Positions 1 to 64,000 of a DNA stretch of 64,000 nt are shown piece by piece. The position numbers were made by a program, and so were the translations under genes. How positions within the stretch are numbered: the stretch's first letter is position 1; the number at the start of each line of letters is the position of its first letter. This DNA is from Tritrichomonas musculus. Lineage: Eukaryota > Parabasalia > Tritrichomonadida > Tritrichomonadidae. Location: NCBI GenBank assembly GCA_039105265.1, contig JAPFFF010000011.1, forward strand, positions 62,001-126,000. Direction: 5' to 3'. The notes under the pieces were generated by a model. It did not search any database. It was given only the letters and a program-made list of their open reading frames with translations, and was not told the origin of the DNA.

Positions 1-2717
1 TTCTTGACATAGCACTTATCAATATTAACATCTTCAACAACCTCCTTGACAAAGTTGTAGTTCCGCCAGAGATACTTGTATAGTTGGCTTTTTGGTACTG
101 TCTTGGTTTCAGTCTTTGTTGCTTTTAATATTGACTTGCCATATATGGAGTTGAGGAGGAGCTTTATTGTTTGTTCAAGAGGGTTCTTTTGCTTTTTATA
201 ACTTGCCCTGAGATTAAAGAGCTTCTCAATGAACTCATTGATTTTCTTGTTAAATCCTTCATCAAAGTAATAGCCACGTATTAACTCATATTCAACATCA
301 TAAAATTCGAACAAGTCCATAAGACCTACTTTATCGATATAATAATGGTCAACAAGGAAATTGCCGAATATTTTACTACCTGTTTCATTCCTTGTAAATA
401 CTTGTCCAAATTTATATGGCTCTTTTGATTTACATTCGAGTTTCTTGATGTTGACTTCGATAAAGAATGTATCATATTGCATAAGTTGTTCATGGGTAGT
501 ACCTTGTGGTATTACTTTAGGTCTTCCTTTTGGTATACCATCCATGACATACATTGCAGATGGATATAAGCTAACTGCATCAAAGTCTTGTATCCTTCCT
601 TCGATGTATTGCTTTTCATTACCTGCTGTCATTGTTCGTCCACCTGAAACACATCGTTGAATGAAGTCTTGACACTTACCTGATAATTCATAACATCCAT
701 CAAAACAACCATATTTTTTTGCAAAGCAATATCCAATAGCACTGATAGATATAAAATCATGAACACCATACATATCTGTCTTTGTTTCTTTAAAGACTTC
801 TCCGAGGTCTCTATTAAATTTTTCCATTCCCTTCATCAAAACAATACAATCCTTGAAACAATAGAAGATGGCATATTTAATGATGTCGATTTTGCCATCA
901 TTATAACAATTTGCTATTTTTGCATTTTCGATAATCTGCTTGCAGTTTGCATCAAGTTGTTCTTTCGATAACTTGTCTTGGTTTTCATCGATGTATTGCT
1001 GTTGGAACTCAGTAGCATCAACAATTCTTCTTTGTATGTTCTCTTGTGTATATAGCTTATATGCCATGACTTCCTTGTGAACATTGAGGTTGAACATTGT
1101 AGCAAATTTACTTAATGCTTGTGGTATTATACTGTATGAGTTCCTGAATGTTAATCTTTTTTTGACTTTCCTTGTACCTTCTTCGAATAATGTCATGATG
1201 ATTTGAAGTACAGTACCACTTCGTTCTGTTATCTGTGTATCCCATCCAGGTGTGTTAATGAAAAAGCATGCATCATACTTGAGGTTGTGAAAATATGTTA
1301 ATGAACCACTCCATAAATAATTCAAGAGCTTCTGTCCACAATCTTCACCTTGAATAGATATTTTATGTATGTTGGCACCATCTCGAAAGATAGTACAATT
1401 GAGATATGGTATATGTGGACTGACTGTAGAGTTTGTTTCGAAGTCGCTATAATAAATCCTTGACCATGTATTTTGTTTCTTCTTGTTATTATCAATGAGT
1501 CTTGTACATTGTTCTGCATTATATTCGAGACTTGTATAATCTTTCACATGGTCATATTCAGTTGTGTTGATGATATCCAATTCACATGCTTTTATTTCTT
1601 CGAATAGATGTAGTTCAAACATCTTTTGGAAAAAGGTTATTGGTTTGATTCCTTCATGATTATAGTCTTTGACAGTCTTTCCATTATCATGCAATCTTTG
1701 TATCTTACATCTTTTTTCAAAAGGCATATGTGCAAATGTTTTATCAAGTTCTTCATAGTGTTGAAGGTAGAATAATGTACAAGGTATTTTCCTGTTGAGC
1801 ATATAATGGTCTTTGAACAATATCAGTTTAACTTCTCTTTTAAAATCAACAGACCATTTTTTCTTTCTGGTGTTGATTCTTGTTTCATACTTGTATTTAT
1901 CAGGTTGTTCAACAACTCTAATGATGCTAAAATTGCACTTGAACTTTTGAGCAACATCAATTATCTTGTTATTAGGTATGGTTCTTGTTTGAACAAAAAA
2001 TCGTAGGTCATCTATTTCATCATCAGTGAACACACCTGATTGTATACAAGCATATACAAAACAATTATCTCTGTAGTTCTCTTTCCTTACTTCATGAAAG
2101 ATTTGATATGCTGATAGGTCTATTGGAGAACGATTGATGTATGGAAAAAAACTTCCTTCTGGTGTATTTCGATAGTCTTCATCAATTTCGACTTCATCAT
2201 CATAGATTTCATGAGTATCCATATCTTGCATCTTGGTTCGAAAATGAACACCATCATTTGTTTTATTCATGTCAATAAATTGTACCTCATATCGAACAGG
2301 AATGAACATGTTTGAGATGTATGGATTTGTATCTGATTGGTCTTCACTTAAATCAAGTTCTCCTGTTATATGTCCGAGTGTACTTTCGATGTTGTGCTTA
2401 TCACTGAGTGTGAAGTACTTGTGAGTTCCATCAAGTGCTATTGCTTTTACAATAGGTCTTCCAGCATGTTTCATTTTATAAATCTGTCTAAGTGTTTCAG
2501 TAAACGCATACCTCTTATCTTCATCTTGGTTGATGTCTGTTGCAAAACCAATACCTTGTCCTGCAGGAATCATGAGCTTCCTCATTTCTTCTTTAAACTT
2601 GTCGTTCTTTTTATATTGTTTAGCACGTCGATTATATTCACGACGAAACTGTGATTTGGTATCAGCATAGACATCTCCAATAGCATCTAAAAAATCATCT
2701 TCAATGTCCTTGTTCAT
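1..2717 (-). CDS. polB: Maverick protein-primed family-B DNA polymerase (3' part off left edge)
   Basis: This gene copies the element, very probably by protein-primed replication from the termini as in other Mavericks. About 905 codons are visible from the ATG at 2717. The exonuclease ExoI motif YSDFET has its Asp at residue 425. Polymerase motif A is DAVSLYPSAM at residue 713, and motif B KLLLNSIYGK lies at residues 852-861. The roughly 140-residue gap between motifs A and B fits the TPR1-type insertion of protein-primed enzymes. The final YxDTDS-type motif and the C-terminus lie beyond position 1. The first 400 residues are divergent and I see no further domain there that I can name. The sequence upstream of the start is AT-rich and ends AAAC-ATG. 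Confidence 0.93.
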   Translation of the reverse strand, partial: MNKDIEDDFLDAIGDVYADTKSQFRREYNRRAKQYKKNDKFKEEMRKLMIPAGQGIGFATDINQDEDKRYAFTETLRQIYKMKHAGRPIVKAIALDGTHKYFTLSDKHNIESTLGHITGELDLSEDQSDTNPYISNMFIPVRYEVQFIDMNKTNDGVHFRTKMQDMDTHEIYDDEVEIDEDYRNTPEGSFFPYINRSPIDLSAYQIFHEVRKENYRDNCFVYACIQSGVFTDDEIDDLRFFVQTRTIPNNKIIDVAQKFKCNFSIIRVVEQPDKYKYETRINTRKKKWSVDFKREVKLILFKDHYMLNRKIPCTLFYLQHYEELDKTFAHMPFEKRCKIQRLHDNGKTVKDYNHEGIKPITFFQKMFELHLFEEIKACELDIINTTEYDHVKDYTSLEYNAEQCTRLIDNNKKKQNTWSRIYYSDFETNSTVSPHIPYLNCTIFRDGANIHKISIQGEDCGQKLLNYLWSGSLTYFHNLKYDACFFINTPGWDTQITERSGTVLQIIMTLFEEGTRKVKKRLTFRNSYSIIPQALSKFATMFNLNVHKEVMAYKLYTQENIQRRIVDATEFQQQYIDENQDKLSKEQLDANCKQIIENAKIANCYNDGKIDIIKYAIFYCFKDCIVLMKGMEKFNRDLGEVFKETKTDMYGVHDFISISAIGYCFAKKYGCFDGCYELSGKCQDFIQRCVSGGRTMTAGNEKQYIEGRIQDFDAVSLYPSAMYVMDGIPKGRPKVIPQGTTHEQLMQYDTFFIEVNIKKLECKSKEPYKFGQVFTRNETGSKIFGNFLVDHYYIDKVGLMDLFEFYDVEYELIRGYYFDEGFNKKINEFIEKLFNLRASYKKQKNPLEQTIKLLLNSIYGKSILKATKTETKTVPKSQLYKYLWRNYNFVKEVVEDVNIDKCYVK

Positions 2718-2784
2718 GTTTAACACAAAATAAAAGTGAAACGATAAAAATAAAAACAAAAGAAAAAGTTAAAAAATTAATTGT

Positions 2785-4144
2785 TTATTGAGGATATCCA
2801 TTATCATCATCATCTAGATGTGGAAAATTATATTGGAATTCATTTCCTTTCGACTTCATATCAGATTTTTGTTGATATTGGTTCTTTATCATACCTTCAT
2901 TGAAGGTTTTGATGTTCTTCATCACTTGTTTCGGTGATTGCCTCCTGTCTTTTTTAACGAAGTCGCATGAATTGTCCAACTTCTCTTTCTCTTCTGGTGA
3001 TAAGTATGGTCGAAGATGATAAATGCAATTGGACAACTTCCATCCATATGTCTTGAACAATGATGTTTGTTCAGCTGTAGAAGTCTGGGGAATGGTGTCA
3101 AACATGTATCGAAGATGGTCTAGTTCGTTGTCCATCAATTGAGTTCTTACATACTTCTCTGCAAATGAATCAGTTGTTGGAGGACCACTTGTTCTTGCAT
3201 TTTTCAGATCCGCCACGTCCTTCTTCAGATCGTGAATTTTGTTAATGTACTTCGCCACCTTTTTTGGAGCAAGTTCCAATTTCATCAGCTCGAGTGCGTA
3301 TTCGTCGTTATCATCAATGTCTTTCCTGAGTTCTTCAGCATTGTGATTGATGTCTTGAATGTGAAATTCTACACCAGTCATTTTCTCCTCCAACTTCGAT
3401 AATCGGTCTTTCAAGTTTTCATTTTCTTCTATTAATCGTTCCATTTCCTCTCGAAAGTCGAATGGACGAACATTATCCTCCTTATAATCACTATTGGATT
3501 TCATTTCATGAAGACTTTTCGGTGGCTTGTATGGTTCTTTGCGAGCTGGTGATGGTTCTTCAACAACATCTTCGATTTTTGTTTCTTCCTTCGGATTGGT
3601 ACTTGTCTTCTGCGGTTCTGTAAATCCAGATGGTCTGGATATAGGACCAAGTCTTGGAGGTGGTGGTGGTATTTTTGGTAATGTATTTGGTGTAGGAGGA
3701 AGGAGTGGATGATATCGAGGTGGTGGAAATACTTTACTCGAAAATGGCACGTACTGCTGCTTCTTCCTTCTTGCATCGTCTTCTTGCTTCAATCTTGCTA
3801 ATGCTTCTTCTTCTTCTTGTTGCTGCTTCTTCTTCTTCTTGTTGCTGCTTCTTCCTTTCTTCTTCTTCTTCTTGTTGCTGCTTCTTCCTTTCTTCTTCTT
3901 CTTGTTGCTGCTTCTTCTTCCTTCTTGCTTCATCTTCTTCTTGCTGCTTCTTTAATCTAGCTGCTTCTTCTTGCTGCTTCATGATGTACTGCTTCATTGA
4001 TTCGAGTTGTTCTGGGGTCATGTTCTTGAACCAATCGTCTGCGGGTGGAGCTGATGGCGGATCTGATGGTGGAGCTTGTTGACCCAATTGCTCGATCGAG
4101 TCAAATAGACTAACATCGCTATCTGAGCTATACTGGAAGGACAT
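2785..4144 (-). CDS. Coiled-coil protein with Glu/Gln/Lys-rich microsatellite, reading frame broken once
   Basis: Two overlapping open frames cover this gene. The N-terminal frame starts at the ATG at 4144 (an in-frame ATG at 4183 is also possible) and runs to a stop at 3734. The C-terminal frame is open from about 3933 to 2785. Both cross a CTT/CTG-rich trinucleotide tract at about 3790-3975 encoding Lys, Gln and Glu runs, so the break lies between 3734 and 3933. The step needed is +1 (or an equivalent indel). After the tract the protein has a proline-rich linker with PPPP motifs, then a long predicted coiled coil (about 3240-3500) and a charged tail. The function is unknown; its place beside the polymerase suggests a structural or DNA-associated element protein. 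The break could be a repeat-length variant, an assembly error or real decay. Confidence 0.6.
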
Positions 4145-4336
4145 TACAAGTATAAAAATGATTAATTTTCTTGTTGATATCACTAAATTTTAAATTTCGT
4201 AGAAAAACTCGAAGGTGGATATTTTTCTTTGAAAAAGTTAAATACACTATAAAAATTCAAAAATTGAATTAAAAAAAAATAAAATATATTGAAATTTTAA
4301 AAAAATATATTTATTAATATCACTATTATTTTATTA

Positions 4337-4762
4337 ATGATGAATGAAGAAGAAGATAAAATAGAAGATATTTTACAAAAACAAACACCTCCTAAAGGTT
4401 GTGATTCATTCGACTACAAAATAAATATAAACATGTCGAAAAAAATATCTCAACTAAAAGTTGAAGATGATACATCAAATTTAAGAACGATGTGTGAAAA
4501 TTATGCTCAAGCACTTGACAATGATGCACATCGACTTCGAGCAAAACAAAAAAAGAGGTACGATGAATGGTTTGACAACCTCGAAAAAGATTGTTATCCT
4601 GCAAGAGACATTGTTAACTTGTACAACATGTTCTTTGGTCATGAACTATCTATTACTCGACTTGGTTTCGGGCATCTCGATGGAACAAAGAGACACTTTA
4701 CACATAAGAAAGTGAAAAGAAACAAGAAGTTCATCACAATGTACTACAAGAAAAATGAATAA
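4337..4762 (+). CDS. Small basic protein of unknown function (141 aa)
   Basis: I do not recognise this gene. It starts with two consecutive ATGs after an AT-rich leader and ends just before the tandem-repeat block. The N-terminal 40 residues are acidic and polar. The middle is helical and rich in Lys and Arg, and the last 35 residues are strongly basic (KKVKRNKKF). The C-terminal 70 residues contain a hydrophobic pattern around FFGHELSITRLGFGHLDG that could be a small DNA-binding fold such as a winged helix, but this is a guess. It is the only plus-strand gene in the left part of the element besides the one at 5736, and it converges on the AT-hook gene across the repeat block. Confidence 0.6.
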   Translation: MMNEEEDKIEDILQKQTPPKGCDSFDYKININMSKKISQLKVEDDTSNLRTMCENYAQALDNDAHRLRAKQKKRYDEWFDNLEKDCYPARDIVNLYNMFFGHELSITRLGFGHLDGTKRHFTHKKVKRNKKFITMYYKKNE

Positions 4763-4774
4763 CTAAAAATTTTT

Positions 4775-5162
4775 TAACTACTTGTTTTTTTCGAGGTACT
4801 TGTTTTTTTTCGAGGTACTTGTTTTTTTTCGAGGTACTTGTTTTTTTTCGAGGTACTTGTTTTTTTTCGAGGTACTTGTTTTTTTCGAGGTACTTGTTTT
4901 TTTTTTTTTTTTTCGAGGTACTTGTTTTTTTCGAGGTACTTGTTTTTTTTTTAGCTACTTGTTTTTTTTTCGAGGTACTTGTTTTTTTGTACTTTTTTTT
5001 TTTAGCTACTTGTTTTTTTTTTCGAGGTACTTGTTTTTTTTTCGAGGTACTTGTTTTTTTTCGAGGTACTTGTTTTTTTTTTTTTTTTTTCGAGGTACTT
5101 GTTTTTTTTTTAGCTACTTTTTTTTTTTCGAGGTACTTGTTTTTTTCGAGGTACTTGTTTTT
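4775..5162. repeat. Tandem array of about 20 T-rich units (core CGAGGTACTTGTTTTTT)
   Basis: Units of roughly 18-22 bp repeat about twenty times with variable T-tract length. A few variants read TAGCTACTTG instead of CGAGGTACTTG. The array lies between two converging genes. Frames open on both strands across it are an artefact of the repeat. The core CGAGGTA-S-TTGTTT recurs in the 57-bp repeats at 15631-15895, and the TAGCTACTTG variant matches, on the other strand, the AAAAAACAAGTAG part of those repeats, so the two arrays are related. Confidence 0.95.
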
Positions 5163-5447
5163 CCTCATAAGCTACCTTTTTCCTCATAAGCTACCTTTTT
5201 CCTCATAAGCTACCTTTTTCCTCATAAGCTACCTTTTTCCTCATAAGCTACCTTTTTCCTCATAAGCTACCTTTTTCCTCATAAGCTACCTTTTTCCTCA
5301 TAAGCTACCTTTTTCCTCATAAGCTACCTTTTTCCTCATGTGATACCTTTTTCCTCATAAGCTACCTTTTTCCTCATAAGCTACCTTTTTCCTCATAAGC
5401 TACCTTTTTCCTCATAAGCTACCTTTTTCCTCATGTGATACCTCTTT
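5163..5447. repeat. Tandem array of fifteen 19-bp units (CCTCATAAGCTACCTTTTT)
   Basis: Copies begin every 19 bp from 5163 to 5429. Copies 10 (5334) and 15 (5429) carry the same variant, CATGTGATACC in place of CATAAGCTACC. They are exactly 95 bp apart, which shows a higher-order duplication of a five-copy block. The last two copies supply the C-terminal codons and stop of the AT-hook gene at 5412. Confidence 0.97.
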
Positions 5448-5678
5448 ATTTTCATATTCTTTTATTTTATCTTTCATACTTTGTAATTCGTTTTTCTTTC
5501 TTTCACGATATGCCTTTTGTTGTTTCTTACGTGCTTCATTTCTTTCTTCAACTGTTGCATATTTTGGTTTCCTTCCTCTTTTTTCGACACTCTGAAGATT
5601 CTCTTTGCTTTTCGACTTCTTGAGTTTTTTGATAATGGCTGTTTCTTTGAACTCACCTAAATCTAAATTTTGGCTCAT
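5412..5678 (-). CDS. AT-hook / basic-region protein (88 aa)
   Basis: This small, highly basic protein has an AT-hook-like core RGRKPKY at residues 34-40. A basic helical segment (EERNEARKKQQKAYRERKK, residues 45-62) and a short charged helix follow, a layout resembling small AT-rich-DNA-binding proteins. It probably binds the element's own AT-rich DNA or acts as a transcription factor; that role is inference. The start is the ATG at 5678, facing the divergent gene at 5736 across 57 bp. The C-terminal residues and the stop are encoded by the 19-bp repeats, so the protein end has been shaped by repeat growth. Confidence 0.7.
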   Translation of the reverse strand: MSQNLDLGEFKETAIIKKLKKSKSKENLQSVEKRGRKPKYATVEERNEARKKQQKAYRERKKNELQSMKDKIKEYENKEVSHEEKGSL

Positions 5679-5735
5679 GATTTCATTGGAGATAAAAAAT
5701 TGAATTATTTTTTCAAAATCACTTCATTTTTTAAA
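5679..5735. promoter_or_regulatory. Divergent promoter region between 5678(-) and 5736(+)
   Basis: Only 57 AT-rich bp separate the two start codons, so both promoters must lie here or inside the genes. On the plus strand a TTCATTTTTTAAA stretch ends at the ATG. The motif TCATTT is a possible trichomonad-type initiator. There is no direct evidence of a transcription start. Confidence 0.4.
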
Positions 5736-6098
5736 ATGTCGTCTACCGCAAAAGACTTCAAAGAATACCAAAAACAGCAAAAGAATGATATAAAAAGTGC
5801 TAATGCTGAAATCACCAATGCTGTTAAAGAGGTTGTATTCCTGTTCAACCAAAAAATAACAAACTCTACACCATCTAGTGTCTGCATCAACTATGACCCT
5901 TTGATACAAACCAACTTGAACAAGATTGCTGGTGCACTTACTCAAATGAATCTCACTACCTGTGAGGTTTATATCAAAAAGAATCCACAATCTCCAAAAC
6001 CAAAACCTCTTGGCTTTCAAGTGCCAATAGTGTCTGACTCGCAAGAGACACAAGAAGATGATGAACAAGAAGCTTCATCACCAAAAGATAAGGAGTAA
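5736..6098 (+). CDS. Small Maverick protein of unknown function (120 aa)
   Basis: I do not recognise it. The ATG at 5736 follows TTTTTTAAA and is preferred over the upstream non-ATG start of the same frame, which overlaps the divergent gene. Residues 1-50 look helical and amphipathic (KDFKEYQKQQKNDIKSANAE). Residues 50-85 form a second compact segment, and the last 35 residues are an acidic disordered tail (SQETQEDDEQEAS). Its size and layout resemble other small accessory proteins of this element, but no function can be given. Confidence 0.65.
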   Translation: MSSTAKDFKEYQKQQKNDIKSANAEITNAVKEVVFLFNQKITNSTPSSVCINYDPLIQTNLNKIAGALTQMNLTTCEVYIKKNPQSPKPKPLGFQVPIVSDSQETQEDDEQEASSPKDKE

Positions 6099-6125
6099 GA
6101 GTAAAAAATAACTACTTCTAATTTT

Positions 6126-6650
6126 TTATACTATACAATATTTTAAACATACATGATAATTATTAACAAGTTCATTATATTCTTTATTATATACTTGTTT
6201 CAAATCAATAACTACTTCTCCATTATCTTTAATGATTTTTATAGCATCAATTTTTTGTATTGGACTACTCTTTGCTGCACAACATCCAACATCTTCATTA
6301 AGTTGTACTTCAACTTCATTTACATGTAGTATTGATTTGATGATGTTGCAAAGAGATGCAATAGGTACTATGATACATTTCTTTGATATAATATTAGCTA
6401 GTAGTGCTTTGTCTTGATTAAGTAGTATTTGTGCATATGCTTCAAGTATAACATTCCTTACATCTGGTTCAACTTCAACAGGTTCAGTTTGCACTCCAAT
6501 GTCTCTTGTAATAACAATGTCTTCCTTGCCATCATCTCTCTTATTAATAATAATGTTGTTGTTGATGTTTGATGTAGATGATGCAGCTGCTGATGGTTCT
6601 AAAGATACATTTGCTTGAACTCCATTAGTTGTACTTCTCTTCTTAATCAT
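6126..6650 (-). CDS. Maverick protein of unknown function with a GVQTEP motif (174 aa)
   Basis: I do not recognise this gene. It is the last gene of the compact minus-strand array that begins with the protease. The start is the ATG at 6650, preceded by TTAA so that the start reads TAAATG. Residues 1-48 are disordered and rich in Asn, Ser and Ile. A short motif GVQTEP at residues 52-57 resembles the dynein light chain LC8 binding consensus and recurs in other proteins of this window. Residues 65-174 look like a mixed alpha/beta domain with buried Ile, Val and Cys. No catalytic motif is visible. Confidence 0.65.
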   Translation of the reverse strand: MIKKRSTTNGVQANVSLEPSAAASSTSNINNNIIINKRDDGKEDIVITRDIGVQTEPVEVEPDVRNVILEAYAQILLNQDKALLANIISKKCIIVPIASLCNIIKSILHVNEVEVQLNEDVGCCAAKSSPIQKIDAIKIIKDNGEVVIDLKQVYNKEYNELVNNYHVCLKYCIV

Positions 6651-6670
6651 TTAAGTTTGAAAAAAAACTT

Positions 6671-7105
6671 TTAATAGATATTGTTTTGAGTAATAACATG
6701 TTGTGTAGGTCCATATCTAATATCTTGTTTATTATATTCTCTTGCTCTACCTTGCATAGCAGGTGGTTCAGGCTTCTTAAGATATTTTGGTAGTAGAGGT
6801 ACTGGTTTATCATGTTGACCAATATGTCTATAAAATCCACCATCAGTTATGCTAACAGGAGGTTCATGTAGAGGTTTCGTTATATGTTCTCGAGTATCTG
6901 GGAATCTAACAGGCTCATCATGTTCAATAATCTGAGTAGGTGGTCGATTAATAAAAGGATTGAATGTGACTGAATATGTATTAGTATTGCTGAATACACC
7001 AAAATGTTGGAATTCTATGTCTTTATTTTTCATGGTAGCTTCATTAAACATCATACCTTCTCTTCCAACAATCTCAGCATGTGGGCTTCTATAATCATTC
7101 GACAT
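6671..7105 (-). CDS. Proline- and histidine-rich Maverick protein (144 aa)
   Basis: The identity is unknown. It lies between the major capsid gene and the 174-aa gene, 31 bp and 20 bp away. The start reads TAAATG at 7105. The sequence is mostly extended, with few hydrophobic helices and a loose internal repeat of the form H-D-E/K-P-V (EHDEPVRFP and GQHDKPVPLLP, with LHEPPVSI between). Such extended proteins beside capsid genes are often cement or minor structural proteins. That role is only inferred from position and composition. Confidence 0.65.
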   Translation of the reverse strand: MSNDYRSPHAEIVGREGMMFNEATMKNKDIEFQHFGVFSNTNTYSVTFNPFINRPPTQIIEHDEPVRFPDTREHITKPLHEPPVSITDGGFYRHIGQHDKPVPLLPKYLKKPEPPAMQGRAREYNKQDIRYGPTQHVITQNNIY

Positions 7106-7136
7106 TTACAAAAAAATAAAATATCCTTCTTTATGT

Positions 7137-8819
7137 TTATTCAGGGGTTGTTAAATCATAAGGACCAATACGTACTGATGGTGGCATACCATTTGGTCTA
7201 ATCAAAATACTAATTGATATATCTGTTAATAAGCATAATAATGGAGGCGTATCAACTTCCTTTCTAAATGGATTATCTGCCTTTTGACTACATATCAGTT
7301 CGAAGTTAATAGGTGCAAGACTTGAAAGACCTTGTTGATATGTTCCATCCGTTTCAGTTGGAAGACCTATGAAGAATGAGGACCTATCATTTGGATAATA
7401 ACCTGTTGTATTTTCATTATATTGATACTCATTAGCTAGACTTGCTATAACCTCTTTGTTAAATCCATTTTGCTCTCCATTCATGTTCATTGCATTCTGG
7501 CAATATTCGAGGAACTCTGGATACTTACCATTAGTACCAAATGCTTTAGCAGGAATATTGTTGTAATTACCACAATTCATATGAAATGCTTCAAACATAG
7601 GATTCTTGAAGTATGTCTTATGCGTATGCTTGAGTGGGAATAAGCAAAACATACTATCTACAAAATTAGGTGTAATAGTAATAGTTGCTTTATCTTGTTC
7701 ATTATTAAGAGGTCTTGTACAAGTGTAAAATGACATAATCTGTGTTGGGAATGTAAGTGGATGTTGAGGGTTAGCATATCTTTGAACAAGTGCTGTATAT
7801 ACAGATTCATGAATACCAAAACAAGGTATAATACTCGCGCATTCTTCAATGGAATAATCAACAACACTCCAAGTTCTCCAATCACTGTAAATTGTTCGGT
7901 CAACTCTTTCCTTAGTCTTGTCAGCTCCTGTAATTTCATATGCTCCTCCATGATTTTCACCAACAGGTGGAAGATTCTTGGGGTGATTAATCTTATCCAT
8001 TGCTATTTTTTCGGTACTTGTCCACATCCATATTGGTTCTCCAATAGGTCGAAATTCATTGGTAATTTCATCAACATTGAAGTCTTTCATTATATGTGGA
8101 TTAGCAACCAAGCTCTTTTCAAAACCAACTGGACAATATACCATACCAGCTGTTGAAAAGTATAGACGTAATTCGATTTTACCTGCAAATGCTGGCAAGT
8201 ACTTGATATTAGATAATGGTAGGAATCGTCGCAAATCAATCTTTAATCTAATTGTTTCAGTGACGGAAGTCACATCTTTGTTAAGATTTGCAACAAAACC
8301 ACATCTCCTTCCATGAGTATCATTCCAAATATCCTTATGTCTTGCTTTACTATATATATCAGCTCTTTTAGTAACTTCATTTGCACAACATGCAGTTAAA
8401 AAGGATTCTTCACATCCAAAGTTCTGGGTATAAAGCGTCATACCATTAGCTACAATTTCATACTTCTCAACAGCATCTCGAGCATCCTTAAAACCAAACC
8501 ATACCTTACCAAAATTATAACCACTGACATTTTCTAAATCACTTAGAATTGGCTTGTCTATTTTTATCATCACTTTCATATCTGCTCGAATAAAGCCATT
8601 ATATATATCTGCTGTATTATGAGTATTAGGAGAGATAATACATGTTGTATATGAACCACTCTTAATTGGTGGTGATGGTGAATACGAAGTTTGTGGATTT
8701 AATGAGTATGCTTTATTTGTATCACTAAGTGAAATGCAATTATCGACAACATCAAAATAGGATGCAATTTGGGTACAAACCTCAGCTGAGGTTCTCATAT
8801 ATTGTTCCTTGTTGAGCAT
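7137..8819 (-). CDS. MCP: Major capsid protein, double-jelly-roll type
   Basis: At 560 residues this has the length and position of the Maverick major capsid protein, which forms the trimeric hexon-like capsomers of the predicted virion. The sequence is beta-rich with few long helices. Conserved-looking blocks are IRLKIDLRRFLPLSNIKYL near residues 190-208 (typical of the first jelly-roll) followed by AGKIELRLYFS, and a second half rich in aromatic loops ending in the strand DISISILIRP. No nucleotide-binding or catalytic motif is present. It is flanked by small structural-type genes 18 and 31 bp away, and the ATPase, integrase and protease follow upstream in the same orientation. The fold assignment rests on size, pattern and context. 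Confidence 0.8.
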   Translation of the reverse strand: MLNKEQYMRTSAEVCTQIASYFDVVDNCISLSDTNKAYSLNPQTSYSPSPPIKSGSYTTCIISPNTHNTADIYNGFIRADMKVMIKIDKPILSDLENVSGYNFGKVWFGFKDARDAVEKYEIVANGMTLYTQNFGCEESFLTACCANEVTKRADIYSKARHKDIWNDTHGRRCGFVANLNKDVTSVTETIRLKIDLRRFLPLSNIKYLPAFAGKIELRLYFSTAGMVYCPVGFEKSLVANPHIMKDFNVDEITNEFRPIGEPIWMWTSTEKIAMDKINHPKNLPPVGENHGGAYEITGADKTKERVDRTIYSDWRTWSVVDYSIEECASIIPCFGIHESVYTALVQRYANPQHPLTFPTQIMSFYTCTRPLNNEQDKATITITPNFVDSMFCLFPLKHTHKTYFKNPMFEAFHMNCGNYNNIPAKAFGTNGKYPEFLEYCQNAMNMNGEQNGFNKEVIASLANEYQYNENTTGYYPNDRSSFFIGLPTETDGTYQQGLSSLAPINFELICSQKADNPFRKEVDTPPLLCLLTDISISILIRPNGMPPSVRIGPYDLTTPE

Positions 8820-8837
8820 TTTTTAGATGAAAAAAAT

Positions 8838-9374
8838 TTACATCATATCTTCAAAGATGCGATTTCTCCTACCCATTATTCGTTGAGGAGGTATATATTG
8901 TTGTGGTGGTTCTTCATATTGTTGTGGTGGTTCTTCAGGAACATATTGTTGTCTTGGTTGACTCATTCTTTTATCAACAACCTCTTTTATCATTCGTCTC
9001 TGTTCTTTCTTTTCTCGACTTATCTTCATTTCTTCACCTAGTGATTTTAATTGTTTGAGTATTTCTTCATTCACAGTAGGGTCATATGTTTGTTGAGGTT
9101 TTCGTGGTTTTGGAGGTTTTCGTGCAGCTTTCGAACTTAATGACTTTCTGGGAGTTTCTTCAAAATCATCACTATTTGAGTTTTCTTGAGTTTCTTCGAT
9201 ATTTTCACTTTCTGAGTTTTCTTGAGAATCTTGACGAATTGGAGTTTTTCGGGGTTTTACTATATACTTGTCTTTCTTCTTTGTTGGCAAAACTTCCCAA
9301 TCTGGGTCATCCCTTCCATTCAACCATTTATGAATAACCGCAAGTCTCTTAGAACCTGTTAGATGTTTTGACAT
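8838..9374 (-). CDS. Basic, disordered Maverick protein, possible core or capsid-associated protein (178 aa)
   Basis: I do not recognise a family. The start reads TAAATG at 9374. Residues 1-45 are basic with a short helix (SKRLAVIHKWLNG). Residues 50-80 are acidic and Ser/Asn-rich with repeated EETQENS-like words. Residues 80-95 are strongly basic (KAARKPPKPRKP), followed by a charged coiled-coil stretch. The C-terminus has repeated PPQQYEEPPQQY segments. Alternating basic and proline-rich blocks would suit a DNA-condensing or capsid-bridging role. It lies 18 bp upstream of the capsid gene on the same strand. Confidence 0.6.
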   Translation of the reverse strand: MSKHLTGSKRLAVIHKWLNGRDDPDWEVLPTKKKDKYIVKPRKTPIRQDSQENSESENIEETQENSNSDDFEETPRKSLSSKAARKPPKPRKPQQTYDPTVNEEILKQLKSLGEEMKISREKKEQRRMIKEVVDKRMSQPRQQYVPEEPPQQYEEPPQQYIPPQRIMGRRNRIFEDMM

Positions 9375-9423
9375 TTAAAAATAAACAAAAAAAGTCCATA
9401 AATTGAGTTTTATTGAGTTTTCA

Positions 9424-9879
9424 TCAGATGTAAGTTCTCGCATGATTGTTTGTAGTAAATTCACTCTCTTTTAATGAATTAGATGAAAATGTTGGCTTTT
9501 CAAGAGGTGCACCAACTGAATCGCCTTTTGCAGATTTATTAATTGATGACAAGGCAGTTTTCACATTTCCTTCTGGGACATATTTTAATGCTGTGTCAGC
9601 TATGTTTGCTAATCTATTTCTTGTTTTATCGCTCAAGAAGCTTTCACCAAGACCTCTCGCAACTGAACCAATAACACCAGCATGCTTGGTTAATCCACCT
9701 GCTGAAGCATCCAATAATTTACTTGCAAGACCTCCAGTAAAACTATCTGCAGCTCCCATTAATAATTTACCACCTAAACCTACTCCTCCTTTTATTATCG
9801 TTTGCCATGGAGAAAATTCTTTTTGTTTAGCATAATTTGGCTTCCAATAATCTTCTTCTGAATGACGTTGAATTCCCAT
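9424..9879 (-). CDS. Gly/Ala-rich amphipathic protein, possible membrane-active virion protein (151 aa)
   Basis: The start reads TAAATG at 9879. After about 25 polar residues there is a long glycine- and alanine-rich stretch (residues 26-85, with GGVGLGGKLLMGAADSF and GGLASKLLDASAGGL). It looks amphipathic and would suit membrane insertion. The remainder is polar with Ser-rich ends. The layout recalls adenovirus protein VI-like or other membrane-lytic internal capsid proteins; I see no alignable motif, so this is inference from composition, size and location between the ATPase and capsid genes. Confidence 0.6.
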   Translation of the reverse strand: MGIQRHSEEDYWKPNYAKQKEFSPWQTIIKGGVGLGGKLLMGAADSFTGGLASKLLDASAGGLTKHAGVIGSVARGLGESFLSDKTRNRLANIADTALKYVPEGNVKTALSSINKSAKGDSVGAPLEKPTFSSNSLKESEFTTNNHARTYI

Positions 9880-9897
9880 TTAAAAAATAATAAAAAA

Positions 9898-10764
9898 TTA
9901 TTCAAAATAGTACTTATTAGCAGAAATATTCATTACGAATTTTTCATGTGGTTCTTTATGTTGTAGGTACTCAGCTACTGTCTGTTTAGTATTTAATGAG
10001 TTATTTGTTTGTTGCAACAAGCTCGTAAAATCTTCCTCACTATATCCTGTATAACATATTATATCTGTTGCTAACCTTTTAGCATTCATATGAACAAATC
10101 GAATTGTTTGTATTGCCATGATACATGTTAAATTATAGTGTCTTGTTTTGGTTAACAACTTGATAAATTCACTATTACCATTCTTTAATAAATCACTACC
10201 TGCACAATCATCTAGTATCAATAATGTATTATATGGATATGATGATGTTTCATACTTGACGAGCTTATTTGCTATATATATTATTTTATCATTGAGCTCA
10301 TTTAAATGATGCTTCTCAATGAGCCTCCTCATTTCGTCATTGGTCTCTTTCATTCGAGATAGTACATATTTGACAATGGCATAATACTTTATCTTTCTTC
10401 GAAGATGTCGTTTTAGATAACTCATTAATTCTCTTTCCTTTACATAATCGATTCTTGATTGTATCTGTTTATTAAGTGTTTCAGCTGTTTTATCCATTTT
10501 ACCAGAGCTTGAGCAAAATATTATCTTTTGGTAGTATGGATGTTTAAACAACCTCTCTGTTATCATAATATGTCTCCATATCCAAAAACTTTTACCAGCA
10601 CCTGGTTTACCAATTAAAAAGTATATACCGTTTGTGCTAAAAGGATAATCAGGTGATAATGGTTTAATTAATGCTCCATCTATTTCTTTCATGTTCTTCC
10701 GTAAGGTTTCTTTAATCAATGTTTCTACTTTATTTATTAGTTCTGCACTTGGGGGTTCATCCAT
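9898..10764 (-). CDS. ATPase: FtsK/HerA-type genome packaging ATPase
   Basis: This 288-aa P-loop ATPase is the predicted motor that packages element DNA into capsids. The Walker A motif is GKPGAGKS at residues 52-59, and Walker B is LLILDD at residues 181-186. A downstream TKTRHYNLTCIMAIQ segment (205-219) corresponds to the sensor and Arg/Gln region seen in A32-like viral ATPases. An insertion of helical, charged residues (about 100-170) separates the two Walker motifs. The start reads TAAATG at 10764. The integrase gene ends 10 bp upstream on the same strand. Confidence 0.92.
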   Translation of the reverse strand: MDEPPSAELINKVETLIKETLRKNMKEIDGALIKPLSPDYPFSTNGIYFLIGKPGAGKSFWIWRHIMITERLFKHPYYQKIIFCSSSGKMDKTAETLNKQIQSRIDYVKERELMSYLKRHLRRKIKYYAIVKYVLSRMKETNDEMRRLIEKHHLNELNDKIIYIANKLVKYETSSYPYNTLLILDDCAGSDLLKNGNSEFIKLLTKTRHYNLTCIMAIQTIRFVHMNAKRLATDIICYTGYSEEDFTSLLQQTNNSLNTKQTVAEYLQHKEPHEKFVMNISANKYYFE

Positions 10765-10774
10765 TTACAAATTT

Positions 10775-11893
10775 TTAAATGTATTTCATAATTTTATCTG
10801 GTATTGGTTCTCCTTTCTTCTTTTGTTCCAACCAATATTGTCTTTCTGCTGTACCAAGTACTAATGGATTACCTCTCCTTACATCTCTAATAGTTTGTCT
10901 AGCAAAGGCATCATCACCTTCGACTCCTTCCCATTTTAAATCATACTTACCAGTATCTTCATCAAAGTTATATATTTTTTCAATAATACCTTCTTTACCT
11001 TCATTTAGTCTTTCAGCTACTTTAATCCTTTTGTCTCTTGTCCTTAACAACCTATATCCAGGGAATGAACTTGTTGAACCATCTTTGGACTTGACCACAA
11101 ACTGGTTACCTTTTTGTGAGTCAACTATATAAGACTCATTAGACAAATTACTTCTTCTTTTACCAAATGGTTCTTTTTCGAGTACTAACCTGACCTTCTC
11201 ACCTGGATTAAAATGATATGGGTTAATGCGTGCATTCTTTTGGATGTACTTTATTTCATCCTCTGGAGTAATATCATTAGGTGCTTTATTATCTAAAGAC
11301 CTATGAGGAGAGTTATTATATATGTTTACCAAATCATGCATCTCCTTTGGTTGAATAAACCTATTTTCACCAATAGCATCTCTTATAGTTCTCATAAATC
11401 TATTAATAATGCCAAGTACATTATGGTTATTCTCAGTTGTTGTTCGGTATTTTATGTTCTTCTCTCTCATGAAGTCTAATACAGTTGATGATAAATATGC
11501 AGCATCCTCATCACTTGTTATTGAATATACATGAGGTACATCATTAACAAATTTATGAAGTGCTGTTAATACTTCCCTTGCTCCTTTACCATTCATAGGA
11601 TATGCATATGCTTTTCGAGTGTTGATATTGATGAACATTAGATAATTCAACCCACCTGCCTCTTTATTGTTAATGAAGGTATCCATTTGATAACCATCAG
11701 GGTGTTTCGATACGATAGGTATATATTGTGCTTTTGGTACTCTCTTATCATGTACTACTCTTTCATCAAAGTATTTCTTTGCTTCCTCTTCATTCAGATT
11801 CTCTTGTTTTGCCATGCTAAGGTATTTGTCCAAGGTCCTCCATTTAGCTTTGTTGTATAATTTTTCATATGGGGTTGGTTCTTCTTTACTCAT
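10775..11893 (-). CDS. INT: Retroviral-type (rve) integrase with C-terminal SH3/chromo-like region
   Basis: It inserts the element into chromosomes and creates 6-bp target duplications in this family. The RNase-H-like core spans about residues 60-205. The first catalytic Asp is D71 in YQMDTFI and the second is D128 in TSDEDAAY. The third position, 35 residues after the second, is Asn164 in LGIINRF, where a Glu is expected. A basic SH3-like segment (about 228-290, starting GEKVRLVL) follows, then a chromodomain-like strand pattern (EGIIEKIYNF then YDLKWEGV, about 301-323). The start reads TAAATG at 11893, 6 bp from the preceding gene. The missing Glu may mean an inactive enzyme or a lineage-specific active site. 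Confidence 0.9.
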   Translation of the reverse strand: MSKEEPTPYEKLYNKAKWRTLDKYLSMAKQENLNEEEAKKYFDERVVHDKRVPKAQYIPIVSKHPDGYQMDTFINNKEAGGLNYLMFININTRKAYAYPMNGKGAREVLTALHKFVNDVPHVYSITSDEDAAYLSSTVLDFMREKNIKYRTTTENNHNVLGIINRFMRTIRDAIGENRFIQPKEMHDLVNIYNNSPHRSLDNKAPNDITPEDEIKYIQKNARINPYHFNPGEKVRLVLEKEPFGKRRSNLSNESYIVDSQKGNQFVVKSKDGSTSSFPGYRLLRTRDKRIKVAERLNEGKEGIIEKIYNFDEDTGKYDLKWEGVEGDDAFARQTIRDVRRGNPLVLGTAERQYWLEQKKKGEPIPDKIMKYI

Positions 11894-11899
11894 TTATTT

Positions 11900-12901
11900 T
11901 TAAATAAACATCTTATCATATTGAAGGAATTGCATTTCGATAACAAATGAATCATTTGGAGGTAGTTTGGTTGGACAATAATAATGAACATCACTATAGA
12001 AGTCTATCCAAAACCTTTGGTCCATTGAGTTTAACTTGAAGTATTTAATAGGACTATATTCAACATCGCTATTTCCTATATAATTATGTAATGCTTGTTC
12101 ACCTATCGATGAATATATTTTGCATGATTGTCTGTCCCATATATTATCGAATATTAATTCCTTACTCCATGTTTGATATTTTTCTGGTTTATTTTGAAAT
12201 ATGCCATTACCTATATTAAACACATCTGCAAAATCATCATTCCAGGATTTAAGTTTGAAAAAGTTCATATATGGTGCGGTATACTCCCAATCTTGTTCAT
12301 TCTTACTGTTAGTATAGTAGTATTTATGATTCTCTGCTTTATTTCTTTCTGTATAAATAATTTCATGAAAACCATTTTTATCATAATATCCATCTGTTTG
12401 TATATCTCTATCCTGTATATTGTCATCATTTTGAACAAATTTGTCTAATGAAGAAGTTTTAATGTATGACTTGAATGCATGATTAACTGCATCAAAAAAT
12501 CCACGTAAATCTCCATCGATTGACACCCAATCAATGACTTTGAAGAATCCATATTCATGATTAGTACCAGTTATATAGTCTTCTTTTAGTGTTCCATCAT
12601 CCCATGTTCCACCACAGACAAACTCATATGTTTTCTTATGTATCTTATATATTTCAATCTCTACTTCCATTTTGCGTCGTCTCTTAATGATATGTGCTGA
12701 ACGAACGCCAACAATAGATTCCCCTTTGTTTGCAGTTGACCATTCTGGTGGGAAATTAAACCAATACCTATTAAACTTAGCTTTATCATGTTGAGCATCC
12801 TCAAGGAAGTAGGCTGTTTCGATTGGAAGAGGTGTATTACCATCATTAACTATATTATCTCGATTAGGATAAAGAGTTTTAACACTTGGTGGTAATTCCA
12901 T
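11900..12901 (-). CDS. Candidate penton / minor capsid protein (333 aa)
   Basis: The protein is beta-rich with no enzymatic motif. It has the size and neighbourhood expected of the single-jelly-roll penton protein of Mavericks. Visible strands include ESIVGVRSAHII and KMEVEIEIYKI near residues 61-87 and the C-terminal strand FVIEMQFLQY. A polar loop at about 150-175 contains RDIQTDG, which resembles the QT motif found in other proteins here. It sits 6 bp upstream of the integrase start and 21 bp downstream of the protease. The upstream sequence has TTCAACT close to the ATG, an initiator-like motif. The identification rests on fold pattern and context and needs structure prediction. Confidence 0.6.
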   Translation of the reverse strand: MELPPSVKTLYPNRDNIVNDGNTPLPIETAYFLEDAQHDKAKFNRYWFNFPPEWSTANKGESIVGVRSAHIIKRRRKMEVEIEIYKIHKKTYEFVCGGTWDDGTLKEDYITGTNHEYGFFKVIDWVSIDGDLRGFFDAVNHAFKSYIKTSSLDKFVQNDDNIQDRDIQTDGYYDKNGFHEIIYTERNKAENHKYYYTNSKNEQDWEYTAPYMNFFKLKSWNDDFADVFNIGNGIFQNKPEKYQTWSKELIFDNIWDRQSCKIYSSIGEQALHNYIGNSDVEYSPIKYFKLNSMDQRFWIDFYSDVHYYCPTKLPPNDSFVIEMQFLQYDKMFI

Positions 12902-12922
12902 TTCGAGTTGAATAAAAAGTCT

Positions 12923-14464
12923 TTATTTATATACAACACCTGTTTCTAATTCATTGTTTTGAAGTTCTCGAAGTATTCTCTTTCTAATATCTGGCATATT
13001 GCGTTGTTTAAACTTACCATTTCCTTCATGCAAAAAGGTACGACAAGATTCCATTAGAAACACTCCACAATCCTTGTTATTCCTTTGACTAGGTACATCA
13101 TAATATTTTGCTTTTAACTTACCTGTTCCTGAAATATTGATCCACTTATTAAGTGTCTTTACCTCTGGTGCCATTGACTTATTCTCAGAGTCATAGCATT
13201 CGATTATTTTCTTTGAATATCGAACAATACATAAAACCCAATGTTCTCCATCTGAACAAATGGGGACAAATACTTTATCGAAATGTGAAAATGACTGTTT
13301 ACCTGAGATAGGACTTTTCATCAGTTCATGTATTTTTTCCATATCATTAGTCTCATATGCTCTAGAAAGGAGGGTATAAAATGCAGTAGGTAAAACCAAT
13401 ATTTTCTTTTTATCAAACTCTGCCTCATTTTGACCAGGTTGTTTATTCAATCTCTTTCCTTTGTTATATAGAAGTTTCAAGTAGTCATCAATAACATCTT
13501 CTTCTATATTTTCATCATTGACTAAACTCCTCCAATCATGAATTTTATGACGTCTTTGGTCTACTGTATACTCTCCTGTCTTCTGTGGTGTCATACGGGG
13601 TTCTCTTGGAGGAGGACTAGTACCTCGAGAGGTATGCGATGATGGAAACTGTGGAGGTGGTGATGAAGGAGGAGGAGGTGGTGGAGGTGAAGGTGAACGA
13701 GGTCGTTTTGATTTTGTCTTAGGTTGTTTTGATTTTTTCTTAGGTCTATCATCCTCGTCTAAATTTGTACTACTTTGAAGTAAAAGTTGAATTCTGTTTT
13801 GATTTTGGTCCCTTGTTGGTGGCTCAACATTTGTGGGTCGGTTCCTACCGATTTTCCTAAGGTTAAGATGATAATCATTTCGATTTAAAGTTGGAGGTCT
13901 GGGTAATGGAGCCAATTCTGGTATATCATCTGTTTGAATACCTCTAGTTTTATATTCTTTCTTATCACTTTTCAATGTTCTTTCTTTCATCTGCTCTCTC
14001 AGTTCTCTAGCTGCTTGTTTTTCCTCCTCAGTCTTCATTCGAGATATCCTTATGTTGATAATATCATAATGTAATTTTATCTCTGTTAATATACCTGTTG
14101 TTGATTCCTGGAGAGTATATTGATATGGCTTTAATACTGTTATGTAATGTCCATGTTCATCTTTATCATCTTGATTTTTCTTAATTGCAAAAACACAACC
14201 TGTAAATTTTGCTTTTGGTCTCTCTCTCTTGAGTCTATTAGCAAATTCAAGTACGTCTTTAAAAGCTATACTAGTATTTAAATATGTCTCATATAATTTT
14301 TGTAGATTTATTTGATTATTAGAGAACTTCCATATAGTTTGACCCAAACCTCTTGTTAATCTTGCAACATCTCTATCAACTAGTTTAGGTCGAAATTTAA
14401 TAGTACCTTGTAATAGTTGTATTTTATTGTTAGGTTTAGTTTGTGTGCCTTTATCACTTGTCAT
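12923..14464 (-). CDS. PRO: Ulp1/adenain-type cysteine protease with long disordered N-terminal region
   Basis: The C-terminal domain (about residues 310-513) is a Ulp1/C48-type protease, the predicted virion maturation enzyme. Catalytic residues visible are H408 in GEHWVL, D425 in ECYDSEN, Q460 in VPSQRNN and C466 in DCGVF. The N-terminal region holds a folded segment (about 20-145), then a charged linker and a Pro/Ser/Lys-rich stretch (about 240-290) with a run of prolines. QT motifs occur at residues 5-9 (KGTQT) and 174-179 (RGIQTD), both resembling LC8-binding sites. I chose the ATG at 14464; another in-frame ATG lies at 14473. The start faces the gene at 14480 with a 15-bp gap. Confidence 0.9.
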   Translation of the reverse strand: MTSDKGTQTKPNNKIQLLQGTIKFRPKLVDRDVARLTRGLGQTIWKFSNNQINLQKLYETYLNTSIAFKDVLEFANRLKRERPKAKFTGCVFAIKKNQDDKDEHGHYITVLKPYQYTLQESTTGILTEIKLHYDIINIRISRMKTEEEKQAARELREQMKERTLKSDKKEYKTRGIQTDDIPELAPLPRPPTLNRNDYHLNLRKIGRNRPTNVEPPTRDQNQNRIQLLLQSSTNLDEDDRPKKKSKQPKTKSKRPRSPSPPPPPPPSSPPPQFPSSHTSRGTSPPPREPRMTPQKTGEYTVDQRRHKIHDWRSLVNDENIEEDVIDDYLKLLYNKGKRLNKQPGQNEAEFDKKKILVLPTAFYTLLSRAYETNDMEKIHELMKSPISGKQSFSHFDKVFVPICSDGEHWVLCIVRYSKKIIECYDSENKSMAPEVKTLNKWINISGTGKLKAKYYDVPSQRNNKDCGVFLMESCRTFLHEGNGKFKQRNMPDIRKRILRELQNNELETGVVYK

Positions 14465-14479
14465 TTTTATCATTATAAA
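14465..14479. promoter_or_regulatory. 15-bp divergent start region
   Basis: The start codons of the protease (14464, minus) and the 83-aa gene (14480, plus) are separated by only 15 AT-rich bases containing TTATCATTATAAA. Promoter elements must therefore overlap the neighbouring coding sequences, or transcripts begin almost at the ATG, as is usual in trichomonads. Confidence 0.4.
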
Positions 14480-14731
14480 ATGTCTCAATCAGACCGTATG
14501 TATATCCTCGTTAGAATTCTATCGAACATCCATGAATATAGTGTAGAGAGTGATGAAACTAGAAGAAAAAAATTGATGAAGACTATAAAAGAATTATCAG
14601 CTCAGTATTTCAAACCTGAACATCTTCAAATAATGAGGATAGATAATGATGTTGATTTTTTAGGTCGAATTGAACACTTTGCTTTGGAGTTCTTAGAACT
14701 ATATATAGTTAATCTGCCCTCGCATTTATAA
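14480..14731 (+). CDS. Small helical protein of unknown function (83 aa)
   Basis: The ATG at 14480 follows ATTATAAA. The protein looks entirely helical with charged surfaces (RRKKLMKTIKELSAQYF) and a hydrophobic C-terminal helix (FALEFLELYIVNL). I do not recognise it. Several proteins of about 80 residues with the same all-helical character occur in this element and in the 5.6-kb element. Its last 23 bp overlap the 3' end of the convergent HNH gene. Confidence 0.6.
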   Translation: MSQSDRMYILVRILSNIHEYSVESDETRRKKLMKTIKELSAQYFKPEHLQIMRIDNDVDFLGRIEHFALEFLELYIVNLPSHL

Positions 14732-15044
14732 TTTTGGGCATATCCCTGTTATAGTTACTATCAGTTGGGGTTATCCATCTTAAGTTGCTTAGATGGTAAT
14801 CAGCCCTATTCCTATTGATATGGTCTACCTCTATTTTATGTTGTGGGTCATCATTAGGTATGAACTGTCTTGCTATAAGTACATGTTTCAAGTAGTAGTC
14901 GCCATTTAGACATACACGTATATACCCCTTAATATGTTTTGCATCTTTGCATATAAAATGATTACTCTTACGTCTTATAGTAAAGGGGTACCTATTCAAT
15001 ATCTCATAGTCGTTAGTAAAGCCTTTGAGCGGTACAAATGACAT
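14709..15044 (-). CDS. HNH endonuclease with NUMOD4-like N-terminus (111 aa)
   Basis: Residues 1-25 (PLKGFTNDYEILNRYPFTIRR) resemble the NUMOD4 DNA-binding motif of phage and giant-virus HNH homing endonucleases. Residues 54-91 form an HNH zinc-free core: H54 in LKHVLIARQF, the central VDH at 73-75 and the Asn in HLSNLRWIT. The enzyme would nick or cut DNA at a specific site. It is free-standing, not inside another gene, and its 3' end overlaps that of the convergent 83-aa gene. HNH genes are not part of the standard Maverick core, so this looks like acquired selfish cargo. Confidence 0.85.
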   Translation of the reverse strand: MSFVPLKGFTNDYEILNRYPFTIRRKSNHFICKDAKHIKGYIRVCLNGDYYLKHVLIARQFIPNDDPQHKIEVDHINRNRADYHLSNLRWITPTDSNYNRDMPKIINARAD

Positions 15045-15095
15045 TTTCTCACTTTTTGAATGATTTAAATATTTTCATTTCATTTTTATTTTTGT

Positions 15096-15341
15096 ATGAG
15101 CAAGTGGGGGACAATCATTGTTGAAGGAATTGATGATAAAGGACCTCTTTATTATCCTCTCGATGACAAAGAAAAAAACGTTATCAAGTTTCCAAAGAAA
15201 AAAAAGCGAGTAAACTTGTATAAAAACTATTATGAACATCAAGAGAAAGAAGAAGAAGAGAAAGAAGAACTTCTAGATGTAGGTGTTCAAACTGAAAAAA
15301 CTGAACTACCTCATATAGACGAACTACTTAGTAAAATTTAA
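15096..15341 (+). CDS. Small charged protein with GVQTE motif (81 aa)
   Basis: The start is the ATG at 15096 after a T-rich leader. Residues 1-30 could form a small beta sheet (WGTIIVEGIDDKGPLYYPL). Residues 34-38 are basic (KKKK), residues 47-60 are nearly all Glu and Lys, and GVQTE at 63-67 precedes a short helix. I do not recognise the protein. Its motif resembles the QT motif of the 174-aa, protease and 822-aa proteins in this window. Confidence 0.6.
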   Translation: MSKWGTIIVEGIDDKGPLYYPLDDKEKNVIKFPKKKKRVNLYKNYYEHQEKEEEEKEELLDVGVQTEKTELPHIDELLSKI

Positions 15342-15381
15342 CTTCTTTTATTTTATTGTTATTTTTTTATTTTTGTCTTAA

Positions 15382-15630
15382 ATGAATAGCGCTATTAACG
15401 GACTGAATAATGACGCAGAAGCTCTATATGCAAAATTTAAAGTTATTAAAGACAAGATATTTGGAAAATGTATGAATGAAGATGATGATAAAATAGCTTA
15501 TCAATTCGATATAATGATAAATATAATCAAGTCATACAAAGAACTCTTTGAAGACATTGAAAAAGCTAAGTTATTATTGAAGTCAATTGGTGCACGTATC
15601 TCTATAGCTGAACATCAAAATAGACTATGA
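15382..15630 (+). CDS. Small helical protein of unknown function (82 aa)
   Basis: The start reads TTAAATG at 15382 after a T-rich leader, like many genes of the element. The protein is predicted all-helical and acidic in the middle (MNEDDDK), with a leucine- and isoleucine-rich C-terminal helix (IEKAKLLLKSIGARISIA). It is the last gene before the terminal repeats. The stop codon TGA directly abuts the first 57-bp repeat at 15631. No function is known. Confidence 0.6.
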   Translation: MNSAINGLNNDAEALYAKFKVIKDKIFGKCMNEDDDKIAYQFDIMINIIKSYKELFEDIEKAKLLLKSIGARISIAEHQNRL

Positions 15631-15895
15631 GGGACCCGAGGTAGTTGTTTAGGTCCCTAGTAGTACTTCAAGAAAAAACAAGTAGTGGGGACCCGAGGTA
15701 GTTGTTTAGGTCCCTAGTAGTACTTCAAGAAAAAACAAGCAGTGGGGACCCGAGGTAGTTGTTTAGGTCCCTAGTAGTACTTCAAGAAAAAACAAGTAGT
15801 GGGGACCCGAGGTAGTTGTTTAGGTCCCTAGTAGTAGTGGGGACCCGAGGTAGTTGTTTAGGTCCCTAGTAGTACTTCAAGAAAAAAACAAGTTG
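15631..15895. repeat. Five tandem 57-bp units each holding a GGGACC / GGTCCC hairpin
   Basis: Units start at 15631, 15688, 15745, 15802 and 15840. The first three are 57 bp apart and the fourth is shortened to 38 bp by loss of 19 bp. Each begins with GGGACC and has GGTCCC about 15 bases later, which can pair as a 6-bp stem. Each full unit also has TAGTAGTACTTCAAG and AAAAAACAAGTAGT, which share words with the 4775-5162 array and with the AGTAGT terminal hexamer. Confidence 0.97.
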
Positions 15896-16051
15896 AAGAA
15901 AAATTTTTTTTTATTTTTTTATTTTTATTTTTATCATTTTTATTTTTTTATTTTTATCATTTTTATTTTTTTATTTTTATCACGAGTTCGTGTTGACGTG
16001 TGGGCTTAAGCGTAGCGTGGCCCCAACGGAAACCGACTCGTATATACTACT
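15896..16051. other. Putative right terminal region of the Maverick
   Basis: A T-rich stretch containing repeated TTTTTATTTTTATCA words is followed at 15979-16051 by a GC-richer segment. That segment includes the palindrome CACGAGTTCGTG and GCTTAAGC and ends CGTATATACTACT. The end matches the AGTAGT terminus of the neighbouring element when read from the other strand, and both termini contain a GAxTCGG word nearby. No gene is seen. The left terminus needed for comparison is outside the window. Confidence 0.5.
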
Positions 16052-16057
16052 AAACTG

Positions 16058-16723
16058 ATGGAACAACAATCATCTATAGATGTGTTAAATGAAAAAATAA
16101 ATGCATTGGCTGTTAATTCACATAATGATAATGCCATCATGATATCTGCATTAAATAATTTTCCAACTGCAGATGAAGTTAATACTGGTTTAGATGAATT
16201 AAAAAAATATGGTTAATAAGGATAATTTATATACAAAAGAAGAAGCGGATAATAAATATTCCATTAAATCTATTAGACCTATTATTATCAACTAGTGATG
16301 TGTTATCGAAGTATTGTACATTAAATGAATTGAGGAAATACGGTTTAGATGAAATCCGACCACATAAACCTAATATATTCCCATTCGGGTTAAGTATATT
16401 GAATGGAAAATCCATTGAGTTTAAGTATTATGGTTCAACTCTTGCTTCATATTATGGTCTACAAAACATGTTTGTATGGGAAGATTTGATAGCAATAATA
16501 GCTTTATATTATTCGATTTCGTTCAGGAAATAATTAATTATGATAGCAAAGCATGTGTATCACTTGATATATATCACTTGATAAATTATATATAGAATCA
16601 ATTTATGAAATATTTAATACATATGATTATGAGACTACTCCAGAATTAGTTAGTAATTTCGAATATTATTCATTTAAGACAATGCATAACTTGTTGGTTG
16701 ATAAATTGATTTCATTATTGTAA
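16058..16723 (+). pseudogene. Decayed gene of unknown identity with several frame breaks
   Basis: Protein-like sequence runs across this stretch in changing frames. An opening of 52 codons starts at the ATG at 16058 and stops after LDELKKYG. Further segments resume with LYTKEEADNKY at about 16220, a longer open stretch at about 16300-16533 containing LNELRKYGLDEI, and a final segment ending at TAA 16721. The LYTKEEADNKY-type word occurs in phage and giant-virus fibre-like proteins, but I cannot name the gene. At least three frameshifts or stops show it is dead. Its 5' side abuts the putative Maverick end, so it may be truncated as well. Confidence 0.6.
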
Positions 16724-17071
16724 ATAAAGTGTTTTTTTCAGCTGATTTGGAGTTGGATACGTTATAATCATAATATGAATTTAGAAAAAAGTTTTTTGGA
16801 TAGATATATAGGTTATTAGTGCTAGGGATTTGAGATTTATGTTGAAATAATACTTAATTTTATTAAGAGTTTTGTTTCAAAACGTTTTTTTAAAATTTGT
16901 AATGAAAGGTTCAGTTCGAACAGCTACTCATTAGAGTTTGCTCTAGAGCTGAATATTAATTCTAGACATTTATGCTTAGTAAGAAACAAAATAATTTTGT
17001 TTCAGTGTAAAGTCGGTAAGGATTCATTAAGAAGATGTAAAAATATAGTAGTATGCCTGAGCTTGCTAGGA
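16724..17071. other. Non-coding stretch between decayed gene and 5.6-kb element
   Basis: I see no convincing gene here. The left flank of the insertion (17048-17063, TAGTAGTATGCCTG) has a partial inverted partner in the right flank at 22717-22735 (GCAGGCTCATACTACT). The uninterrupted target site was therefore probably an imperfect palindrome. Confidence 0.5.
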
Positions 17072-17077
17072 AGGCTG
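17072..17077. repeat. Target-site duplication, left copy (AGGCTG)
   Basis: This hexamer lies directly outside the left terminal inverted repeat and is identical to 22690-22695 directly outside the right one. Six base pairs is the target duplication length known for Mavericks. Confidence 0.9.
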
Positions 17078-17121
17078 AGTAGTGATGAGTGTTCCGAATC
17101 GGGACCAGATAGAATTCCCTC
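17078..17121 (+). repeat. Left 44-bp terminal inverted repeat
   Basis: It is identical, when reverse-complemented, to 22646-22689. It starts AGTAGTGATGAGTGTTCCG and ends GAATTCCCTC. Beyond 44 bp the similarity stops abruptly on the inner side. Confidence 0.97.
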
Positions 17122-17269
17122 ATAAGCGGGCATATACCCCACAAATCTACACGCTAGGAATCTACCAAATATAAATTTATCCATTAAATTATTTATAATT
17201 ATGATATTTGGATAAGCCAATTTGGGAGTCCATACGCAATATCCCAGATGGCTCGTCTTCCAACTCGAG

Positions 17270-17800
17270 CAAAGCTTAGAAGAATACCTTCTGCATATGG
17301 AGCCATATATGGAGACATATATGGAGACACAAATGGAGCTACTTGGAAAGCTATTTTGGGAATCTGCATATTAGTCCATATATGGAGCTATTTGGGAAAC
17401 TATTATGGGAACAGCAAAATTGCTGTCCCGAGGATTTACATAAACGGTACACTAAATATTGGGTGTACGGGAATTCCCGCAGACCGCTTAGGAGAGCTAT
17501 ATATGGAGCCACTTGGGAATCTGCATATGGAGCTATATATGGAGCTACTTGGGAATCTGTATATTAGTCCATATATGGAGCCACATATGGAGCTACTTGG
17601 AAAGATATTTTGGGAATCTACATATGGAGCTACTTGGGAATCTGTATATTAGTCCATATGTGGAGGCACATATGGAGACACAAATGGAGACACTTGGGAA
17701 GCCATTTGGGAAAGCTATTTTGGGAATCTGCATATGGAGCTATATATGGAGACACTTGGGAAGCCATATATGGAGACACTTGGGAATCTGCAGGAGAATC
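17270..17800. repeat. Left subterminal array of degenerate ATATGGAGCTACTTGGGAATCT repeats
   Basis: Words such as ATATGGAGCTA, ATATGGAGACA, CACTTGGGAA and TTGGGAATCTGCATA recur many times in irregular order. Open frames on the plus strand through this block (encoding YGAIYGATWES-type words) are repeat products and not genes. The reverse complement of the same words occurs at 21940-22090, so the arrays are inverted with respect to the element's centre. The remaining 17122-17269 stretch holds no gene I can see. Confidence 0.93.
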
Positions 17801-17899
17801 CACTTAGAAAATCCCAAAATAAGAATTATAAAATATTTTATTTTTGGGTATTATTAGGTATGTTTCTAATTACGAATCTACTTTTTTCTCGACTTATAA

Positions 17900-20368
17900 A
17901 TGGAAAGCAACGACGCTCTCTTTAAGGAGATTTCCTTAAACAAGACACGAACAGATGCCACATTTGCTATTAAAGAAATCGGTGGTGGTAAAATAAAGCA
18001 CGAAACACTACTATACAACCTTAACCGAGTTATAAACCAAAGCGATATATCGTTTATAGATTACACGGATGGTGGGACACAAACGAATAATCCACTGGAG
18101 CCACTAAACGAGTTATTTAGCGACAATATCGTTGTATATTACCCAATTGACGACGCATTAATTAAGAACATCGAGAAACTAAAGATTAGGAACCCCGATG
18201 ATACCAAAGATGCAGACGCAGATGACCAAACAATAGATAATAGTGCGTTAAATAAAATCGCTAAGGATTTGCTTGGTAGCACCGCTGCTACAATAAAGAG
18301 GGTTCTAAACCAGCTGGATATCGATATACGCAAACCAGATATTAAACCAATTGGAATTAAGAGTGCAGATGGATTTGCTTTCAGACTATCTTCGTTCGTG
18401 CAACTCCTTAAGGTTAATCTATCTAATGTCTCTATCGATAGCATCTTTAATTTACTAGGAGACTCCACCAAAATCGAATTTCTGCATGAAAACCGTGTGT
18501 ATATACACGATATCGACTTTACTCGGGATTACAAAGGTGTATTTAACAAAAGGGATGTTATTAGGCATCTGGTTGGCGAACACAACTTTATAAAGCAAGG
18601 GGATACAAATCCAGATGACAACAAAGATGACAACCCAGTTTTTATAAATAATTCCCAACTCGTATCCAATAATTGTCTAACGTTTATAAGCTCCTCTACA
18701 ATTGGAACCATTAGATACAAATTCTATAACAAGTTTGTGCAATCGATTGAATCCCCGAGTGTCCGCAATAAAATTGGTTCCCATATTAACGATTGGATTA
18801 ACAACCCAGAACCGATATTACGCAAGGCAATCGAGAACTCGTTGGAAACCAGCATTTTAAGATTGGAGTTTACGATGTATCTCTATAAGAACACAACTGG
18901 AACCCTAGATAGAGATGTGGTTTACGCAAATATGGAGTACCTCGAGAATTTAATGCCACCGAATCTAATTTATTTTAATTCTATCGAGAACCAATTTAAT
19001 TTGCTCTGCAAAAATATATTATACAATGTTTGTATTATGGATTTAGAATTGGACCTAGCGTTTGTGGCGTTATACCAGAAGAAGTTGACGGGTAAAGTTA
19101 ATGGGTTCTATATCGAAAAAATAAATGCAACCAAATTATCGAATGCACTCCGGTGGCACTGCTCGAATAAGCCCATTACTGTAATATTAATGCCAATCGA
19201 TTCACATAACGACGAAGTAAATATACAACAGGATAGCTATCTACGAATAAACACCGCAAGCGAACCTCTATATACATATATCCATAAGGGCTGCGAGAAA
19301 TTAAAAGCTGTGCAAACAAAGGATAACATTAATAAACCTGCCGATGTTGGATTAACCCCAAATAATGTATTTAATTTTGTATTCCCAATATCCACAGCAT
19401 CGTTATTAAAATCGAGTACTCGAGAGAAAATAATGTTTAAAATACTGGAATTGGATTTACTAAATTATCCAAACGAGACACTAACTATTCGATCCATTAA
19501 CCGAGATATTAAGGAGGAAACCGAGGAGAATGCTTTTAAGGAACACTACGAACAGCAGATTAACAATATAAAGTCTAAGAACGAGGTTATAGAAGCCCAA
19601 ATCGAGGAGTGCTCCCATAAGGAGATGGTTCGAGATATGCTTTATAAGGTCCTTTCCAACATTAGAGCATACACGAACAGGTTCTTGGATTTAAAGGATG
19701 GGACCGAAATAAATGTGTATGGGTTTAAAGAAACTAGAACCCGATATGGCAAGACATATTTGCTAGCATGTTCGTTAAATGTAATGCACGATGTCGATGG
19801 AAATTTAATAGAATACATGGTACCCCAAACCATATTACAATTATATTGGTGTCCTTCGAATATTGCGCATTACATAGACAAAATAATAACCAATAAGGGA
19901 TTTAAGCAACTGGATATTAAACGAATAACAGCATATGGGAGCTTAACTGGAATCCCAATAATGCAATTAATTAAGGAGGGCTCGTTTACAAACGCATCTG
20001 AAAATTTATGTGCCAAGATGGTTGTAAAGGAATGCAAAAATAACGAAACAGAAGATATTACTGGATATCGCGACTATATTATGCAAGAGATGGATGCAAA
20101 TATAAAGCAATGCAAGAAGATAGACGAGGATGTTAAATTAGGAGATATAATTAAGGTAACTGGGTACAAACTCCTTAAGAGCTCGCTATTAATACGCTGT
20201 TCTATTAATGGTGGAGACCCCAAGGATTATATAGCCACATATTGGCTTAAGGAGATAATCCTGGACAAACTTAAATCTACCAAAATAACCAATTGTATAG
20301 AAGCTGTTGTTGGACCCAATAAGACCACTCCGCAAAAACAGAAATGCTATATTTATGTGGTTAGCTAA
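17900..20368 (+). CDS. 822-aa protein, candidate replication/ssDNA-binding protein of the 5.6-kb element
   Basis: I cannot assign a family. The start reads TATAAATG at 17900. Residues 1-70 are polar with a GGTQTN motif at 58-63. A central part (about 190-400) contains IHDIDFTRDYKG, TIRYKFYNKFVQSIES and ILRLEFTMYL. Such a Y-x-K followed later by an R-x-E strand is seen in rolling-circle initiators, but no HUH motif is visible here. Towards the C-terminus two similar blocks, INVYGFKETRTRYGKTYLL and DIIKVTGYKLLKSSLLIR, look like OB-fold strands of single-strand-DNA-binding domains. As the only large gene of the element it is the best candidate for its replication protein. Base and codon use differ from the host genes, with more GGA, CGA and ACC codons. 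Confidence 0.85.
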   Translation: MESNDALFKEISLNKTRTDATFAIKEIGGGKIKHETLLYNLNRVINQSDISFIDYTDGGTQTNNPLEPLNELFSDNIVVYYPIDDALIKNIEKLKIRNPDDTKDADADDQTIDNSALNKIAKDLLGSTAATIKRVLNQLDIDIRKPDIKPIGIKSADGFAFRLSSFVQLLKVNLSNVSIDSIFNLLGDSTKIEFLHENRVYIHDIDFTRDYKGVFNKRDVIRHLVGEHNFIKQGDTNPDDNKDDNPVFINNSQLVSNNCLTFISSSTIGTIRYKFYNKFVQSIESPSVRNKIGSHINDWINNPEPILRKAIENSLETSILRLEFTMYLYKNTTGTLDRDVVYANMEYLENLMPPNLIYFNSIENQFNLLCKNILYNVCIMDLELDLAFVALYQKKLTGKVNGFYIEKINATKLSNALRWHCSNKPITVILMPIDSHNDEVNIQQDSYLRINTASEPLYTYIHKGCEKLKAVQTKDNINKPADVGLTPNNVFNFVFPISTASLLKSSTREKIMFKILELDLLNYPNETLTIRSINRDIKEETEENAFKEHYEQQINNIKSKNEVIEAQIEECSHKEMVRDMLYKVLSNIRAYTNRFLDLKDGTEINVYGFKETRTRYGKTYLLACSLNVMHDVDGNLIEYMVPQTILQLYWCPSNIAHYIDKIITNKGFKQLDIKRITAYGSLTGIPIMQLIKEGSFTNASENLCAKMVVKECKNNETEDITGYRDYIMQEMDANIKQCKKIDEDVKLGDIIKVTGYKLLKSSLLIRCSINGGDPKDYIATYWLKEIILDKLKSTKITNCIEAVVGPNKTTPQKQKCYIYVVS

Positions 20369-20381
20369 AAATAATTTATTG

Positions 20382-20642
20382 TTATTCTCCATCCAGGACT
20401 GTGGATACGGACATGAAATATAGGATGTCGTCGTTGTCTCGTCTGTCGAAGAATAAGGTGCGATACTTCTTAATAAACAAGCCAGGGAATGTAAAACTAT
20501 ATTTTCCTTTAATAGTAGAATATTTATATACTGGCCCATATGGAGCTTTAATTAGAACATAGTTGTTGTAATCCTGGATGGTGCATCCATTAAAAGTAAA
20601 TGTTTCTGCTGGTGTCGCATTGCCATTATCTTTGGAAAACAT
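20382..20642 (-). CDS. Small beta-rich protein of unknown function (86 aa)
   Basis: It runs convergently to the 822-aa gene with a 13-bp gap. The start reads ATAAATG at 20642. The sequence has short strands rich in Tyr, Phe and Ile (FTFNGCTIQDYNNYVLIKA, KYSFTFPGLFI) with Gly/Asp turns, and no helix of note. I do not recognise it. Confidence 0.6.
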   Translation of the reverse strand: MFSKDNGNATPAETFTFNGCTIQDYNNYVLIKAPYGPVYKYSTIKGKYSFTFPGLFIKKYRTLFFDRRDNDDILYFMSVSTVLDGE

Positions 20643-20805
20643 TTATGTGGAGATAAAAAATAATATTTAGGTATGTTCGAAAATATATATTTTTATTTTT
20701 AAACACATGTATTTGTATATAAACATATTGCTACTAGCTATTTCTAGAGCCATTACGTTACCATAATATTATTACTATATAATACATTTTTTTTGCAATT
20801 AAAGG

Positions 20806-21105
20806 ATGGATTTCGAAACATATATTGCTAAACACGATAGATTCGATAGAAGTGGAGTCCGGGATTATATTAAAGATGTAATCCAAAAGGATAACCATAT
20901 ATTGTTCTATAACAAGGACTTTAAAGAATGGATGGTCCAGGATCGACATACTGGATGTCGTAAATATTTGGTAATTATTTTACCGTTCGAAGATAGCGTG
21001 CAAAGTATTGGATTCCTATTGGGTATCTTCCCACACCCAACACTATTATTAAAAACATTGTACGATATAGAGGATACCGAACTTAATAAAGCGTGGGATA
21101 GATAA
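20806..21105 (+). CDS. Small protein of unknown function (99 aa)
   Basis: It starts at the ATG at 20806 after a T-rich leader. A charged helical N-terminus (DRSGVRDYIKDVIQKD) is followed by a strand-rich middle (HILFYNKDFKEWMVQD) and a hydrophobic segment (IGFLLGIFPHPTLLLKTLYDI). It is the first of three closely spaced plus-strand genes. No family is recognised. Confidence 0.6.
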   Translation: MDFETYIAKHDRFDRSGVRDYIKDVIQKDNHILFYNKDFKEWMVQDRHTGCRKYLVIILPFEDSVQSIGFLLGIFPHPTLLLKTLYDIEDTELNKAWDR

Positions 21106-21145
21106 TAGGTTTAAGCACATCGTGGATTGGAACCATTATCTAAAT

Positions 21146-21397
21146 ATGGTACACATGGATGTCTGCAGTAAGCAAATAACCGAGATTTTACAGCATAGGG
21201 ATTTATGCGCAAGATTGCAACAGAACATAATCGATAACACATTAGCTCTACAGCAATCGGTACTGGATTACATCGAGAAGAATAAAACCAAAGATTGCGA
21301 CGAGGATAGTATCGAGCTAGATTCCATAAGAGCAAGACTGTACGAAATCGTAAAAAATATTTGCTCGTTAACGCACTATATTATCGTCACCGACTAA
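21146..21397 (+). CDS. Small helical protein of unknown function (83 aa)
   Basis: I chose the ATG at 21146; the frame is open further upstream but only from a GTG at 21122. The protein is predicted all-helical (ITEILQHRDLCARLQQNII and DSIRARLYEIVKNICSL), with an acidic link in between. It follows the 99-aa gene by 40 bp and precedes the 151-aa gene by 51 bp. It resembles in size and character the small helical proteins of the Maverick at 14480 and 15382, without clear sequence identity. Confidence 0.55.
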   Translation: MVHMDVCSKQITEILQHRDLCARLQQNIIDNTLALQQSVLDYIEKNKTKDCDEDSIELDSIRARLYEIVKNICSLTHYIIVTD

Positions 21398-21448
21398 TAA
21401 ATTTATTTTTATATTAGCATTATATAATATCTTTTTATTACAGAATAA

Positions 21449-21904
21449 ATGGATACCAAATATACAGACTCGAAGAGGTTGGATACCGAGCCATCTACGG
21501 ATAACACAGAGGAGGAAGATATGGATTTACCACAAATGGATGTACGACCAAAGGAATCCAACAATACTCCCAACAATACTAAAGAATATAAAAATAATTG
21601 GAGTGCCAAAAGGAGAGAGCATTGGAATGCATATATGCGAAACTATAATGCCAAAAAGAAGCAGCAGCATATAGAACAACTAGGCAAGATTACAATCGAA
21701 TACCACAATTCGATTAAATCTTACGATAAAACCGATGTAATCCAGGTACTATACGACGCTATTAATATATACGGCACGATTTTAGATATCTATATAGACC
21801 AGTTACCGAGAGATGCAGTAGATAAGATTCGCGCAACTTACAGTAAAAACAATATTGTGGAATCCATAAATATATTGCAAAAATATATTAAGTATTTACA
21901 GTAA
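21449..21904 (+). CDS. Basic DNA-binding-like protein with helical C-terminal domain (151 aa)
   Basis: The start reads ATAAATG at 21449. Residues 1-45 are acidic and disordered. Residues 46-72 are strongly basic and aromatic (KRREHWNAYMRNYNAKKK), similar in style to the basic segment of the Maverick AT-hook protein at 5412. Residues 75-151 form a helical domain (IQVLYDAINIYGTILDIYI). A DNA-binding or regulatory role is plausible but inferred. The last 9 bp overlap the 3' end of the convergent gene. Confidence 0.65.
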   Translation: MDTKYTDSKRLDTEPSTDNTEEEDMDLPQMDVRPKESNNTPNNTKEYKNNWSAKRREHWNAYMRNYNAKKKQQHIEQLGKITIEYHNSIKSYDKTDVIQVLYDAINIYGTILDIYIDQLPRDAVDKIRATYSKNNIVESINILQKYIKYLQ

Positions 21905-22375
21905 AAATAAGATCCCTAGTACAATTATTTTTGGCTTTCCAAGTGTCTCCATATATAGCTCCATATGCAGATTCCCAAAATAACTCCATATATGGCTCCA
22001 TATATGGACTAATATGTAGATTCCCAAAATATCTTTCCAAGTAGCTCCATATGTGGCTCCATATGCAGATTCCCAAGTGGCTCCATATGAGAATTCAAGT
22101 ATTTTCAATAGCGTCTTAATCCTGCCCAAATCGAGTTCCTTGCGATCATAGCTATCACCATCTATGATTTTGGCTCGAAGGGATTCCAAATCAGTTTCAA
22201 AATTTGATATTGTATCGATGAGATCATCCATGAAATCATCGTCGTTGTGGTAGTCGAATGCAAGGGATTTCTTTTGTGGGTATTTCTTGAGAATGACTCG
22301 TTCGAGGTAATCGAGTTTGACACTATTAGCTTCGACATTGGAGAGTTGTGGCATGGCAACTGTTGTTGAATTCAT
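21896..22375 (-). CDS. Small acidic helical protein whose 3' end is encoded by subterminal repeats
   Basis: The start is the ATG at 22375. The first 95 residues look like a normal gene: an acidic helical protein (DDDFMDDLIDTISNFETDLE) ending in LGRIKTLLKILEF. From about 22090 on the open frame runs through the degenerate repeat block and encodes YGATWES-type words to a stop at 21896. The original stop was probably lost when the repeat array invaded or expanded into the 3' end, so the mature tail is likely non-functional. The family is unknown. Confidence 0.55.
   Translation of the reverse strand: MNSTTVAMPQLSNVEANSVKLDYLERVILKKYPQKKSLAFDYHNDDDFMDDLIDTISNFETDLESLRAKIIDGDSYDRKELDLGRIKTLLKILEFSYGATWESAYGATYGATWKDILGIYILVHIWSHIWSYFGNLHMELYMETLGKPKIIVLGILFLL
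21940..22090. repeat. Right subterminal repeat block (inverted copy of 17270-17800 words)
   Basis: Words such as AGCTCCATATATGG, CAGATTCCCAAAATA and CCAAGTAGCTCCATATG are reverse complements of the left array. The block is shorter than the left one. Confidence 0.93.
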
Positions 22376-22645
22376 TTCTAACTGGATAAAAAATTGAATT
22401 GATTCAAGATTCGCGTTATTTTGGGAATTCTATATGGGTTGCTCCATTAGCTTGTTCCATTAGCTTGTTCCATTAGCTTGTTCCAAATATGGGCTATTTA
22501 TGGCGTTTTTGGGTATAATTCATTATGGGTTCAAAATATGGTCCCATATGTGGGTCCCAACTATGAGTCCAAAATATGGGTTATGTGTGTATGTTATTTT
22601 TGAAATTTGTATGGGGCCAAAAAGTGTGCTATTTAGGGCGTTTTT
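22376..22645. repeat. Right subterminal region with 15-bp and ATATGGG-type repeats
   Basis: Three tandem copies of CCATTAGCTTGTTCC lie at about 22444-22487. They are followed by degenerate words such as AAATATGGG, GTCCCATATGTGGGTCCC and GGGCGTTTTTG. No gene is supported. Confidence 0.8.
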
Positions 22646-22689
22646 GAGGGAATTCTATCTGGTCCCGATTCGGAACACTCATCACTACT
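22646..22689 (-). repeat. Right 44-bp terminal inverted repeat
   Basis: It is a perfect reverse complement of 17078-17121 and ends CATCACTACT at 22689. Confidence 0.97.
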
Positions 22690-22695
22690 AGGCTG
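22690..22695. repeat. Target-site duplication, right copy (AGGCTG)
   Basis: It is identical to 17072-17077 and sits directly outside the right terminal repeat. Confidence 0.9.
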
Positions 22696-23757
22696 GGTGT
22701 TTCGTTTTCCTCCAAACATATTGCAGGCTCATACTACTTATCTAGCCCATTATATAAATAGTATTAGCTATTACCTCAGCCATCCCGCATAGATTAGGCT
22801 AATATTAAGCTTGTTTCTAAAACTGAAGAAAATAAATTGATAAGTTCTTATTAACTCAAAGCAAACTACTACATTAACAATCAATCGAATGATTATCACA
22901 GCTTGTAAATTAAATGTCTTTCAACTATTGGTGCACGATAATATAATTAGCGATGCTATATAGTTTGAATTCAGCATTCAAACGGAGAGAACTGGCGCAG
23001 GATATTGCTATGTGTGGCTTAAATGGTCGCTCCTGCAATGTTTAAATACAAGTTAATTGGTAATCAATATACAATGGAGATAACAATACAATATCATTGA
23101 AGCAGATTGAGATTTTGTACGACATTCCCTAACTCAATTGTTCATCACTCGTGATACTTATTTCAAACTATCTCTCGATGGAGTTGAATTACTATAATAA
23201 TTCAACTCCATCATCGAGGAAGCTTAGTAAATGATTAAATAAACCTCAAAAAATCAATGCTTAGAAACACCTACTAAAGTACTCGTTCAAATGATTCATT
23301 TTCTCATGTAAAGCAAAATTCTTTTCCAAAGATTTTTTACATCAATGATTATTTCGAAGGAAGAGCTTCTTGAATCTCTCTTACATATCTGCTCTTAGAG
23401 AAACAATCAAAAGATTTTTCTATCCTTTTACCTAGATCATCAAATTTGATTGGATTAGTGAATCAAGAAAACTCATATCAGCCTTATATAGATGAAACTC
23501 TTTCCATCTTTTAAGTATTTGCGGAAAGAAATTTCACCAATTTTTCATTGATTTCATCATCCAATGAAAGTATACAAATTGAAAAATCTTTTTCAAATAT
23601 TAATTTGTTATTCAAATCGACATTTATTAACGAAATAATGCTTTATTTTAAATCTTTTCATTGAACTTTTTGGGAAATTTGACCTATTATGAAAAAGTTC
23701 ATGAAAAAATTTTAATTAAAGACTTCGTTTTTTGATTGAAGAAATTCTTAATATTAA
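22696..23757. other. AT-rich intergenic region, 1.06 kb, with one strong hairpin
   Basis: No gene with more than a short open frame is seen. The one clear structure is the hairpin at 23173-23219. The region marks the passage from mobile elements to host genes. Confidence 0.6.
23173..23219. repeat. Hairpin with 17-bp stem
   Basis: The arm TCGATGGAGTTGAATTA (23175-23191) pairs with TAATTCAACTCCATCA (23198 onward) across a 6-base loop. A 3-base insertion interrupts the base of the right arm before TCGA. It lies about 540 bp upstream of the MED13-like gene. It could be a small element remnant or an RNA structure. Confidence 0.8.
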
Positions 23758-26307
23758 ATGACATATGTTCAGTGGAACTTGGATCCTTTAGAAATCGCAG
23801 AATTAGATATATATGAAATAAGTATCATTCCAGAAGCACTCGACAAATACACGTCAACAAATGACAAAAGACTTCTTGTACTTTCCCACTCTCTTGGCTA
23901 CAAACGTATTCCTTCTTTTTTTCTACAACAATCCCCAAAATACATAATTAAACAAAACAGCCAAAATAATCAAAATACCAATTCTGTTGTAGTTGTTTTT
24001 GATCTTTACCACAATTTTAATCAAAATGACCTTTTTGATTGGTGCCAAATTAATCATTGGAAATGGGATGTAGCATCAACTTTTCAAGACCAACTTTATG
24101 ATGATTTTCAGCGCGCTTTAAACGTCGTATCTTATTACGAATTTGCAAGGTTAAAACCACTTTATTTTTCATCATATTTGCTTTTCCCTCAAAGTGAATC
24201 AAGCTCTGAACCTTTTTTATATCAGAAGATACCTATTAGAAGAGAGAAAACATTATGCATCAGAACTTCGATGCAAGGATCACTAGATTTTATTATTGAT
24301 TACGGGATGCCCCCCATATCTGGGAGTTATATACTTATTCCTCCTCATGAACATCCTTTTTGTGTGATTTCGGCATCTGATTCATTTATGACTTTGAGAT
24401 CTGTTGAAAAAACTACAACCACAGTTAATATGGCGACACCTTTTGTTTTAATTACTAGACCTTGCGTTTTAATGTCGAAATTTTTCATGCCTAACGCTTC
24501 GAGAAATCAATCCACAGACAATGATATAGAAGGAAACATTTTAATAAGTAAACCACCAGGACAATTTATTTCCCAGCCACCACAGCAAGAACAAGATACT
24601 AATATTCATTTTTTCAAACCTGTCGATTTTCATGATTATACACCAGAAGATATAGAATCATTTCTTGATGAGTTATTTTCAGATTCAGAGAAATCTTCAA
24701 CAGATAATTGTAATATACAAAATAAAATGATAATCGAATATCCAGAATTTACAATTGGTCAAATTATCTCACAAATGATATCAGACTCTTCCAAAAAGGA
24801 AGAAATAAAAAGATGTATTCGGAATGGCGATTTACCATCTACTCGAGTTAATCTAACAATGGCAGTTTCAACATTTCTTTCATTCTTTAGATTTGATTTT
24901 GGATTTGCTGATGTGAAACCACCTTTTCATGCTCAAAATTTAATGACATGCAGCAGCTGCAGATATGAAAAACTTGGGATACCTTCTGTTCTTGTTAATT
25001 TCCAAGGGAAACTCAAATCAATTCCAGCTAATACAGTCATTGACCAGTGGGAAGAGGAACGAATTCAACCAATAAGTGGTCCCAAATCAGCCCATTTTGT
25101 AGTTTTTTCACTTTCATCAATACTACCATCATCAGTCAAGACTTTTTTTTCACAATTTTGCAATACTTATAATATGCTTAATTTTGGTGCCCTTTCACCA
25201 TTACAGCGTGATGAGCCATTTCATTTTCTATCATTTGAAGAGATGCCATTTGCTATTGAATCATTCTTTAGTAAAAACTCACAGACACAATTTCAACAAT
25301 ATCCTGTTCTCTCATTTATCGTTGCCCCACCAATTTATAACAGTGACTTTATGCCCCATTCAATTATTTCATATGTTCGACCTGAATCTATTCTATCTGC
25401 AAGTGAAGAAGAGATGAAAACTCTTGCTTTTGTTGTTTATTCTAGGATTAGAACTTTTAATCCATGCCCTTTTGGAATGATTGATATCGGAAACCATGAA
25501 ACATCTATTCTTTTCTTTGGATTTCGATACGAACCTCCATTTCTTCTTCCTCGACAGAATGAAAATCTAGAAAAGAATCAATTTATGAACGATATTGGAC
25601 AAAGCATTACTAACAGCATATTGAGTGATAGTAATGATGGTGAAAAGAAAAAAGATGGTTCAATGACAATTCATATTGCATGGGATGAAGCGACAAAAAT
25701 GTCAAGTTGGATTGATGATACTGGGAGTATTCTTCATGTTCTACCAAATACAGATTTTAAAAAAATGAATCGATTGATTAATGACGCTTGCCTACTTTTA
25801 AGTGGAATAGAAATTAAGTTTACTTTATCAATTCTAGCAGAAGGCATCACAAATGAATTATTTAAAGAAATTAACGACACTTTTGGAAAAGCAATGAACA
25901 ATTTTTCTTTATTCGCTGTTTCACCTGCCCCGACTGTTCAAGTTCTTTTTGAAGAACAATTTGAAGATGATGCCGTTATTTTTGCGCCTGCAGAACAATT
26001 TTTAGAAAGTTGTAATGGATCTGATTACATGAAACCACAATCTACATGCTATGTTGTTGCACACACTCTTCCTGCTTATTCAATATCATTATATTCAAAT
26101 CCTGTGTGGAACTGGAAACCTGCAAATGACTTCGTATTTGAATATGCTAAACAAATGTCTCATTTATCATGGCTCTCAGTAAAACCTGGTTCTGAAATGA
26201 GAACAATTTCATACCCACCTCATATTTGTGCATTATTAAGAAAAACAGGAGCATGCGTGAAAAGAGTATCAAGATATGAATTTTTGCCATCTTTGGAAAG
26301 AATATAA
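23758..26307 (+). CDS. MED13-like subunit of the Mediator kinase module
   Basis: Mediator subunit 13 links the CDK8 kinase module to core Mediator in the nucleus. Family features seen by eye are a C-terminal block LSWLSVKPGSEMRT at about residues 803-816 followed by PPHICALLRKTG, matching the LSWL-x-V/C-x-P...R...P-x-H ending of MED13. A block at about 642-657, WDEATKMSSWIDDTGS, corresponds to the MED13 SWTDSRGE-type region. The N-terminal 260 residues also follow the order of the MED13 N-domain. At 849 residues it is much shorter than animal MED13, with a reduced middle region (about 260-340, acidic and disordered). The start at 23758 reads TTAAATG. Confidence 0.6.
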   Translation: MTYVQWNLDPLEIAELDIYEISIIPEALDKYTSTNDKRLLVLSHSLGYKRIPSFFLQQSPKYIIKQNSQNNQNTNSVVVVFDLYHNFNQNDLFDWCQINHWKWDVASTFQDQLYDDFQRALNVVSYYEFARLKPLYFSSYLLFPQSESSSEPFLYQKIPIRREKTLCIRTSMQGSLDFIIDYGMPPISGSYILIPPHEHPFCVISASDSFMTLRSVEKTTTTVNMATPFVLITRPCVLMSKFFMPNASRNQSTDNDIEGNILISKPPGQFISQPPQQEQDTNIHFFKPVDFHDYTPEDIESFLDELFSDSEKSSTDNCNIQNKMIIEYPEFTIGQIISQMISDSSKKEEIKRCIRNGDLPSTRVNLTMAVSTFLSFFRFDFGFADVKPPFHAQNLMTCSSCRYEKLGIPSVLVNFQGKLKSIPANTVIDQWEEERIQPISGPKSAHFVVFSLSSILPSSVKTFFSQFCNTYNMLNFGALSPLQRDEPFHFLSFEEMPFAIESFFSKNSQTQFQQYPVLSFIVAPPIYNSDFMPHSIISYVRPESILSASEEEMKTLAFVVYSRIRTFNPCPFGMIDIGNHETSILFFGFRYEPPFLLPRQNENLEKNQFMNDIGQSITNSILSDSNDGEKKKDGSMTIHIAWDEATKMSSWIDDTGSILHVLPNTDFKKMNRLINDACLLLSGIEIKFTLSILAEGITNELFKEINDTFGKAMNNFSLFAVSPAPTVQVLFEEQFEDDAVIFAPAEQFLESCNGSDYMKPQSTCYVVAHTLPAYSISLYSNPVWNWKPANDFVFEYAKQMSHLSWLSVKPGSEMRTISYPPHICALLRKTGACVKRVSRYEFLPSLERI

Positions 26308-26557
26308 TTTTATATTTAATAGTATTTTATATATATGTTATTATATATATTAGAATTAATATTTATTATGTTTCTTAATTATTTAATTTTAATAAAGCGA
26401 AAGAAATTTCTATCAAATGTTCAAATACTGCAAGAATCTTTTTTCCCTTCTCCGAATCTAAAAAATATATAATGATAATGAATTCAATATTTAAATATTT
26501 TTGATATCATAAGAATATAATAATATTATTTAAATACATAATTTACAAAAATACAAT

Positions 26558-27256
26558 CTATGTTTCAGTTGGAGTAGCCTGCCTTTGTGGCTTTGGCTTC
26601 CCTTTGTGAGTTTGACATGGTAAAAAATTTTTTATTATTCGTGGCCATCCACACACTGGGCATTTTTCATATAAACTCTGATTAGGATCTTTGAGTATAT
26701 GCCATCCACAATATGAAGAACCACATATTGCAAGTTGAGGGCAATGCTGCTCTTTACAGCATTTTTCAACATAATTTTTTTTTAGTTTTGATTTAAATTT
26801 TTGATTCATAAATAACTTTTTAAGAGCAATTATCTGATCTACATTCTTAAAACTAATATTTAAGGGTGAATTTAATATTGATGTAAGATAACAATAAAAA
26901 AAGTGTTTGCGTCTCGTATACATATCGGCTTTATTGTAAGCAGCTTCATTTTCTTTTGCAATAAGATCAAGCTGAGCTAGACTTTTTTGATAATAATTGA
27001 TGAGTTGCTCAGAATTCGCTTTTTGTAATTCGAAATATTCATTTTTAGTAAAAGTTAATCCCAATGGATTATCTATTTTGAATGGAAATATAGTATTATC
27101 GTTAGAATGATTATTTTTCGGTTCAACAATTTGATTAGATTGGCAAACTACGTATATTGGAGGATCATCTGATCTATAAAAACGTTCATGTTGAACCAAA
27201 CATTCGTTTCCTAATCCCATTTTGAGGAGAGCATCATTTAAAGCTGATTTTTCCAT
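26558..27256 (-). CDS. KANSL2/INO80D-type zinc-finger protein (232 aa)
   Basis: The C-terminal part (about residues 165-220) has a Cys/His pattern: CCKEQHCPQLAICGSSYCGWHILKD split by short spacers, then YEKCPVCG and CQTH. The order, with YC-x-x-HIL-x-DP followed by a Cys pair, resembles the C3Hc3H finger of KANSL2 and INO80D, subunits of the NSL histone acetyltransferase and INO80 remodelling complexes. The rest is helical with one charged segment. It shares a 35-bp divergent promoter with the DENN gene. The zinc-finger call is fairly safe; complex membership is inferred. Confidence 0.6.
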   Translation of the reverse strand: MEKSALNDALLKMGLGNECLVQHERFYRSDDPPIYVVCQSNQIVEPKNNHSNDNTIFPFKIDNPLGLTFTKNEYFELQKANSEQLINYYQKSLAQLDLIAKENEAAYNKADMYTRRKHFFYCYLTSILNSPLNISFKNVDQIIALKKLFMNQKFKSKLKKNYVEKCCKEQHCPQLAICGSSYCGWHILKDPNQSLYEKCPVCGWPRIIKNFLPCQTHKGKPKPQRQATPTET

Positions 27257-27291
27257 ATTCTATTTTTCACATCAAATATCATACTATCAGA
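27257..27291. promoter_or_regulatory. 35-bp bidirectional promoter
   Basis: Start codons at 27256 (minus) and 27292 (plus) are 35 bp apart. On the plus strand ATCATACTATCAGA precedes the ATG. TCATACT fits the trichomonad initiator consensus TCA-Py-T/A about 12 bases before the start. Confidence 0.5.
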
Positions 27292-28548
27292 ATGCTTCCT
27301 TTTATACAAAGCCCTAAAGAAAAACTATTCGAATTCTTTATTCAAATAAATTTGGACAAGACTTATGACAACTTATTTCCAACCGATTATGATTTGAAAG
27401 AGCCAATGCTAGATAAAGTATATCGTTATTGCTTTCCTTTTCCAGCAGAATCAAATCGACTTTTAGCTTTTGAAGAAACCAGATGTGTTAATTATTTTAA
27501 AGATCCTTTTAGTAAAAACGATACATATTTTTTTTTATATTTGCAATACGAATATAAAAACAAGAAAGAAAAGAAAAATGATGAGCTAGTCGTGCATTGT
27601 ATTGTTTCAAAATATTTGTACCCACGATGCTTATTTGCAATTCTTCAAGATTATCAAGAAAATTCAAACTCAGACATTTTATCGTTTTATTACAATGCAA
27701 AATTAAATAAAACACAATTTGATACCATGATTGACAAAAAAGATAAAGATATTCCTATATACGATGGGCTTTCAGATGAATCACAAATAGCCTATCTTCA
27801 CCATTTTTTTATATCAGCTTATCCTACAGATTATATACCTTTATTAATAACGTTTCTTATTTATGATAAACCGATACTTGTATTTTCTTCATCATTTAAT
27901 ACCTTGACTCATACTGTTCTTTCAATTGCTTCTTTTTTTTATCCTCTTAATGTTATGAGATTAAAAGTATTTCCCCTTCTTCCATATGATTACATTGATT
28001 CAGAAGGAAAAGATTCTCTAATCCTTGGGATCCCAACCGCAATGCTAAAAATCAATCTTGATAAACTAGAAAAAGATTTTATATTATTCAATGCTGATGA
28101 ACCTTACATCTCAAATGGTGCTTTTGAGATTCCCAATGAAATTTTTAATGAAATTGATCGTTTAAGCCAAGATTTGTCTCATTTATGCAAATATACTAGA
28201 CCTGCATTCCCAGCGCCATTTGCGCTAAAAAGGATTCAAGCTTTTATTTCAACACTTGCTAAATTCATTATCAAGCAACCCCAAAGCTCTAGTTATGAGG
28301 AAGTTCTTGAAGTATTCAACAAAACAAAGATTAAGGAAATTGAAGAAACCAATATATTAATCAATTTATTGATGAATGAGAGCGAGTCAAATGAATTCGT
28401 TAAATCTTCTTATTGGGATGATGCTAGCGGCGATATTATTAAATTTAATGATTCAAGTTCTTTATCAATTAGAAGAGTACCAGTTCCGTCTAGAATCAAA
28501 CGCAGTGAAGCAGATCTAAAAAAGAAAGGAAAAAAAGGGAAAAAGTGA
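27292..28548 (+). CDS. DENN-domain protein (418 aa)
   Basis: DENN proteins are usually exchange factors for Rab GTPases in membrane traffic. The DENN core is visible at about residues 190-245: KPILVFSSSFNTLTHTV, then SIASFFYPLNVMRLKVFPLL, PYDYID and a later LILGIPTAML. This corresponds to the K-P-I-L-x-x-S-S / YP / F-P-x-L-P / G-I pattern of the family. The N-terminal uDENN-like part (60-150) and a helical dDENN-like part (280-390) are present in order. The protein ends in a basic tail (KKKGKKGKK). The start at 27292 has an initiator-like motif nearby. The partner Rab is unknown. Confidence 0.8.
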   Translation: MLPFIQSPKEKLFEFFIQINLDKTYDNLFPTDYDLKEPMLDKVYRYCFPFPAESNRLLAFEETRCVNYFKDPFSKNDTYFFLYLQYEYKNKKEKKNDELVVHCIVSKYLYPRCLFAILQDYQENSNSDILSFYYNAKLNKTQFDTMIDKKDKDIPIYDGLSDESQIAYLHHFFISAYPTDYIPLLITFLIYDKPILVFSSSFNTLTHTVLSIASFFYPLNVMRLKVFPLLPYDYIDSEGKDSLILGIPTAMLKINLDKLEKDFILFNADEPYISNGAFEIPNEIFNEIDRLSQDLSHLCKYTRPAFPAPFALKRIQAFISTLAKFIIKQPQSSSYEEVLEVFNKTKIKEIEETNILINLLMNESESNEFVKSSYWDDASGDIIKFNDSSSLSIRRVPVPSRIKRSEADLKKKGKKGKK

Positions 28549-28770
28549 TTATTATTATTTTATTATTGTTATTTGTTTTTGAAAGATTTATTTATTTAAA
28601 CAATTTCATCTTTATGTTTTTAATAATATTCATCAGGTAATAACATAAACCAGAATTTGATCGTTTCTTGCTCAGCTAATTATGAAATTAATTTTTTTTT
28701 GATGAAATTACTTCCGCTTACTATAAAATTAAAATATAGAACAAACATAAATAATACAATAAGATTTGAA

Positions 28771-29208
28771 TTATGAATCTGAAAGAGTAACTACATCATC
28801 TATTTTGGAGTTTGTTGAATACAATATCTTGCGAAGTTTTGTTAATTCTTCACGTAAAAGGTAATTTTCATCGTTCAAATGCTTAAACGCTTTTTCTGTT
28901 TCTTCTTGCGCACTTGTTCTTTCATCACTCATTTGCTTTAAGCGAGAGCGAAGCACTTTGAGTTTTTCACCAAGCGATTTTAGATCAGGACCTTTATATG
29001 GCGATCCAATATAAAACGATTCTGCTTTTGATATTTCTAAATTTGGCTTTTTTAAATGCTCTTCAACAAGTCTTTTTCTTGTATCATTATACAAACTTGC
29101 TTGAGTATTAATAATATTCATCATTCCTTCGATTGTTGTAAGTAAAACTTGCGTATCTGCACTAACATCTTCATTTGCAGTCAGAGTATTAGTATCAACA
29201 GGAATCAT
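28771..29208 (-). CDS. Coiled-coil protein of unknown function (145 aa)
   Basis: The first ATG is at 29208; the frame is open slightly further upstream from a non-ATG codon. Residues 20-50 and 75-135 look like coiled coils (LGEKLKVLRSRLKQMSDE; NYLLREELTKLRKIL), separated by a Gly/Pro-containing loop. No other motif is seen. It could be a small subunit of a cytoskeletal or kinetochore complex, but nothing in the sequence decides this. It lies divergently 162 bp from the FANCM-like gene. Confidence 0.6.
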   Translation of the reverse strand: MIPVDTNTLTANEDVSADTQVLLTTIEGMMNIINTQASLYNDTRKRLVEEHLKKPNLEISKAESFYIGSPYKGPDLKSLGEKLKVLRSRLKQMSDERTSAQEETEKAFKHLNDENYLLREELTKLRKILYSTNSKIDDVVTLSDS

Positions 29209-29370
29209 TAATATTATTTTCAAGTTTTTTTATTCTAACTTCAAAATTTTAAACGTAAATAAGGCCAATTCAATTTCTTATTAAATACGGTTAGAAATTT
29301 ACTTCCTTTTTCAACCTCACTTTTATTTACTTTAATATAAAAGTGGTTATAATTTTTTTAAATAATTCGT

Positions 29371-32082
29371 ATGAATTCAGGCACAAACGGTGCTAAAAGA
29401 GCTGAATCATACATAAATTTCGATGATCCACCAGAAGTCAGAGCTCTTTTATTTCCACCAACAGAAATTGATCGACTTCCGAATGACGAATATATTCATT
29501 TTGATCAAGATACTATAAATACGTTTACATACCCAAGTAATGTAACTCGTAGGAAATACCAGTTTGATATTTCTAAATTATGCCTTCGGTATAACACTTT
29601 AGTATGTCTTCCCACAGGTTCTGGAAAAACACTCATAGCTGCAGTTGTAATGATGAATTTTCATCGATGGTTTCCAAAAGGAAAAATTATATTTATGGCA
29701 CCAACTCGTACCCTCGTAAATCAGCAAGTTGAAGCATGCTCAAATTTTACAGACATTAAGAGAGACAAAATTATTATTATGACTGGAACAAACGCTTCTG
29801 GAAGTTTAAGAAAAAATATATGGGAAGAAAAATCCGTTTTTTTTTGTACTCCTCAAATTGTTAATAATGATATTGATAAAAAGAGACTCAATCCAACCAA
29901 AATTGTTCTTTTAATTATAGATGAGGCTCACCATGCAAGAAGTAATTATGCTTATACAGTTGTTGTTCGAAAAGTTGCTGCACGATCATCTCAATTTAGA
30001 GTTATTGGGTTGTCTGCTACACCTGGTGCAGATATGATTTCTGTTCAATCTGTTATTTACAATTTGATGGTTTCTAAAATTGTTTATCTTGATGAAAATG
30101 ATCCTGATATTGCTCAATATCAACACGAAAGAAATATCGAATTCATTACAGTACCTCTGAGTACGGATGAATCAGTACTAGAAGATTATTTGGGACAATG
30201 CATTTCTAAGCTCGCTGAGCCAATTCAATTAAAAGGTTTTCTCAATACATCAAATCCAAAAATATTGACACGAGGCTCTGTTTATTTTCAAATGGATAAA
30301 TTCAAAAAACTTGGGTCTAATAACAAAACCGACTTTTTTATCACTCTTGAAAAATTTAGTCTTCTTCTTTCACTGACTTCGATGAAAGAAAAGTTGACCA
30401 AATATGGCGCTCAAATGTTGAATCAAGCACTAAAAGAATTTGTTACAAAAAAGAAGCAAACAGAAACGAAAAAAAAAATCGAACAATCAGCCGCTTTTCA
30501 AACGCTACTCAGACTTACTGAACGATCTAAAAACGTCTCACACCCTAAATTAGCTCGTCTTGGCGTTATTCTAGAAGATTTTTTGAATAAGAATCCAGAG
30601 AGTCGAATTATTGTTTTTACTCAATTTCGTCAAGCGGCTAAAACCATTGAAGATCATTTAAAACGTATTCCTATTGTTAAATGTTCTGTTTTTATTGGCA
30701 AAAATACTACTTCATTTAACCAAGGTCTTGATGAATCTACTCAGCTTGAAATTATGGATCTTTTTCGAAGAGGAAATATCAATTGTATCATAGCAACGTC
30801 TGTTGGCGAAGAAGGCTTAGATATTGGCGAAGTCGATCTAATTGTTTGTTATGATACAACTGCATCCCCATTGAAAACTGCTCAAAGAATGGGTAGAACA
30901 GGCAGAAAAAGAAATGGAAAAGTAATATTTCTTATGGCAGAAGGATACGAAGAAAAAAATCTAGAGAAGGCTGAATCAACAAGAAATTATATGAAAACCC
31001 AACTCAATAATGCTGAAAACAAATTTGCACTTTATAATCCAGAAGTTCCGAATATTCCTCTTCCCGAAATTTTGACACCAGTAATAGTTCCCTGCGCACG
31101 TATTCGTAATTCATCAAAATCAAATAATGATTTTTCAGATGATAATGATGAAATTCAAGGACTGCATACAGGGAAAAAAGATAATGAATCAAAGTCAGCA
31201 GTTTTGAGCAAAAAACAAAAATTTACACTTGGAAAATGCTTTGGAATGAAACTAAAATATTTGAAAGTCAAACAACAACCATGGTATTCAACGCAATCTC
31301 ATACACTATTTTCTCATTCTACCGAAAGTAATATACTTGATACAATCTTTTCAAAGGAAGATGAGCTTGAAGCTCTTCTTCGGAAATATGGTTCAGAAGA
31401 TAAAAATGGAGCCAATAGTGATAGCAGTAGCAGTGATACTGAAAATTTGCCCAATAACCTCCTAAAAAAGAATGTAATTCAACCTCCTAAAAAAGAAACC
31501 CCCCAAAAAAGTTGTTGCTTTGACATATCTGATGATGACGATGATACAGATAATATGCACAATTCAAAGCAAAGTAATCAAGACGATCCATTTAAGATAG
31601 ATGATGACGATGACGATTTAAACGCACCATGCATCCCTCTTGCGCAATTTGATGATAATAGTAACGACGAAGAAATAGATGCTGATGTAATGATTACTAA
31701 CAACAATGGCAAAAAAACAAGTTTTTTAACTGATGATGACATTGACAATGATATGCTAGATTTTGACATTTTAGAAAAAAGATCTCAAAATAAAAACGCA
31801 AAGCAATCAAATACTTCATTCAAATTCACTAAGAATAATTCAATAAACCATAATACTTTCCAAGATTTCGATGATGACGACGACTTGAACGATGAGGAAA
31901 TGATAAAACTTACAGAAGAAGTTGAAAAGAAACAGCAAGAACATCAAATTAAACCAGGCCAGTTCCTGAATTTAGATTCTGAAGATGAAGATAATGAAGA
32001 AATCAAGAAAGCAAAAAAAGAAATAGGAAAAAAAGTAGAAACAAAGTTTCTTGATGATTCTGATATTGATATAGACTTTTAA
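29371..32082 (+). CDS. FANCM/Mph1/Hef-type SF2 DNA helicase
   Basis: This is a DNA-remodelling helicase that acts at stalled forks and crosslinks in its family. Motif I is PTGSGKT at residues 81-87, motif Ia APTRTLVNQQ at 110-119, motif II DEAH at 184-187 and motif III SAT at 215-217. Motif IV-type VFTQFRQAAKTIEDH and motifs V-VI (SVGEEGLDIGEVDLIVCYD, then QRMGRTGRKR) come later. The helical insert between the two RecA lobes, the ATPG after SAT and the EEGLDIGEVDLI signature fit FANCM/Mph1 rather than Dicer-type helicases. After residue 600 the tail is acidic, Asp/Asn-rich and disordered; no ERCC4 nuclease domain is visible. Confidence 0.88.
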   Translation: MNSGTNGAKRAESYINFDDPPEVRALLFPPTEIDRLPNDEYIHFDQDTINTFTYPSNVTRRKYQFDISKLCLRYNTLVCLPTGSGKTLIAAVVMMNFHRWFPKGKIIFMAPTRTLVNQQVEACSNFTDIKRDKIIIMTGTNASGSLRKNIWEEKSVFFCTPQIVNNDIDKKRLNPTKIVLLIIDEAHHARSNYAYTVVVRKVAARSSQFRVIGLSATPGADMISVQSVIYNLMVSKIVYLDENDPDIAQYQHERNIEFITVPLSTDESVLEDYLGQCISKLAEPIQLKGFLNTSNPKILTRGSVYFQMDKFKKLGSNNKTDFFITLEKFSLLLSLTSMKEKLTKYGAQMLNQALKEFVTKKKQTETKKKIEQSAAFQTLLRLTERSKNVSHPKLARLGVILEDFLNKNPESRIIVFTQFRQAAKTIEDHLKRIPIVKCSVFIGKNTTSFNQGLDESTQLEIMDLFRRGNINCIIATSVGEEGLDIGEVDLIVCYDTTASPLKTAQRMGRTGRKRNGKVIFLMAEGYEEKNLEKAESTRNYMKTQLNNAENKFALYNPEVPNIPLPEILTPVIVPCARIRNSSKSNNDFSDDNDEIQGLHTGKKDNESKSAVLSKKQKFTLGKCFGMKLKYLKVKQQPWYSTQSHTLFSHSTESNILDTIFSKEDELEALLRKYGSEDKNGANSDSSSSDTENLPNNLLKKNVIQPPKKETPQKSCCFDISDDDDDTDNMHNSKQSNQDDPFKIDDDDDDLNAPCIPLAQFDDNSNDEEIDADVMITNNNGKKTSFLTDDDIDNDMLDFDILEKRSQNKNAKQSNTSFKFTKNNSINHNTFQDFDDDDDLNDEEMIKLTEEVEKKQQEHQIKPGQFLNLDSEDEDNEEIKKAKKEIGKKVETKFLDDSDIDIDF

Positions 32083-32459
32083 TATTTATATTTGTATACT
32101 ATATTTTGTTTTATATTATTTATTCTTGTATTGTAAAATTATTTATCTATGCGTAATATATTTATTTTTATTTATTCTCATATAAAATTATTATCACATT
32201 TAAATACCCAATGAATTCACATATATCGTAGATATAAAATATTTTATCGACCTTTCAATTTCATATATTTTTTATTATTTAGACTTTATCTTGTTTGGCT
32301 CATTTGACATACCAAAGTTTTATAATAATATAAAATAAATATATACTACACTAACAAAACAAAAGTTTTAATATTCAAATAATATATATTTATTAATAAA
32401 TGCATTTATGAATTTTAAACAAAAATAAAATAAAATTAAACAAAGTATACTCTAAAAAC

Positions 32460-32504
<45 letters not shown>

Positions 32505-32509
32505 GAAGA
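32083..32509. other. AT-rich intergenic region with a 42-base T tract
   Basis: This is the convergent 3' region of the helicase and nucleoporin genes. A pure run of 42 T lies at 32462-32503, beginning 6 bases past the nucleoporin stop codon (poly-A on the sense strand of that gene). Nothing else is recognised. Confidence 0.8.
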
Positions 32510-35500
32510 TCAGAAATCAAATTTTTTGAATTGGTCAATAACTTCATCCACTTCTTTCATTATTTCAGGCGGAGGCAGCGAGAATGATTTTTCGCCACAA
32601 ACTCTAACCTTATCTCTAATTTTTTCAGAATTATCAATAAACTGTCTCTTTGTTTCACGAATCACCTTCTTTAGTTCGTTTCTCTGTGCCACTGTCATTT
32701 GATCAGGCATGAAAGAGAAGAATTCGGCCAAATCAAGCAAAAATTTCAATGCACTCAGTGTCAATGTTTCAGGAAAGTGAAAAATGGGCAAAAATTGCTC
32801 TTCAAAATAGTCTGAGAAAAATTGTGAAACTTCATTTTTAACACTTTCATTTTCAATATCAAAGATGCAAAGATTTGTTATAACGTGCAATGCTTTAGAA
32901 GCAACCTGAAGAATAGTTTCACTCATTAAAAATTGAGTAGAAGAGAAAAAGCTTTCACGAATGATATTCCAGAAAAATTCTCTTGAAATTCTAGCAATTA
33001 ATGAATTTTCAACTAAAAATGATTGATATTCATTCGGCATTGAAGCAAGAAGCCTATTGAAAAAACTGTATTGAGCAGCGATCATTAAAGATGCTCCAGG
33101 ATTTTCTATGAAATAGTTAGAATCAGAATGACTGCCATTTTCGCTGTAATCATTATTAGAATCTTTTTCTCTTTGTTCGCTTTGAATACTTTGAATTGCC
33201 CTGATAATAAAAACATTTTGAAGAATATCAACACTTGTCATTTTAATTATTGATTCAGCAGCAGCATAAACAGAAGCCTTCAAAACAGGTGTATCAGCTT
33301 CAATATCATCTGCAAGATTTCCAACTAAATTTGTTTCTTGATCACGAAAACTACTTTCAAGCCCATCCAACTTCATACAACTCAATAAAGAATAAATACC
33401 AAGTTTGATATGCCTCGAATAAACATTCCTATTGAGAGCTCCAAGGGCATGACAAGCATGATTAAATATCTTAATTCGATCTTCGATGGTTATTTCACCA
33501 AGTTTTTGATCACTGAACAAGAATAAAGAAATGATACCTACTGCCTGCGATAAAAAATTAATTGAATTTTCATTAACTAATGAACTCATTTTTTCAAATA
33601 AATGTATTATAAATTGACACCAAATTTTGGCCCAGTGGCCTTGATTGTCAACCATTCTTTTAAGTGCTGAAGTTGATGAAATATAAGCTATGGTTGTTTC
33701 AAAAATTCCACGTGATACACATTCACCTTCTCTGCTATCATCTATTCTCTCAATGAACTCATCAAACAAAACAATTTGCTGTCGGCTTTGTTCTCTGAAT
33801 CCGTTTGTTTCCATTAAAATGCGAAACGTGAGAAGAGTTGTGCTGCTAAATGAATCATGCATACTATCCATTGTTTCTCGAGCAAGAAGTTGAAGGAAGC
33901 AACCAATTGTAGTTAATGAACATCGTGAATTGGCTGCTTGGAGCATACGAAGCTGTTTATCGAAAAAGCTCTGCGGTGATATACGAAGTAAATTTAAAAG
34001 TGGCTTTGATGTCAACGGATCGTCACAAATCATTAAGAAAAATTTAAGTGAATTGGCAGCAAAAGAGGGATAGTTTTTAGCTGCTTCGGTTTCTTTCATC
34101 TTTCTTAATATTTCGGGTAATATACCTTTTTCTAAGGTTGAATTGATAATTGATTGTGGTGGGTCCATTAGATCAAAATTACAAACATGACGAACAAAAT
34201 AAGAAGATGATCGTAAAGATATCAAAAATTCAAGTAAAGTATTTCGAACATTTCTTCCTTTTTCTTCAAATTCTTTATCATCAACATCAATAACTTTCTT
34301 AAATGACAAAATTGCTTTAGCCTGAGGACGTGAAAAAACCACTTGCGTTATATTTGGCGAATCCTTCGCTAAATGCTGTGCAAAATTCAGTGTAACGAGT
34401 TGAAGATCATAATCATTTGAAGCCACACATTGTATAATTTTAACAAGGGCGCTTGATGACCATGAAAATCGTTTTGTTATTGGTGTATAAAAGATTCTGT
34501 CAGAAGGATTCATTGTTTTAAGAAATTCTGGTTCATTCTCTATTATCAATAAAAGAAGACGAAACATACAAAGAAGCGACTCTTCAGGTATATCATCTTC
34601 ATTAATTAAAGTTATTAATTCACCAATAAATCGAAAATCGCACAAGGCTGTTTGCATCAAGCATGCATAAGCCTTTTTATTATCCAAAAGTAGTAAATTT
34701 GTCCATGTTTGGCAAATCTTAGATAATATTGACCATTTTTCATGGAAATGTGAATAAATTCGACTTCTTAACTTTAATAAACCTTGTTCCAATAAAAACT
34801 GATGCTGTATTTTGAAGTATCTTGATCCATATTCAAGTATTTCAGGGGAAGGCTTTGATGCTAAGAAAGATGATAAGAATACAATGAATGATCGCATTAG
34901 AGGGTATGTTTTTGCATCTGTTTCTACAACATCAATATCACTAATAATTCCTCCTTTACCAGTTTGTACCGAATTTTTGGTCAATATTTGGCTGCTTTCA
35001 AGCTGTTGCCATATATCTTCAGCTCTTCTTGTTTCAACAGTGATTGAACTTAGAGTATCAAAGATTGCTGCTTTTAAAGATGCAGGAATTGGTGATGAGA
35101 TTAAATTGATAAGTGATGGCACAAAACTAGCTTGATTTTCATCATAACGCCTGTTTGGATCATCCAAAATATCATCTCTTATTGCTTTGCTGTAGGTAAA
35201 GAAGCCACTTAATAAATGCAATATTGCTTCTAATGAATTAGCATCATCATAATCAAGTTTATGCTGATTAATTTCATTATTTTGAAAATCACTTGCATAA
35301 CCACTAAAAACTTCAACAATATGTTTGAGATTATTAATGTCAGAAAGCGACTCATTTAGGCGTTTGTAAAAATTATCAGCAATAGCTGTACTTTTTGTTA
35401 AAGCAGCTAGAGTGTCAATGAAAGTAGCAAAAAGAGATTTAGATATAAAGTCAGTTGCATAGTGAATAAAAACATTTCCTTCTTGATGAAATTTGTATGC

Positions 35501-36190
35501 AAAATCGTCATTTCCTTTTCTTAATCTTGATATATTACCAACGAGGCGTAGAAATGACTGAAAATCTTTTGAATGTTCGTCATTTCCAGTTGAGTTACGC
35601 TCACTATCACGAAATGCATTAATTCTATTCGTATAATTCTCGGCTGGAATTAAAACGAATATTTGCCCTATTGCAGTTAATATGTGCTGGAAAAAACAAG
35701 AAGAACATAAGGTTGATTGCAGAATAAAAACATCAGCAAGAAAAGATATATATTTTGGTTGGAAAGACGAATCCATAAGTTCGTCATCTCCAGAAATAAT
35801 ACCGAATGCTGCTTTCATTAATTGCTGAAGTTGGGGACATTTTGTACAGTTGTCCCAGTCATCATGTAAAACTGACCGTACTTGATCAGAAAATTGTTTT
35901 ATGTTTTTTTGACTTTTATATAATAAACAGAAAAATTGTGATACGTATAGAAGAGCTTTATAAAAAGGATGAGCTTCTCTTTCACGCAAAGAACCACCAA
36001 ATGGATGTCGGGTAAATATTTCGTAGTTCAGAATCAATGTATTTGTAGGAATATTAAGAATATTTGATATGGTATCTTGAGATTTTTGAATAGTCGAAGT
36101 AATTAAATTTGCATCAATTTCATCACAGTTTAAAATTTCGAAAAAGTCGTGTTCGGGATCGTTATTAGTTGCATTTTCATTTTTAGTCAT
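32510..36190 (-). CDS. Nup205/Nup192-like inner-ring nucleoporin
   Basis: Nup205-type proteins are large alpha-solenoids of the nuclear pore inner ring. The 1226-residue protein is helical throughout. The most telling block, near residues 363-395, reads SSPIPASLKAAIFDTLSS followed by IWQQLESSQIL, which closely follows the pattern C-x-I-P-x-x-L-K-x...F-x-T-L...W-x-x-L-E-x-x-Q-I-L in Nup205. It is followed by TYPLMRSFIVFLSS, matching the family's Y-P-L-T-R-A-F segment. It is shorter than animal Nup205 (about 2000 residues). The start at 36190 reads TTAAATG, with TTTCATATT just upstream. Confidence 0.72.
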   Translation of the reverse strand: MTKNENATNNDPEHDFFEILNCDEIDANLITSTIQKSQDTISNILNIPTNTLILNYEIFTRHPFGGSLREREAHPFYKALLYVSQFFCLLYKSQKNIKQFSDQVRSVLHDDWDNCTKCPQLQQLMKAAFGIISGDDELMDSSFQPKYISFLADVFILQSTLCSSCFFQHILTAIGQIFVLIPAENYTNRINAFRDSERNSTGNDEHSKDFQSFLRLVGNISRLRKGNDDFAYKFHQEGNVFIHYATDFISKSLFATFIDTLAALTKSTAIADNFYKRLNESLSDINNLKHIVEVFSGYASDFQNNEINQHKLDYDDANSLEAILHLLSGFFTYSKAIRDDILDDPNRRYDENQASFVPSLINLISSPIPASLKAAIFDTLSSITVETRRAEDIWQQLESSQILTKNSVQTGKGGIISDIDVVETDAKTYPLMRSFIVFLSSFLASKPSPEILEYGSRYFKIQHQFLLEQGLLKLRSRIYSHFHEKWSILSKICQTWTNLLLLDNKKAYACLMQTALCDFRFIGELITLINEDDIPEESLLCMFRLLLLIIENEPEFLKTMNPSDRIFYTPITKRFSWSSSALVKIIQCVASNDYDLQLVTLNFAQHLAKDSPNITQVVFSRPQAKAILSFKKVIDVDDKEFEEKGRNVRNTLLEFLISLRSSSYFVRHVCNFDLMDPPQSIINSTLEKGILPEILRKMKETEAAKNYPSFAANSLKFFLMICDDPLTSKPLLNLLRISPQSFFDKQLRMLQAANSRCSLTTIGCFLQLLARETMDSMHDSFSSTTLLTFRILMETNGFREQSRQQIVLFDEFIERIDDSREGECVSRGIFETTIAYISSTSALKRMVDNQGHWAKIWCQFIIHLFEKMSSLVNENSINFLSQAVGIISLFLFSDQKLGEITIEDRIKIFNHACHALGALNRNVYSRHIKLGIYSLLSCMKLDGLESSFRDQETNLVGNLADDIEADTPVLKASVYAAAESIIKMTSVDILQNVFIIRAIQSIQSEQREKDSNNDYSENGSHSDSNYFIENPGASLMIAAQYSFFNRLLASMPNEYQSFLVENSLIARISREFFWNIIRESFFSSTQFLMSETILQVASKALHVITNLCIFDIENESVKNEVSQFFSDYFEEQFLPIFHFPETLTLSALKFLLDLAEFFSFMPDQMTVAQRNELKKVIRETKRQFIDNSEKIRDKVRVCGEKSFSLPPPEIMKEVDEVIDQFKKFDF

Positions 36191-36890
36191 TTAATATGAA
36201 ATCGAGAATTAACTAACCGCCCAAAATTGAATTCAAATGAGCTATTTTAACTCTGAAAACCTCATATGATTCTTATTTACCCAAAATCATTTTAAATTTA
36301 CCAGAGTATTAATATTTTATTAAAAAAATTAAAAGTTTCCAAAATGAAATTGAAGAGAATGAAATTTTGATAATGTTTTTGTCATGAAATCAATTCTTAC
36401 TAATCAATCGATTTATATTGTAAATTTCTTTCCTAAATGCAAACTTGATCAAATACAAAATATATGCTTTTCAAAAAAAAAAAAAAAATATGATGCTTGG
36501 GTTATTGATTATTCTTTATTATTTGTTAACAATTCCTTTCTTGAATAATTAAATATCAACACTTGTTCAATTGGATTAAATAATAATAATAATAAAAAGC
36601 AAAAAAAAAAAAAAAAAAAGAAATATAATATTTATATATAAATTACAAAAAAAAAATATTAATAGGATTTTATATATTATCAATACAATAAATATATTGC
36701 CATACTAGTATTTAAAATAGAAAGAATTTGAGATAGATTAAATTATATTCTAAAAATAATGCCATATAAATAAATTCAGCTCAAATAAGAATAAATCCGT
36801 AGAAAAATTCAAATGATTTTTGTATTTCAATTACAAATATACAAAAATCTTGAAATGATAATAATATTTTGATGGTAATTATCAATCAAA
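36191..36890. other. AT-rich intergenic region, 0.7 kb
   Basis: No gene is seen. There are poly-A tracts near 36473-36488 and 36602-36619 and many ATAATA-type simple repeats. Confidence 0.6.
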
Positions 36891-37484
36891 CTAGCAACAA
36901 TTTCCTTTCGGCTTTGCTTCATCATCTTGAAATTGTATTGATGATTTCAATGATTTAGATGGCTCGTTTTGAGATGAAGCAGGCATCCTTTCAACAATAT
37001 TATTACAAATGGAATTGAATACAGAATCTATATTTTCATTTTTTAAAGCACTCGTTTCAAAATACGGAGCATTGTATTTTGCAGCTAATTTTTGAGCATC
37101 TGCTTTGTCAACAACGCGTTTATCTTCTAAATCGCACTTGTTTCCGGCAAGAACAATAAAAACATTATCACCACGGGCTTGTTTAAGTTCACCGATCCAT
37201 TTATTAGCTTTTTGGAAACTACTTAAATCAGTGATATCAAAAACGACGATTCCAGCTTCTGAATCTCTATAAAATAATGGAGATAAAGCATGATACCTCT
37301 CTTGCCCAGCTGTATCCCATATATCGAGCGATATTTCTCTGCGTTTATAAGTCAGATTTTTTTGTGAAAATGCTGGTTGAGTCGTTGTGAGTGTATGAAG
37401 AGAAAAATCTCCATTTACATATCGATTTACAATTGATGTTTTTCCAGTATGCATTGATCCAACAAGAACAAGTTTAACTTTCAT
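36891..37484 (-). CDS. Rab GTPase, Rab21-like
   Basis: This small GTPase of membrane traffic has its P-loop GSMHTGKT at residues 9-16, switch-II WDTAGQERYHALSPLFYRD at 56-74, NKCD at 115-118 and SAL at 145-147. The C-terminal GNCC gives two cysteines for geranylgeranylation. The wording of switch II (YHALSPLFYRDS, then AGIVVFDITD) and of the QKANKW segment is closest in my memory to Rab21, an endosomal Rab. The catalytic Gln (Q61) is present, so it should be a normal GTPase. The start is the ATG at 37484. Confidence 0.9.
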   Translation of the reverse strand: MKVKLVLVGSMHTGKTSIVNRYVNGDFSLHTLTTTQPAFSQKNLTYKRREISLDIWDTAGQERYHALSPLFYRDSEAGIVVFDITDLSSFQKANKWIGELKQARGDNVFIVLAGNKCDLEDKRVVDKADAQKLAAKYNAPYFETSALKNENIDSVFNSICNNIVERMPASSQNEPSKSLKSSIQFQDDEAKPKGNCC

Positions 37485-37837
37485 ACTATATGTTATTTTT
37501 AAGACGAGGTGGTTATATTTTCTATTTGTAAAACTTTTTTTAAACTATAAAACTAAATTATAACTATTATTAGAAATATTTTTTATATAAAAAATAAAAA
37601 ATAATTTTTTAAAATGGCTTTATTCAAAAAATCAGAAGATATAAGAATAAAACATTTTATTGATGACATATGATATAAAAAAAAAGAATAGAAAGATTAT
37701 GTCCAAGTTCAATTTACCAAATATTTTAATTAAATCAAAGTGAAATACTCGTTTATTTATCATATCTTTGCTAATTATTTTCTACAAAAAATAAAAAAAA
37801 AATAATATTAATAATTATAATGTATATATATATAAAG
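37485..37837. other. AT-rich intergenic region
   Basis: Nothing but AT-rich sequence with short poly-A and TATA-type runs is seen. Confidence 0.6.
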
Positions 37838-40800
37838 CTATTTATCTCCTAAACGCAAAAATTCATCAGGCGTGAGCAATGGTGGAACATTTTTTTGTAT
37901 CTTGAACTTCATCCACAAATTAGTATCATCAATAAATTTAGTTGAAGGTTTAATAACTTCCCAATGACCACTTATAAAATAGTCAGCCTTAGGTGAAATT
38001 GAACCCATAATTTTATTTTTAAATTCAGTAGAAATTTTGAGGACTGTTTTCGTTAAATCTTCGAAATTGCTTCTCTTTGGCTCTTTAGTATTTATTGGAA
38101 AAGTGTCAAGAATTGAACTAAAAGGCAAAACTTTTATCGATGGAGCTTTTTTGTCATTAATTGGTACAGTTAAAAGAATTGATAAAGCATTCAAATTAGA
38201 ACAATTGACAAGGGAGACACTAATTTTCTCTTTTGGTGCAAATTTGTTGATATTTTCGATGACACATTTGGCAGAATGTGCCCAGCCACCTTCATTGATG
38301 AGTGGTACTGTTGAAATCATTGGATAAAAAATAGAAAGCGCTTTAATAAAATCAATTGCTTCTTTCATCCATGGCAAACAGTTAGCTGCCTCGTTAAAAA
38401 TAATCAATAAAGCTTGTGCGTTTAAATCATTTTTTTCAAGTTCATCATCACCAGGATTTGCATTTTTTTGCTGGTTATTACTAAACATACTTGCCATTTT
38501 TGTATTAGTTGTTGTATTTGTAGTATTTCCTGTATTTGTAGTAGTGGCTGTGACTGTATTTGAAACATCAATAGTATTAGTGGTTGTTGCTGTTCCTGTA
38601 GTCGCTGCTGATAACGATGCCATAGGATTAGTCATACTTGCTTCTGTTGTGGCTTGCGATTGACTGGCTGTTGTGGTTAAATTTACATTCTCGTTTTCTT
38701 TGCTGTTATCTCCTGTTATTTGCAAATTTTCGTCTGTTTCATTGTCATTTGTTTCCGAAAGTGTAGGCGGCTTTTCTTTAATACTGTCAATTTTTCGCTG
38801 ATTTTGTATCTTCGAAATTATTTTGGAGGAAATCGTGAAAATCCTTCTTTTTAGGTCTGCTGAAGCATTTCCAACCATCAATGAATAATGAACAAATGCA
38901 CTATTCAATTGTTTGTCTGAAGCTTGTTGGATCAACAAATCATCTTCTTCATCATTACTCAATTCTTGCTCTTCTTGAGCCAATGCCAAGTTTCTCTTTA
39001 TATTAGTTCTTCTTAAGACTATCTTTACAAATTTAATGTCAATTGCATTCTTGGTCGCCTTTTTTTCAAAATTTGTAAATGCAGCTCGGGCAGTAGAATC
39101 ACTCTCTAATTCATTGAAATAAGGCTTCAATGCAGCAAGAACCTCATCCTGTGCATCACGTTCCGTAATCTTTGAAGAAAGACAATTTTCAAACAAAGGA
39201 AGCATATTTTCGAAATATGCATCAACTGACACAACAAATGACAGAAAAGACTCAATAAACCTCAAAGCAAGAATTTCATTATTCTCAAAATGAGTTTTGA
39301 ACAATTTGAAAGCTTCATCAATGAAGTCATAAAGTAATGATTTATCTTCATTAGGGTCATGAACACTTAAAAAATAAGCAGTACTCTTACAAACTCCAAT
39401 TAAAAGATCAGTAATTATTCGATGATCCATTTCAGGATATTTAAGAGAATTTAGAATAATCAGTGACATATAAGCAATTCTTAGGTTTTGAGTTCCTATC
39501 GTCCATCTCATTGCTTCTTTTGCCCATTTCACAATGAGTGACTTCCTCTTCTTTTGTGGAGCTGGTGGGGTTGATTGACTCCTCAATGGTCTGAAATTTA
39601 CATTATTTTTAATTGAATGTTTTGCATGAGGATGAATTATTTCGAAATTCTGAGATTCAAATTCATCATCTGTTGTTGACAACATATTTGCTGGTGAAAA
39701 AGTCGATGAGCTAGAATTTTCAGTAATTATGTCATTATCAGCTATAAATGGATTGTTACTAAATTTACGCGCTATTGGTATTTGAAAAGGTTTAGTAATA
39801 GTAGTTGGCGTTGCCGGTCTTTTTGCTGAAAGTGAACCAATTGGCACTTTTATGCTAGATTCATCAAAATGTAATGAACTATTATTTGATATTGATTGTG
39901 AATCATCTGATATTTCAATATTTGGCAATTCTTTACCATTAGAACTATTTGCTTCATTTTTCTTTCTTTTTTCTTCTTCTTTTAATCTTTCTTCTTCTTT
40001 TTTTCTTCTTTCTTCTTCTTTTTTCTTTTCTTCTTCTTTCTGATTCTCTTCAAATTTCTTTTGCATTTTTTCATCAATTTCACATATCTTTTTATTGAAA
40101 TCCGCAACAAGATTCTGAATTGATATCGTAGATAAAGTTCTTCGAGTATATAAAATTTCATATTTCTTACAGAGTCTCTTCAGAAGTGATTGAGTTTGAT
40201 TTGCATGGAATAAAATTGCAAAGTGAAGAAGCTCTGGAAGAAAGTTTTCCATATAATCTTTGAACTTTTTGAGGGCAGTTATAAGGACATCAACAATCCA
40301 AAATTCATTATCCATATCTTTCTTCTTTTGATATGTAACATATGCATAATATGCAAATTTACATCTTTTTGCTAAGGTTTTTGGTATGATTGTCATTGAT
40401 TTGTCTTCAAGAAGTTGTTTAAATAATTCGCTTTTGAGTTCAGTGTGAGTATCTTTTTCCGAATCATTATCATTCTTTAAGTCCTTTTCACTTCTTGGAT
40501 TTTTATCAGTTGCATATTCTGTAATAAAAACAGGAACAGTATATTGATTATCTTTGACTTTTAGAAGTGTAGCCCAGAGATCAACAATTCGTTGAAAATC
40601 ATGATTATATTTATAAATGATTGTTATTTCCATCAAATCATTTAAAAACTGAATGGAAGGATAAACTAAATATGATACTTTTGAAGGAATGCAAACTTTC
40701 TGATTAGGCAATAATCGGAATTTGATAATCCATTTTTTCAATATTTCTACCATAACTTTAATTGTACCTTTAAACTTTTTATCTTTCATTTGTTCTAGCG

Positions 40801-43800
40801 CAGCTTTCACAAGTTGTTCCGTAATTCTCTCAAAATGAGTTGCAGGATCTTTTAAGATTTCGTCAATTGATTCTTTTTGATTATCATTTGAATGACTCCT
40901 ATGAGGATAAACTTCGTTGAATTTTTCAAGGAAATCTTTCGCATATGGAGAACCTGTTTTTAATCTTAAAATACCAAGTAGAAGCAATAATCCAGCATGA
41001 CGATTGTAAAAATTAGAAACGCCGGGATTACTACGATCCAATTCAAATATTTGCTGGTGAATAGCAGTAAAGAATGCATCAGCCATCATCCCTTTCCTTC
41101 TGAAACATGAATTGGCGAAAAGTGGGAAATAATCAAATGTGTTTAATTTAAGAAGTGAATATAAAACATTGTAACCATACCGTTCACAGTTAGATATTGT
41201 TTTAATTTCAGGTTCTTTACACATTGGAATAATTTTATTTGCCTTATTTATGATTGTTTGTAATACCCAAGCTGCATATGTCTTAACTGTAATATATTTC
41301 GGATTTTCTTTATCATTTAAATTTAATAAAAAGCATAAATATTCCCAGATGAATTTGGCTGCTGTTGGCTTCTTTTCGACAAATAAGATATTATTTGCAT
41401 TATTATCATTACTAGTAATTGGAATATAACATTCCATACAAAAGTTAAGAAATATTAAAAAGCTAAGCGTTATTTGTTGAAATTCTTTAGAATTTTCTTT
41501 ACTTTCAACTATGCTTTGTAATATGTCCATTGTATTTTCATCTGAACAAATAATGAAATACATTTCGATTGAAGTTAACTGAATCATTTTACTTGAAATT
41601 TTGGTTCCTTCAATTGCAGAAAGCATTAGATGTATTGATGGAAGAACATTTAAAAACAATTTGGCAAGATTCATAGGTTTAAATTGATTTAACTTTGCAA
41701 AAGTAATTTGTTGGTCTTTGTTTGAAGTTGTGGTAATCGAACTTACCTTTTTGAGAATATTTTTCAAAATATTAAATATCATTGGAACAACAGTATAATT
41801 CACATGCTTAAGAGCTTTGAAAATCAAGTTATATTTTTCATAGTTAAAACAATTATAAATTATTCCTTCAAGTTGTTCTGAAAAAGATTCAATTTGATCA
41901 TTTGACATTATTGGAATTTCATATACAAAAAGATTGTTTTCAAAACAATCAATAATTGTACAAGAAGAAATAAAAATGACCAAAAGGCCTAAATCAAGGT
42001 GGCCATGATTTTTATCGTCTATTTCTTTGATATGCCCAGCATATTTCTGACAATGCTCTTTAATTCTTTTTAATAATGAGTTGTATTTGCTGTAAATAAT
42101 AACACGACCAAATTCAGCTAGAAAGAACAACCAAGGTTCTTGATAATTTGAATACAACAAGTTTGCAAAACTAAAGACATCTTCCATATACTCATTTTTT
42201 CCTGGCCTCTTAGGGAAAGTCTGCAGCATTATGCTGTGATTAACATTGGACGCAATTGCTGGAATATGATCTTCAATTTGTGAATAAAGTCCTTGATTTT
42301 GAAGTAATTTATTTGCTCGAATTAAAAGATCAAAAGCCACTGATCTTAAAACTGGATAATTTGAAGCAAGTCCAAGTAAAGCTACGAATTCAATATTGTA
42401 TTCATAAGCATCGTCGTCTTTTGGAGTGTTTGGTTCAAGTAAATCAGTAATCTCAATAAGCATTGTTAAACAGATGTATAAAACTTCCATTTTTTGTTCA
42501 ATATCAAGACTCATTTCAATTAAAACGGCACAAAAATCCATTCTCTTTTCTTCTTGTTGAAATATTGATTGGCAGATTGAATAAGCTGGCTTGGAAACTT
42601 CTTCATCTGAAAGGGCTGAAAGACGAACAAAACTTTTCATCCATTCTTTGGTTAAAAACATTTTTGAGTTTACAAGATATGGAATGATTCTGACAATTTT
42701 GTTGGAGTTATCATCTCTATCCTTTTGAATTTGATTTTCTTCACTTTGAAAATTCGTTTCTGTTCCAATATCAATATGAAGCTTATTAAAAGCTTCTAAA
42801 ACTGATTGGTTAGGATTACTGGTTTTATTAGCTTTCATTGCTTTATTTTTGTAACTTTCTGTAATATGTAAACTATAACCTTGAAGGGAACTGATCATTT
42901 TTTGCATTTTCGTATTGGCTGTATTTGCAAATTCTGTGTTAAAACTATCAACATCTTCTTTAGAAACACCATTCGAACGTTCCATAAACTTTTCGTCATT
43001 AATCATTGGAACTATACTCATAAAAACTTTAAATTGTGGACTATCAATGTCTGTATTTACAAAATGAGGAAATATGTTTTCAATAAAGTTTTTGAAATCC
43101 ATTGCAGCAAGACGAACAATAATTTGCTGAATAATTGATGAACACGAGTTAAGATATGGAGATGTCAAAAAGTATTGATTGAATATTTTTGTTAAAGTTT
43201 CAGGGCGAAGGGAATCTGGCACTTCCCATTCTAGAAATTCAAGGCTATTCTCTCGTTTATTTGGAGACCAAACAAAAAATAAAAAGTCAGGATGAAGATT
43301 ATGATCAAACATCATCGTTCGAAATGAACGAGCTGCAGATAGAATTCCATCTTCAGTCTGGGCCAAAGGAAAAACTTTGTCAAAAAAAAACTTTTCTTTT
43401 TCTGTAGGGGACCAATCTGTAAAAGGAAGTAATGTTACAATTAAATCAATAGCACCTGGATTACTTTTAGGAACATTTTCAACAAATGATTTTGCAATTG
43501 CAAGTATTTTTTTAATGCAATCCGACTCACCTCGGTAAGTACTTAGTATAGTTGAAATTGAAATAAACATTGAGGATGTTAAAATTTTTTTCCTCATTGC
43601 TCGTTTTAAATGACTGGTCATAATTTCAAGGATATCATCTGAATGACCGCCCTTTTTATTATCAAGACGAACAAATCTCATGAGCGTAAAAAATAAATCA
43701 TATTTATTAATAATAAGTTGCGTAAGTCTATCAAAAAGATCGTTTTGGCTAAGATTTGATATGTATGAAAAAATAACTGACCACTGCTTTAATAACATTA

Positions 43801-44305
43801 TTGGAAAGTCATCATTAGACTGCTGTGACATACAAAAATAAATACCACATGTAATCAAATTTTTTGCCGATTGCTGATCCATCGAACTCATTTTTGATAC
43901 GATTGTGGCAATTAAATCAGTTAATAGTAATTTTTTTGTTCTTCTAATGAATTCTAAAGTAAATTGATCACTAGGTAATTCAGCATCTAAAGAATCAAAT
44001 GTCTTACTTTTTCTTTTCATTGCAATATCACCTATCGAATTAAATAAATAATTAATACATGTCTGTAAATCGTATTGAGCGATATCGGTTAAATCGCATA
44101 TCATTTGTTTATAAAAAATATTAGATCGGGGAAAAACTTCAAAAAGCTCTGATGATAAAGGCTTTTTAGAAACCATATATATTTTTTTTATATTCACTAC
44201 TTCTGGCTTTAATATATTAATCCAAAATCTTGTGACAAGATTTCTAAATACATGTTCGAATAGATAAGGCATATGGGCAGTCGGTTGAGCTTTTTTTTGA
44301 TTCAT
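37838..44305 (-). CDS. Giant HEAT-type protein, Furry/Tao3/Mor2-like
   Basis: Furry-type proteins are scaffolds for NDR/LATS kinases in cell morphogenesis. The 2155-residue protein is helical throughout, apart from a Lys/Glu-rich coiled coil at about residues 1415-1450, a Ser/Asn/Pro-rich linker to about 1580, and a Thr/Asn-rich stretch near 1900-1945. Just after the first linker, WAKEAMRWTIGTQNL then RIAYMSLIILNSL (near residue 1590-1610), it matches the family's C-terminal domain pattern of W, a short spacer, then R-x-I-A-x-x-S-L-x-I. The N-terminal half is divergent. I use the ATG at 44305; the frame is open slightly further upstream only from a TTG. Confidence 0.6.
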   Translation of the reverse strand: MNQKKAQPTAHMPYLFEHVFRNLVTRFWINILKPEVVNIKKIYMVSKKPLSSELFEVFPRSNIFYKQMICDLTDIAQYDLQTCINYLFNSIGDIAMKRKSKTFDSLDAELPSDQFTLEFIRRTKKLLLTDLIATIVSKMSSMDQQSAKNLITCGIYFCMSQQSNDDFPIMLLKQWSVIFSYISNLSQNDLFDRLTQLIINKYDLFFTLMRFVRLDNKKGGHSDDILEIMTSHLKRAMRKKILTSSMFISISTILSTYRGESDCIKKILAIAKSFVENVPKSNPGAIDLIVTLLPFTDWSPTEKEKFFFDKVFPLAQTEDGILSAARSFRTMMFDHNLHPDFLFFVWSPNKRENSLEFLEWEVPDSLRPETLTKIFNQYFLTSPYLNSCSSIIQQIIVRLAAMDFKNFIENIFPHFVNTDIDSPQFKVFMSIVPMINDEKFMERSNGVSKEDVDSFNTEFANTANTKMQKMISSLQGYSLHITESYKNKAMKANKTSNPNQSVLEAFNKLHIDIGTETNFQSEENQIQKDRDDNSNKIVRIIPYLVNSKMFLTKEWMKSFVRLSALSDEEVSKPAYSICQSIFQQEEKRMDFCAVLIEMSLDIEQKMEVLYICLTMLIEITDLLEPNTPKDDDAYEYNIEFVALLGLASNYPVLRSVAFDLLIRANKLLQNQGLYSQIEDHIPAIASNVNHSIMLQTFPKRPGKNEYMEDVFSFANLLYSNYQEPWLFFLAEFGRVIIYSKYNSLLKRIKEHCQKYAGHIKEIDDKNHGHLDLGLLVIFISSCTIIDCFENNLFVYEIPIMSNDQIESFSEQLEGIIYNCFNYEKYNLIFKALKHVNYTVVPMIFNILKNILKKVSSITTTSNKDQQITFAKLNQFKPMNLAKLFLNVLPSIHLMLSAIEGTKISSKMIQLTSIEMYFIICSDENTMDILQSIVESKENSKEFQQITLSFLIFLNFCMECYIPITSNDNNANNILFVEKKPTAAKFIWEYLCFLLNLNDKENPKYITVKTYAAWVLQTIINKANKIIPMCKEPEIKTISNCERYGYNVLYSLLKLNTFDYFPLFANSCFRRKGMMADAFFTAIHQQIFELDRSNPGVSNFYNRHAGLLLLLGILRLKTGSPYAKDFLEKFNEVYPHRSHSNDNQKESIDEILKDPATHFERITEQLVKAALEQMKDKKFKGTIKVMVEILKKWIIKFRLLPNQKVCIPSKVSYLVYPSIQFLNDLMEITIIYKYNHDFQRIVDLWATLLKVKDNQYTVPVFITEYATDKNPRSEKDLKNDNDSEKDTHTELKSELFKQLLEDKSMTIIPKTLAKRCKFAYYAYVTYQKKKDMDNEFWIVDVLITALKKFKDYMENFLPELLHFAILFHANQTQSLLKRLCKKYEILYTRRTLSTISIQNLVADFNKKICEIDEKMQKKFEENQKEEEKKKEEERRKKEEERLKEEEKRKKNEANSSNGKELPNIEISDDSQSISNNSSLHFDESSIKVPIGSLSAKRPATPTTITKPFQIPIARKFSNNPFIADNDIITENSSSSTFSPANMLSTTDDEFESQNFEIIHPHAKHSIKNNVNFRPLRSQSTPPAPQKKRKSLIVKWAKEAMRWTIGTQNLRIAYMSLIILNSLKYPEMDHRIITDLLIGVCKSTAYFLSVHDPNEDKSLLYDFIDEAFKLFKTHFENNEILALRFIESFLSFVVSVDAYFENMLPLFENCLSSKITERDAQDEVLAALKPYFNELESDSTARAAFTNFEKKATKNAIDIKFVKIVLRRTNIKRNLALAQEEQELSNDEEDDLLIQQASDKQLNSAFVHYSLMVGNASADLKRRIFTISSKIISKIQNQRKIDSIKEKPPTLSETNDNETDENLQITGDNSKENENVNLTTTASQSQATTEASMTNPMASLSAATTGTATTTNTIDVSNTVTATTTNTGNTTNTTTNTKMASMFSNNQQKNANPGDDELEKNDLNAQALLIIFNEAANCLPWMKEAIDFIKALSIFYPMISTVPLINEGGWAHSAKCVIENINKFAPKEKISVSLVNCSNLNALSILLTVPINDKKAPSIKVLPFSSILDTFPINTKEPKRSNFEDLTKTVLKISTEFKNKIMGSISPKADYFISGHWEVIKPSTKFIDDTNLWMKFKIQKNVPPLLTPDEFLRLGDK

Positions 44306-44705
44306 TCTGCCCAAAATCTTATATCAATATATTTTGATTTGGGTTAAATTTCGGTACAGCCAAATATATTCTCATTTTATTCAAAATCAACAAACTTTTT
44401 AAAAAAGATTTTTTTTTAATGCAAAATACTGTTCTATATCTTTATTTTCAACAAAATATGATATAATTTTATTTGAATATTATTAATATACTCTGAAAAA
44501 CAAATATTTTTTTAATAAAACACATTTCTCTTTGAAAATTTCATTATCCTCGAATTTAAATATTTCATTATTTCATAGATTTACAGTTCCAATATTATTA
44601 TTTCAAATATAAATATTAAAATAATCACAGTTATGTAAAATCAAGAAAGAAATTCTTTATAAGTCATTATAAACACATACAATTTATATTTATAACCTTT
44701 ACAAA
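44306..44705. other. AT-rich intergenic region
   Basis: Four hundred AT-rich bases lie between two minus-strand genes. No gene or notable repeat is seen. Confidence 0.6.
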
Positions 44706-47228
44706 TCATTTGTCATCGTCAGGAATATCCAATAATATTGCCGTTCTGTATTGCATATCAGGAAGAGTGTCAATCACACTTTCAAAATCATATCCAGCAT
44801 ATTTCACGACCAAATTCCTCAGCATTTCATTCACAAATTCATCATTACTACTAGCAAGGAAAGACTTAAGCTTTAAATCCGAATCGACTGGCATTCCATC
44901 ATCAATAATCAGTCCAAAGAACGCATGAAGCAAAGAAGCAAAAACAATCTGACCCGCAGCAGTAGAAAACGATAACAATGGCTGTGCCAATGTCCAATCA
45001 AACCAAAATTTGAAAATTAGTTTTAATATATTATCATCATTATCATCATCGTCAGATTGATTCGCAATCAGCTCATTTAGATCACTATTTTTATTATCAT
45101 TTATATTAATGCTGCTTGAATTGATAATACTCTCCCATAAATCTGGTAATTCGTCGTATTTTTTGTCTTTTTCAATTTCATCCTCTCCAATCACGATTCC
45201 GAAATCGTAAGAACCGAAGCACTGCGGCTTCAAATAAAGTCTGGCTTTTGAAGGCTCAAGTATAACGTTAATTGGCGTCTTTGTGAATGATAAGACGGTT
45301 TCTGGCCTCTTCACATCAATTTTGGCGCCACCGAATTGCGAAAAGCTTCCTGCCACAGATTTGTGAGAGATCAATGACTCAACTATTTTCCTCATAAAAA
45401 GTGGACCATATGTGTCAAATTGTGCTTGATTGGAGGGAGTTCCTGATGAAACAATTTCGACTTTTTCTGTAGAATGAGGGATTGAGCGACTTGGAAAAAT
45501 GGGGAAAATAGGATAACTAAATCGAAGCCAACTCGATACAATCGATAAAATCAAATCAAATGAAGGATAAATTGCTTCTTTTGCTTCATTTTCAATAATC
45601 TCGAGTTCATTCTCATAGTTCTCATCTATACTTTCATTAACAACATTTTTTCGAAGAATCCAATTTGTTATTAACTGCGATATTTCTAGTGTTGCTAGAC
45701 CAGCTAATGCTGCATCTCTAAAACTGGCACGTTCGGGACAGATTTTAATGCCAATTGAAAGAGATTGTTCAAGCAACTTTGAAGCAAAATTTTTTGGAAT
45801 TGGATTTTTTTTCTTCAAATTTTCGTTGGTTGAAGGTTGATCATCAGAATCTACTATTTTACTTTTGTCGTCGTTTCCAAAAGGAGATGGATCAGATTCT
45901 TGAACATTTTCATGCATAAAATTTGTACAGCTATCATTATAACTAGAATCTGATGATGAGTAGTTAATGATATCATCGCTATCACTTTTGCTATTAGTAT
46001 TATTTTCATCATTAGTGTCTTTTCTAGCATTTATTCCAGTAATTTGAGGAAAAATTTGTAAAATAAGACGGGGAACACCTTTGACAGTCTGATACCATTT
46101 TTCTTGTACTGACTTTTCAATACCAAGATCTGGCTTAAGTACTCGATACAGCCTAGATCCTTTGAAATAAAGTGTTTCTCTAATTCCATCTAGTAATTGT
46201 GAGAGAAAAGGAGATCTATTGATAATAATTTTCTCTAATTGCATTGGAAGTTCTCTAGTTGCGAATAAAACTAAAGGATGCGTTGGATCATCATAAAGGA
46301 CCTCAGATATTCGCCCATGAGTGATATTAAAAGAAATCCGAAAAAGTCTGTTATTGTTAATTTCATAAAAATAATTTTCTGGAGCTGATGCTATTGAATT
46401 CGGATTTCTTTTGTTTTCAATCGTTTTCTCAGTATATAATTTCTTTAGTGCATTTATTGTAGTTAGAGCATTTGCTTTGATATAATTACTGCTGGCCTGA
46501 CTAGTATCACGTCGACCTAAATTTTGTTGCTTTCTTTGTTCGAAATAATTGATACAATTCAGTGCTGTTTCGAGCTGTTGAAGTGTAAATGAGGCTCGGG
46601 CTTTATAAAGCCAATAATTTGGGCTATTTGTCCCTAGTGCAATTCCACATTGTGAATCTTGTAAGGTCGTTATAAAATCACTTATTCTGTTTAATTCAGC
46701 ACGACGTTTAAAAGATGAGGAAAATTGAAAAGAATTTTGATCTTTGATATCTTGAATTTTACTGCATTCTAAAAAAAAATCTGTATTAGTAAAACATTTT
46801 TCGAGCTTATCTTTTGGAGCAATACGGTTTTTATAAGAATTTTTAATTTTCATATGATTATTATAGTTGTAATGACTATGAATATAAGAATTATTCGAAT
46901 GAAATTGTTGAAATAAATTGCCATAATTTGAATTATTATCAATAATAATATCATTCACTTGATCATCGTCGGGGAGAAGTACTTTTTTTTTAACTGAGTC
47001 AACTAATATGTTTTTATAAGGGCTATGAACAGCCTCAGAAAAATCATTTCTTGCGTGGTGAGTTAAGCCTAGCTTTTTATGTGCAAGTGCTCGATTTAAA
47101 AAAGCGTCAGATCTCATTGATTTTGAATTTGAATTTCCAGCAGCAGTATAACATCTAATAGCATCTGCGTATTCATCTTTATTAAAAGCAATATTTCCAA
47201 GAAGCAGTGAATTAAGGTTTCCATTCAT
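44706..47228 (-). CDS. TPR protein, TTC13/SRFR1-like (840 aa)
   Basis: Residues 1-75 form TPR-like helices (NIAFNKDEYADAIRCYTAAG; LNRALAHKKLGL). A further pair of TPR-like helices lies around 185-260. Residues 395-470 are acidic and disordered. The C-terminal part contains FDTYGPLFMRKIVES and later FKFWFDWTLAQPLLSFS and GQIVFASLLHAFFGLII. This resembles the F-x-W-x-x-x-x-P-L-T/S-x-G-x-A ending of TTC13 and plant SRFR1 proteins. The function in protists is unknown. The start is the ATG at 47228, preceded by TTTTCAA. Confidence 0.5.
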   Translation of the reverse strand: MNGNLNSLLLGNIAFNKDEYADAIRCYTAAGNSNSKSMRSDAFLNRALAHKKLGLTHHARNDFSEAVHSPYKNILVDSVKKKVLLPDDDQVNDIIIDNNSNYGNLFQQFHSNNSYIHSHYNYNNHMKIKNSYKNRIAPKDKLEKCFTNTDFFLECSKIQDIKDQNSFQFSSSFKRRAELNRISDFITTLQDSQCGIALGTNSPNYWLYKARASFTLQQLETALNCINYFEQRKQQNLGRRDTSQASSNYIKANALTTINALKKLYTEKTIENKRNPNSIASAPENYFYEINNNRLFRISFNITHGRISEVLYDDPTHPLVLFATRELPMQLEKIIINRSPFLSQLLDGIRETLYFKGSRLYRVLKPDLGIEKSVQEKWYQTVKGVPRLILQIFPQITGINARKDTNDENNTNSKSDSDDIINYSSSDSSYNDSCTNFMHENVQESDPSPFGNDDKSKIVDSDDQPSTNENLKKKNPIPKNFASKLLEQSLSIGIKICPERASFRDAALAGLATLEISQLITNWILRKNVVNESIDENYENELEIIENEAKEAIYPSFDLILSIVSSWLRFSYPIFPIFPSRSIPHSTEKVEIVSSGTPSNQAQFDTYGPLFMRKIVESLISHKSVAGSFSQFGGAKIDVKRPETVLSFTKTPINVILEPSKARLYLKPQCFGSYDFGIVIGEDEIEKDKKYDELPDLWESIINSSSININDNKNSDLNELIANQSDDDDNDDNILKLIFKFWFDWTLAQPLLSFSTAAGQIVFASLLHAFFGLIIDDGMPVDSDLKLKSFLASSNDEFVNEMLRNLVVKYAGYDFESVIDTLPDMQYRTAILLDIPDDDK

Positions 47229-47385
47229 TTGAAAATAGATTTTGAAAAATTTTGGTATGAAATAACTTTTTGATAAGGCATATATGAATTCTTAATGATC
47301 TATCAAATATTAAAAAAAAAAAAAAAAAAAAACAAGGTTTGATATAAAAAAAAAACATAAAAACAAATTTTTATTACAAAAACAA

Positions 47386-50187
47386 CTATGTTCTAATCAC
47401 TGGAGGTTTCCTTTTTGGAGTTTCGGCTTTCGGAGTTACTATTTTGACATGAGGCTTTAATTTTGGTTTCGTTGTTTCATATAAATCAGTTGGAATTGGG
47501 ATGTATGGAACTCTTTTTTTGGCTCTTGTTGATTCTATATAAAGCGAATTTCTTGATCTAAGAGGAAATCTTTCCTTGAAAAATTCGTCGTTATCACTAT
47601 CGCTGTCAGCATCATCTGCAAAAACTCTTAAACTTTTAGTAATAGTCATTGGAATAGGTCCTGTGATTGGCATTCCACTCTCTGGTTGAGTATTAGCGAA
47701 GAGGGAATCACCATCTTGGATATTTTCAACAGGTCCATCTGTAAGGAGAGGAGAAACAATGATTCGATGCGTTTGAGGTATTTTTGAATCTGGACGGCGC
47801 ATTGGAGAACCTGAGACAGGTTGAGAAAATTGCTTTTGAAATTCATCCAAGGTAAATTCTTCATTATCACTAATTTCATCATCATTTGCAGCAGGGAAGC
47901 TAGCATTATAAGTATTATTAGAAATATGATTTTCATTGTTTGGGTTTTCATCATCAAATTGTAGAAAATCGCGAGATTCAGAATTTGAATCATTTTGATT
48001 ATTAATACCAAAATCAAGAAAGTCAACTTGATTATTATTTGAATTTAACTTATTATTTTCTTCATCATATTCTATATAATCGTATTTATCATATTCATAT
48101 TCCTCGTTATCTGCACCATTTTTGTTTCTATTAGGTGTTGTATTAAAATCACTTCTACGTGAGCTTCCTAGTAGATTTCGTGGTGAACGAGATGAATGAA
48201 TGCTTTGAGTATTATGTTGTGGTGAACGAATACTTAATGGCTGTGATGAAGGCCTAAACGTAAAGATTGCAATAGGAAATTCTTCCGATGGAGCAATTAT
48301 ACTATTTAGCGGATAAAAAGAGAAATCGTTCGGTCGAACCGGATCTTGTGCTGAAATAGGCACAAATCTATCTTTAATTGTATCATAAGAATCAATTATT
48401 TTGGATTCTTTCTCTTCTTTTTTGTTTTTTGATAAAAATAAATTTCTATCAAGAAGCATTATTGCATCATCTATTCCAACTACAACATCTTTATGCCCAT
48501 TAATAACGCATAAACAATTAGCTTGAACAGGCAAATAAATTTTTGTAAAAATTGCATGCAGTTTATAATCCCAAACACAAATAGTACCATCACTTGCAGA
48601 AGAGAGAAAAAATGAAGATGAAAAAGCAAAATCAATTACCGGAGCATCATGCCCTTTAACTTTATCTTTTGATTTCAAAGCTCGATTATTCATTAATATT
48701 CTTTCAACAGATCCATTCTCAAATCCGAGATATATGATTTCTCCATTGAATTTAATAGCACTAAACTTATTTACAGCCAATCTGCATAAAGGAAAATCCT
48801 TCTTTAAATCATAAAAAGTCAATTCTTTTTCTCGAATTAAAAGTACAAGATTAGTTGGATAGTAATAATCAATTGAGATAATTGGAGGTCCTGTAACTTG
48901 AAATTTTTTACCAATTTCCAAAGTTTTTGGATTCATAATTAAAAGATCATTTTTCATTGTTGATATTAAATAAGTCCAACCATCTTCGAATTTACATATG
49001 GTTACAGATTTTGCACTAATATCTTCTGATTTTATTTTTTCGAAAGGCCATACATTTGTATTATAAATTGTTAACAAACCTTCTTTTGATACTAAAAATA
49101 ATCTTTCTCTTCTTGTTGTTTCTTTGATCCTGTAAACATGCGAATTATTTGATCCTTTAAATTGAGTATATATATAATAGCCACGATCATAAAAATATTG
49201 CGAAGAATTGGATTTTACACTAGTGCTAAAATTCAATGTTTGATCTGGTGATTCTATTTTAGCAATTTCGAGACCATCTCGTGGAGATATAAAATAAACG
49301 CTTGAGTTTTCGCATTGAACCAGAATGCGGGCAGCGCTTTCCTGCTTGTTACATCTATTTATTTTGATAGGATTTGGAATCGAAGGAACCCAAGTTTTCC
49401 AAAATAAATCGATTTTGTAGAACGTAATTTTCCCATCAAAACAAAGTGCGATTGTTTGCTCATTTGATAAGAAAAGTCGATTTGCTTTTTCCGTAAACAG
49501 AATAATTTCAAAATTTTTCTTTGTTTTGGCATTGACTGCGTTAACTGATATATTATTCAATAAAAAAATAATGTGTTCGGAATCTAATATTAGCCCATCT
49601 TCTATTTCATTTGAATAGTATTCAATAGAATCAAGGAAAAATGATTGTTGCGAAATAACTCCGCTTAGATCATAAGCAGAATATCCACTATTTGTAAATA
49701 AATAAATGATTTCATTTTCGAAATCAGCAATCGATGGTTTGGTTAGTAAAACTTCATCAGGAAAAATTTTATCTAGATAAATTGAAAACGGACTGAAGAA
49801 AACGCCATAGCATCTTACAGAATCGCCAATAATTATTAGCATTTTTGATTTTTCAAAGAAAAACATTCTTTTTACGTTATCTTGTGAAATAGAATGCCCT
49901 TTAATAATCGGATGGCCTATTTCTGATAATGAAATTGCAACAAGTGTTGATGGATTTTCAGTAACGCCAAATAGGCAATTATTATTTCTCGAGTAGGCAG
50001 TGGCTACAAATTTATAAAAAAATCTGTCTTTATATTTATTCGATTCAAATCGAAATAAATCACCAGGGGTTGTTATAACTGTAGTAGAATCATTGCTCTC
50101 GATTATCCCTGTGGCAAGCGAATAGGGACCATCAATTTCTCGAATAGATTTAGCTCCAAATTTATACTCGGTCTGAATGTAGGACAT
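47386..50187 (-). CDS. WD-repeat protein with long disordered tail (933 aa)
   Basis: The first 600 residues look like beta-propeller blades. The clearest WD repeat is VKGHDAPVIDFAFSSSFFL followed by SASDGTICVWDYK (about residues 511-543), with a second blade after it. The rest of the propeller is divergent. Residues 640-870 are acidic, Asn/Ser-rich and disordered, and the C-terminus is basic and proline-rich (PKLKPHVKIVTPK). I do not recognise the family; a scaffold in traffic or transcription is possible. The start is the ATG at 50187. A 21-base A tract lies at 47312-47332, between this gene and the TPR gene. Confidence 0.7.
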   Translation of the reverse strand: MSYIQTEYKFGAKSIREIDGPYSLATGIIESNDSTTVITTPGDLFRFESNKYKDRFFYKFVATAYSRNNNCLFGVTENPSTLVAISLSEIGHPIIKGHSISQDNVKRMFFFEKSKMLIIIGDSVRCYGVFFSPFSIYLDKIFPDEVLLTKPSIADFENEIIYLFTNSGYSAYDLSGVISQQSFFLDSIEYYSNEIEDGLILDSEHIIFLLNNISVNAVNAKTKKNFEIILFTEKANRLFLSNEQTIALCFDGKITFYKIDLFWKTWVPSIPNPIKINRCNKQESAARILVQCENSSVYFISPRDGLEIAKIESPDQTLNFSTSVKSNSSQYFYDRGYYIYTQFKGSNNSHVYRIKETTRRERLFLVSKEGLLTIYNTNVWPFEKIKSEDISAKSVTICKFEDGWTYLISTMKNDLLIMNPKTLEIGKKFQVTGPPIISIDYYYPTNLVLLIREKELTFYDLKKDFPLCRLAVNKFSAIKFNGEIIYLGFENGSVERILMNNRALKSKDKVKGHDAPVIDFAFSSSFFLSSASDGTICVWDYKLHAIFTKIYLPVQANCLCVINGHKDVVVGIDDAIMLLDRNLFLSKNKKEEKESKIIDSYDTIKDRFVPISAQDPVRPNDFSFYPLNSIIAPSEEFPIAIFTFRPSSQPLSIRSPQHNTQSIHSSRSPRNLLGSSRRSDFNTTPNRNKNGADNEEYEYDKYDYIEYDEENNKLNSNNNQVDFLDFGINNQNDSNSESRDFLQFDDENPNNENHISNNTYNASFPAANDDEISDNEEFTLDEFQKQFSQPVSGSPMRRPDSKIPQTHRIIVSPLLTDGPVENIQDGDSLFANTQPESGMPITGPIPMTITKSLRVFADDADSDSDNDEFFKERFPLRSRNSLYIESTRAKKRVPYIPIPTDLYETTKPKLKPHVKIVTPKAETPKRKPPVIRT

Positions 50188-50440
50188 TATATTTTCAATA
50201 ATAACGATTATACTATAGTAATATTTTGAATGATAAAATGTACGTTATAAATTGAATTATCAAATTTTGATTGTATATAAAAATTGAGAATATTGAAATA
50301 ATTATTCAATTTCTAAACCTCCGATACAAATAAAAATATAACAATATAATACTATTTTAATAATTTGGGCTATTTATCAAATTAATAAATAAAAAATAAT
50401 GAAGAATAAAATCAAATTTTATTTTTGATCTAATCCTCAT

Positions 50441-51613
50441 ATGATTCAACTCTTTTTTTTGCTTTCTCTTTATAAAACAAGCATGGATGTTACAACCACA
50501 ACTGGATTTCAAAAATATCCTTTATTAGCATACGGTTTCAAGAAGAATGCAAGTTTTTATATTGATATATCAATTCCTACATCTTCAATGGTTTTTGGAC
50601 TTGCAACGAAAGATGAAATCAAATATATTGAGAGTTTATCACCAAAAGATGATTATTGTTCTGGTAACTTTACGCTTGCCAAAATTCAGGATAAAGTTTT
50701 ATATGGTAAAAACACGAATATCAGCGGTATTATACTTTCAAAAGGATTTTATATTCCATTTTCATATGGCTGTCATCATGAGTATGAATATGATCTTGAA
50801 CTTAATTTCCTAAATGGTAATACTCATAGAAATTATCTATATGATATTGGTCCAATATATACTATGGCTTTTGGCATTTTTGAATTTATTATGCTTCTCA
50901 TTTTCCTTCTTTTCTGCATATTTTATATCAGAACAAAAAATGAATATACGACATATTTAACCATTTTGTTTTTATTAGCATTTATTCAGTGCATTGTATC
51001 ATTCTTTCTTTTTGAAATTGCTAATCAATACGAATATCTTTATTATTCTAAATTACTGAAATATTTTGCTTTAGCAAATGAAGCCATTGTTTTAACTTCT
51101 TTGATACTTTACTTAATTCTTTCGATTAAATTAAAAAATATCAACATTCGTTTTTCAGGTGAACATTTGCTAATTGCAATTGGCTGCGCTTTTTTCTCAA
51201 TGGTTATCGACTTAATTTGCTTTTTTATTGAAATTAAAGATAAATATGCTCTTGGATTCCCATCATTTCTACTTCTATGCGTTTATAACTATTTTATTAT
51301 CAAACTTTCATTACATTCAACAGGATTATATACACATATTGCAATTTTAACATATACGATTGGATATACAATTATAAATTTATTAAATAATACTGCATTT
51401 TTCATATTTAATGAAGTGTTAAGTGTCCCTATTTGGATCATATCTGTTAATATCTTGTATCTTTTCATTTTTATATTTTCAACTCTCTTCTTCTTCCTTG
51501 GATATGTTGTTGGACATGAGTTTGAATCAAGAGGAAGCATTATAAAATCGATATATGTTAATACTTATACCAATTCAGTTATTAATAGTGAAGCCCCAGT
51601 TTTATCTCCTTGA
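50441..51613 (+). CDS. Seven-transmembrane protein (390 aa)
   Basis: A short hydrophobic N-terminus (MIQLFFLLSLY) may be a signal peptide. It is followed by an extracellular-type domain of about 125 residues with paired Cys, and then seven hydrophobic segments at roughly residues 144-168, 175-198, 207-230, 240-264, 272-294, 299-322 and 330-358. The layout of a luminal beta-type domain plus 7TM recalls GPR180/TMEM145/Lung7TM-type proteins, but no diagnostic motif is seen. The C-terminal tail is short. The upstream sequence has CTCAT directly before the ATG, an initiator-like motif. Confidence 0.75.
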   Translation: MIQLFFLLSLYKTSMDVTTTTGFQKYPLLAYGFKKNASFYIDISIPTSSMVFGLATKDEIKYIESLSPKDDYCSGNFTLAKIQDKVLYGKNTNISGIILSKGFYIPFSYGCHHEYEYDLELNFLNGNTHRNYLYDIGPIYTMAFGIFEFIMLLIFLLFCIFYIRTKNEYTTYLTILFLLAFIQCIVSFFLFEIANQYEYLYYSKLLKYFALANEAIVLTSLILYLILSIKLKNINIRFSGEHLLIAIGCAFFSMVIDLICFFIEIKDKYALGFPSFLLLCVYNYFIIKLSLHSTGLYTHIAILTYTIGYTIINLLNNTAFFIFNEVLSVPIWIISVNILYLFIFIFSTLFFFLGYVVGHEFESRGSIIKSIYVNTYTNSVINSEAPVLSP

Positions 51614-52121
51614 GATATGGAAGAGTTTCACATATATTTGTATAGTTGCATAATAATACTTTTTTTTTTTCTCTTTAGTATCCATTGAATTTTACTCATT
51701 TCAGAATAAAAATATCATTTAACTTCCTTATTCATTTATTTATAATATTTTTCAGGATAAGTTAATTGGAAGATTAGTATATATATTATCTGATCAATGT
51801 TAGAAATGAATGAGTGAAATACATTCGATATTAAATTATATTTTGAGCTAAGGGGATGAAGAAAAGAATATGAGAAGTAAAGAGAACAAAAAAAAATTCT
51901 TCTCAAGAGATCAATTTTAGAAATACTGAATTAAGGTATTTATATAAATTGAAAAATATTACTAAATTTATACAAGAAATTGAGCGCTATTACATGCTTT
52001 TATATTTTTCATCATACAAAAATATTTTGGGATAAACAAATAAAATATTTAGTAACGCGATTAATATTGATCAATATCCATCCCAAAATAGTTGTGCTAA
52101 TTTTGAAGTAAAAACATAATA
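51614..52121. other. AT-rich intergenic region, 0.5 kb
   Basis: Convergent 3' ends flank this region. No gene or repeat is recognised beyond short T and A runs. Confidence 0.6.
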
Positions 52122-53801
52122 TCAAAACAATTCTCCATCAGTTTCATCACAGCTATCATCGGTTTCATAGAATAGATTCGTTAATCTTAGCGTTGTTGAA
52201 TTAGTATTTGCTTTTTGCGTTTTAAAATTATTACTAAGAGCCATAGTTAAACGAGCGCGAGAGCTTTTCTTTTGATACAGGCCATAATATGTTTGACGCT
52301 TTTTGTTAGAAGATCGTGAGTTCTTATCAGATCCAAAATTGCTTTTATTTCCAGTAGATTCTGTATTTAAAATTTCTTTTTGCAATTTATCAAGTGTTAA
52401 CATTCTCTTATCATCATTACTTCTGCTATGAATATTTGTATTTAGGTATAAAGGAGATGATTGTGCCCTTTGAATCTTTTTTCGGTTATATTTTTTAAAT
52501 ATTGAATCATTATGAAGTGTTGAAATATGATAGTGATAGTTTCCACTTTTATCATCGTCGGAGTCGTCTGAATTAAAAGCATTCGAATCATCACTATTAT
52601 ATTCATCATATGCATCATCACTGTATTCATCAGCATTTGAATTTCCCATTATATTTTTATGATATCTAAATCCATTCTTGCTGCGTGGTCTGTTAGATAA
52701 ATTTCGATTTAAAAAGAATGATTCATTAAAATCATTCAGAATTGTTTTAAGTGTTTCACTTTCACTTTCATCCATTAAATCTTCAGGTCGATCCCAGGAG
52801 CGCTTTTCCCAAAACAATGGGATTTTATGATTTTCCAATTCATCATAATCTCCATTTTCATATTCATATTGTTGAGAGAGAGAAACTTCTTCTTCTGTTA
52901 AAACTATTGATCGATTTTCTGCCTCTGCTTTTTCAGTTTCTTCTTGTTCAAGACGAACAGAGCATGCTGGATGAATATATTTAGATTTTCCTGAAATAAT
53001 CCGATTTTCAAAAATTTCTAGACGTTTATGAGCTTCAATAAAATCAAAGTTTTCAGTAGAAGAATCGGCTCCATTTTGAAAGAATTTATGAGAACTAGAA
53101 GAAATTTTATCAAGAGGATGTATTATTAAACTTCCGCTAGACATCATTTCGTTTGAGTTATTAGCTATTTGAATATAAGTCGGGGTATAAATAATTTTTT
53201 GAGCATGCGCATTAGATGTTCTAATATTTGTGTTTGACAATAAATTTTTATGCTTAATTTTCTTCATTTTTGAATTTTTCTGGCCTCTCTCAATTGTTTG
53301 ATTTTGTTTTACATTATTATTCTTAACACTAGTTGATGTCACAATGGAAGGACTCTTTCTTCCAGATGGTGCAGGGGATCCATTTATATAATCGACAGGT
53401 GATGATGGAATTAGGGTATCATTCGCTTTTCGGGAATCTAACAAATTATTTGTTGCTGTACTTTTTTGCGTTTTATTATTCATCGAAGAAGCTGACGATT
53501 GTTGTGTTTGATGAAATAAGTGCTGCCCAACATTTTGTAAAGAATTTTTTCTAGCTTGGAATAGAATGCACAGGGTGTTATAAAAATCTGGATTCGATAT
53601 AATTTTTTGCAAAGTTTCATTTGAGAGATCTTTAGGTAGATTTTGCGTATTAATGTATGATTGTTGGTTTATGCCATTTTGAGATGATAAAATAGCATTT
53701 ACATTTTTTACATTTGTTGTTTCAATTGAAGAAATTCTGTCTGGTGGCGAATTTGGCAGGTTCGGCGAATCCTCATTAATATTGCATGCTTTGATTTCCA
53801 T
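52122..53801 (-). CDS. Mostly disordered acidic protein of unknown function (559 aa)
   Basis: I do not recognise it. Residues 1-200 are Asn/Ser-rich. Residues 240-350 are more structured, with a helical charged block (NFDFIEAHKRLEIFENRI, then HPACSVRLEQEE) and an aromatic segment (IPLFWEKRSWDRPEDL) that could be the conserved core. Residues 390-425 are a run of Asp, Ser, Asn and Tyr. The C-terminal 100 residues are basic (KKRQTYYGLYQKKSSRARL). The start at 53801 reads TTTTAAATG. The composition is typical of nuclear or regulatory proteins, but nothing fixes a role. Confidence 0.6.
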   Translation of the reverse strand: MEIKACNINEDSPNLPNSPPDRISSIETTNVKNVNAILSSQNGINQQSYINTQNLPKDLSNETLQKIISNPDFYNTLCILFQARKNSLQNVGQHLFHQTQQSSASSMNNKTQKSTATNNLLDSRKANDTLIPSSPVDYINGSPAPSGRKSPSIVTSTSVKNNNVKQNQTIERGQKNSKMKKIKHKNLLSNTNIRTSNAHAQKIIYTPTYIQIANNSNEMMSSGSLIIHPLDKISSSSHKFFQNGADSSTENFDFIEAHKRLEIFENRIISGKSKYIHPACSVRLEQEETEKAEAENRSIVLTEEEVSLSQQYEYENGDYDELENHKIPLFWEKRSWDRPEDLMDESESETLKTILNDFNESFFLNRNLSNRPRSKNGFRYHKNIMGNSNADEYSDDAYDEYNSDDSNAFNSDDSDDDKSGNYHYHISTLHNDSIFKKYNRKKIQRAQSSPLYLNTNIHSRSNDDKRMLTLDKLQKEILNTESTGNKSNFGSDKNSRSSNKKRQTYYGLYQKKSSRARLTMALSNNFKTQKANTNSTTLRLTNLFYETDDSCDETDGELF

Positions 53802-54307
53802 TTAAAACTTTTTCAATGATCTTAGGTTAAGACTCACATTTGCTTTGAAATTTTAACAAAATTTCAGAAGTTATCAATTTTCAGTTAATTTCAATAGAAA
53901 ACTCCAATATTGTCCAGAAAATTATTCATTGTGGCATGCATTTCGTTACTACTTTTTTTCGAAAAAATGAAGCCTTTATCAAACAAATCAACTTTTTTTT
54001 TTTTAGTTAAAATAAAATTAATTTATTCTGATGTAAACTTTCAGGAAGTGACTTTTATTCGCTGAAGATAAATATATTTTGTCTTATACATTATGTTTTA
54101 GATTTAAAAATAATAAATAATAAAATATACGGTTCTCTCATTTATTAATACTAATATTAGGAATTTGGTGTTTGCGGAGTATTTATTAATAATCTAATAT
54201 ATCATTATAACAACGAGAGAAACAACGAATTAACTAAAAAAAAAAAAAAAAAAACTGTAAAAATGATATTTGTGAAAATTTGGTATCAAATAAAAAAATA
54301 ATATGAA
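53802..54307. other. AT-rich intergenic region, 0.5 kb
   Basis: No gene is seen. It holds a 20-base A tract near 54237-54256 just past the EF-hand gene's stop codon, on its 3' side. Confidence 0.6.
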
Positions 54308-54760
54308 TTACTGTGCTTGTTGAATAATTTGGCAAAACTCATTAAAGTCAATTAAAAAGTTTCCGTCAACATCAAGAGCTTTGATTGTTTCCCAGGCATC
54401 AGCTCTTGAAACATGAAGGCCCATCATTTTTCCTATTTTAACAACTTCTTCAAGTTCGAGATACTGTGAATGATCAACGTCGGCTAAATCAAAAATTTGT
54501 CTTAAAATTGCTACATCAGATAGATCCTGAATTTCACTGCAAAAAGTGATGAATTCTTCGAAAGAAATATATCCGTCATTGTCTTTATCAAATTTTTCAA
54601 ATAATAAGACAATCATTAAACTTTCTAATTGCTCACCTTCGTTTTTCATAATTTCTGCCATTGTTTCCCTATCAATTTTACCAGTTTTAGCTACATCAAG
54701 TAATTCGAATTTTCTTCTGAAATCATCAATTTGTTGAGAAGTAAATGGATGGCGAGTCAT
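54308..54760 (-). CDS. EF-hand calcium-binding protein, calmodulin/centrin-like (150 aa)
   Basis: Four EF-hand positions are visible. Loop 1 (residues 22-33, DVAKTGKIDRET) lacks several ligands and is probably dead. Loop 2 (58-69, DKDNDGYISFEE) is canonical. Loop 3 (94-105, DVDHSQYLELEE) keeps acidic ligands but has Gln in place of the usual Gly. Loop 4 (130-141, DVDGNFLIDFNE) also keeps ligands but has Phe at the Gly position. It probably binds one calcium strongly and perhaps two more weakly, and would act as a calcium sensor. Length and spacing match the calmodulin superfamily. The start is the ATG at 54760. Confidence 0.9.
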   Translation of the reverse strand: MTRHPFTSQQIDDFRRKFELLDVAKTGKIDRETMAEIMKNEGEQLESLMIVLLFEKFDKDNDGYISFEEFITFCSEIQDLSDVAILRQIFDLADVDHSQYLELEEVVKIGKMMGLHVSRADAWETIKALDVDGNFLIDFNEFCQIIQQAQ

Positions 54761-54838
54761 TTGAAAGCGATTGAGAATATGAGAGATATTTCAATAGTTT
54801 CTTTTAAAAAATTGATAGAAAAAGTGACGCTAAAAATA

Positions 54839-55822
54839 TTGCAAAAGAGATTGTGTCTCAACTTTTTGAGAGAGCTAATAGAAAAAAATAAGAAGAAAAT
54901 GTAGAATAATATTTACTGAGACTATTCATAGGGGTTACAACGATAGGAAAAAAAAGTTGTTTTTTTACTCTAACCAATTTTAATAATAAATACAAATATT
55001 TTTTATAAATATTAATTATGTTATTTCTATAAATTTTTTTTTAAGAAATATCTATAGGCAGTCGAAATATCACTTTTTTAATTTCACAAGGTTTGTTTGA
55101 TTTCTATCATAATTTAAAATATTAATATTTATGGTTTTCTGTTTTTTTTTATACTATACTTTAAATATCATTTACTTAAAAAAATAGTTTTTTGCAAATA
55201 TCAATCATGAATAGCTTGAAATTCAAAATATACCAAGTTATATCAATTATTTGAGAAATTTTAATCTATTATCGATGCATAAAAGATGTTGTATCTGGTT
55301 GAATTTGATGTAATTTATAACAATTTGGGTATTAAATATAATCTAAAGTTCGGAATTGATCTTTTTGGATCTTTATATAAAAAGATAAACGTACCATTTT
55401 TTTTTAATTTTTTCAAAAAAATTAAACAAACCTTCTCAATTTCAAAAAGTGATATCTCCACTGCTAACAGATATTTTAAAAAATTGAGCAATAATTTATA
55501 TTTGTGAATATATATAGATGATATTTGTTACCTTTATTAATAAATTCATCAGATATTTAATTTTTCTTTCAATTTTTTGACAAATTCTTATCGTTGTAGC
55601 CCCTATGACTATTCATGTTAAAAAAAATGCATCTTTTTATGTTACAAAATTTTTACCGATCCTTCCTTTTGATGTAAGTCTCGGTAAAAATTATGTAAAA
55701 ATATAAAAAGATGCATCAATTTTTTTATTTACATAAATATTCTCAAAATATTAATCACCATTTTTCTCCTATTTTTTCTTTCAATTAGTTCTCTCAAAAA
55801 GCTGAGGCCCAATCTCTCTTGC
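54839..55822. mobile_element. Roughly 1-kb non-coding element with long imperfect inverted repeats
   Basis: The left end (54839-54892, starting TTGCAAAAGAGATTG and containing CAACTTTTTGAGAGAGCTAA) is the imperfect reverse complement of 55769-55822. A second inner pair, CATAGGGGTTACAACGATAGG at about 54928-54948 and its complement near 55588-55608, extends the symmetry. A near-identical direct repeat of about 20 bp (AAAAAGTGAYGCTAAAAA) flanks it at 54819-54836 and 55823-55841 and may be a target duplication or older repeat. The only open frame inside (73 codons at 55286) is poor. It looks like a MITE or dead DNA transposon. Confidence 0.7.
55627..55716. mobile_element. Nested 90-bp hairpin element
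   Basis: The left arm begins ATGCATCTTTTTAT at 55627 and continues to TTTTTACCGA at about 55659. The right arm runs from TCGGTAAAAA at 55681 to ATAAAAAGATGCAT ending at 55716. The arms are nearly perfect complements around a loop of about 20 bases. It interrupts the symmetry of the larger element, so it inserted later. Confidence 0.8.
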
Positions 55823-55844
55823 AAAAAGTGATGCTAAAAAAATA

Positions 55845-56223
55845 CAAAATTATTGCTAATATGAGTATTATAAAATTATTATTTAAAAATAATAATAATA
55901 ATAAAAGGATGGCCAATAATAGTATACTATAAAACATTTTTTAAAATTGTATTCTAACTGATATCAAATTTCAATTTCAACTAAAATTATAAGTTAACTT
56001 AAGTCACATCAAATTGATAAATAGCACCGGCTATGAGATGGGTCCTATCCTAAATCAGAGCCTTAAAAAGCAATTATGAATATTAGTATCATGATACATG
56101 ATCAAACAGAGAAAGCTAAAAAGAGCAACATATCTTAAAATATATTTAAATATATACAAACCTAATTGGTTAAATCACAATTAATAAGAGGAAGAAAATT
56201 AAATAAACATTCTGGGTTCGAGA
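55845..56223. other. AT-rich intergenic region
   Basis: No gene is seen between the inverted-repeat element and the 3' end of the pseudokinase gene. Simple AAT repeats occur near 55882-55904. Confidence 0.6.
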
Positions 56224-58737
56224 CTATTCAATGTTATTTTTCTTAGTTCTTTTTGTCGGTGGAGTTGGAATAGATGGTCTTTTTTGCTTTGAATATTTTG
56301 CTTTTGATTGTGACTGAATTGTTTCTTGAGGGCTTTCTTTTGAATTATTATGACTTAAATCATGCATACTTCTTGAAGATATATTTTTAAGATTGTTATT
56401 TGAAATATAATTTGGCGACTTACTATTGAAAGGATTGCTAATGTTATTAGAACTCGAATAACTTTTCATCAATGTCGGAAATCCTGAACCAATCGAAGCA
56501 GATAGAAGTGATCCTTTATTCGAAACTTTGAATGGGCCATCTTCATCATCGTCAGATTGATCTCTAACTTTTGATAAACTATTATTGTTACCAGAAAATA
56601 GTAAATTGGAATTGGAAGGTTGAGCATCTAATTCTGTAAAATTAAAAACATCTTGAGTACTTAATGAGCGTCTGTGGCTTTTGTTTATTCTGGAAATTTT
56701 CTTTTTCTCTTGAACTGGAATAACATTTTTAGGTTCCACACTTTCGTTTTTGAAAACATCATTTTGATTAGTAGGATAATTATCTTCTTCATTGTCACTA
56801 CTGCTATTTATATTAATTGAAAAATCACTCATTCGGCGTCGGCTTTCAGTTAAAATTTCAAAAGGATCCGAGTCTTTGATAACTATAGGTAATTCCATAG
56901 CATTTATATATTTTCTAAATTCAAAAGGATCAATTTCTATATCATATGTATTTTTTAATGACAAAGGGTTTATGCCTTTCGGCAAAGCAAAAAGACTTTG
57001 AGAATTTGAAAAAGAATTGTTTCTAATTGTTAAATCCATTTTTTTCATTGTTGTGGTTGTCAATGATGATCTTCGATTTTTTTTCTCTTTGTGCCTTTTA
57101 TCTTTTTTACCTTTTCGTGAAGAAAGCACTTCTAAATCATCATCAATTAAATTCAAATTTTGGCCAGAACTTTGACTAGCACTAATTGATAGTGATTCAG
57201 TTGATTCAATTGAGTCACGTGCCAAAGAAACAAATTTTTCAATAAACTTAACGAGCTCTCCTTTAATATCTCTTTGAAATAGTGATTTAATCAGATTGAA
57301 TGATAAAGAAACTGCCTTGGAGGCATATTCAGCATTAGGCTGAATTGACACCAGAGCATTGGCAATTGATGTACAAACTGTTATATTTGGGTTAAATTTC
57401 TTGTATAATTGTTTTAATTGTTTGATAAAAATTGCAGAGTCCGAAATTTCTACTTTACCTTTACATACTGGAAGAATAGATTCAATAACTGATTCATTAT
57501 CAATACTACCTATCATGCAGATAATCGATTTGATATTTTCTAATGCATTTACCGATTTTAATAATTCCTTTTTTCTGCTTGAAATAGATTTAAATTTTGA
57601 TTTATAAGTTTCAATTAAAATTGGAACGAAAACTGACGCATCTGTTATCATCAATGCTTTCTCAAATAAATAATCTGCATATTGTTCGGTTTTAAAAAGA
57701 GGATTAACAATAATTTTGTAAATATCAAGTGGATTGATCTTTTCAGCAGCAATTAAAAGCATTGGTAATAATTGCTGCGATAACTCTTTGTTGTCTATTA
57801 TTTCTTTGACTAAAATTGGTGTAAATTTGAGAGTAAGAATGCGAGGAGAGAAATCAGAGATTATATCTGAAAGTTTTTTATAAAAATTTTCACGAACTTC
57901 AATTGAACTTTCGTTAATTTTTGGTATAAAATTCAAAAAGCGAACTGCTACCGGATTCATTGATTGTTCAGATAATATTTGATCAAAAGTTGGTCTTTTT
58001 TCGGGTTGAACGAGAAGACATTGCTTAACGATATCTTTAAGATCATTAGAAATACAAAGTTTTGAATCACTAATTGGTAGTTTTGGTACTTCATTTGTGA
58101 ATAAATATATCACAAAAAGTGCGAAAGAAAAAACGTCAGAATAAGATGATAGCGATTCATGATTTGTAACTTCTGGTGAAGCAAAACGAGGATCAATATC
58201 AAAAATAGATGCATTTAAAGGGTACAAATTTGGTTCAACAACAGAATCGTTATCAGTGAATTTTGCAAAATGAACTAAATTGGCCAATTTAACATTAAAA
58301 TGTGGTGATAAAAATATGTTATCTGGAGAAATAGCAAAATAGGCTACATGAAGTTCTTGGTGAAGATAGCAAAGAGCTGTACAAAGTTGAGATATTATAA
58401 AGGCTGCTTCATCATTTGTAACATTTTTTTCTTGAGAAATGGGTTTTTCAATTTTCTCTGAAGAAAAAGATAATGGCTCATTTTCGTCGGATATCTCGAA
58501 AATCCGTAAAATATTAAAATGATGAATATGTTGTGATGCTACAAGGCTGTTTCTGTATTTCGAAATAAATGACGATATTTCTGCTTCGGTATAGTTTGAA
58601 ATTATATCGTTATAAAGAAATTTCCATATTGAAACATCAATACCACTTGATATATGAACGGCAGAGCTCACTTCCCAGTGTTTGATACGAAAAGAAAAAA
58701 CGATATTTTTATAATTTGCCGAAATTGATGAATCCAT
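56224..58737 (-). CDS. SCYL2-like pseudokinase (837 aa)
   Basis: SCYL2-type proteins act in clathrin-linked traffic between the Golgi and endosomes. Residues 1-265 form a protein-kinase fold without catalytic residues: the HRD loop is replaced by YFAISPDNIFLS and the DFG by LANLVHF. The later SSYSDVFSFALFVIYL and KRPTFDQIL segments mark the C-lobe. Residues 270-500 are HEAT-like helices (FYKKLSDIISDFSPRIL, LTLKFTPILVKEI). The order of pseudokinase, then an LxFIPKI-type link, then HEAT repeats matches SCYL2. The last 330 residues are Ser/Asn-rich and disordered. Upstream TCATTG is an initiator-like motif. Confidence 0.78.
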   Translation of the reverse strand: MDSSISANYKNIVFSFRIKHWEVSSAVHISSGIDVSIWKFLYNDIISNYTEAEISSFISKYRNSLVASQHIHHFNILRIFEISDENEPLSFSSEKIEKPISQEKNVTNDEAAFIISQLCTALCYLHQELHVAYFAISPDNIFLSPHFNVKLANLVHFAKFTDNDSVVEPNLYPLNASIFDIDPRFASPEVTNHESLSSYSDVFSFALFVIYLFTNEVPKLPISDSKLCISNDLKDIVKQCLLVQPEKRPTFDQILSEQSMNPVAVRFLNFIPKINESSIEVRENFYKKLSDIISDFSPRILTLKFTPILVKEIIDNKELSQQLLPMLLIAAEKINPLDIYKIIVNPLFKTEQYADYLFEKALMITDASVFVPILIETYKSKFKSISSRKKELLKSVNALENIKSIICMIGSIDNESVIESILPVCKGKVEISDSAIFIKQLKQLYKKFNPNITVCTSIANALVSIQPNAEYASKAVSLSFNLIKSLFQRDIKGELVKFIEKFVSLARDSIESTESLSISASQSSGQNLNLIDDDLEVLSSRKGKKDKRHKEKKNRRSSLTTTTMKKMDLTIRNNSFSNSQSLFALPKGINPLSLKNTYDIEIDPFEFRKYINAMELPIVIKDSDPFEILTESRRRMSDFSININSSSDNEEDNYPTNQNDVFKNESVEPKNVIPVQEKKKISRINKSHRRSLSTQDVFNFTELDAQPSNSNLLFSGNNNSLSKVRDQSDDDEDGPFKVSNKGSLLSASIGSGFPTLMKSYSSSNNISNPFNSKSPNYISNNNLKNISSRSMHDLSHNNSKESPQETIQSQSKAKYSKQKRPSIPTPPTKRTKKNNIE

Positions 58738-58910
58738 TAAATAAAATCTTCAATGACTATAACGTCTTTTGCGTTCCGATCGATGTTTTTTTGAATTTAA
58801 AACTTTTTTTTTCAGCATAAAACAATTATATATAAATTTTTAATCAGTAAATAAAAAAGGAAAAAGGATTTAATAATCTATATTTAAAAAACAAAAAGAT
58901 ATATAATAAA

Positions 58911-61900
58911 TTATGTTAAAGAGTCTGGGATATATTCACGCACTGAAGGGATTCCTTTCTTCAAACATATCAAAAATTGAACAAAAGAATCAGTTGGTTT
59001 CAATTTTTTCCCGTATGTATGGAAAACATCAACGATTTTCTTTAGTAAAGGCAGTACTTCATACAAGCATGAAGAATAAATTCCAGTATTGAAAGAAAAA
59101 ACAATTTTCAAAAATGTTTTTGTAAATCTGATTACAAAACTATTTTTTTTAACATTTCCAAACATTAGCATAACAGAATTAACAAAAGTAAATAAACTTT
59201 CAAAAACAAGTGGATTATGAACATCAACCCTTTGCATAAAATTGACAATAGCGCTTTCATTTGATGTGAAAAATTGTTCAGCTTCATCAGGATTATTAGA
59301 AGCAAAAACAAGAAGATATTCAAGAATATGCTGGCATATGCAGCATGGGATAGTTGAAAAGAAAGGAGGAGGGGATGAAGAATTCTGAGGAGATGAATTA
59401 TTTGAAAAAGGAATAGTTGAAGGTAAAGAAGAAGAATGCATGATTAGTTTGATTAAATAATCTTTTGGGACAATTGATTGCTTTGGTAAGAATCGAGATG
59501 AAAGAATTCGGCTTTGATTGAATATAAACTTAGGCCAAATTTCTTCAATTTCAGATGGAAGAAGAAGATACAAGCGATCAAGCCAGATCCATTCTTTATT
59601 AATGTCATCATTTATATTAGTCCTTTCTTCTTCTTCTTCTTTTTGATTATCATTTATTTTAAACGTACAAATAATCAATGAACGTGATAAAAAACCATTT
59701 CTCAAACCAAATTCAATGCATTTTTCATTTTCACTGTCTTGAGGATAGTCATATATAATACCATGAACAAATAGAAACTTTAGAAACCAAAACTTATCCT
59801 TACAAATTCGAACACACTCATTAACATAAGGAGAAACTATCGAGCAAATAATATTTGCAAGCTCTGGACAATATTTATAATTCTTCACAATAGAAATTAC
59901 TAAATCGATTTGATTTAATTTAATATCGACTGGATAAATGCGTTCAAATGCACCAATAATTTCACTCGAAGAAAGGTTTTCAGTATTTTTCATTAAAATT
60001 TCTTTTGACATAATATTTTTTCTATTATGTTTCACTTTTTCATTGTCATCAGTGCTGAAATCACGGCGAATCCATGAATCGTATAAAAAACATTCAGGCT
60101 GTTTAAAGTTGAAGTGAGAAAGAAATAATCGAATTTGTCTTAATTCATGGCACGAATTTGTCTCTGCCAATTTAGTCGAGAGAGCACCAAGGATATTATT
60201 ATCAATTTTTGGTGCATCAAGTTCTAGAAGAAGAGAAATATGCTTAATCTTCATTATTACTAATGGAATGATTTCTGGATCAGCTTGAAGAGCCTGTCTT
60301 GCTGAATCTATATCATCAGGTAAGGATTTCATATTAACTGGCTTCATGTCGATTGATTCTTGGTTTGTTAAGGAAATGAATTTGATGACTTGCAAGATTA
60401 AATTAAATGAGTTGTTATGAGTCAATTCTTGCTTTAATTGGCTGGAAATGAGCGATAAATGCTTTCCTGATCCCAATTTTTCTGATTTTACCAAAAAGTT
60501 TGTCAGACTTACAACTTCATCTGGAAATAATGGTAAAAGTGAGGGAAGAAAGTCGATTAGCATTAAAATTCCATCCGAACTTTTTGGGATTGTATTTATT
60601 GGAAGTTTTTGAATTAGTTGCAATGCAAGAGGAGTTAATGTAAAAGAATCACTAGGATTGTATTTCGGATTGAGGACAATATCAGATGAAATGACTGAAT
60701 AAAATCGCATACAAGAAGTATAGATAACATGGCTTTGTTCACACCGATTAACAAATGATGGTTCATCAATGGCCGAAAAATCAATTCCAGCATTTCCACC
60801 TCCACCGCTATTACTATTATTTCCAATATTAGAAGGCGAATTATTAATTAAATTTGAGCCAAAATTGCTGCTGCTTGAAGATTTATAATTAGTATTATTA
60901 CTAAACTTAATATTACTAGTCGGACTTAAAATTGAGTCATTCCCGGTACTGGAACTCCGAGCAAATTTTCCATCAGCAACATTAAAACTTGTGCTTGCTA
61001 AGCTTGAGTTGCTTGTCGGACTTGGTGTACTGTCATTCTGATTGTATAAGGGACTGACTGGCGGCGAACTGTTCGAGCTTATTCGAAAACTTCCGGCACT
61101 CATTGTTCGTTTAAATTGCGCATTATAAGTAGAGCCTAGGTTACTTAGACTCGTGCTACTGTTGATTGCATTTATACTATTTGATGATGGTGAGGTAATG
61201 AGTGCGCATGATGAATAAGTTGCGCAAATAACAGCCATTGCCACATTAAAGAGTACTTCAGAATGCTTTGGAACATAAAAAGTGACATTTGAAAAAAATT
61301 TAAAAAGAGCAGTGCACAATGACAGAGAAATGCTACCTTCGAGAAAGGGCAATGATTCTAATATGCTATCAAATATGTCAACAAATGATTCAGTCTCAAC
61401 ACCAAAGCAGAAAATATTATTAAGAACAATTAAGCGAGGTGTTAAACTTAATTCATCAAAAAAATCAATTGAGCAGATTATTTTCTCAATTAGAGGATTC
61501 ATACGAGGAAGAAGGACACTGATTAAATCACGAATACAATTTGAAATCAAGTTTGCATTTTGTGGAAATGATGCAATATGAAACATTATAAAATCAATAA
61601 AATCATCAAAGTTGTTAATAAGAACTGATGATGGAAGTTCACTAATAATTTTTAGTAATCGTGAGGAAACTTCTGAATTACGGCATTTAAAACGAAGACA
61701 TTGAATAAAAAACCATTCTGGAAGTATACTTGCAATATCTGCGCAATTCATTAATTCATTATTAGTTAAATCATACAAAGTATGCTTTTCTTTTTCATTT
61801 ATCATGCTACTGTCTTTAAAAAATGTATCACTTATTAAATCATCATCATTATTATTTTTAATATCATGATCTTCTTTGATTATGTCTGTGTCTTTATTAT

Positions 61901-63050
61901 TTCTTGAAAACTCTTCAAGAATTGCATCCCATAACCAATGGTTAATATTAACTGAATCAAAAGAAAAATTGGGATTGACCAATAAATTTTTGATGATTTT
62001 GATGTAGATACTCTGAAATTCTGCGTCATCTCGCTTGAAATTTGGAAGTTTTGATAGATCACCATATTTCGCATATTCTGACCAGCATTCAATAACAAGA
62101 CAATCTAAAGCTATGCTGGTGTAATTATCTAAAAGTTTATCTGGGAAGTAACATTTATGCGATACAAGCCAACGCAAAATCGTTAATGAAATCTCAACTT
62201 GATGAAACTTCAATTGTTTTATTTTAGACTTACTACTATTGTCGTTATTCAAATCACTTTCAATATTTTCATTATTTTGATTATTCTTAATGCTTGATTC
62301 ATTTTGAATATTTTTTTCTTGATTAAAATTAACTTCTGATTCATTTTGATTGCCTTCATCATTTTCAATAATTTGACAGTTACTTTCGCACACTTTTATT
62401 AAAATGTTTAGTTGTCCTTCATCTTTAGGCGGAATAAGTTTGCTATTTGATACAATTTTACTAACTAAAGTTAAAAAAGATTCGTTTCTCAAAAAAATCT
62501 CATCAACTGTCTTATAATTTAGTTTGAATAATCTCCATAAAATAGAAGAATAGGTTTCGGGGTTAAGATCAATTAAAAATCCAATTGATTTAGCAGTAAT
62601 TGATATTCCAATATTTTCATAACGTAACAAAAGCTCGCAGAGAAATACATCGGGATGAGGAAGCATTTTGGCTCCTCCAGCTTGCAAAAAACGAGAAAGA
62701 TTGTACATATTATTTGAATCTTGAAAAGCTGCATGACGAAGCAAAGGTGCTTCAACCCATGAAAAATCTGATGAATTTTCAAGAGAACCTGAATGCGGAA
62801 TAAATTGTATTGTATAACATGCGCAAGAAAGTAAAATTATCGAAATCCCTGAAGTTGCTTGCATTTTTTCCATCTTTTGGATAATACTATTGAGCGTTTG
62901 AATTGGATCTTTAATACAGCAAAAAAATAAAGTTATACCAAGTTTCGAGCGTATATTCATAATTTTATTTTCAGATGATGATGGGTCTAAAACAATGTTA
63001 AAATAAATATCTAGCTGCCGAAAATCTTTGTTTTCGGAAGATGAAGACAT
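58911..63050 (-). CDS. Large helical protein of unknown function (1379 aa)
   Basis: I do not recognise it. I use the first ATG at 63050; the frame is open 41 codons further upstream only from a TTG. The protein is alpha-helical throughout except for an acidic Asn-rich insert (about residues 235-285), a Ser/Asn/Pro-rich disordered segment (about 640-760, with glycine runs) and a short Ser/Pro loop near 1215. Such a layout fits a HEAT- or ARM-like solenoid scaffold, for example a large nuclear complex subunit, but no family motif is visible. There are no membrane segments. Confidence 0.75.
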   Translation of the reverse strand: MSSSSENKDFRQLDIYFNIVLDPSSSENKIMNIRSKLGITLFFCCIKDPIQTLNSIIQKMEKMQATSGISIILLSCACYTIQFIPHSGSLENSSDFSWVEAPLLRHAAFQDSNNMYNLSRFLQAGGAKMLPHPDVFLCELLLRYENIGISITAKSIGFLIDLNPETYSSILWRLFKLNYKTVDEIFLRNESFLTLVSKIVSNSKLIPPKDEGQLNILIKVCESNCQIIENDEGNQNESEVNFNQEKNIQNESSIKNNQNNENIESDLNNDNSSKSKIKQLKFHQVEISLTILRWLVSHKCYFPDKLLDNYTSIALDCLVIECWSEYAKYGDLSKLPNFKRDDAEFQSIYIKIIKNLLVNPNFSFDSVNINHWLWDAILEEFSRNNKDTDIIKEDHDIKNNNDDDLISDTFFKDSSMINEKEKHTLYDLTNNELMNCADIASILPEWFFIQCLRFKCRNSEVSSRLLKIISELPSSVLINNFDDFIDFIMFHIASFPQNANLISNCIRDLISVLLPRMNPLIEKIICSIDFFDELSLTPRLIVLNNIFCFGVETESFVDIFDSILESLPFLEGSISLSLCTALFKFFSNVTFYVPKHSEVLFNVAMAVICATYSSCALITSPSSNSINAINSSTSLSNLGSTYNAQFKRTMSAGSFRISSNSSPPVSPLYNQNDSTPSPTSNSSLASTSFNVADGKFARSSSTGNDSILSPTSNIKFSNNTNYKSSSSSNFGSNLINNSPSNIGNNSNSGGGGNAGIDFSAIDEPSFVNRCEQSHVIYTSCMRFYSVISSDIVLNPKYNPSDSFTLTPLALQLIQKLPINTIPKSSDGILMLIDFLPSLLPLFPDEVVSLTNFLVKSEKLGSGKHLSLISSQLKQELTHNNSFNLILQVIKFISLTNQESIDMKPVNMKSLPDDIDSARQALQADPEIIPLVIMKIKHISLLLELDAPKIDNNILGALSTKLAETNSCHELRQIRLFLSHFNFKQPECFLYDSWIRRDFSTDDNEKVKHNRKNIMSKEILMKNTENLSSSEIIGAFERIYPVDIKLNQIDLVISIVKNYKYCPELANIICSIVSPYVNECVRICKDKFWFLKFLFVHGIIYDYPQDSENEKCIEFGLRNGFLSRSLIICTFKINDNQKEEEEERTNINDDINKEWIWLDRLYLLLPSEIEEIWPKFIFNQSRILSSRFLPKQSIVPKDYLIKLIMHSSSLPSTIPFSNNSSPQNSSSPPPFFSTIPCCICQHILEYLLVFASNNPDEAEQFFTSNESAIVNFMQRVDVHNPLVFESLFTFVNSVMLMFGNVKKNSFVIRFTKTFLKIVFSFNTGIYSSCLYEVLPLLKKIVDVFHTYGKKLKPTDSFVQFLICLKKGIPSVREYIPDSLT

Positions 63051-63397
63051 TTTATTAATTTTTAAAGGTGAAAATAATTGTGAGCATATAGGTGAAAAAT
63101 TGATAGAATTCAAAAAAAAATTATGATTTTTTTCAATAAAAAATCTCCATTTCTTCAATAAAAAAATGTTCAATACAAATAATTTTAATTAATCAATATA
63201 TTTCCAAATATTATATCAAAAATAAATATCAATAAAATGATTAATTTAAAGAATATTAGTAAAGTTAATTAAATTTTTTAATTGAAAGCTCTTTCAAAAA
63301 AGAATTTAATCATAAGTTTCTCCATAAAGCGATAATGATAAGAATAGATATAGAGATGTGTTGTATATCTTTTTTTTAATAAGAGACAAAATATAAT
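63051..63397. other. AT-rich intergenic region
   Basis: No gene or repeat is recognised. Two minus-strand genes flank it. Confidence 0.6.
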
Positions 63398-64000
63398 TTA
63401 CTCAGGGTAATAATTATTCATTCTCATCATCGGCATTTGCCTCATATCATAACCCTGTGGAGGCATCATTGATGGAGGATATCCCATCATAGATAAATCA
63501 CCGCCTGACATCATTGTCCTCTGCATCATTTCACGAGCTCTTTTTAGTTTCTCTCTTTCAGTACTAATCTGTGATACTTCATCTCGCAACTCTCTTACAA
63601 CAGACGATACTTCTGTTGCCATTGATGATCCTAAACTTCTTCTAATACTTTCTAATTCTTTAAGCATTGATTTCTCAAGATCATGATCTTGTCCATATCG
63701 TCTTCCAGCAGCTCTAGCTTTTTCTGCCATTCTTTTTTCTTTCATAAATTCATCTGTTTGTTGCTGTAGAAAGCTTTTTTCTTCTGCTAGTTGCTTTTCA
63801 CGTGCTGCAATTTCAGCTTGAAGATGTCTGATTTTTCTCTCTTCTTCGTCAATTTGACTTTGAGATAAAGCGGTCTCAGAAGCGCGAGTTGATGTTTCAT
63901 TTTTCTCTTTTCGAATCATCGCAAGAACATTTGAAAGTTGATTTTGAAAATTCGTATTTGTTGCATCAAGTTGTTGCAAAGATAATTTAATTGAATGTTC
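63398..64000 (-). CDS. Coiled-coil protein, C-terminal part (5' end off right edge)
   Basis: The frame is open to the right window edge, so the start is outside; about 200 codons are visible. Residues from the edge inward form long coiled coils (EEERKIRHLQAEIAAREKQLAEEK; VRELRDEVSQISTEREKLKRAREM is a further stretch), and the last 35 residues are Met/Pro/Gly/Tyr-rich (GYPPSMMPPQGYDMRQMPMM). No family is recognised. Cytoskeletal or centrosomal proteins often have this layout, but this is only a guess. Confidence 0.8.
   Translation of the reverse strand, partial: EHSIKLSLQQLDATNTNFQNQLSNVLAMIRKEKNETSTRASETALSQSQIDEEERKIRHLQAEIAAREKQLAEEKSFLQQQTDEFMKEKRMAEKARAAGRRYGQDHDLEKSMLKELESIRRSLGSSMATEVSSVVRELRDEVSQISTEREKLKRAREMMQRTMMSGGDLSMMGYPPSMMPPQGYDMRQMPMMRMNNYYPE

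Follow-up and report, generated by a model that had tools for sequence, protein, structure and literature searches.

Non-autonomous DNA transposons are mobilized in trans through helper ends, which is also what we presume for the elements described here, built around a core that we call S; unlike such transposons, S has ends of its own, conserved genes under selection, and helper ends that change from copy to copy. Mavericks (Polintons), according to PMC10120064, are now often read as integrated viruses, and integration by an rve integrase typically gives 6-bp duplications (PMC12220804). S elements resemble Mavericks in their AGTAGT outer ends, in 5-6-bp duplications, and in end pieces and end genes such as those of the local large Mavericks; they differ in having no polymerase, integrase, ATPase or capsid gene that we could find, and in a core that is unrelated as far as compared. 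The transpovirons of mimiviruses, as presented in PMC7031253, are small satellites with terminal repeats of hundreds of base pairs, few genes and a bigger DNA virus as partner, and in these respects S is like them; they count a helicase among their core genes, whereas S has no recognizable helicase, resides in a protist genome and lies between helper ends. Adenovirus/adeno-associated virus (AAV) hybrid genomes, as described in PMC3185507, likewise place a repeat-flanked satellite unit inside a helper virus genome devoid of genes; these hybrids are laboratory vectors, whereas S looks like a natural life cycle. The literature searched, which covered few subscription papers and included PMC4495683 and PMC2836005, yielded no description of a satellite living off Mavericks.

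Our main reading, to which we assign a probability of about 0.7, is that S, a satellite, takes on the ends of a helper Maverick as caps and is integrated by that helper. This genome holds a candidate family of such Maverick satellites. We file S among satellite elements, with a fair chance that its way of moving is new in kind.

The window, by which we mean the whole stretch of 64,000 nucleotides that was analyzed, is C11:62001-126000 of a 193-Mb, 746-contig assembly of Tritrichomonas musculus. The element under study spans positions 17078-22689 (5,612 bp) and is flanked on both sides by the unstranded target-site duplication AGGCTG (17072-17077 and 22690-22695), which a preliminary description of this DNA had already recognized, together with the outermost bases AGTAGT that the element has at its ends as Mavericks do. 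That description also gave the terminal inverted repeats as perfect, which they are, over 45 bp (17078-17122 and 22645-22689) rather than 44, with 49 of 51 positions matching over 51 bp. A site resembling the state before insertion is present at the paralogous C12:4827346, which carries AGGCCG once and no insert; when the two flanks of the element are joined, they align with this site over 108 bp at 78%.

The inner boundaries of the element, at 17120 and about 22084-22093, had escaped the first reading, as had its composite structure, the TC(A/T) junctions and the re-capture of ends. The left Maverick end piece (17078-17119, plus strand) measures 42 bp and is identical to the right end, an identity that continues past 17119 through TCA to 17122. 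The right end piece (22084-22689, minus strand) measures about 600 bp, carries the 45-bp terminal repeat at its tip, and resembles the ends of C18, C44 and other large elements. The terminal genes of C18-type Mavericks are EATP at one end and MNS (a name coined here) at the other; a truncated MNS lies in the right piece of the window element (22084-22375, minus strand), and a longer copy is found at the right end of C18. The S core (17120-22088, plus strand) has an intact left end (TCATAAGCGGG), whose sharp boundary at 17120 was seen on reading the loci from the end search, and a truncated right end that joins Maverick DNA at about 22084-22093, inside a short stretch common to both sides. Judged by these comparisons, the window element is a chimera, an S core between end pieces of one Maverick lineage.

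At the left of the core, the S terminal repeat (17120-17182, plus strand) is 96.9% identical to other copies, and an unstranded subterminal repeat field (17290-17815) consists of units like ATGGAGCCACTTGG, with an inverted counterpart at 21927-22093. Exact inverted S terminal repeats were found in seven other loci, at 84, 84, 133, 150, 369, 596 and 637 bp, one of these loci being a 62% relative, C64. A DNA hairpin at the S terminus was not significant (z -1.5 and -0.95). The core encodes an intact 822-aa protein of an orphan family (17900-20368, plus strand); an 86-aa protein (20382-20642, minus strand) conserved among S copies as well as in the relatives at 85% and 62%; a 197-aa protein of other copies (20806-21397, plus strand), which in the window is split into ORFs of 99 and 83 aa; and a 151-aa protein (21449-21904, plus strand) conserved among S copies and also in relatives at a greater distance. 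Across copies, the set comprises a protein of 818-822 aa plus three more, of 86, 197 and about 151 aa, so that all genes other than the 822-aa gene are of 197 aa or less. The preliminary count of five small proteins beside the 822-aa one was roughly right; the 99- and 83-aa ORFs are one broken gene, and the 159-aa ORF is the MNS remnant running on into S repeats. The window copy is degraded, with its 197-aa gene broken and its right S end lost, and we count this against the main reading.

No integrase or polymerase had been noticed in the element, and this held on closer inspection. The ORF list and Pfam revealed no polymerase, integrase, ATPase, protease or capsid gene in 17078-22689; for the six ORFs of the element, Pfam returned no significant match, no core Maverick gene and no helicase family. 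Pfam by itself carries limited weight here, because it likewise failed to detect the polymerase of the C18 Maverick and a 560-aa protein of the Maverick in the window. A tblastn search at 1e-4 with the C18 Maverick proteins gave no match in the S parts of loci L034 and L042. The missing enzymes and the helper ends suggest that the satellite would depend on helper functions in trans. For the 822-aa gene, seven pairs scored against copy C2_9206 gave dN/dS values of 0.07-0.17; the value was 0.10 with the 85% relative, and 0.33-0.43 between the window and eight others; the sequences place this gene under purifying selection.

Further copies were sought with the first 83 bp of the element; 40 of 105 candidates were scored, so that counts are lower bounds. 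Positions 1-48 of this query matched in pairs 22-50 kb apart, and positions 42-83 in pairs mostly about 5-6 kb apart. The search with the 822-aa protein gave at least 58 matches (55 of 362 candidates); among the 58 matches listed, ten are full-length at 95-100% identity (the window is one of them, and one of the ten has an internal stop), a single match is at 85% and two are at 62%, besides which there are fragments and a family at 36-39%. An S terminus was read at 17 loci, and at 12 of these a Maverick-type end lies on both sides. The 12 two-ended loci are no test in themselves, since they were chosen by their Maverick ends; the test is the duplications, which were found at the outer ends of 11 of the 12, ten of 6 bp and one of 5 bp: AGGCTG in the window, AAGCAG at C2_3455, CACCTG at C9, AACCAA at C11_900, GACATT at C11_1700, AAGGAC at C12_1696, ATCATT at C15, GCGGAT at C19_2718, GAGGTT at C12_1062, AAGGTA at C11_1064, and the 5-bp GGATA at C64, the 62% relative. 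C19_2666 has two Maverick-type ends and no duplication, which counts against the main reading. Taken together, 12 two-ended loci, 11 of them with duplications, indicate that the Maverick ends on S are not there by chance. Outer duplications of 6 bp are in keeping with an rve integrase, because such integration typically produces duplications of this length (PMC12220804). The preliminary description had proposed Maverick-type integration and had named other copies, duplications and insert-free sites as the things to look for; the 17 S loci, the 5-6-bp duplications at 11 of them, and the paralogous empty sites, which for C64 lie on C13 and C5, bear it out.

Other loci depart from this pattern. 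At C4, C1_6942 and C2_9205 a Maverick end is present on one side only in the sequence read, and the other side of C2_9205 runs on into a Maverick polymerase gene. No Maverick end was found in 992 bp of flank at C8, a 62% relative, or in 1.5 kb of flank at C65; both loci, each of which offers one S end, may be S ends at host sites and are, like the three one-sided loci, counted against the main reading. The C8 relative (C8:784873-790293, L045) is missing its other S end. At C12_1062, 3.0 kb lie between the S ends. At one terminus of C12_1696 there is one AGT triplet fewer than elsewhere; the AGTAGT triplet repeat and this lost AGT presumably fit a protein-primed start with sliding back. At C11:1064376-1103835 (L027, L043, L019), the 822-aa gene of an S copy was later interrupted by an insert of about 34 kb, which has AGTAGT ends and the duplication CTGGTT. 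A 3.6-kb unit with C64-type ends of 271 bp each was seen at C14:1611615-1615259 (L074, L075).

Eight S cores outside the window are 98.7-99.9% identical over about 3.8 kb, and the window core is 96.2-96.6% identical to them. The Maverick end pieces on S copies are of several lineages and of differing lengths: over their first 100 bp, ten helper ends show 51-77% identity between end types, with four pairs at 91-100%, and the C64 helper end is 34-47% identical to the others. Cores as alike as these under the ends of several lineages hint at present or recent activity of these Mavericks. Judged by genes or flank content, the identical Maverick end lies on both sides at C2_3455, C15, C19_2666, C12_1062 and C11_1064, and C64 probably also has one end type on both sides; C11_900, C11_1700 and C12_1696 have one end of each kind; and in the window copy, C9 and C19_2718 at least one flank is so short that it may lie within an end repeat. 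When the two flanks within a copy were compared, they matched fully over their shared length (44 to 527 bp) in seven of eight copies and at 499 of 501 positions in the eighth, and in two copies with different ends they matched at 60 and 57 positions of the first 60 bp, so that the ends of any one copy seem to stem from a single helper molecule or from identical ones. C2_3455 and C2_9205 have a common junction site, but only 446 of 501 flanking positions agree between them, and they therefore look like separate captures. Three copies, C19_2666, C19_2718 and C12_1062, show base-for-base mirror symmetry, which suggests copying of one capped end onto the other by way of annealed S terminal repeats.

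The joins between S and Maverick DNA were then compared. Of 26 junction flanks listed, 20 were comparable with uninterrupted Maverick DNA and represent 16 distinct sites; C9_L, C19_2718, C11_1064_L, C4, C8 and C65 were left out. At the join, the Maverick DNA reads TC at 15 of the 16 sites, TCA at 13 and TCAT at six, against a background in nine Maverick ends of 6.0%, 2.2% and 0.57%, respectively (binomial P for 16 sites: 7e-18, 2e-19 and 3e-10). The better reference allele was used where alleles differ (for example C19_2666, or one EATP site with TCAT or TCG), and the window site was judged by the window element's own right end; with the three most uncertain junctions taken as misses, TC remains at 11 of 15 (P 4e-11) and TCA at 10 of 15 (P 8e-14). 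The sole site without TC, which counts against the main reading as does the dependence on the allele chosen, is the right junction of C12_1696, and one junction lies inside a Maverick polymerase gene.

These observations bear on two other accounts of how S came to lie between Maverick ends. S could be an ordinary transposon that inserts into Mavericks, whose interiors were deleted later so that S was left between two ends. Its long terminal repeats would suit a transposon, the three copies with one end of each kind are what insertion followed by deletion predicts, and C8 and C65, without a Maverick end in the flank read, point the same way. This account is strained by the five copies with one Maverick end on both sides, probably joined by C64, since insertion and interior loss do not give one Maverick end twice, whereas end capture does. 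Moreover, no duplication was seen at the S ends, where the joins are at TC(A/T) and the flanks are unlike or mirrored on the two sides, and no S was seen inside a whole Maverick in the flanks read (about 0.04 to 3 kb per side); we consider insertion unlikely. A still poorer candidate is that the element is a plain non-autonomous deletion derivative of a Maverick with a chance cargo gene. Such a derivative would have Maverick ends, a 6-bp duplication and no core gene, as found here, but it predicts one end context per cargo, and ends of several Maverick lineages were found on a cargo that forms a single conserved unit of several genes with sharply defined ends; the 62% relative, in addition, sits between yet another type of AGTAGT end. 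We give this explanation very little credence.

If S is a satellite capped with helper ends, the capture of these ends at short TCA(T) sites is the route that we infer. Helper DNA would be replicating, and each S end would be joined to it at a short TCA(T) site; S would thereby gain helper termini on both sides, either one end type twice or one of each, and the capped molecule would be replicated from, and then integrated by, helper terminal functions. The join could arise in two ways. The S 3' end (...TTATGA-3') could anneal to TCA(T) on a displaced helper single strand and be extended to the helper terminus, for which micro-homology is all that is needed; or the S protein could nick at ^TCA(T) on both S and helper and rejoin them, for which an enzyme is needed. 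A more far-reaching version, to which we give even odds, is that a satellite with a replicon-like core repeatedly drops and regains the termini of co-resident Mavericks at TCA(T) sites and so circulates among many helper lineages; S would then be, in effect, a counterpart of AAV in protists, taking over its helper's chromosome ends as well as proteins. Neither a free form of S nor helper activity or packaging was seen in the sequence data. As an archive of end capture formed in nature, the S family would help in understanding how linear DNA viruses recombine.

Searches with the 822-aa protein returned little. None of forty database relatives has a precomputed Pfam domain; Pfam on 24 family members gave 25 families, each in one member and none consistent; a PDB sequence search gave only weak matches, outside the most conserved region; and among viral contigs and prokaryote genomes patterns were matched and no relative was confirmed. 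The family has invariant or near-invariant stretches, D-x-D-F-T, Y-N-K and R-L-E, and the predicted structure (pLDDT 86.3, pTM 0.73) has strands at 76-83, 148-155, 166-173, 201-212, 259-266, 269-277 and 319-327. The pattern of invariant residues is reminiscent of Rep_trans initiators, which we take as a lead only. It is possible, though we lean somewhat against it, that the protein is a Rep_trans/HUH-type replication initiator or nickase, S being to the Maverick as AAV is to adenovirus. The precise ^TCAT ends of S, the junctions at TCA(T), the conserved stretches and the model strands at pLDDT 86 speak for such an enzyme, but the protein has no noteworthy Pfam or PDB sequence match, and micro-homology priming accounts for the junctions without a nickase. 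In either case this orphan family comes with a definite terminal site.

A candidate helper with matching ends and enzyme set is present in the same genome. The 22.7-kb stretch C18:259814-282473 is a full Maverick with the ends of the window element and the duplication CAGTTG, and the ORFs bordering it read like two parts of one host helicase gene. One C18 protein is similar to the 560-aa protein of the window Maverick (E 1e-14), which we took for a capsid protein and whose capsid identity Pfam did not pick up; another is similar to the window Maverick ATPase (E 5e-10). For the integrase the similarity is weak, at E 3e-4 and 2e-3 in two separate ORFs, which counts against the main reading; the integrase of this copy is apparently interrupted. 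The 1,810-aa C18 protein has 75 database relatives, of which 10 have a precomputed PF03175 (DNA polymerase B) and one is named DNA-directed DNA polymerase; it also has motifs that we take for those of a polymerase. The polymerase call rests on these relatives and motifs, since Pfam gave no significant match for the C18 proteins, this one included; blastp against the partial polymerase of the window Maverick found nothing (E 0.44). Helper-type ends 22-50 kb apart occur in at least six pairs; in four of these both ends were inspected, and each of the four has a 6-bp duplication. The evidence against a satellite that had been named beforehand was larger elements that combine identical ends with an integrase or polymerase of their own, and in the letter C18 is one of them. 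We read C18-type elements as helpers instead, since no 822-aa copy was found there, either among the 58 matches listed (55 of 362 candidates) or in the ORF lists of the C18 pieces, and since S copies carry the ends of several such lineages.

Positions 1 to about 16000 of the window are part of a Maverick of another lineage than C18, with genes for a polymerase (PF03175), a Pox_A32-type ATPase, a Ulp1 protease and HNH, and with an rve match below the curated cut-off. The idea of a satellite put forward in the preliminary description has fared well in the light of the other copies, the Maverick ends and the duplications, less so in its choice of this neighbor, 1 kb away, as the source: within the window the neighbor does not show the end of the element, whose ends match another lineage such as C18. 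The element's end sequence occurs in the window, which covers part of that Maverick, only at the two element ends, and the neighbor was dropped as end donor. The integrase of the window Maverick has at least 110 genome matches at 98% identity or more (of 1867 first-look candidates), and a repeat array with spacings of 57, 38 and 19 bp lies in or near this Maverick at 15631-15931.

The 36-39% relatives of the 822-aa gene were considered as bigger autonomous versions and rejected, the one on C27 being a large inverted dimer in which no other long gene is present. This dimer (C27:1417520-1435677; L056, L061, L057) is near-perfect and about 18 kb long; no further long ORF was found in its middle, whereas close to either end lies a relative, at 36%, of the 822-aa gene, and 14-bp repeat arrays occupy the ends. 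Members of this family also lie close to the beginnings of contigs C13 and C35 and on other contigs, among them C423, C482, C575, C624, C627 (17 kb) and C630.
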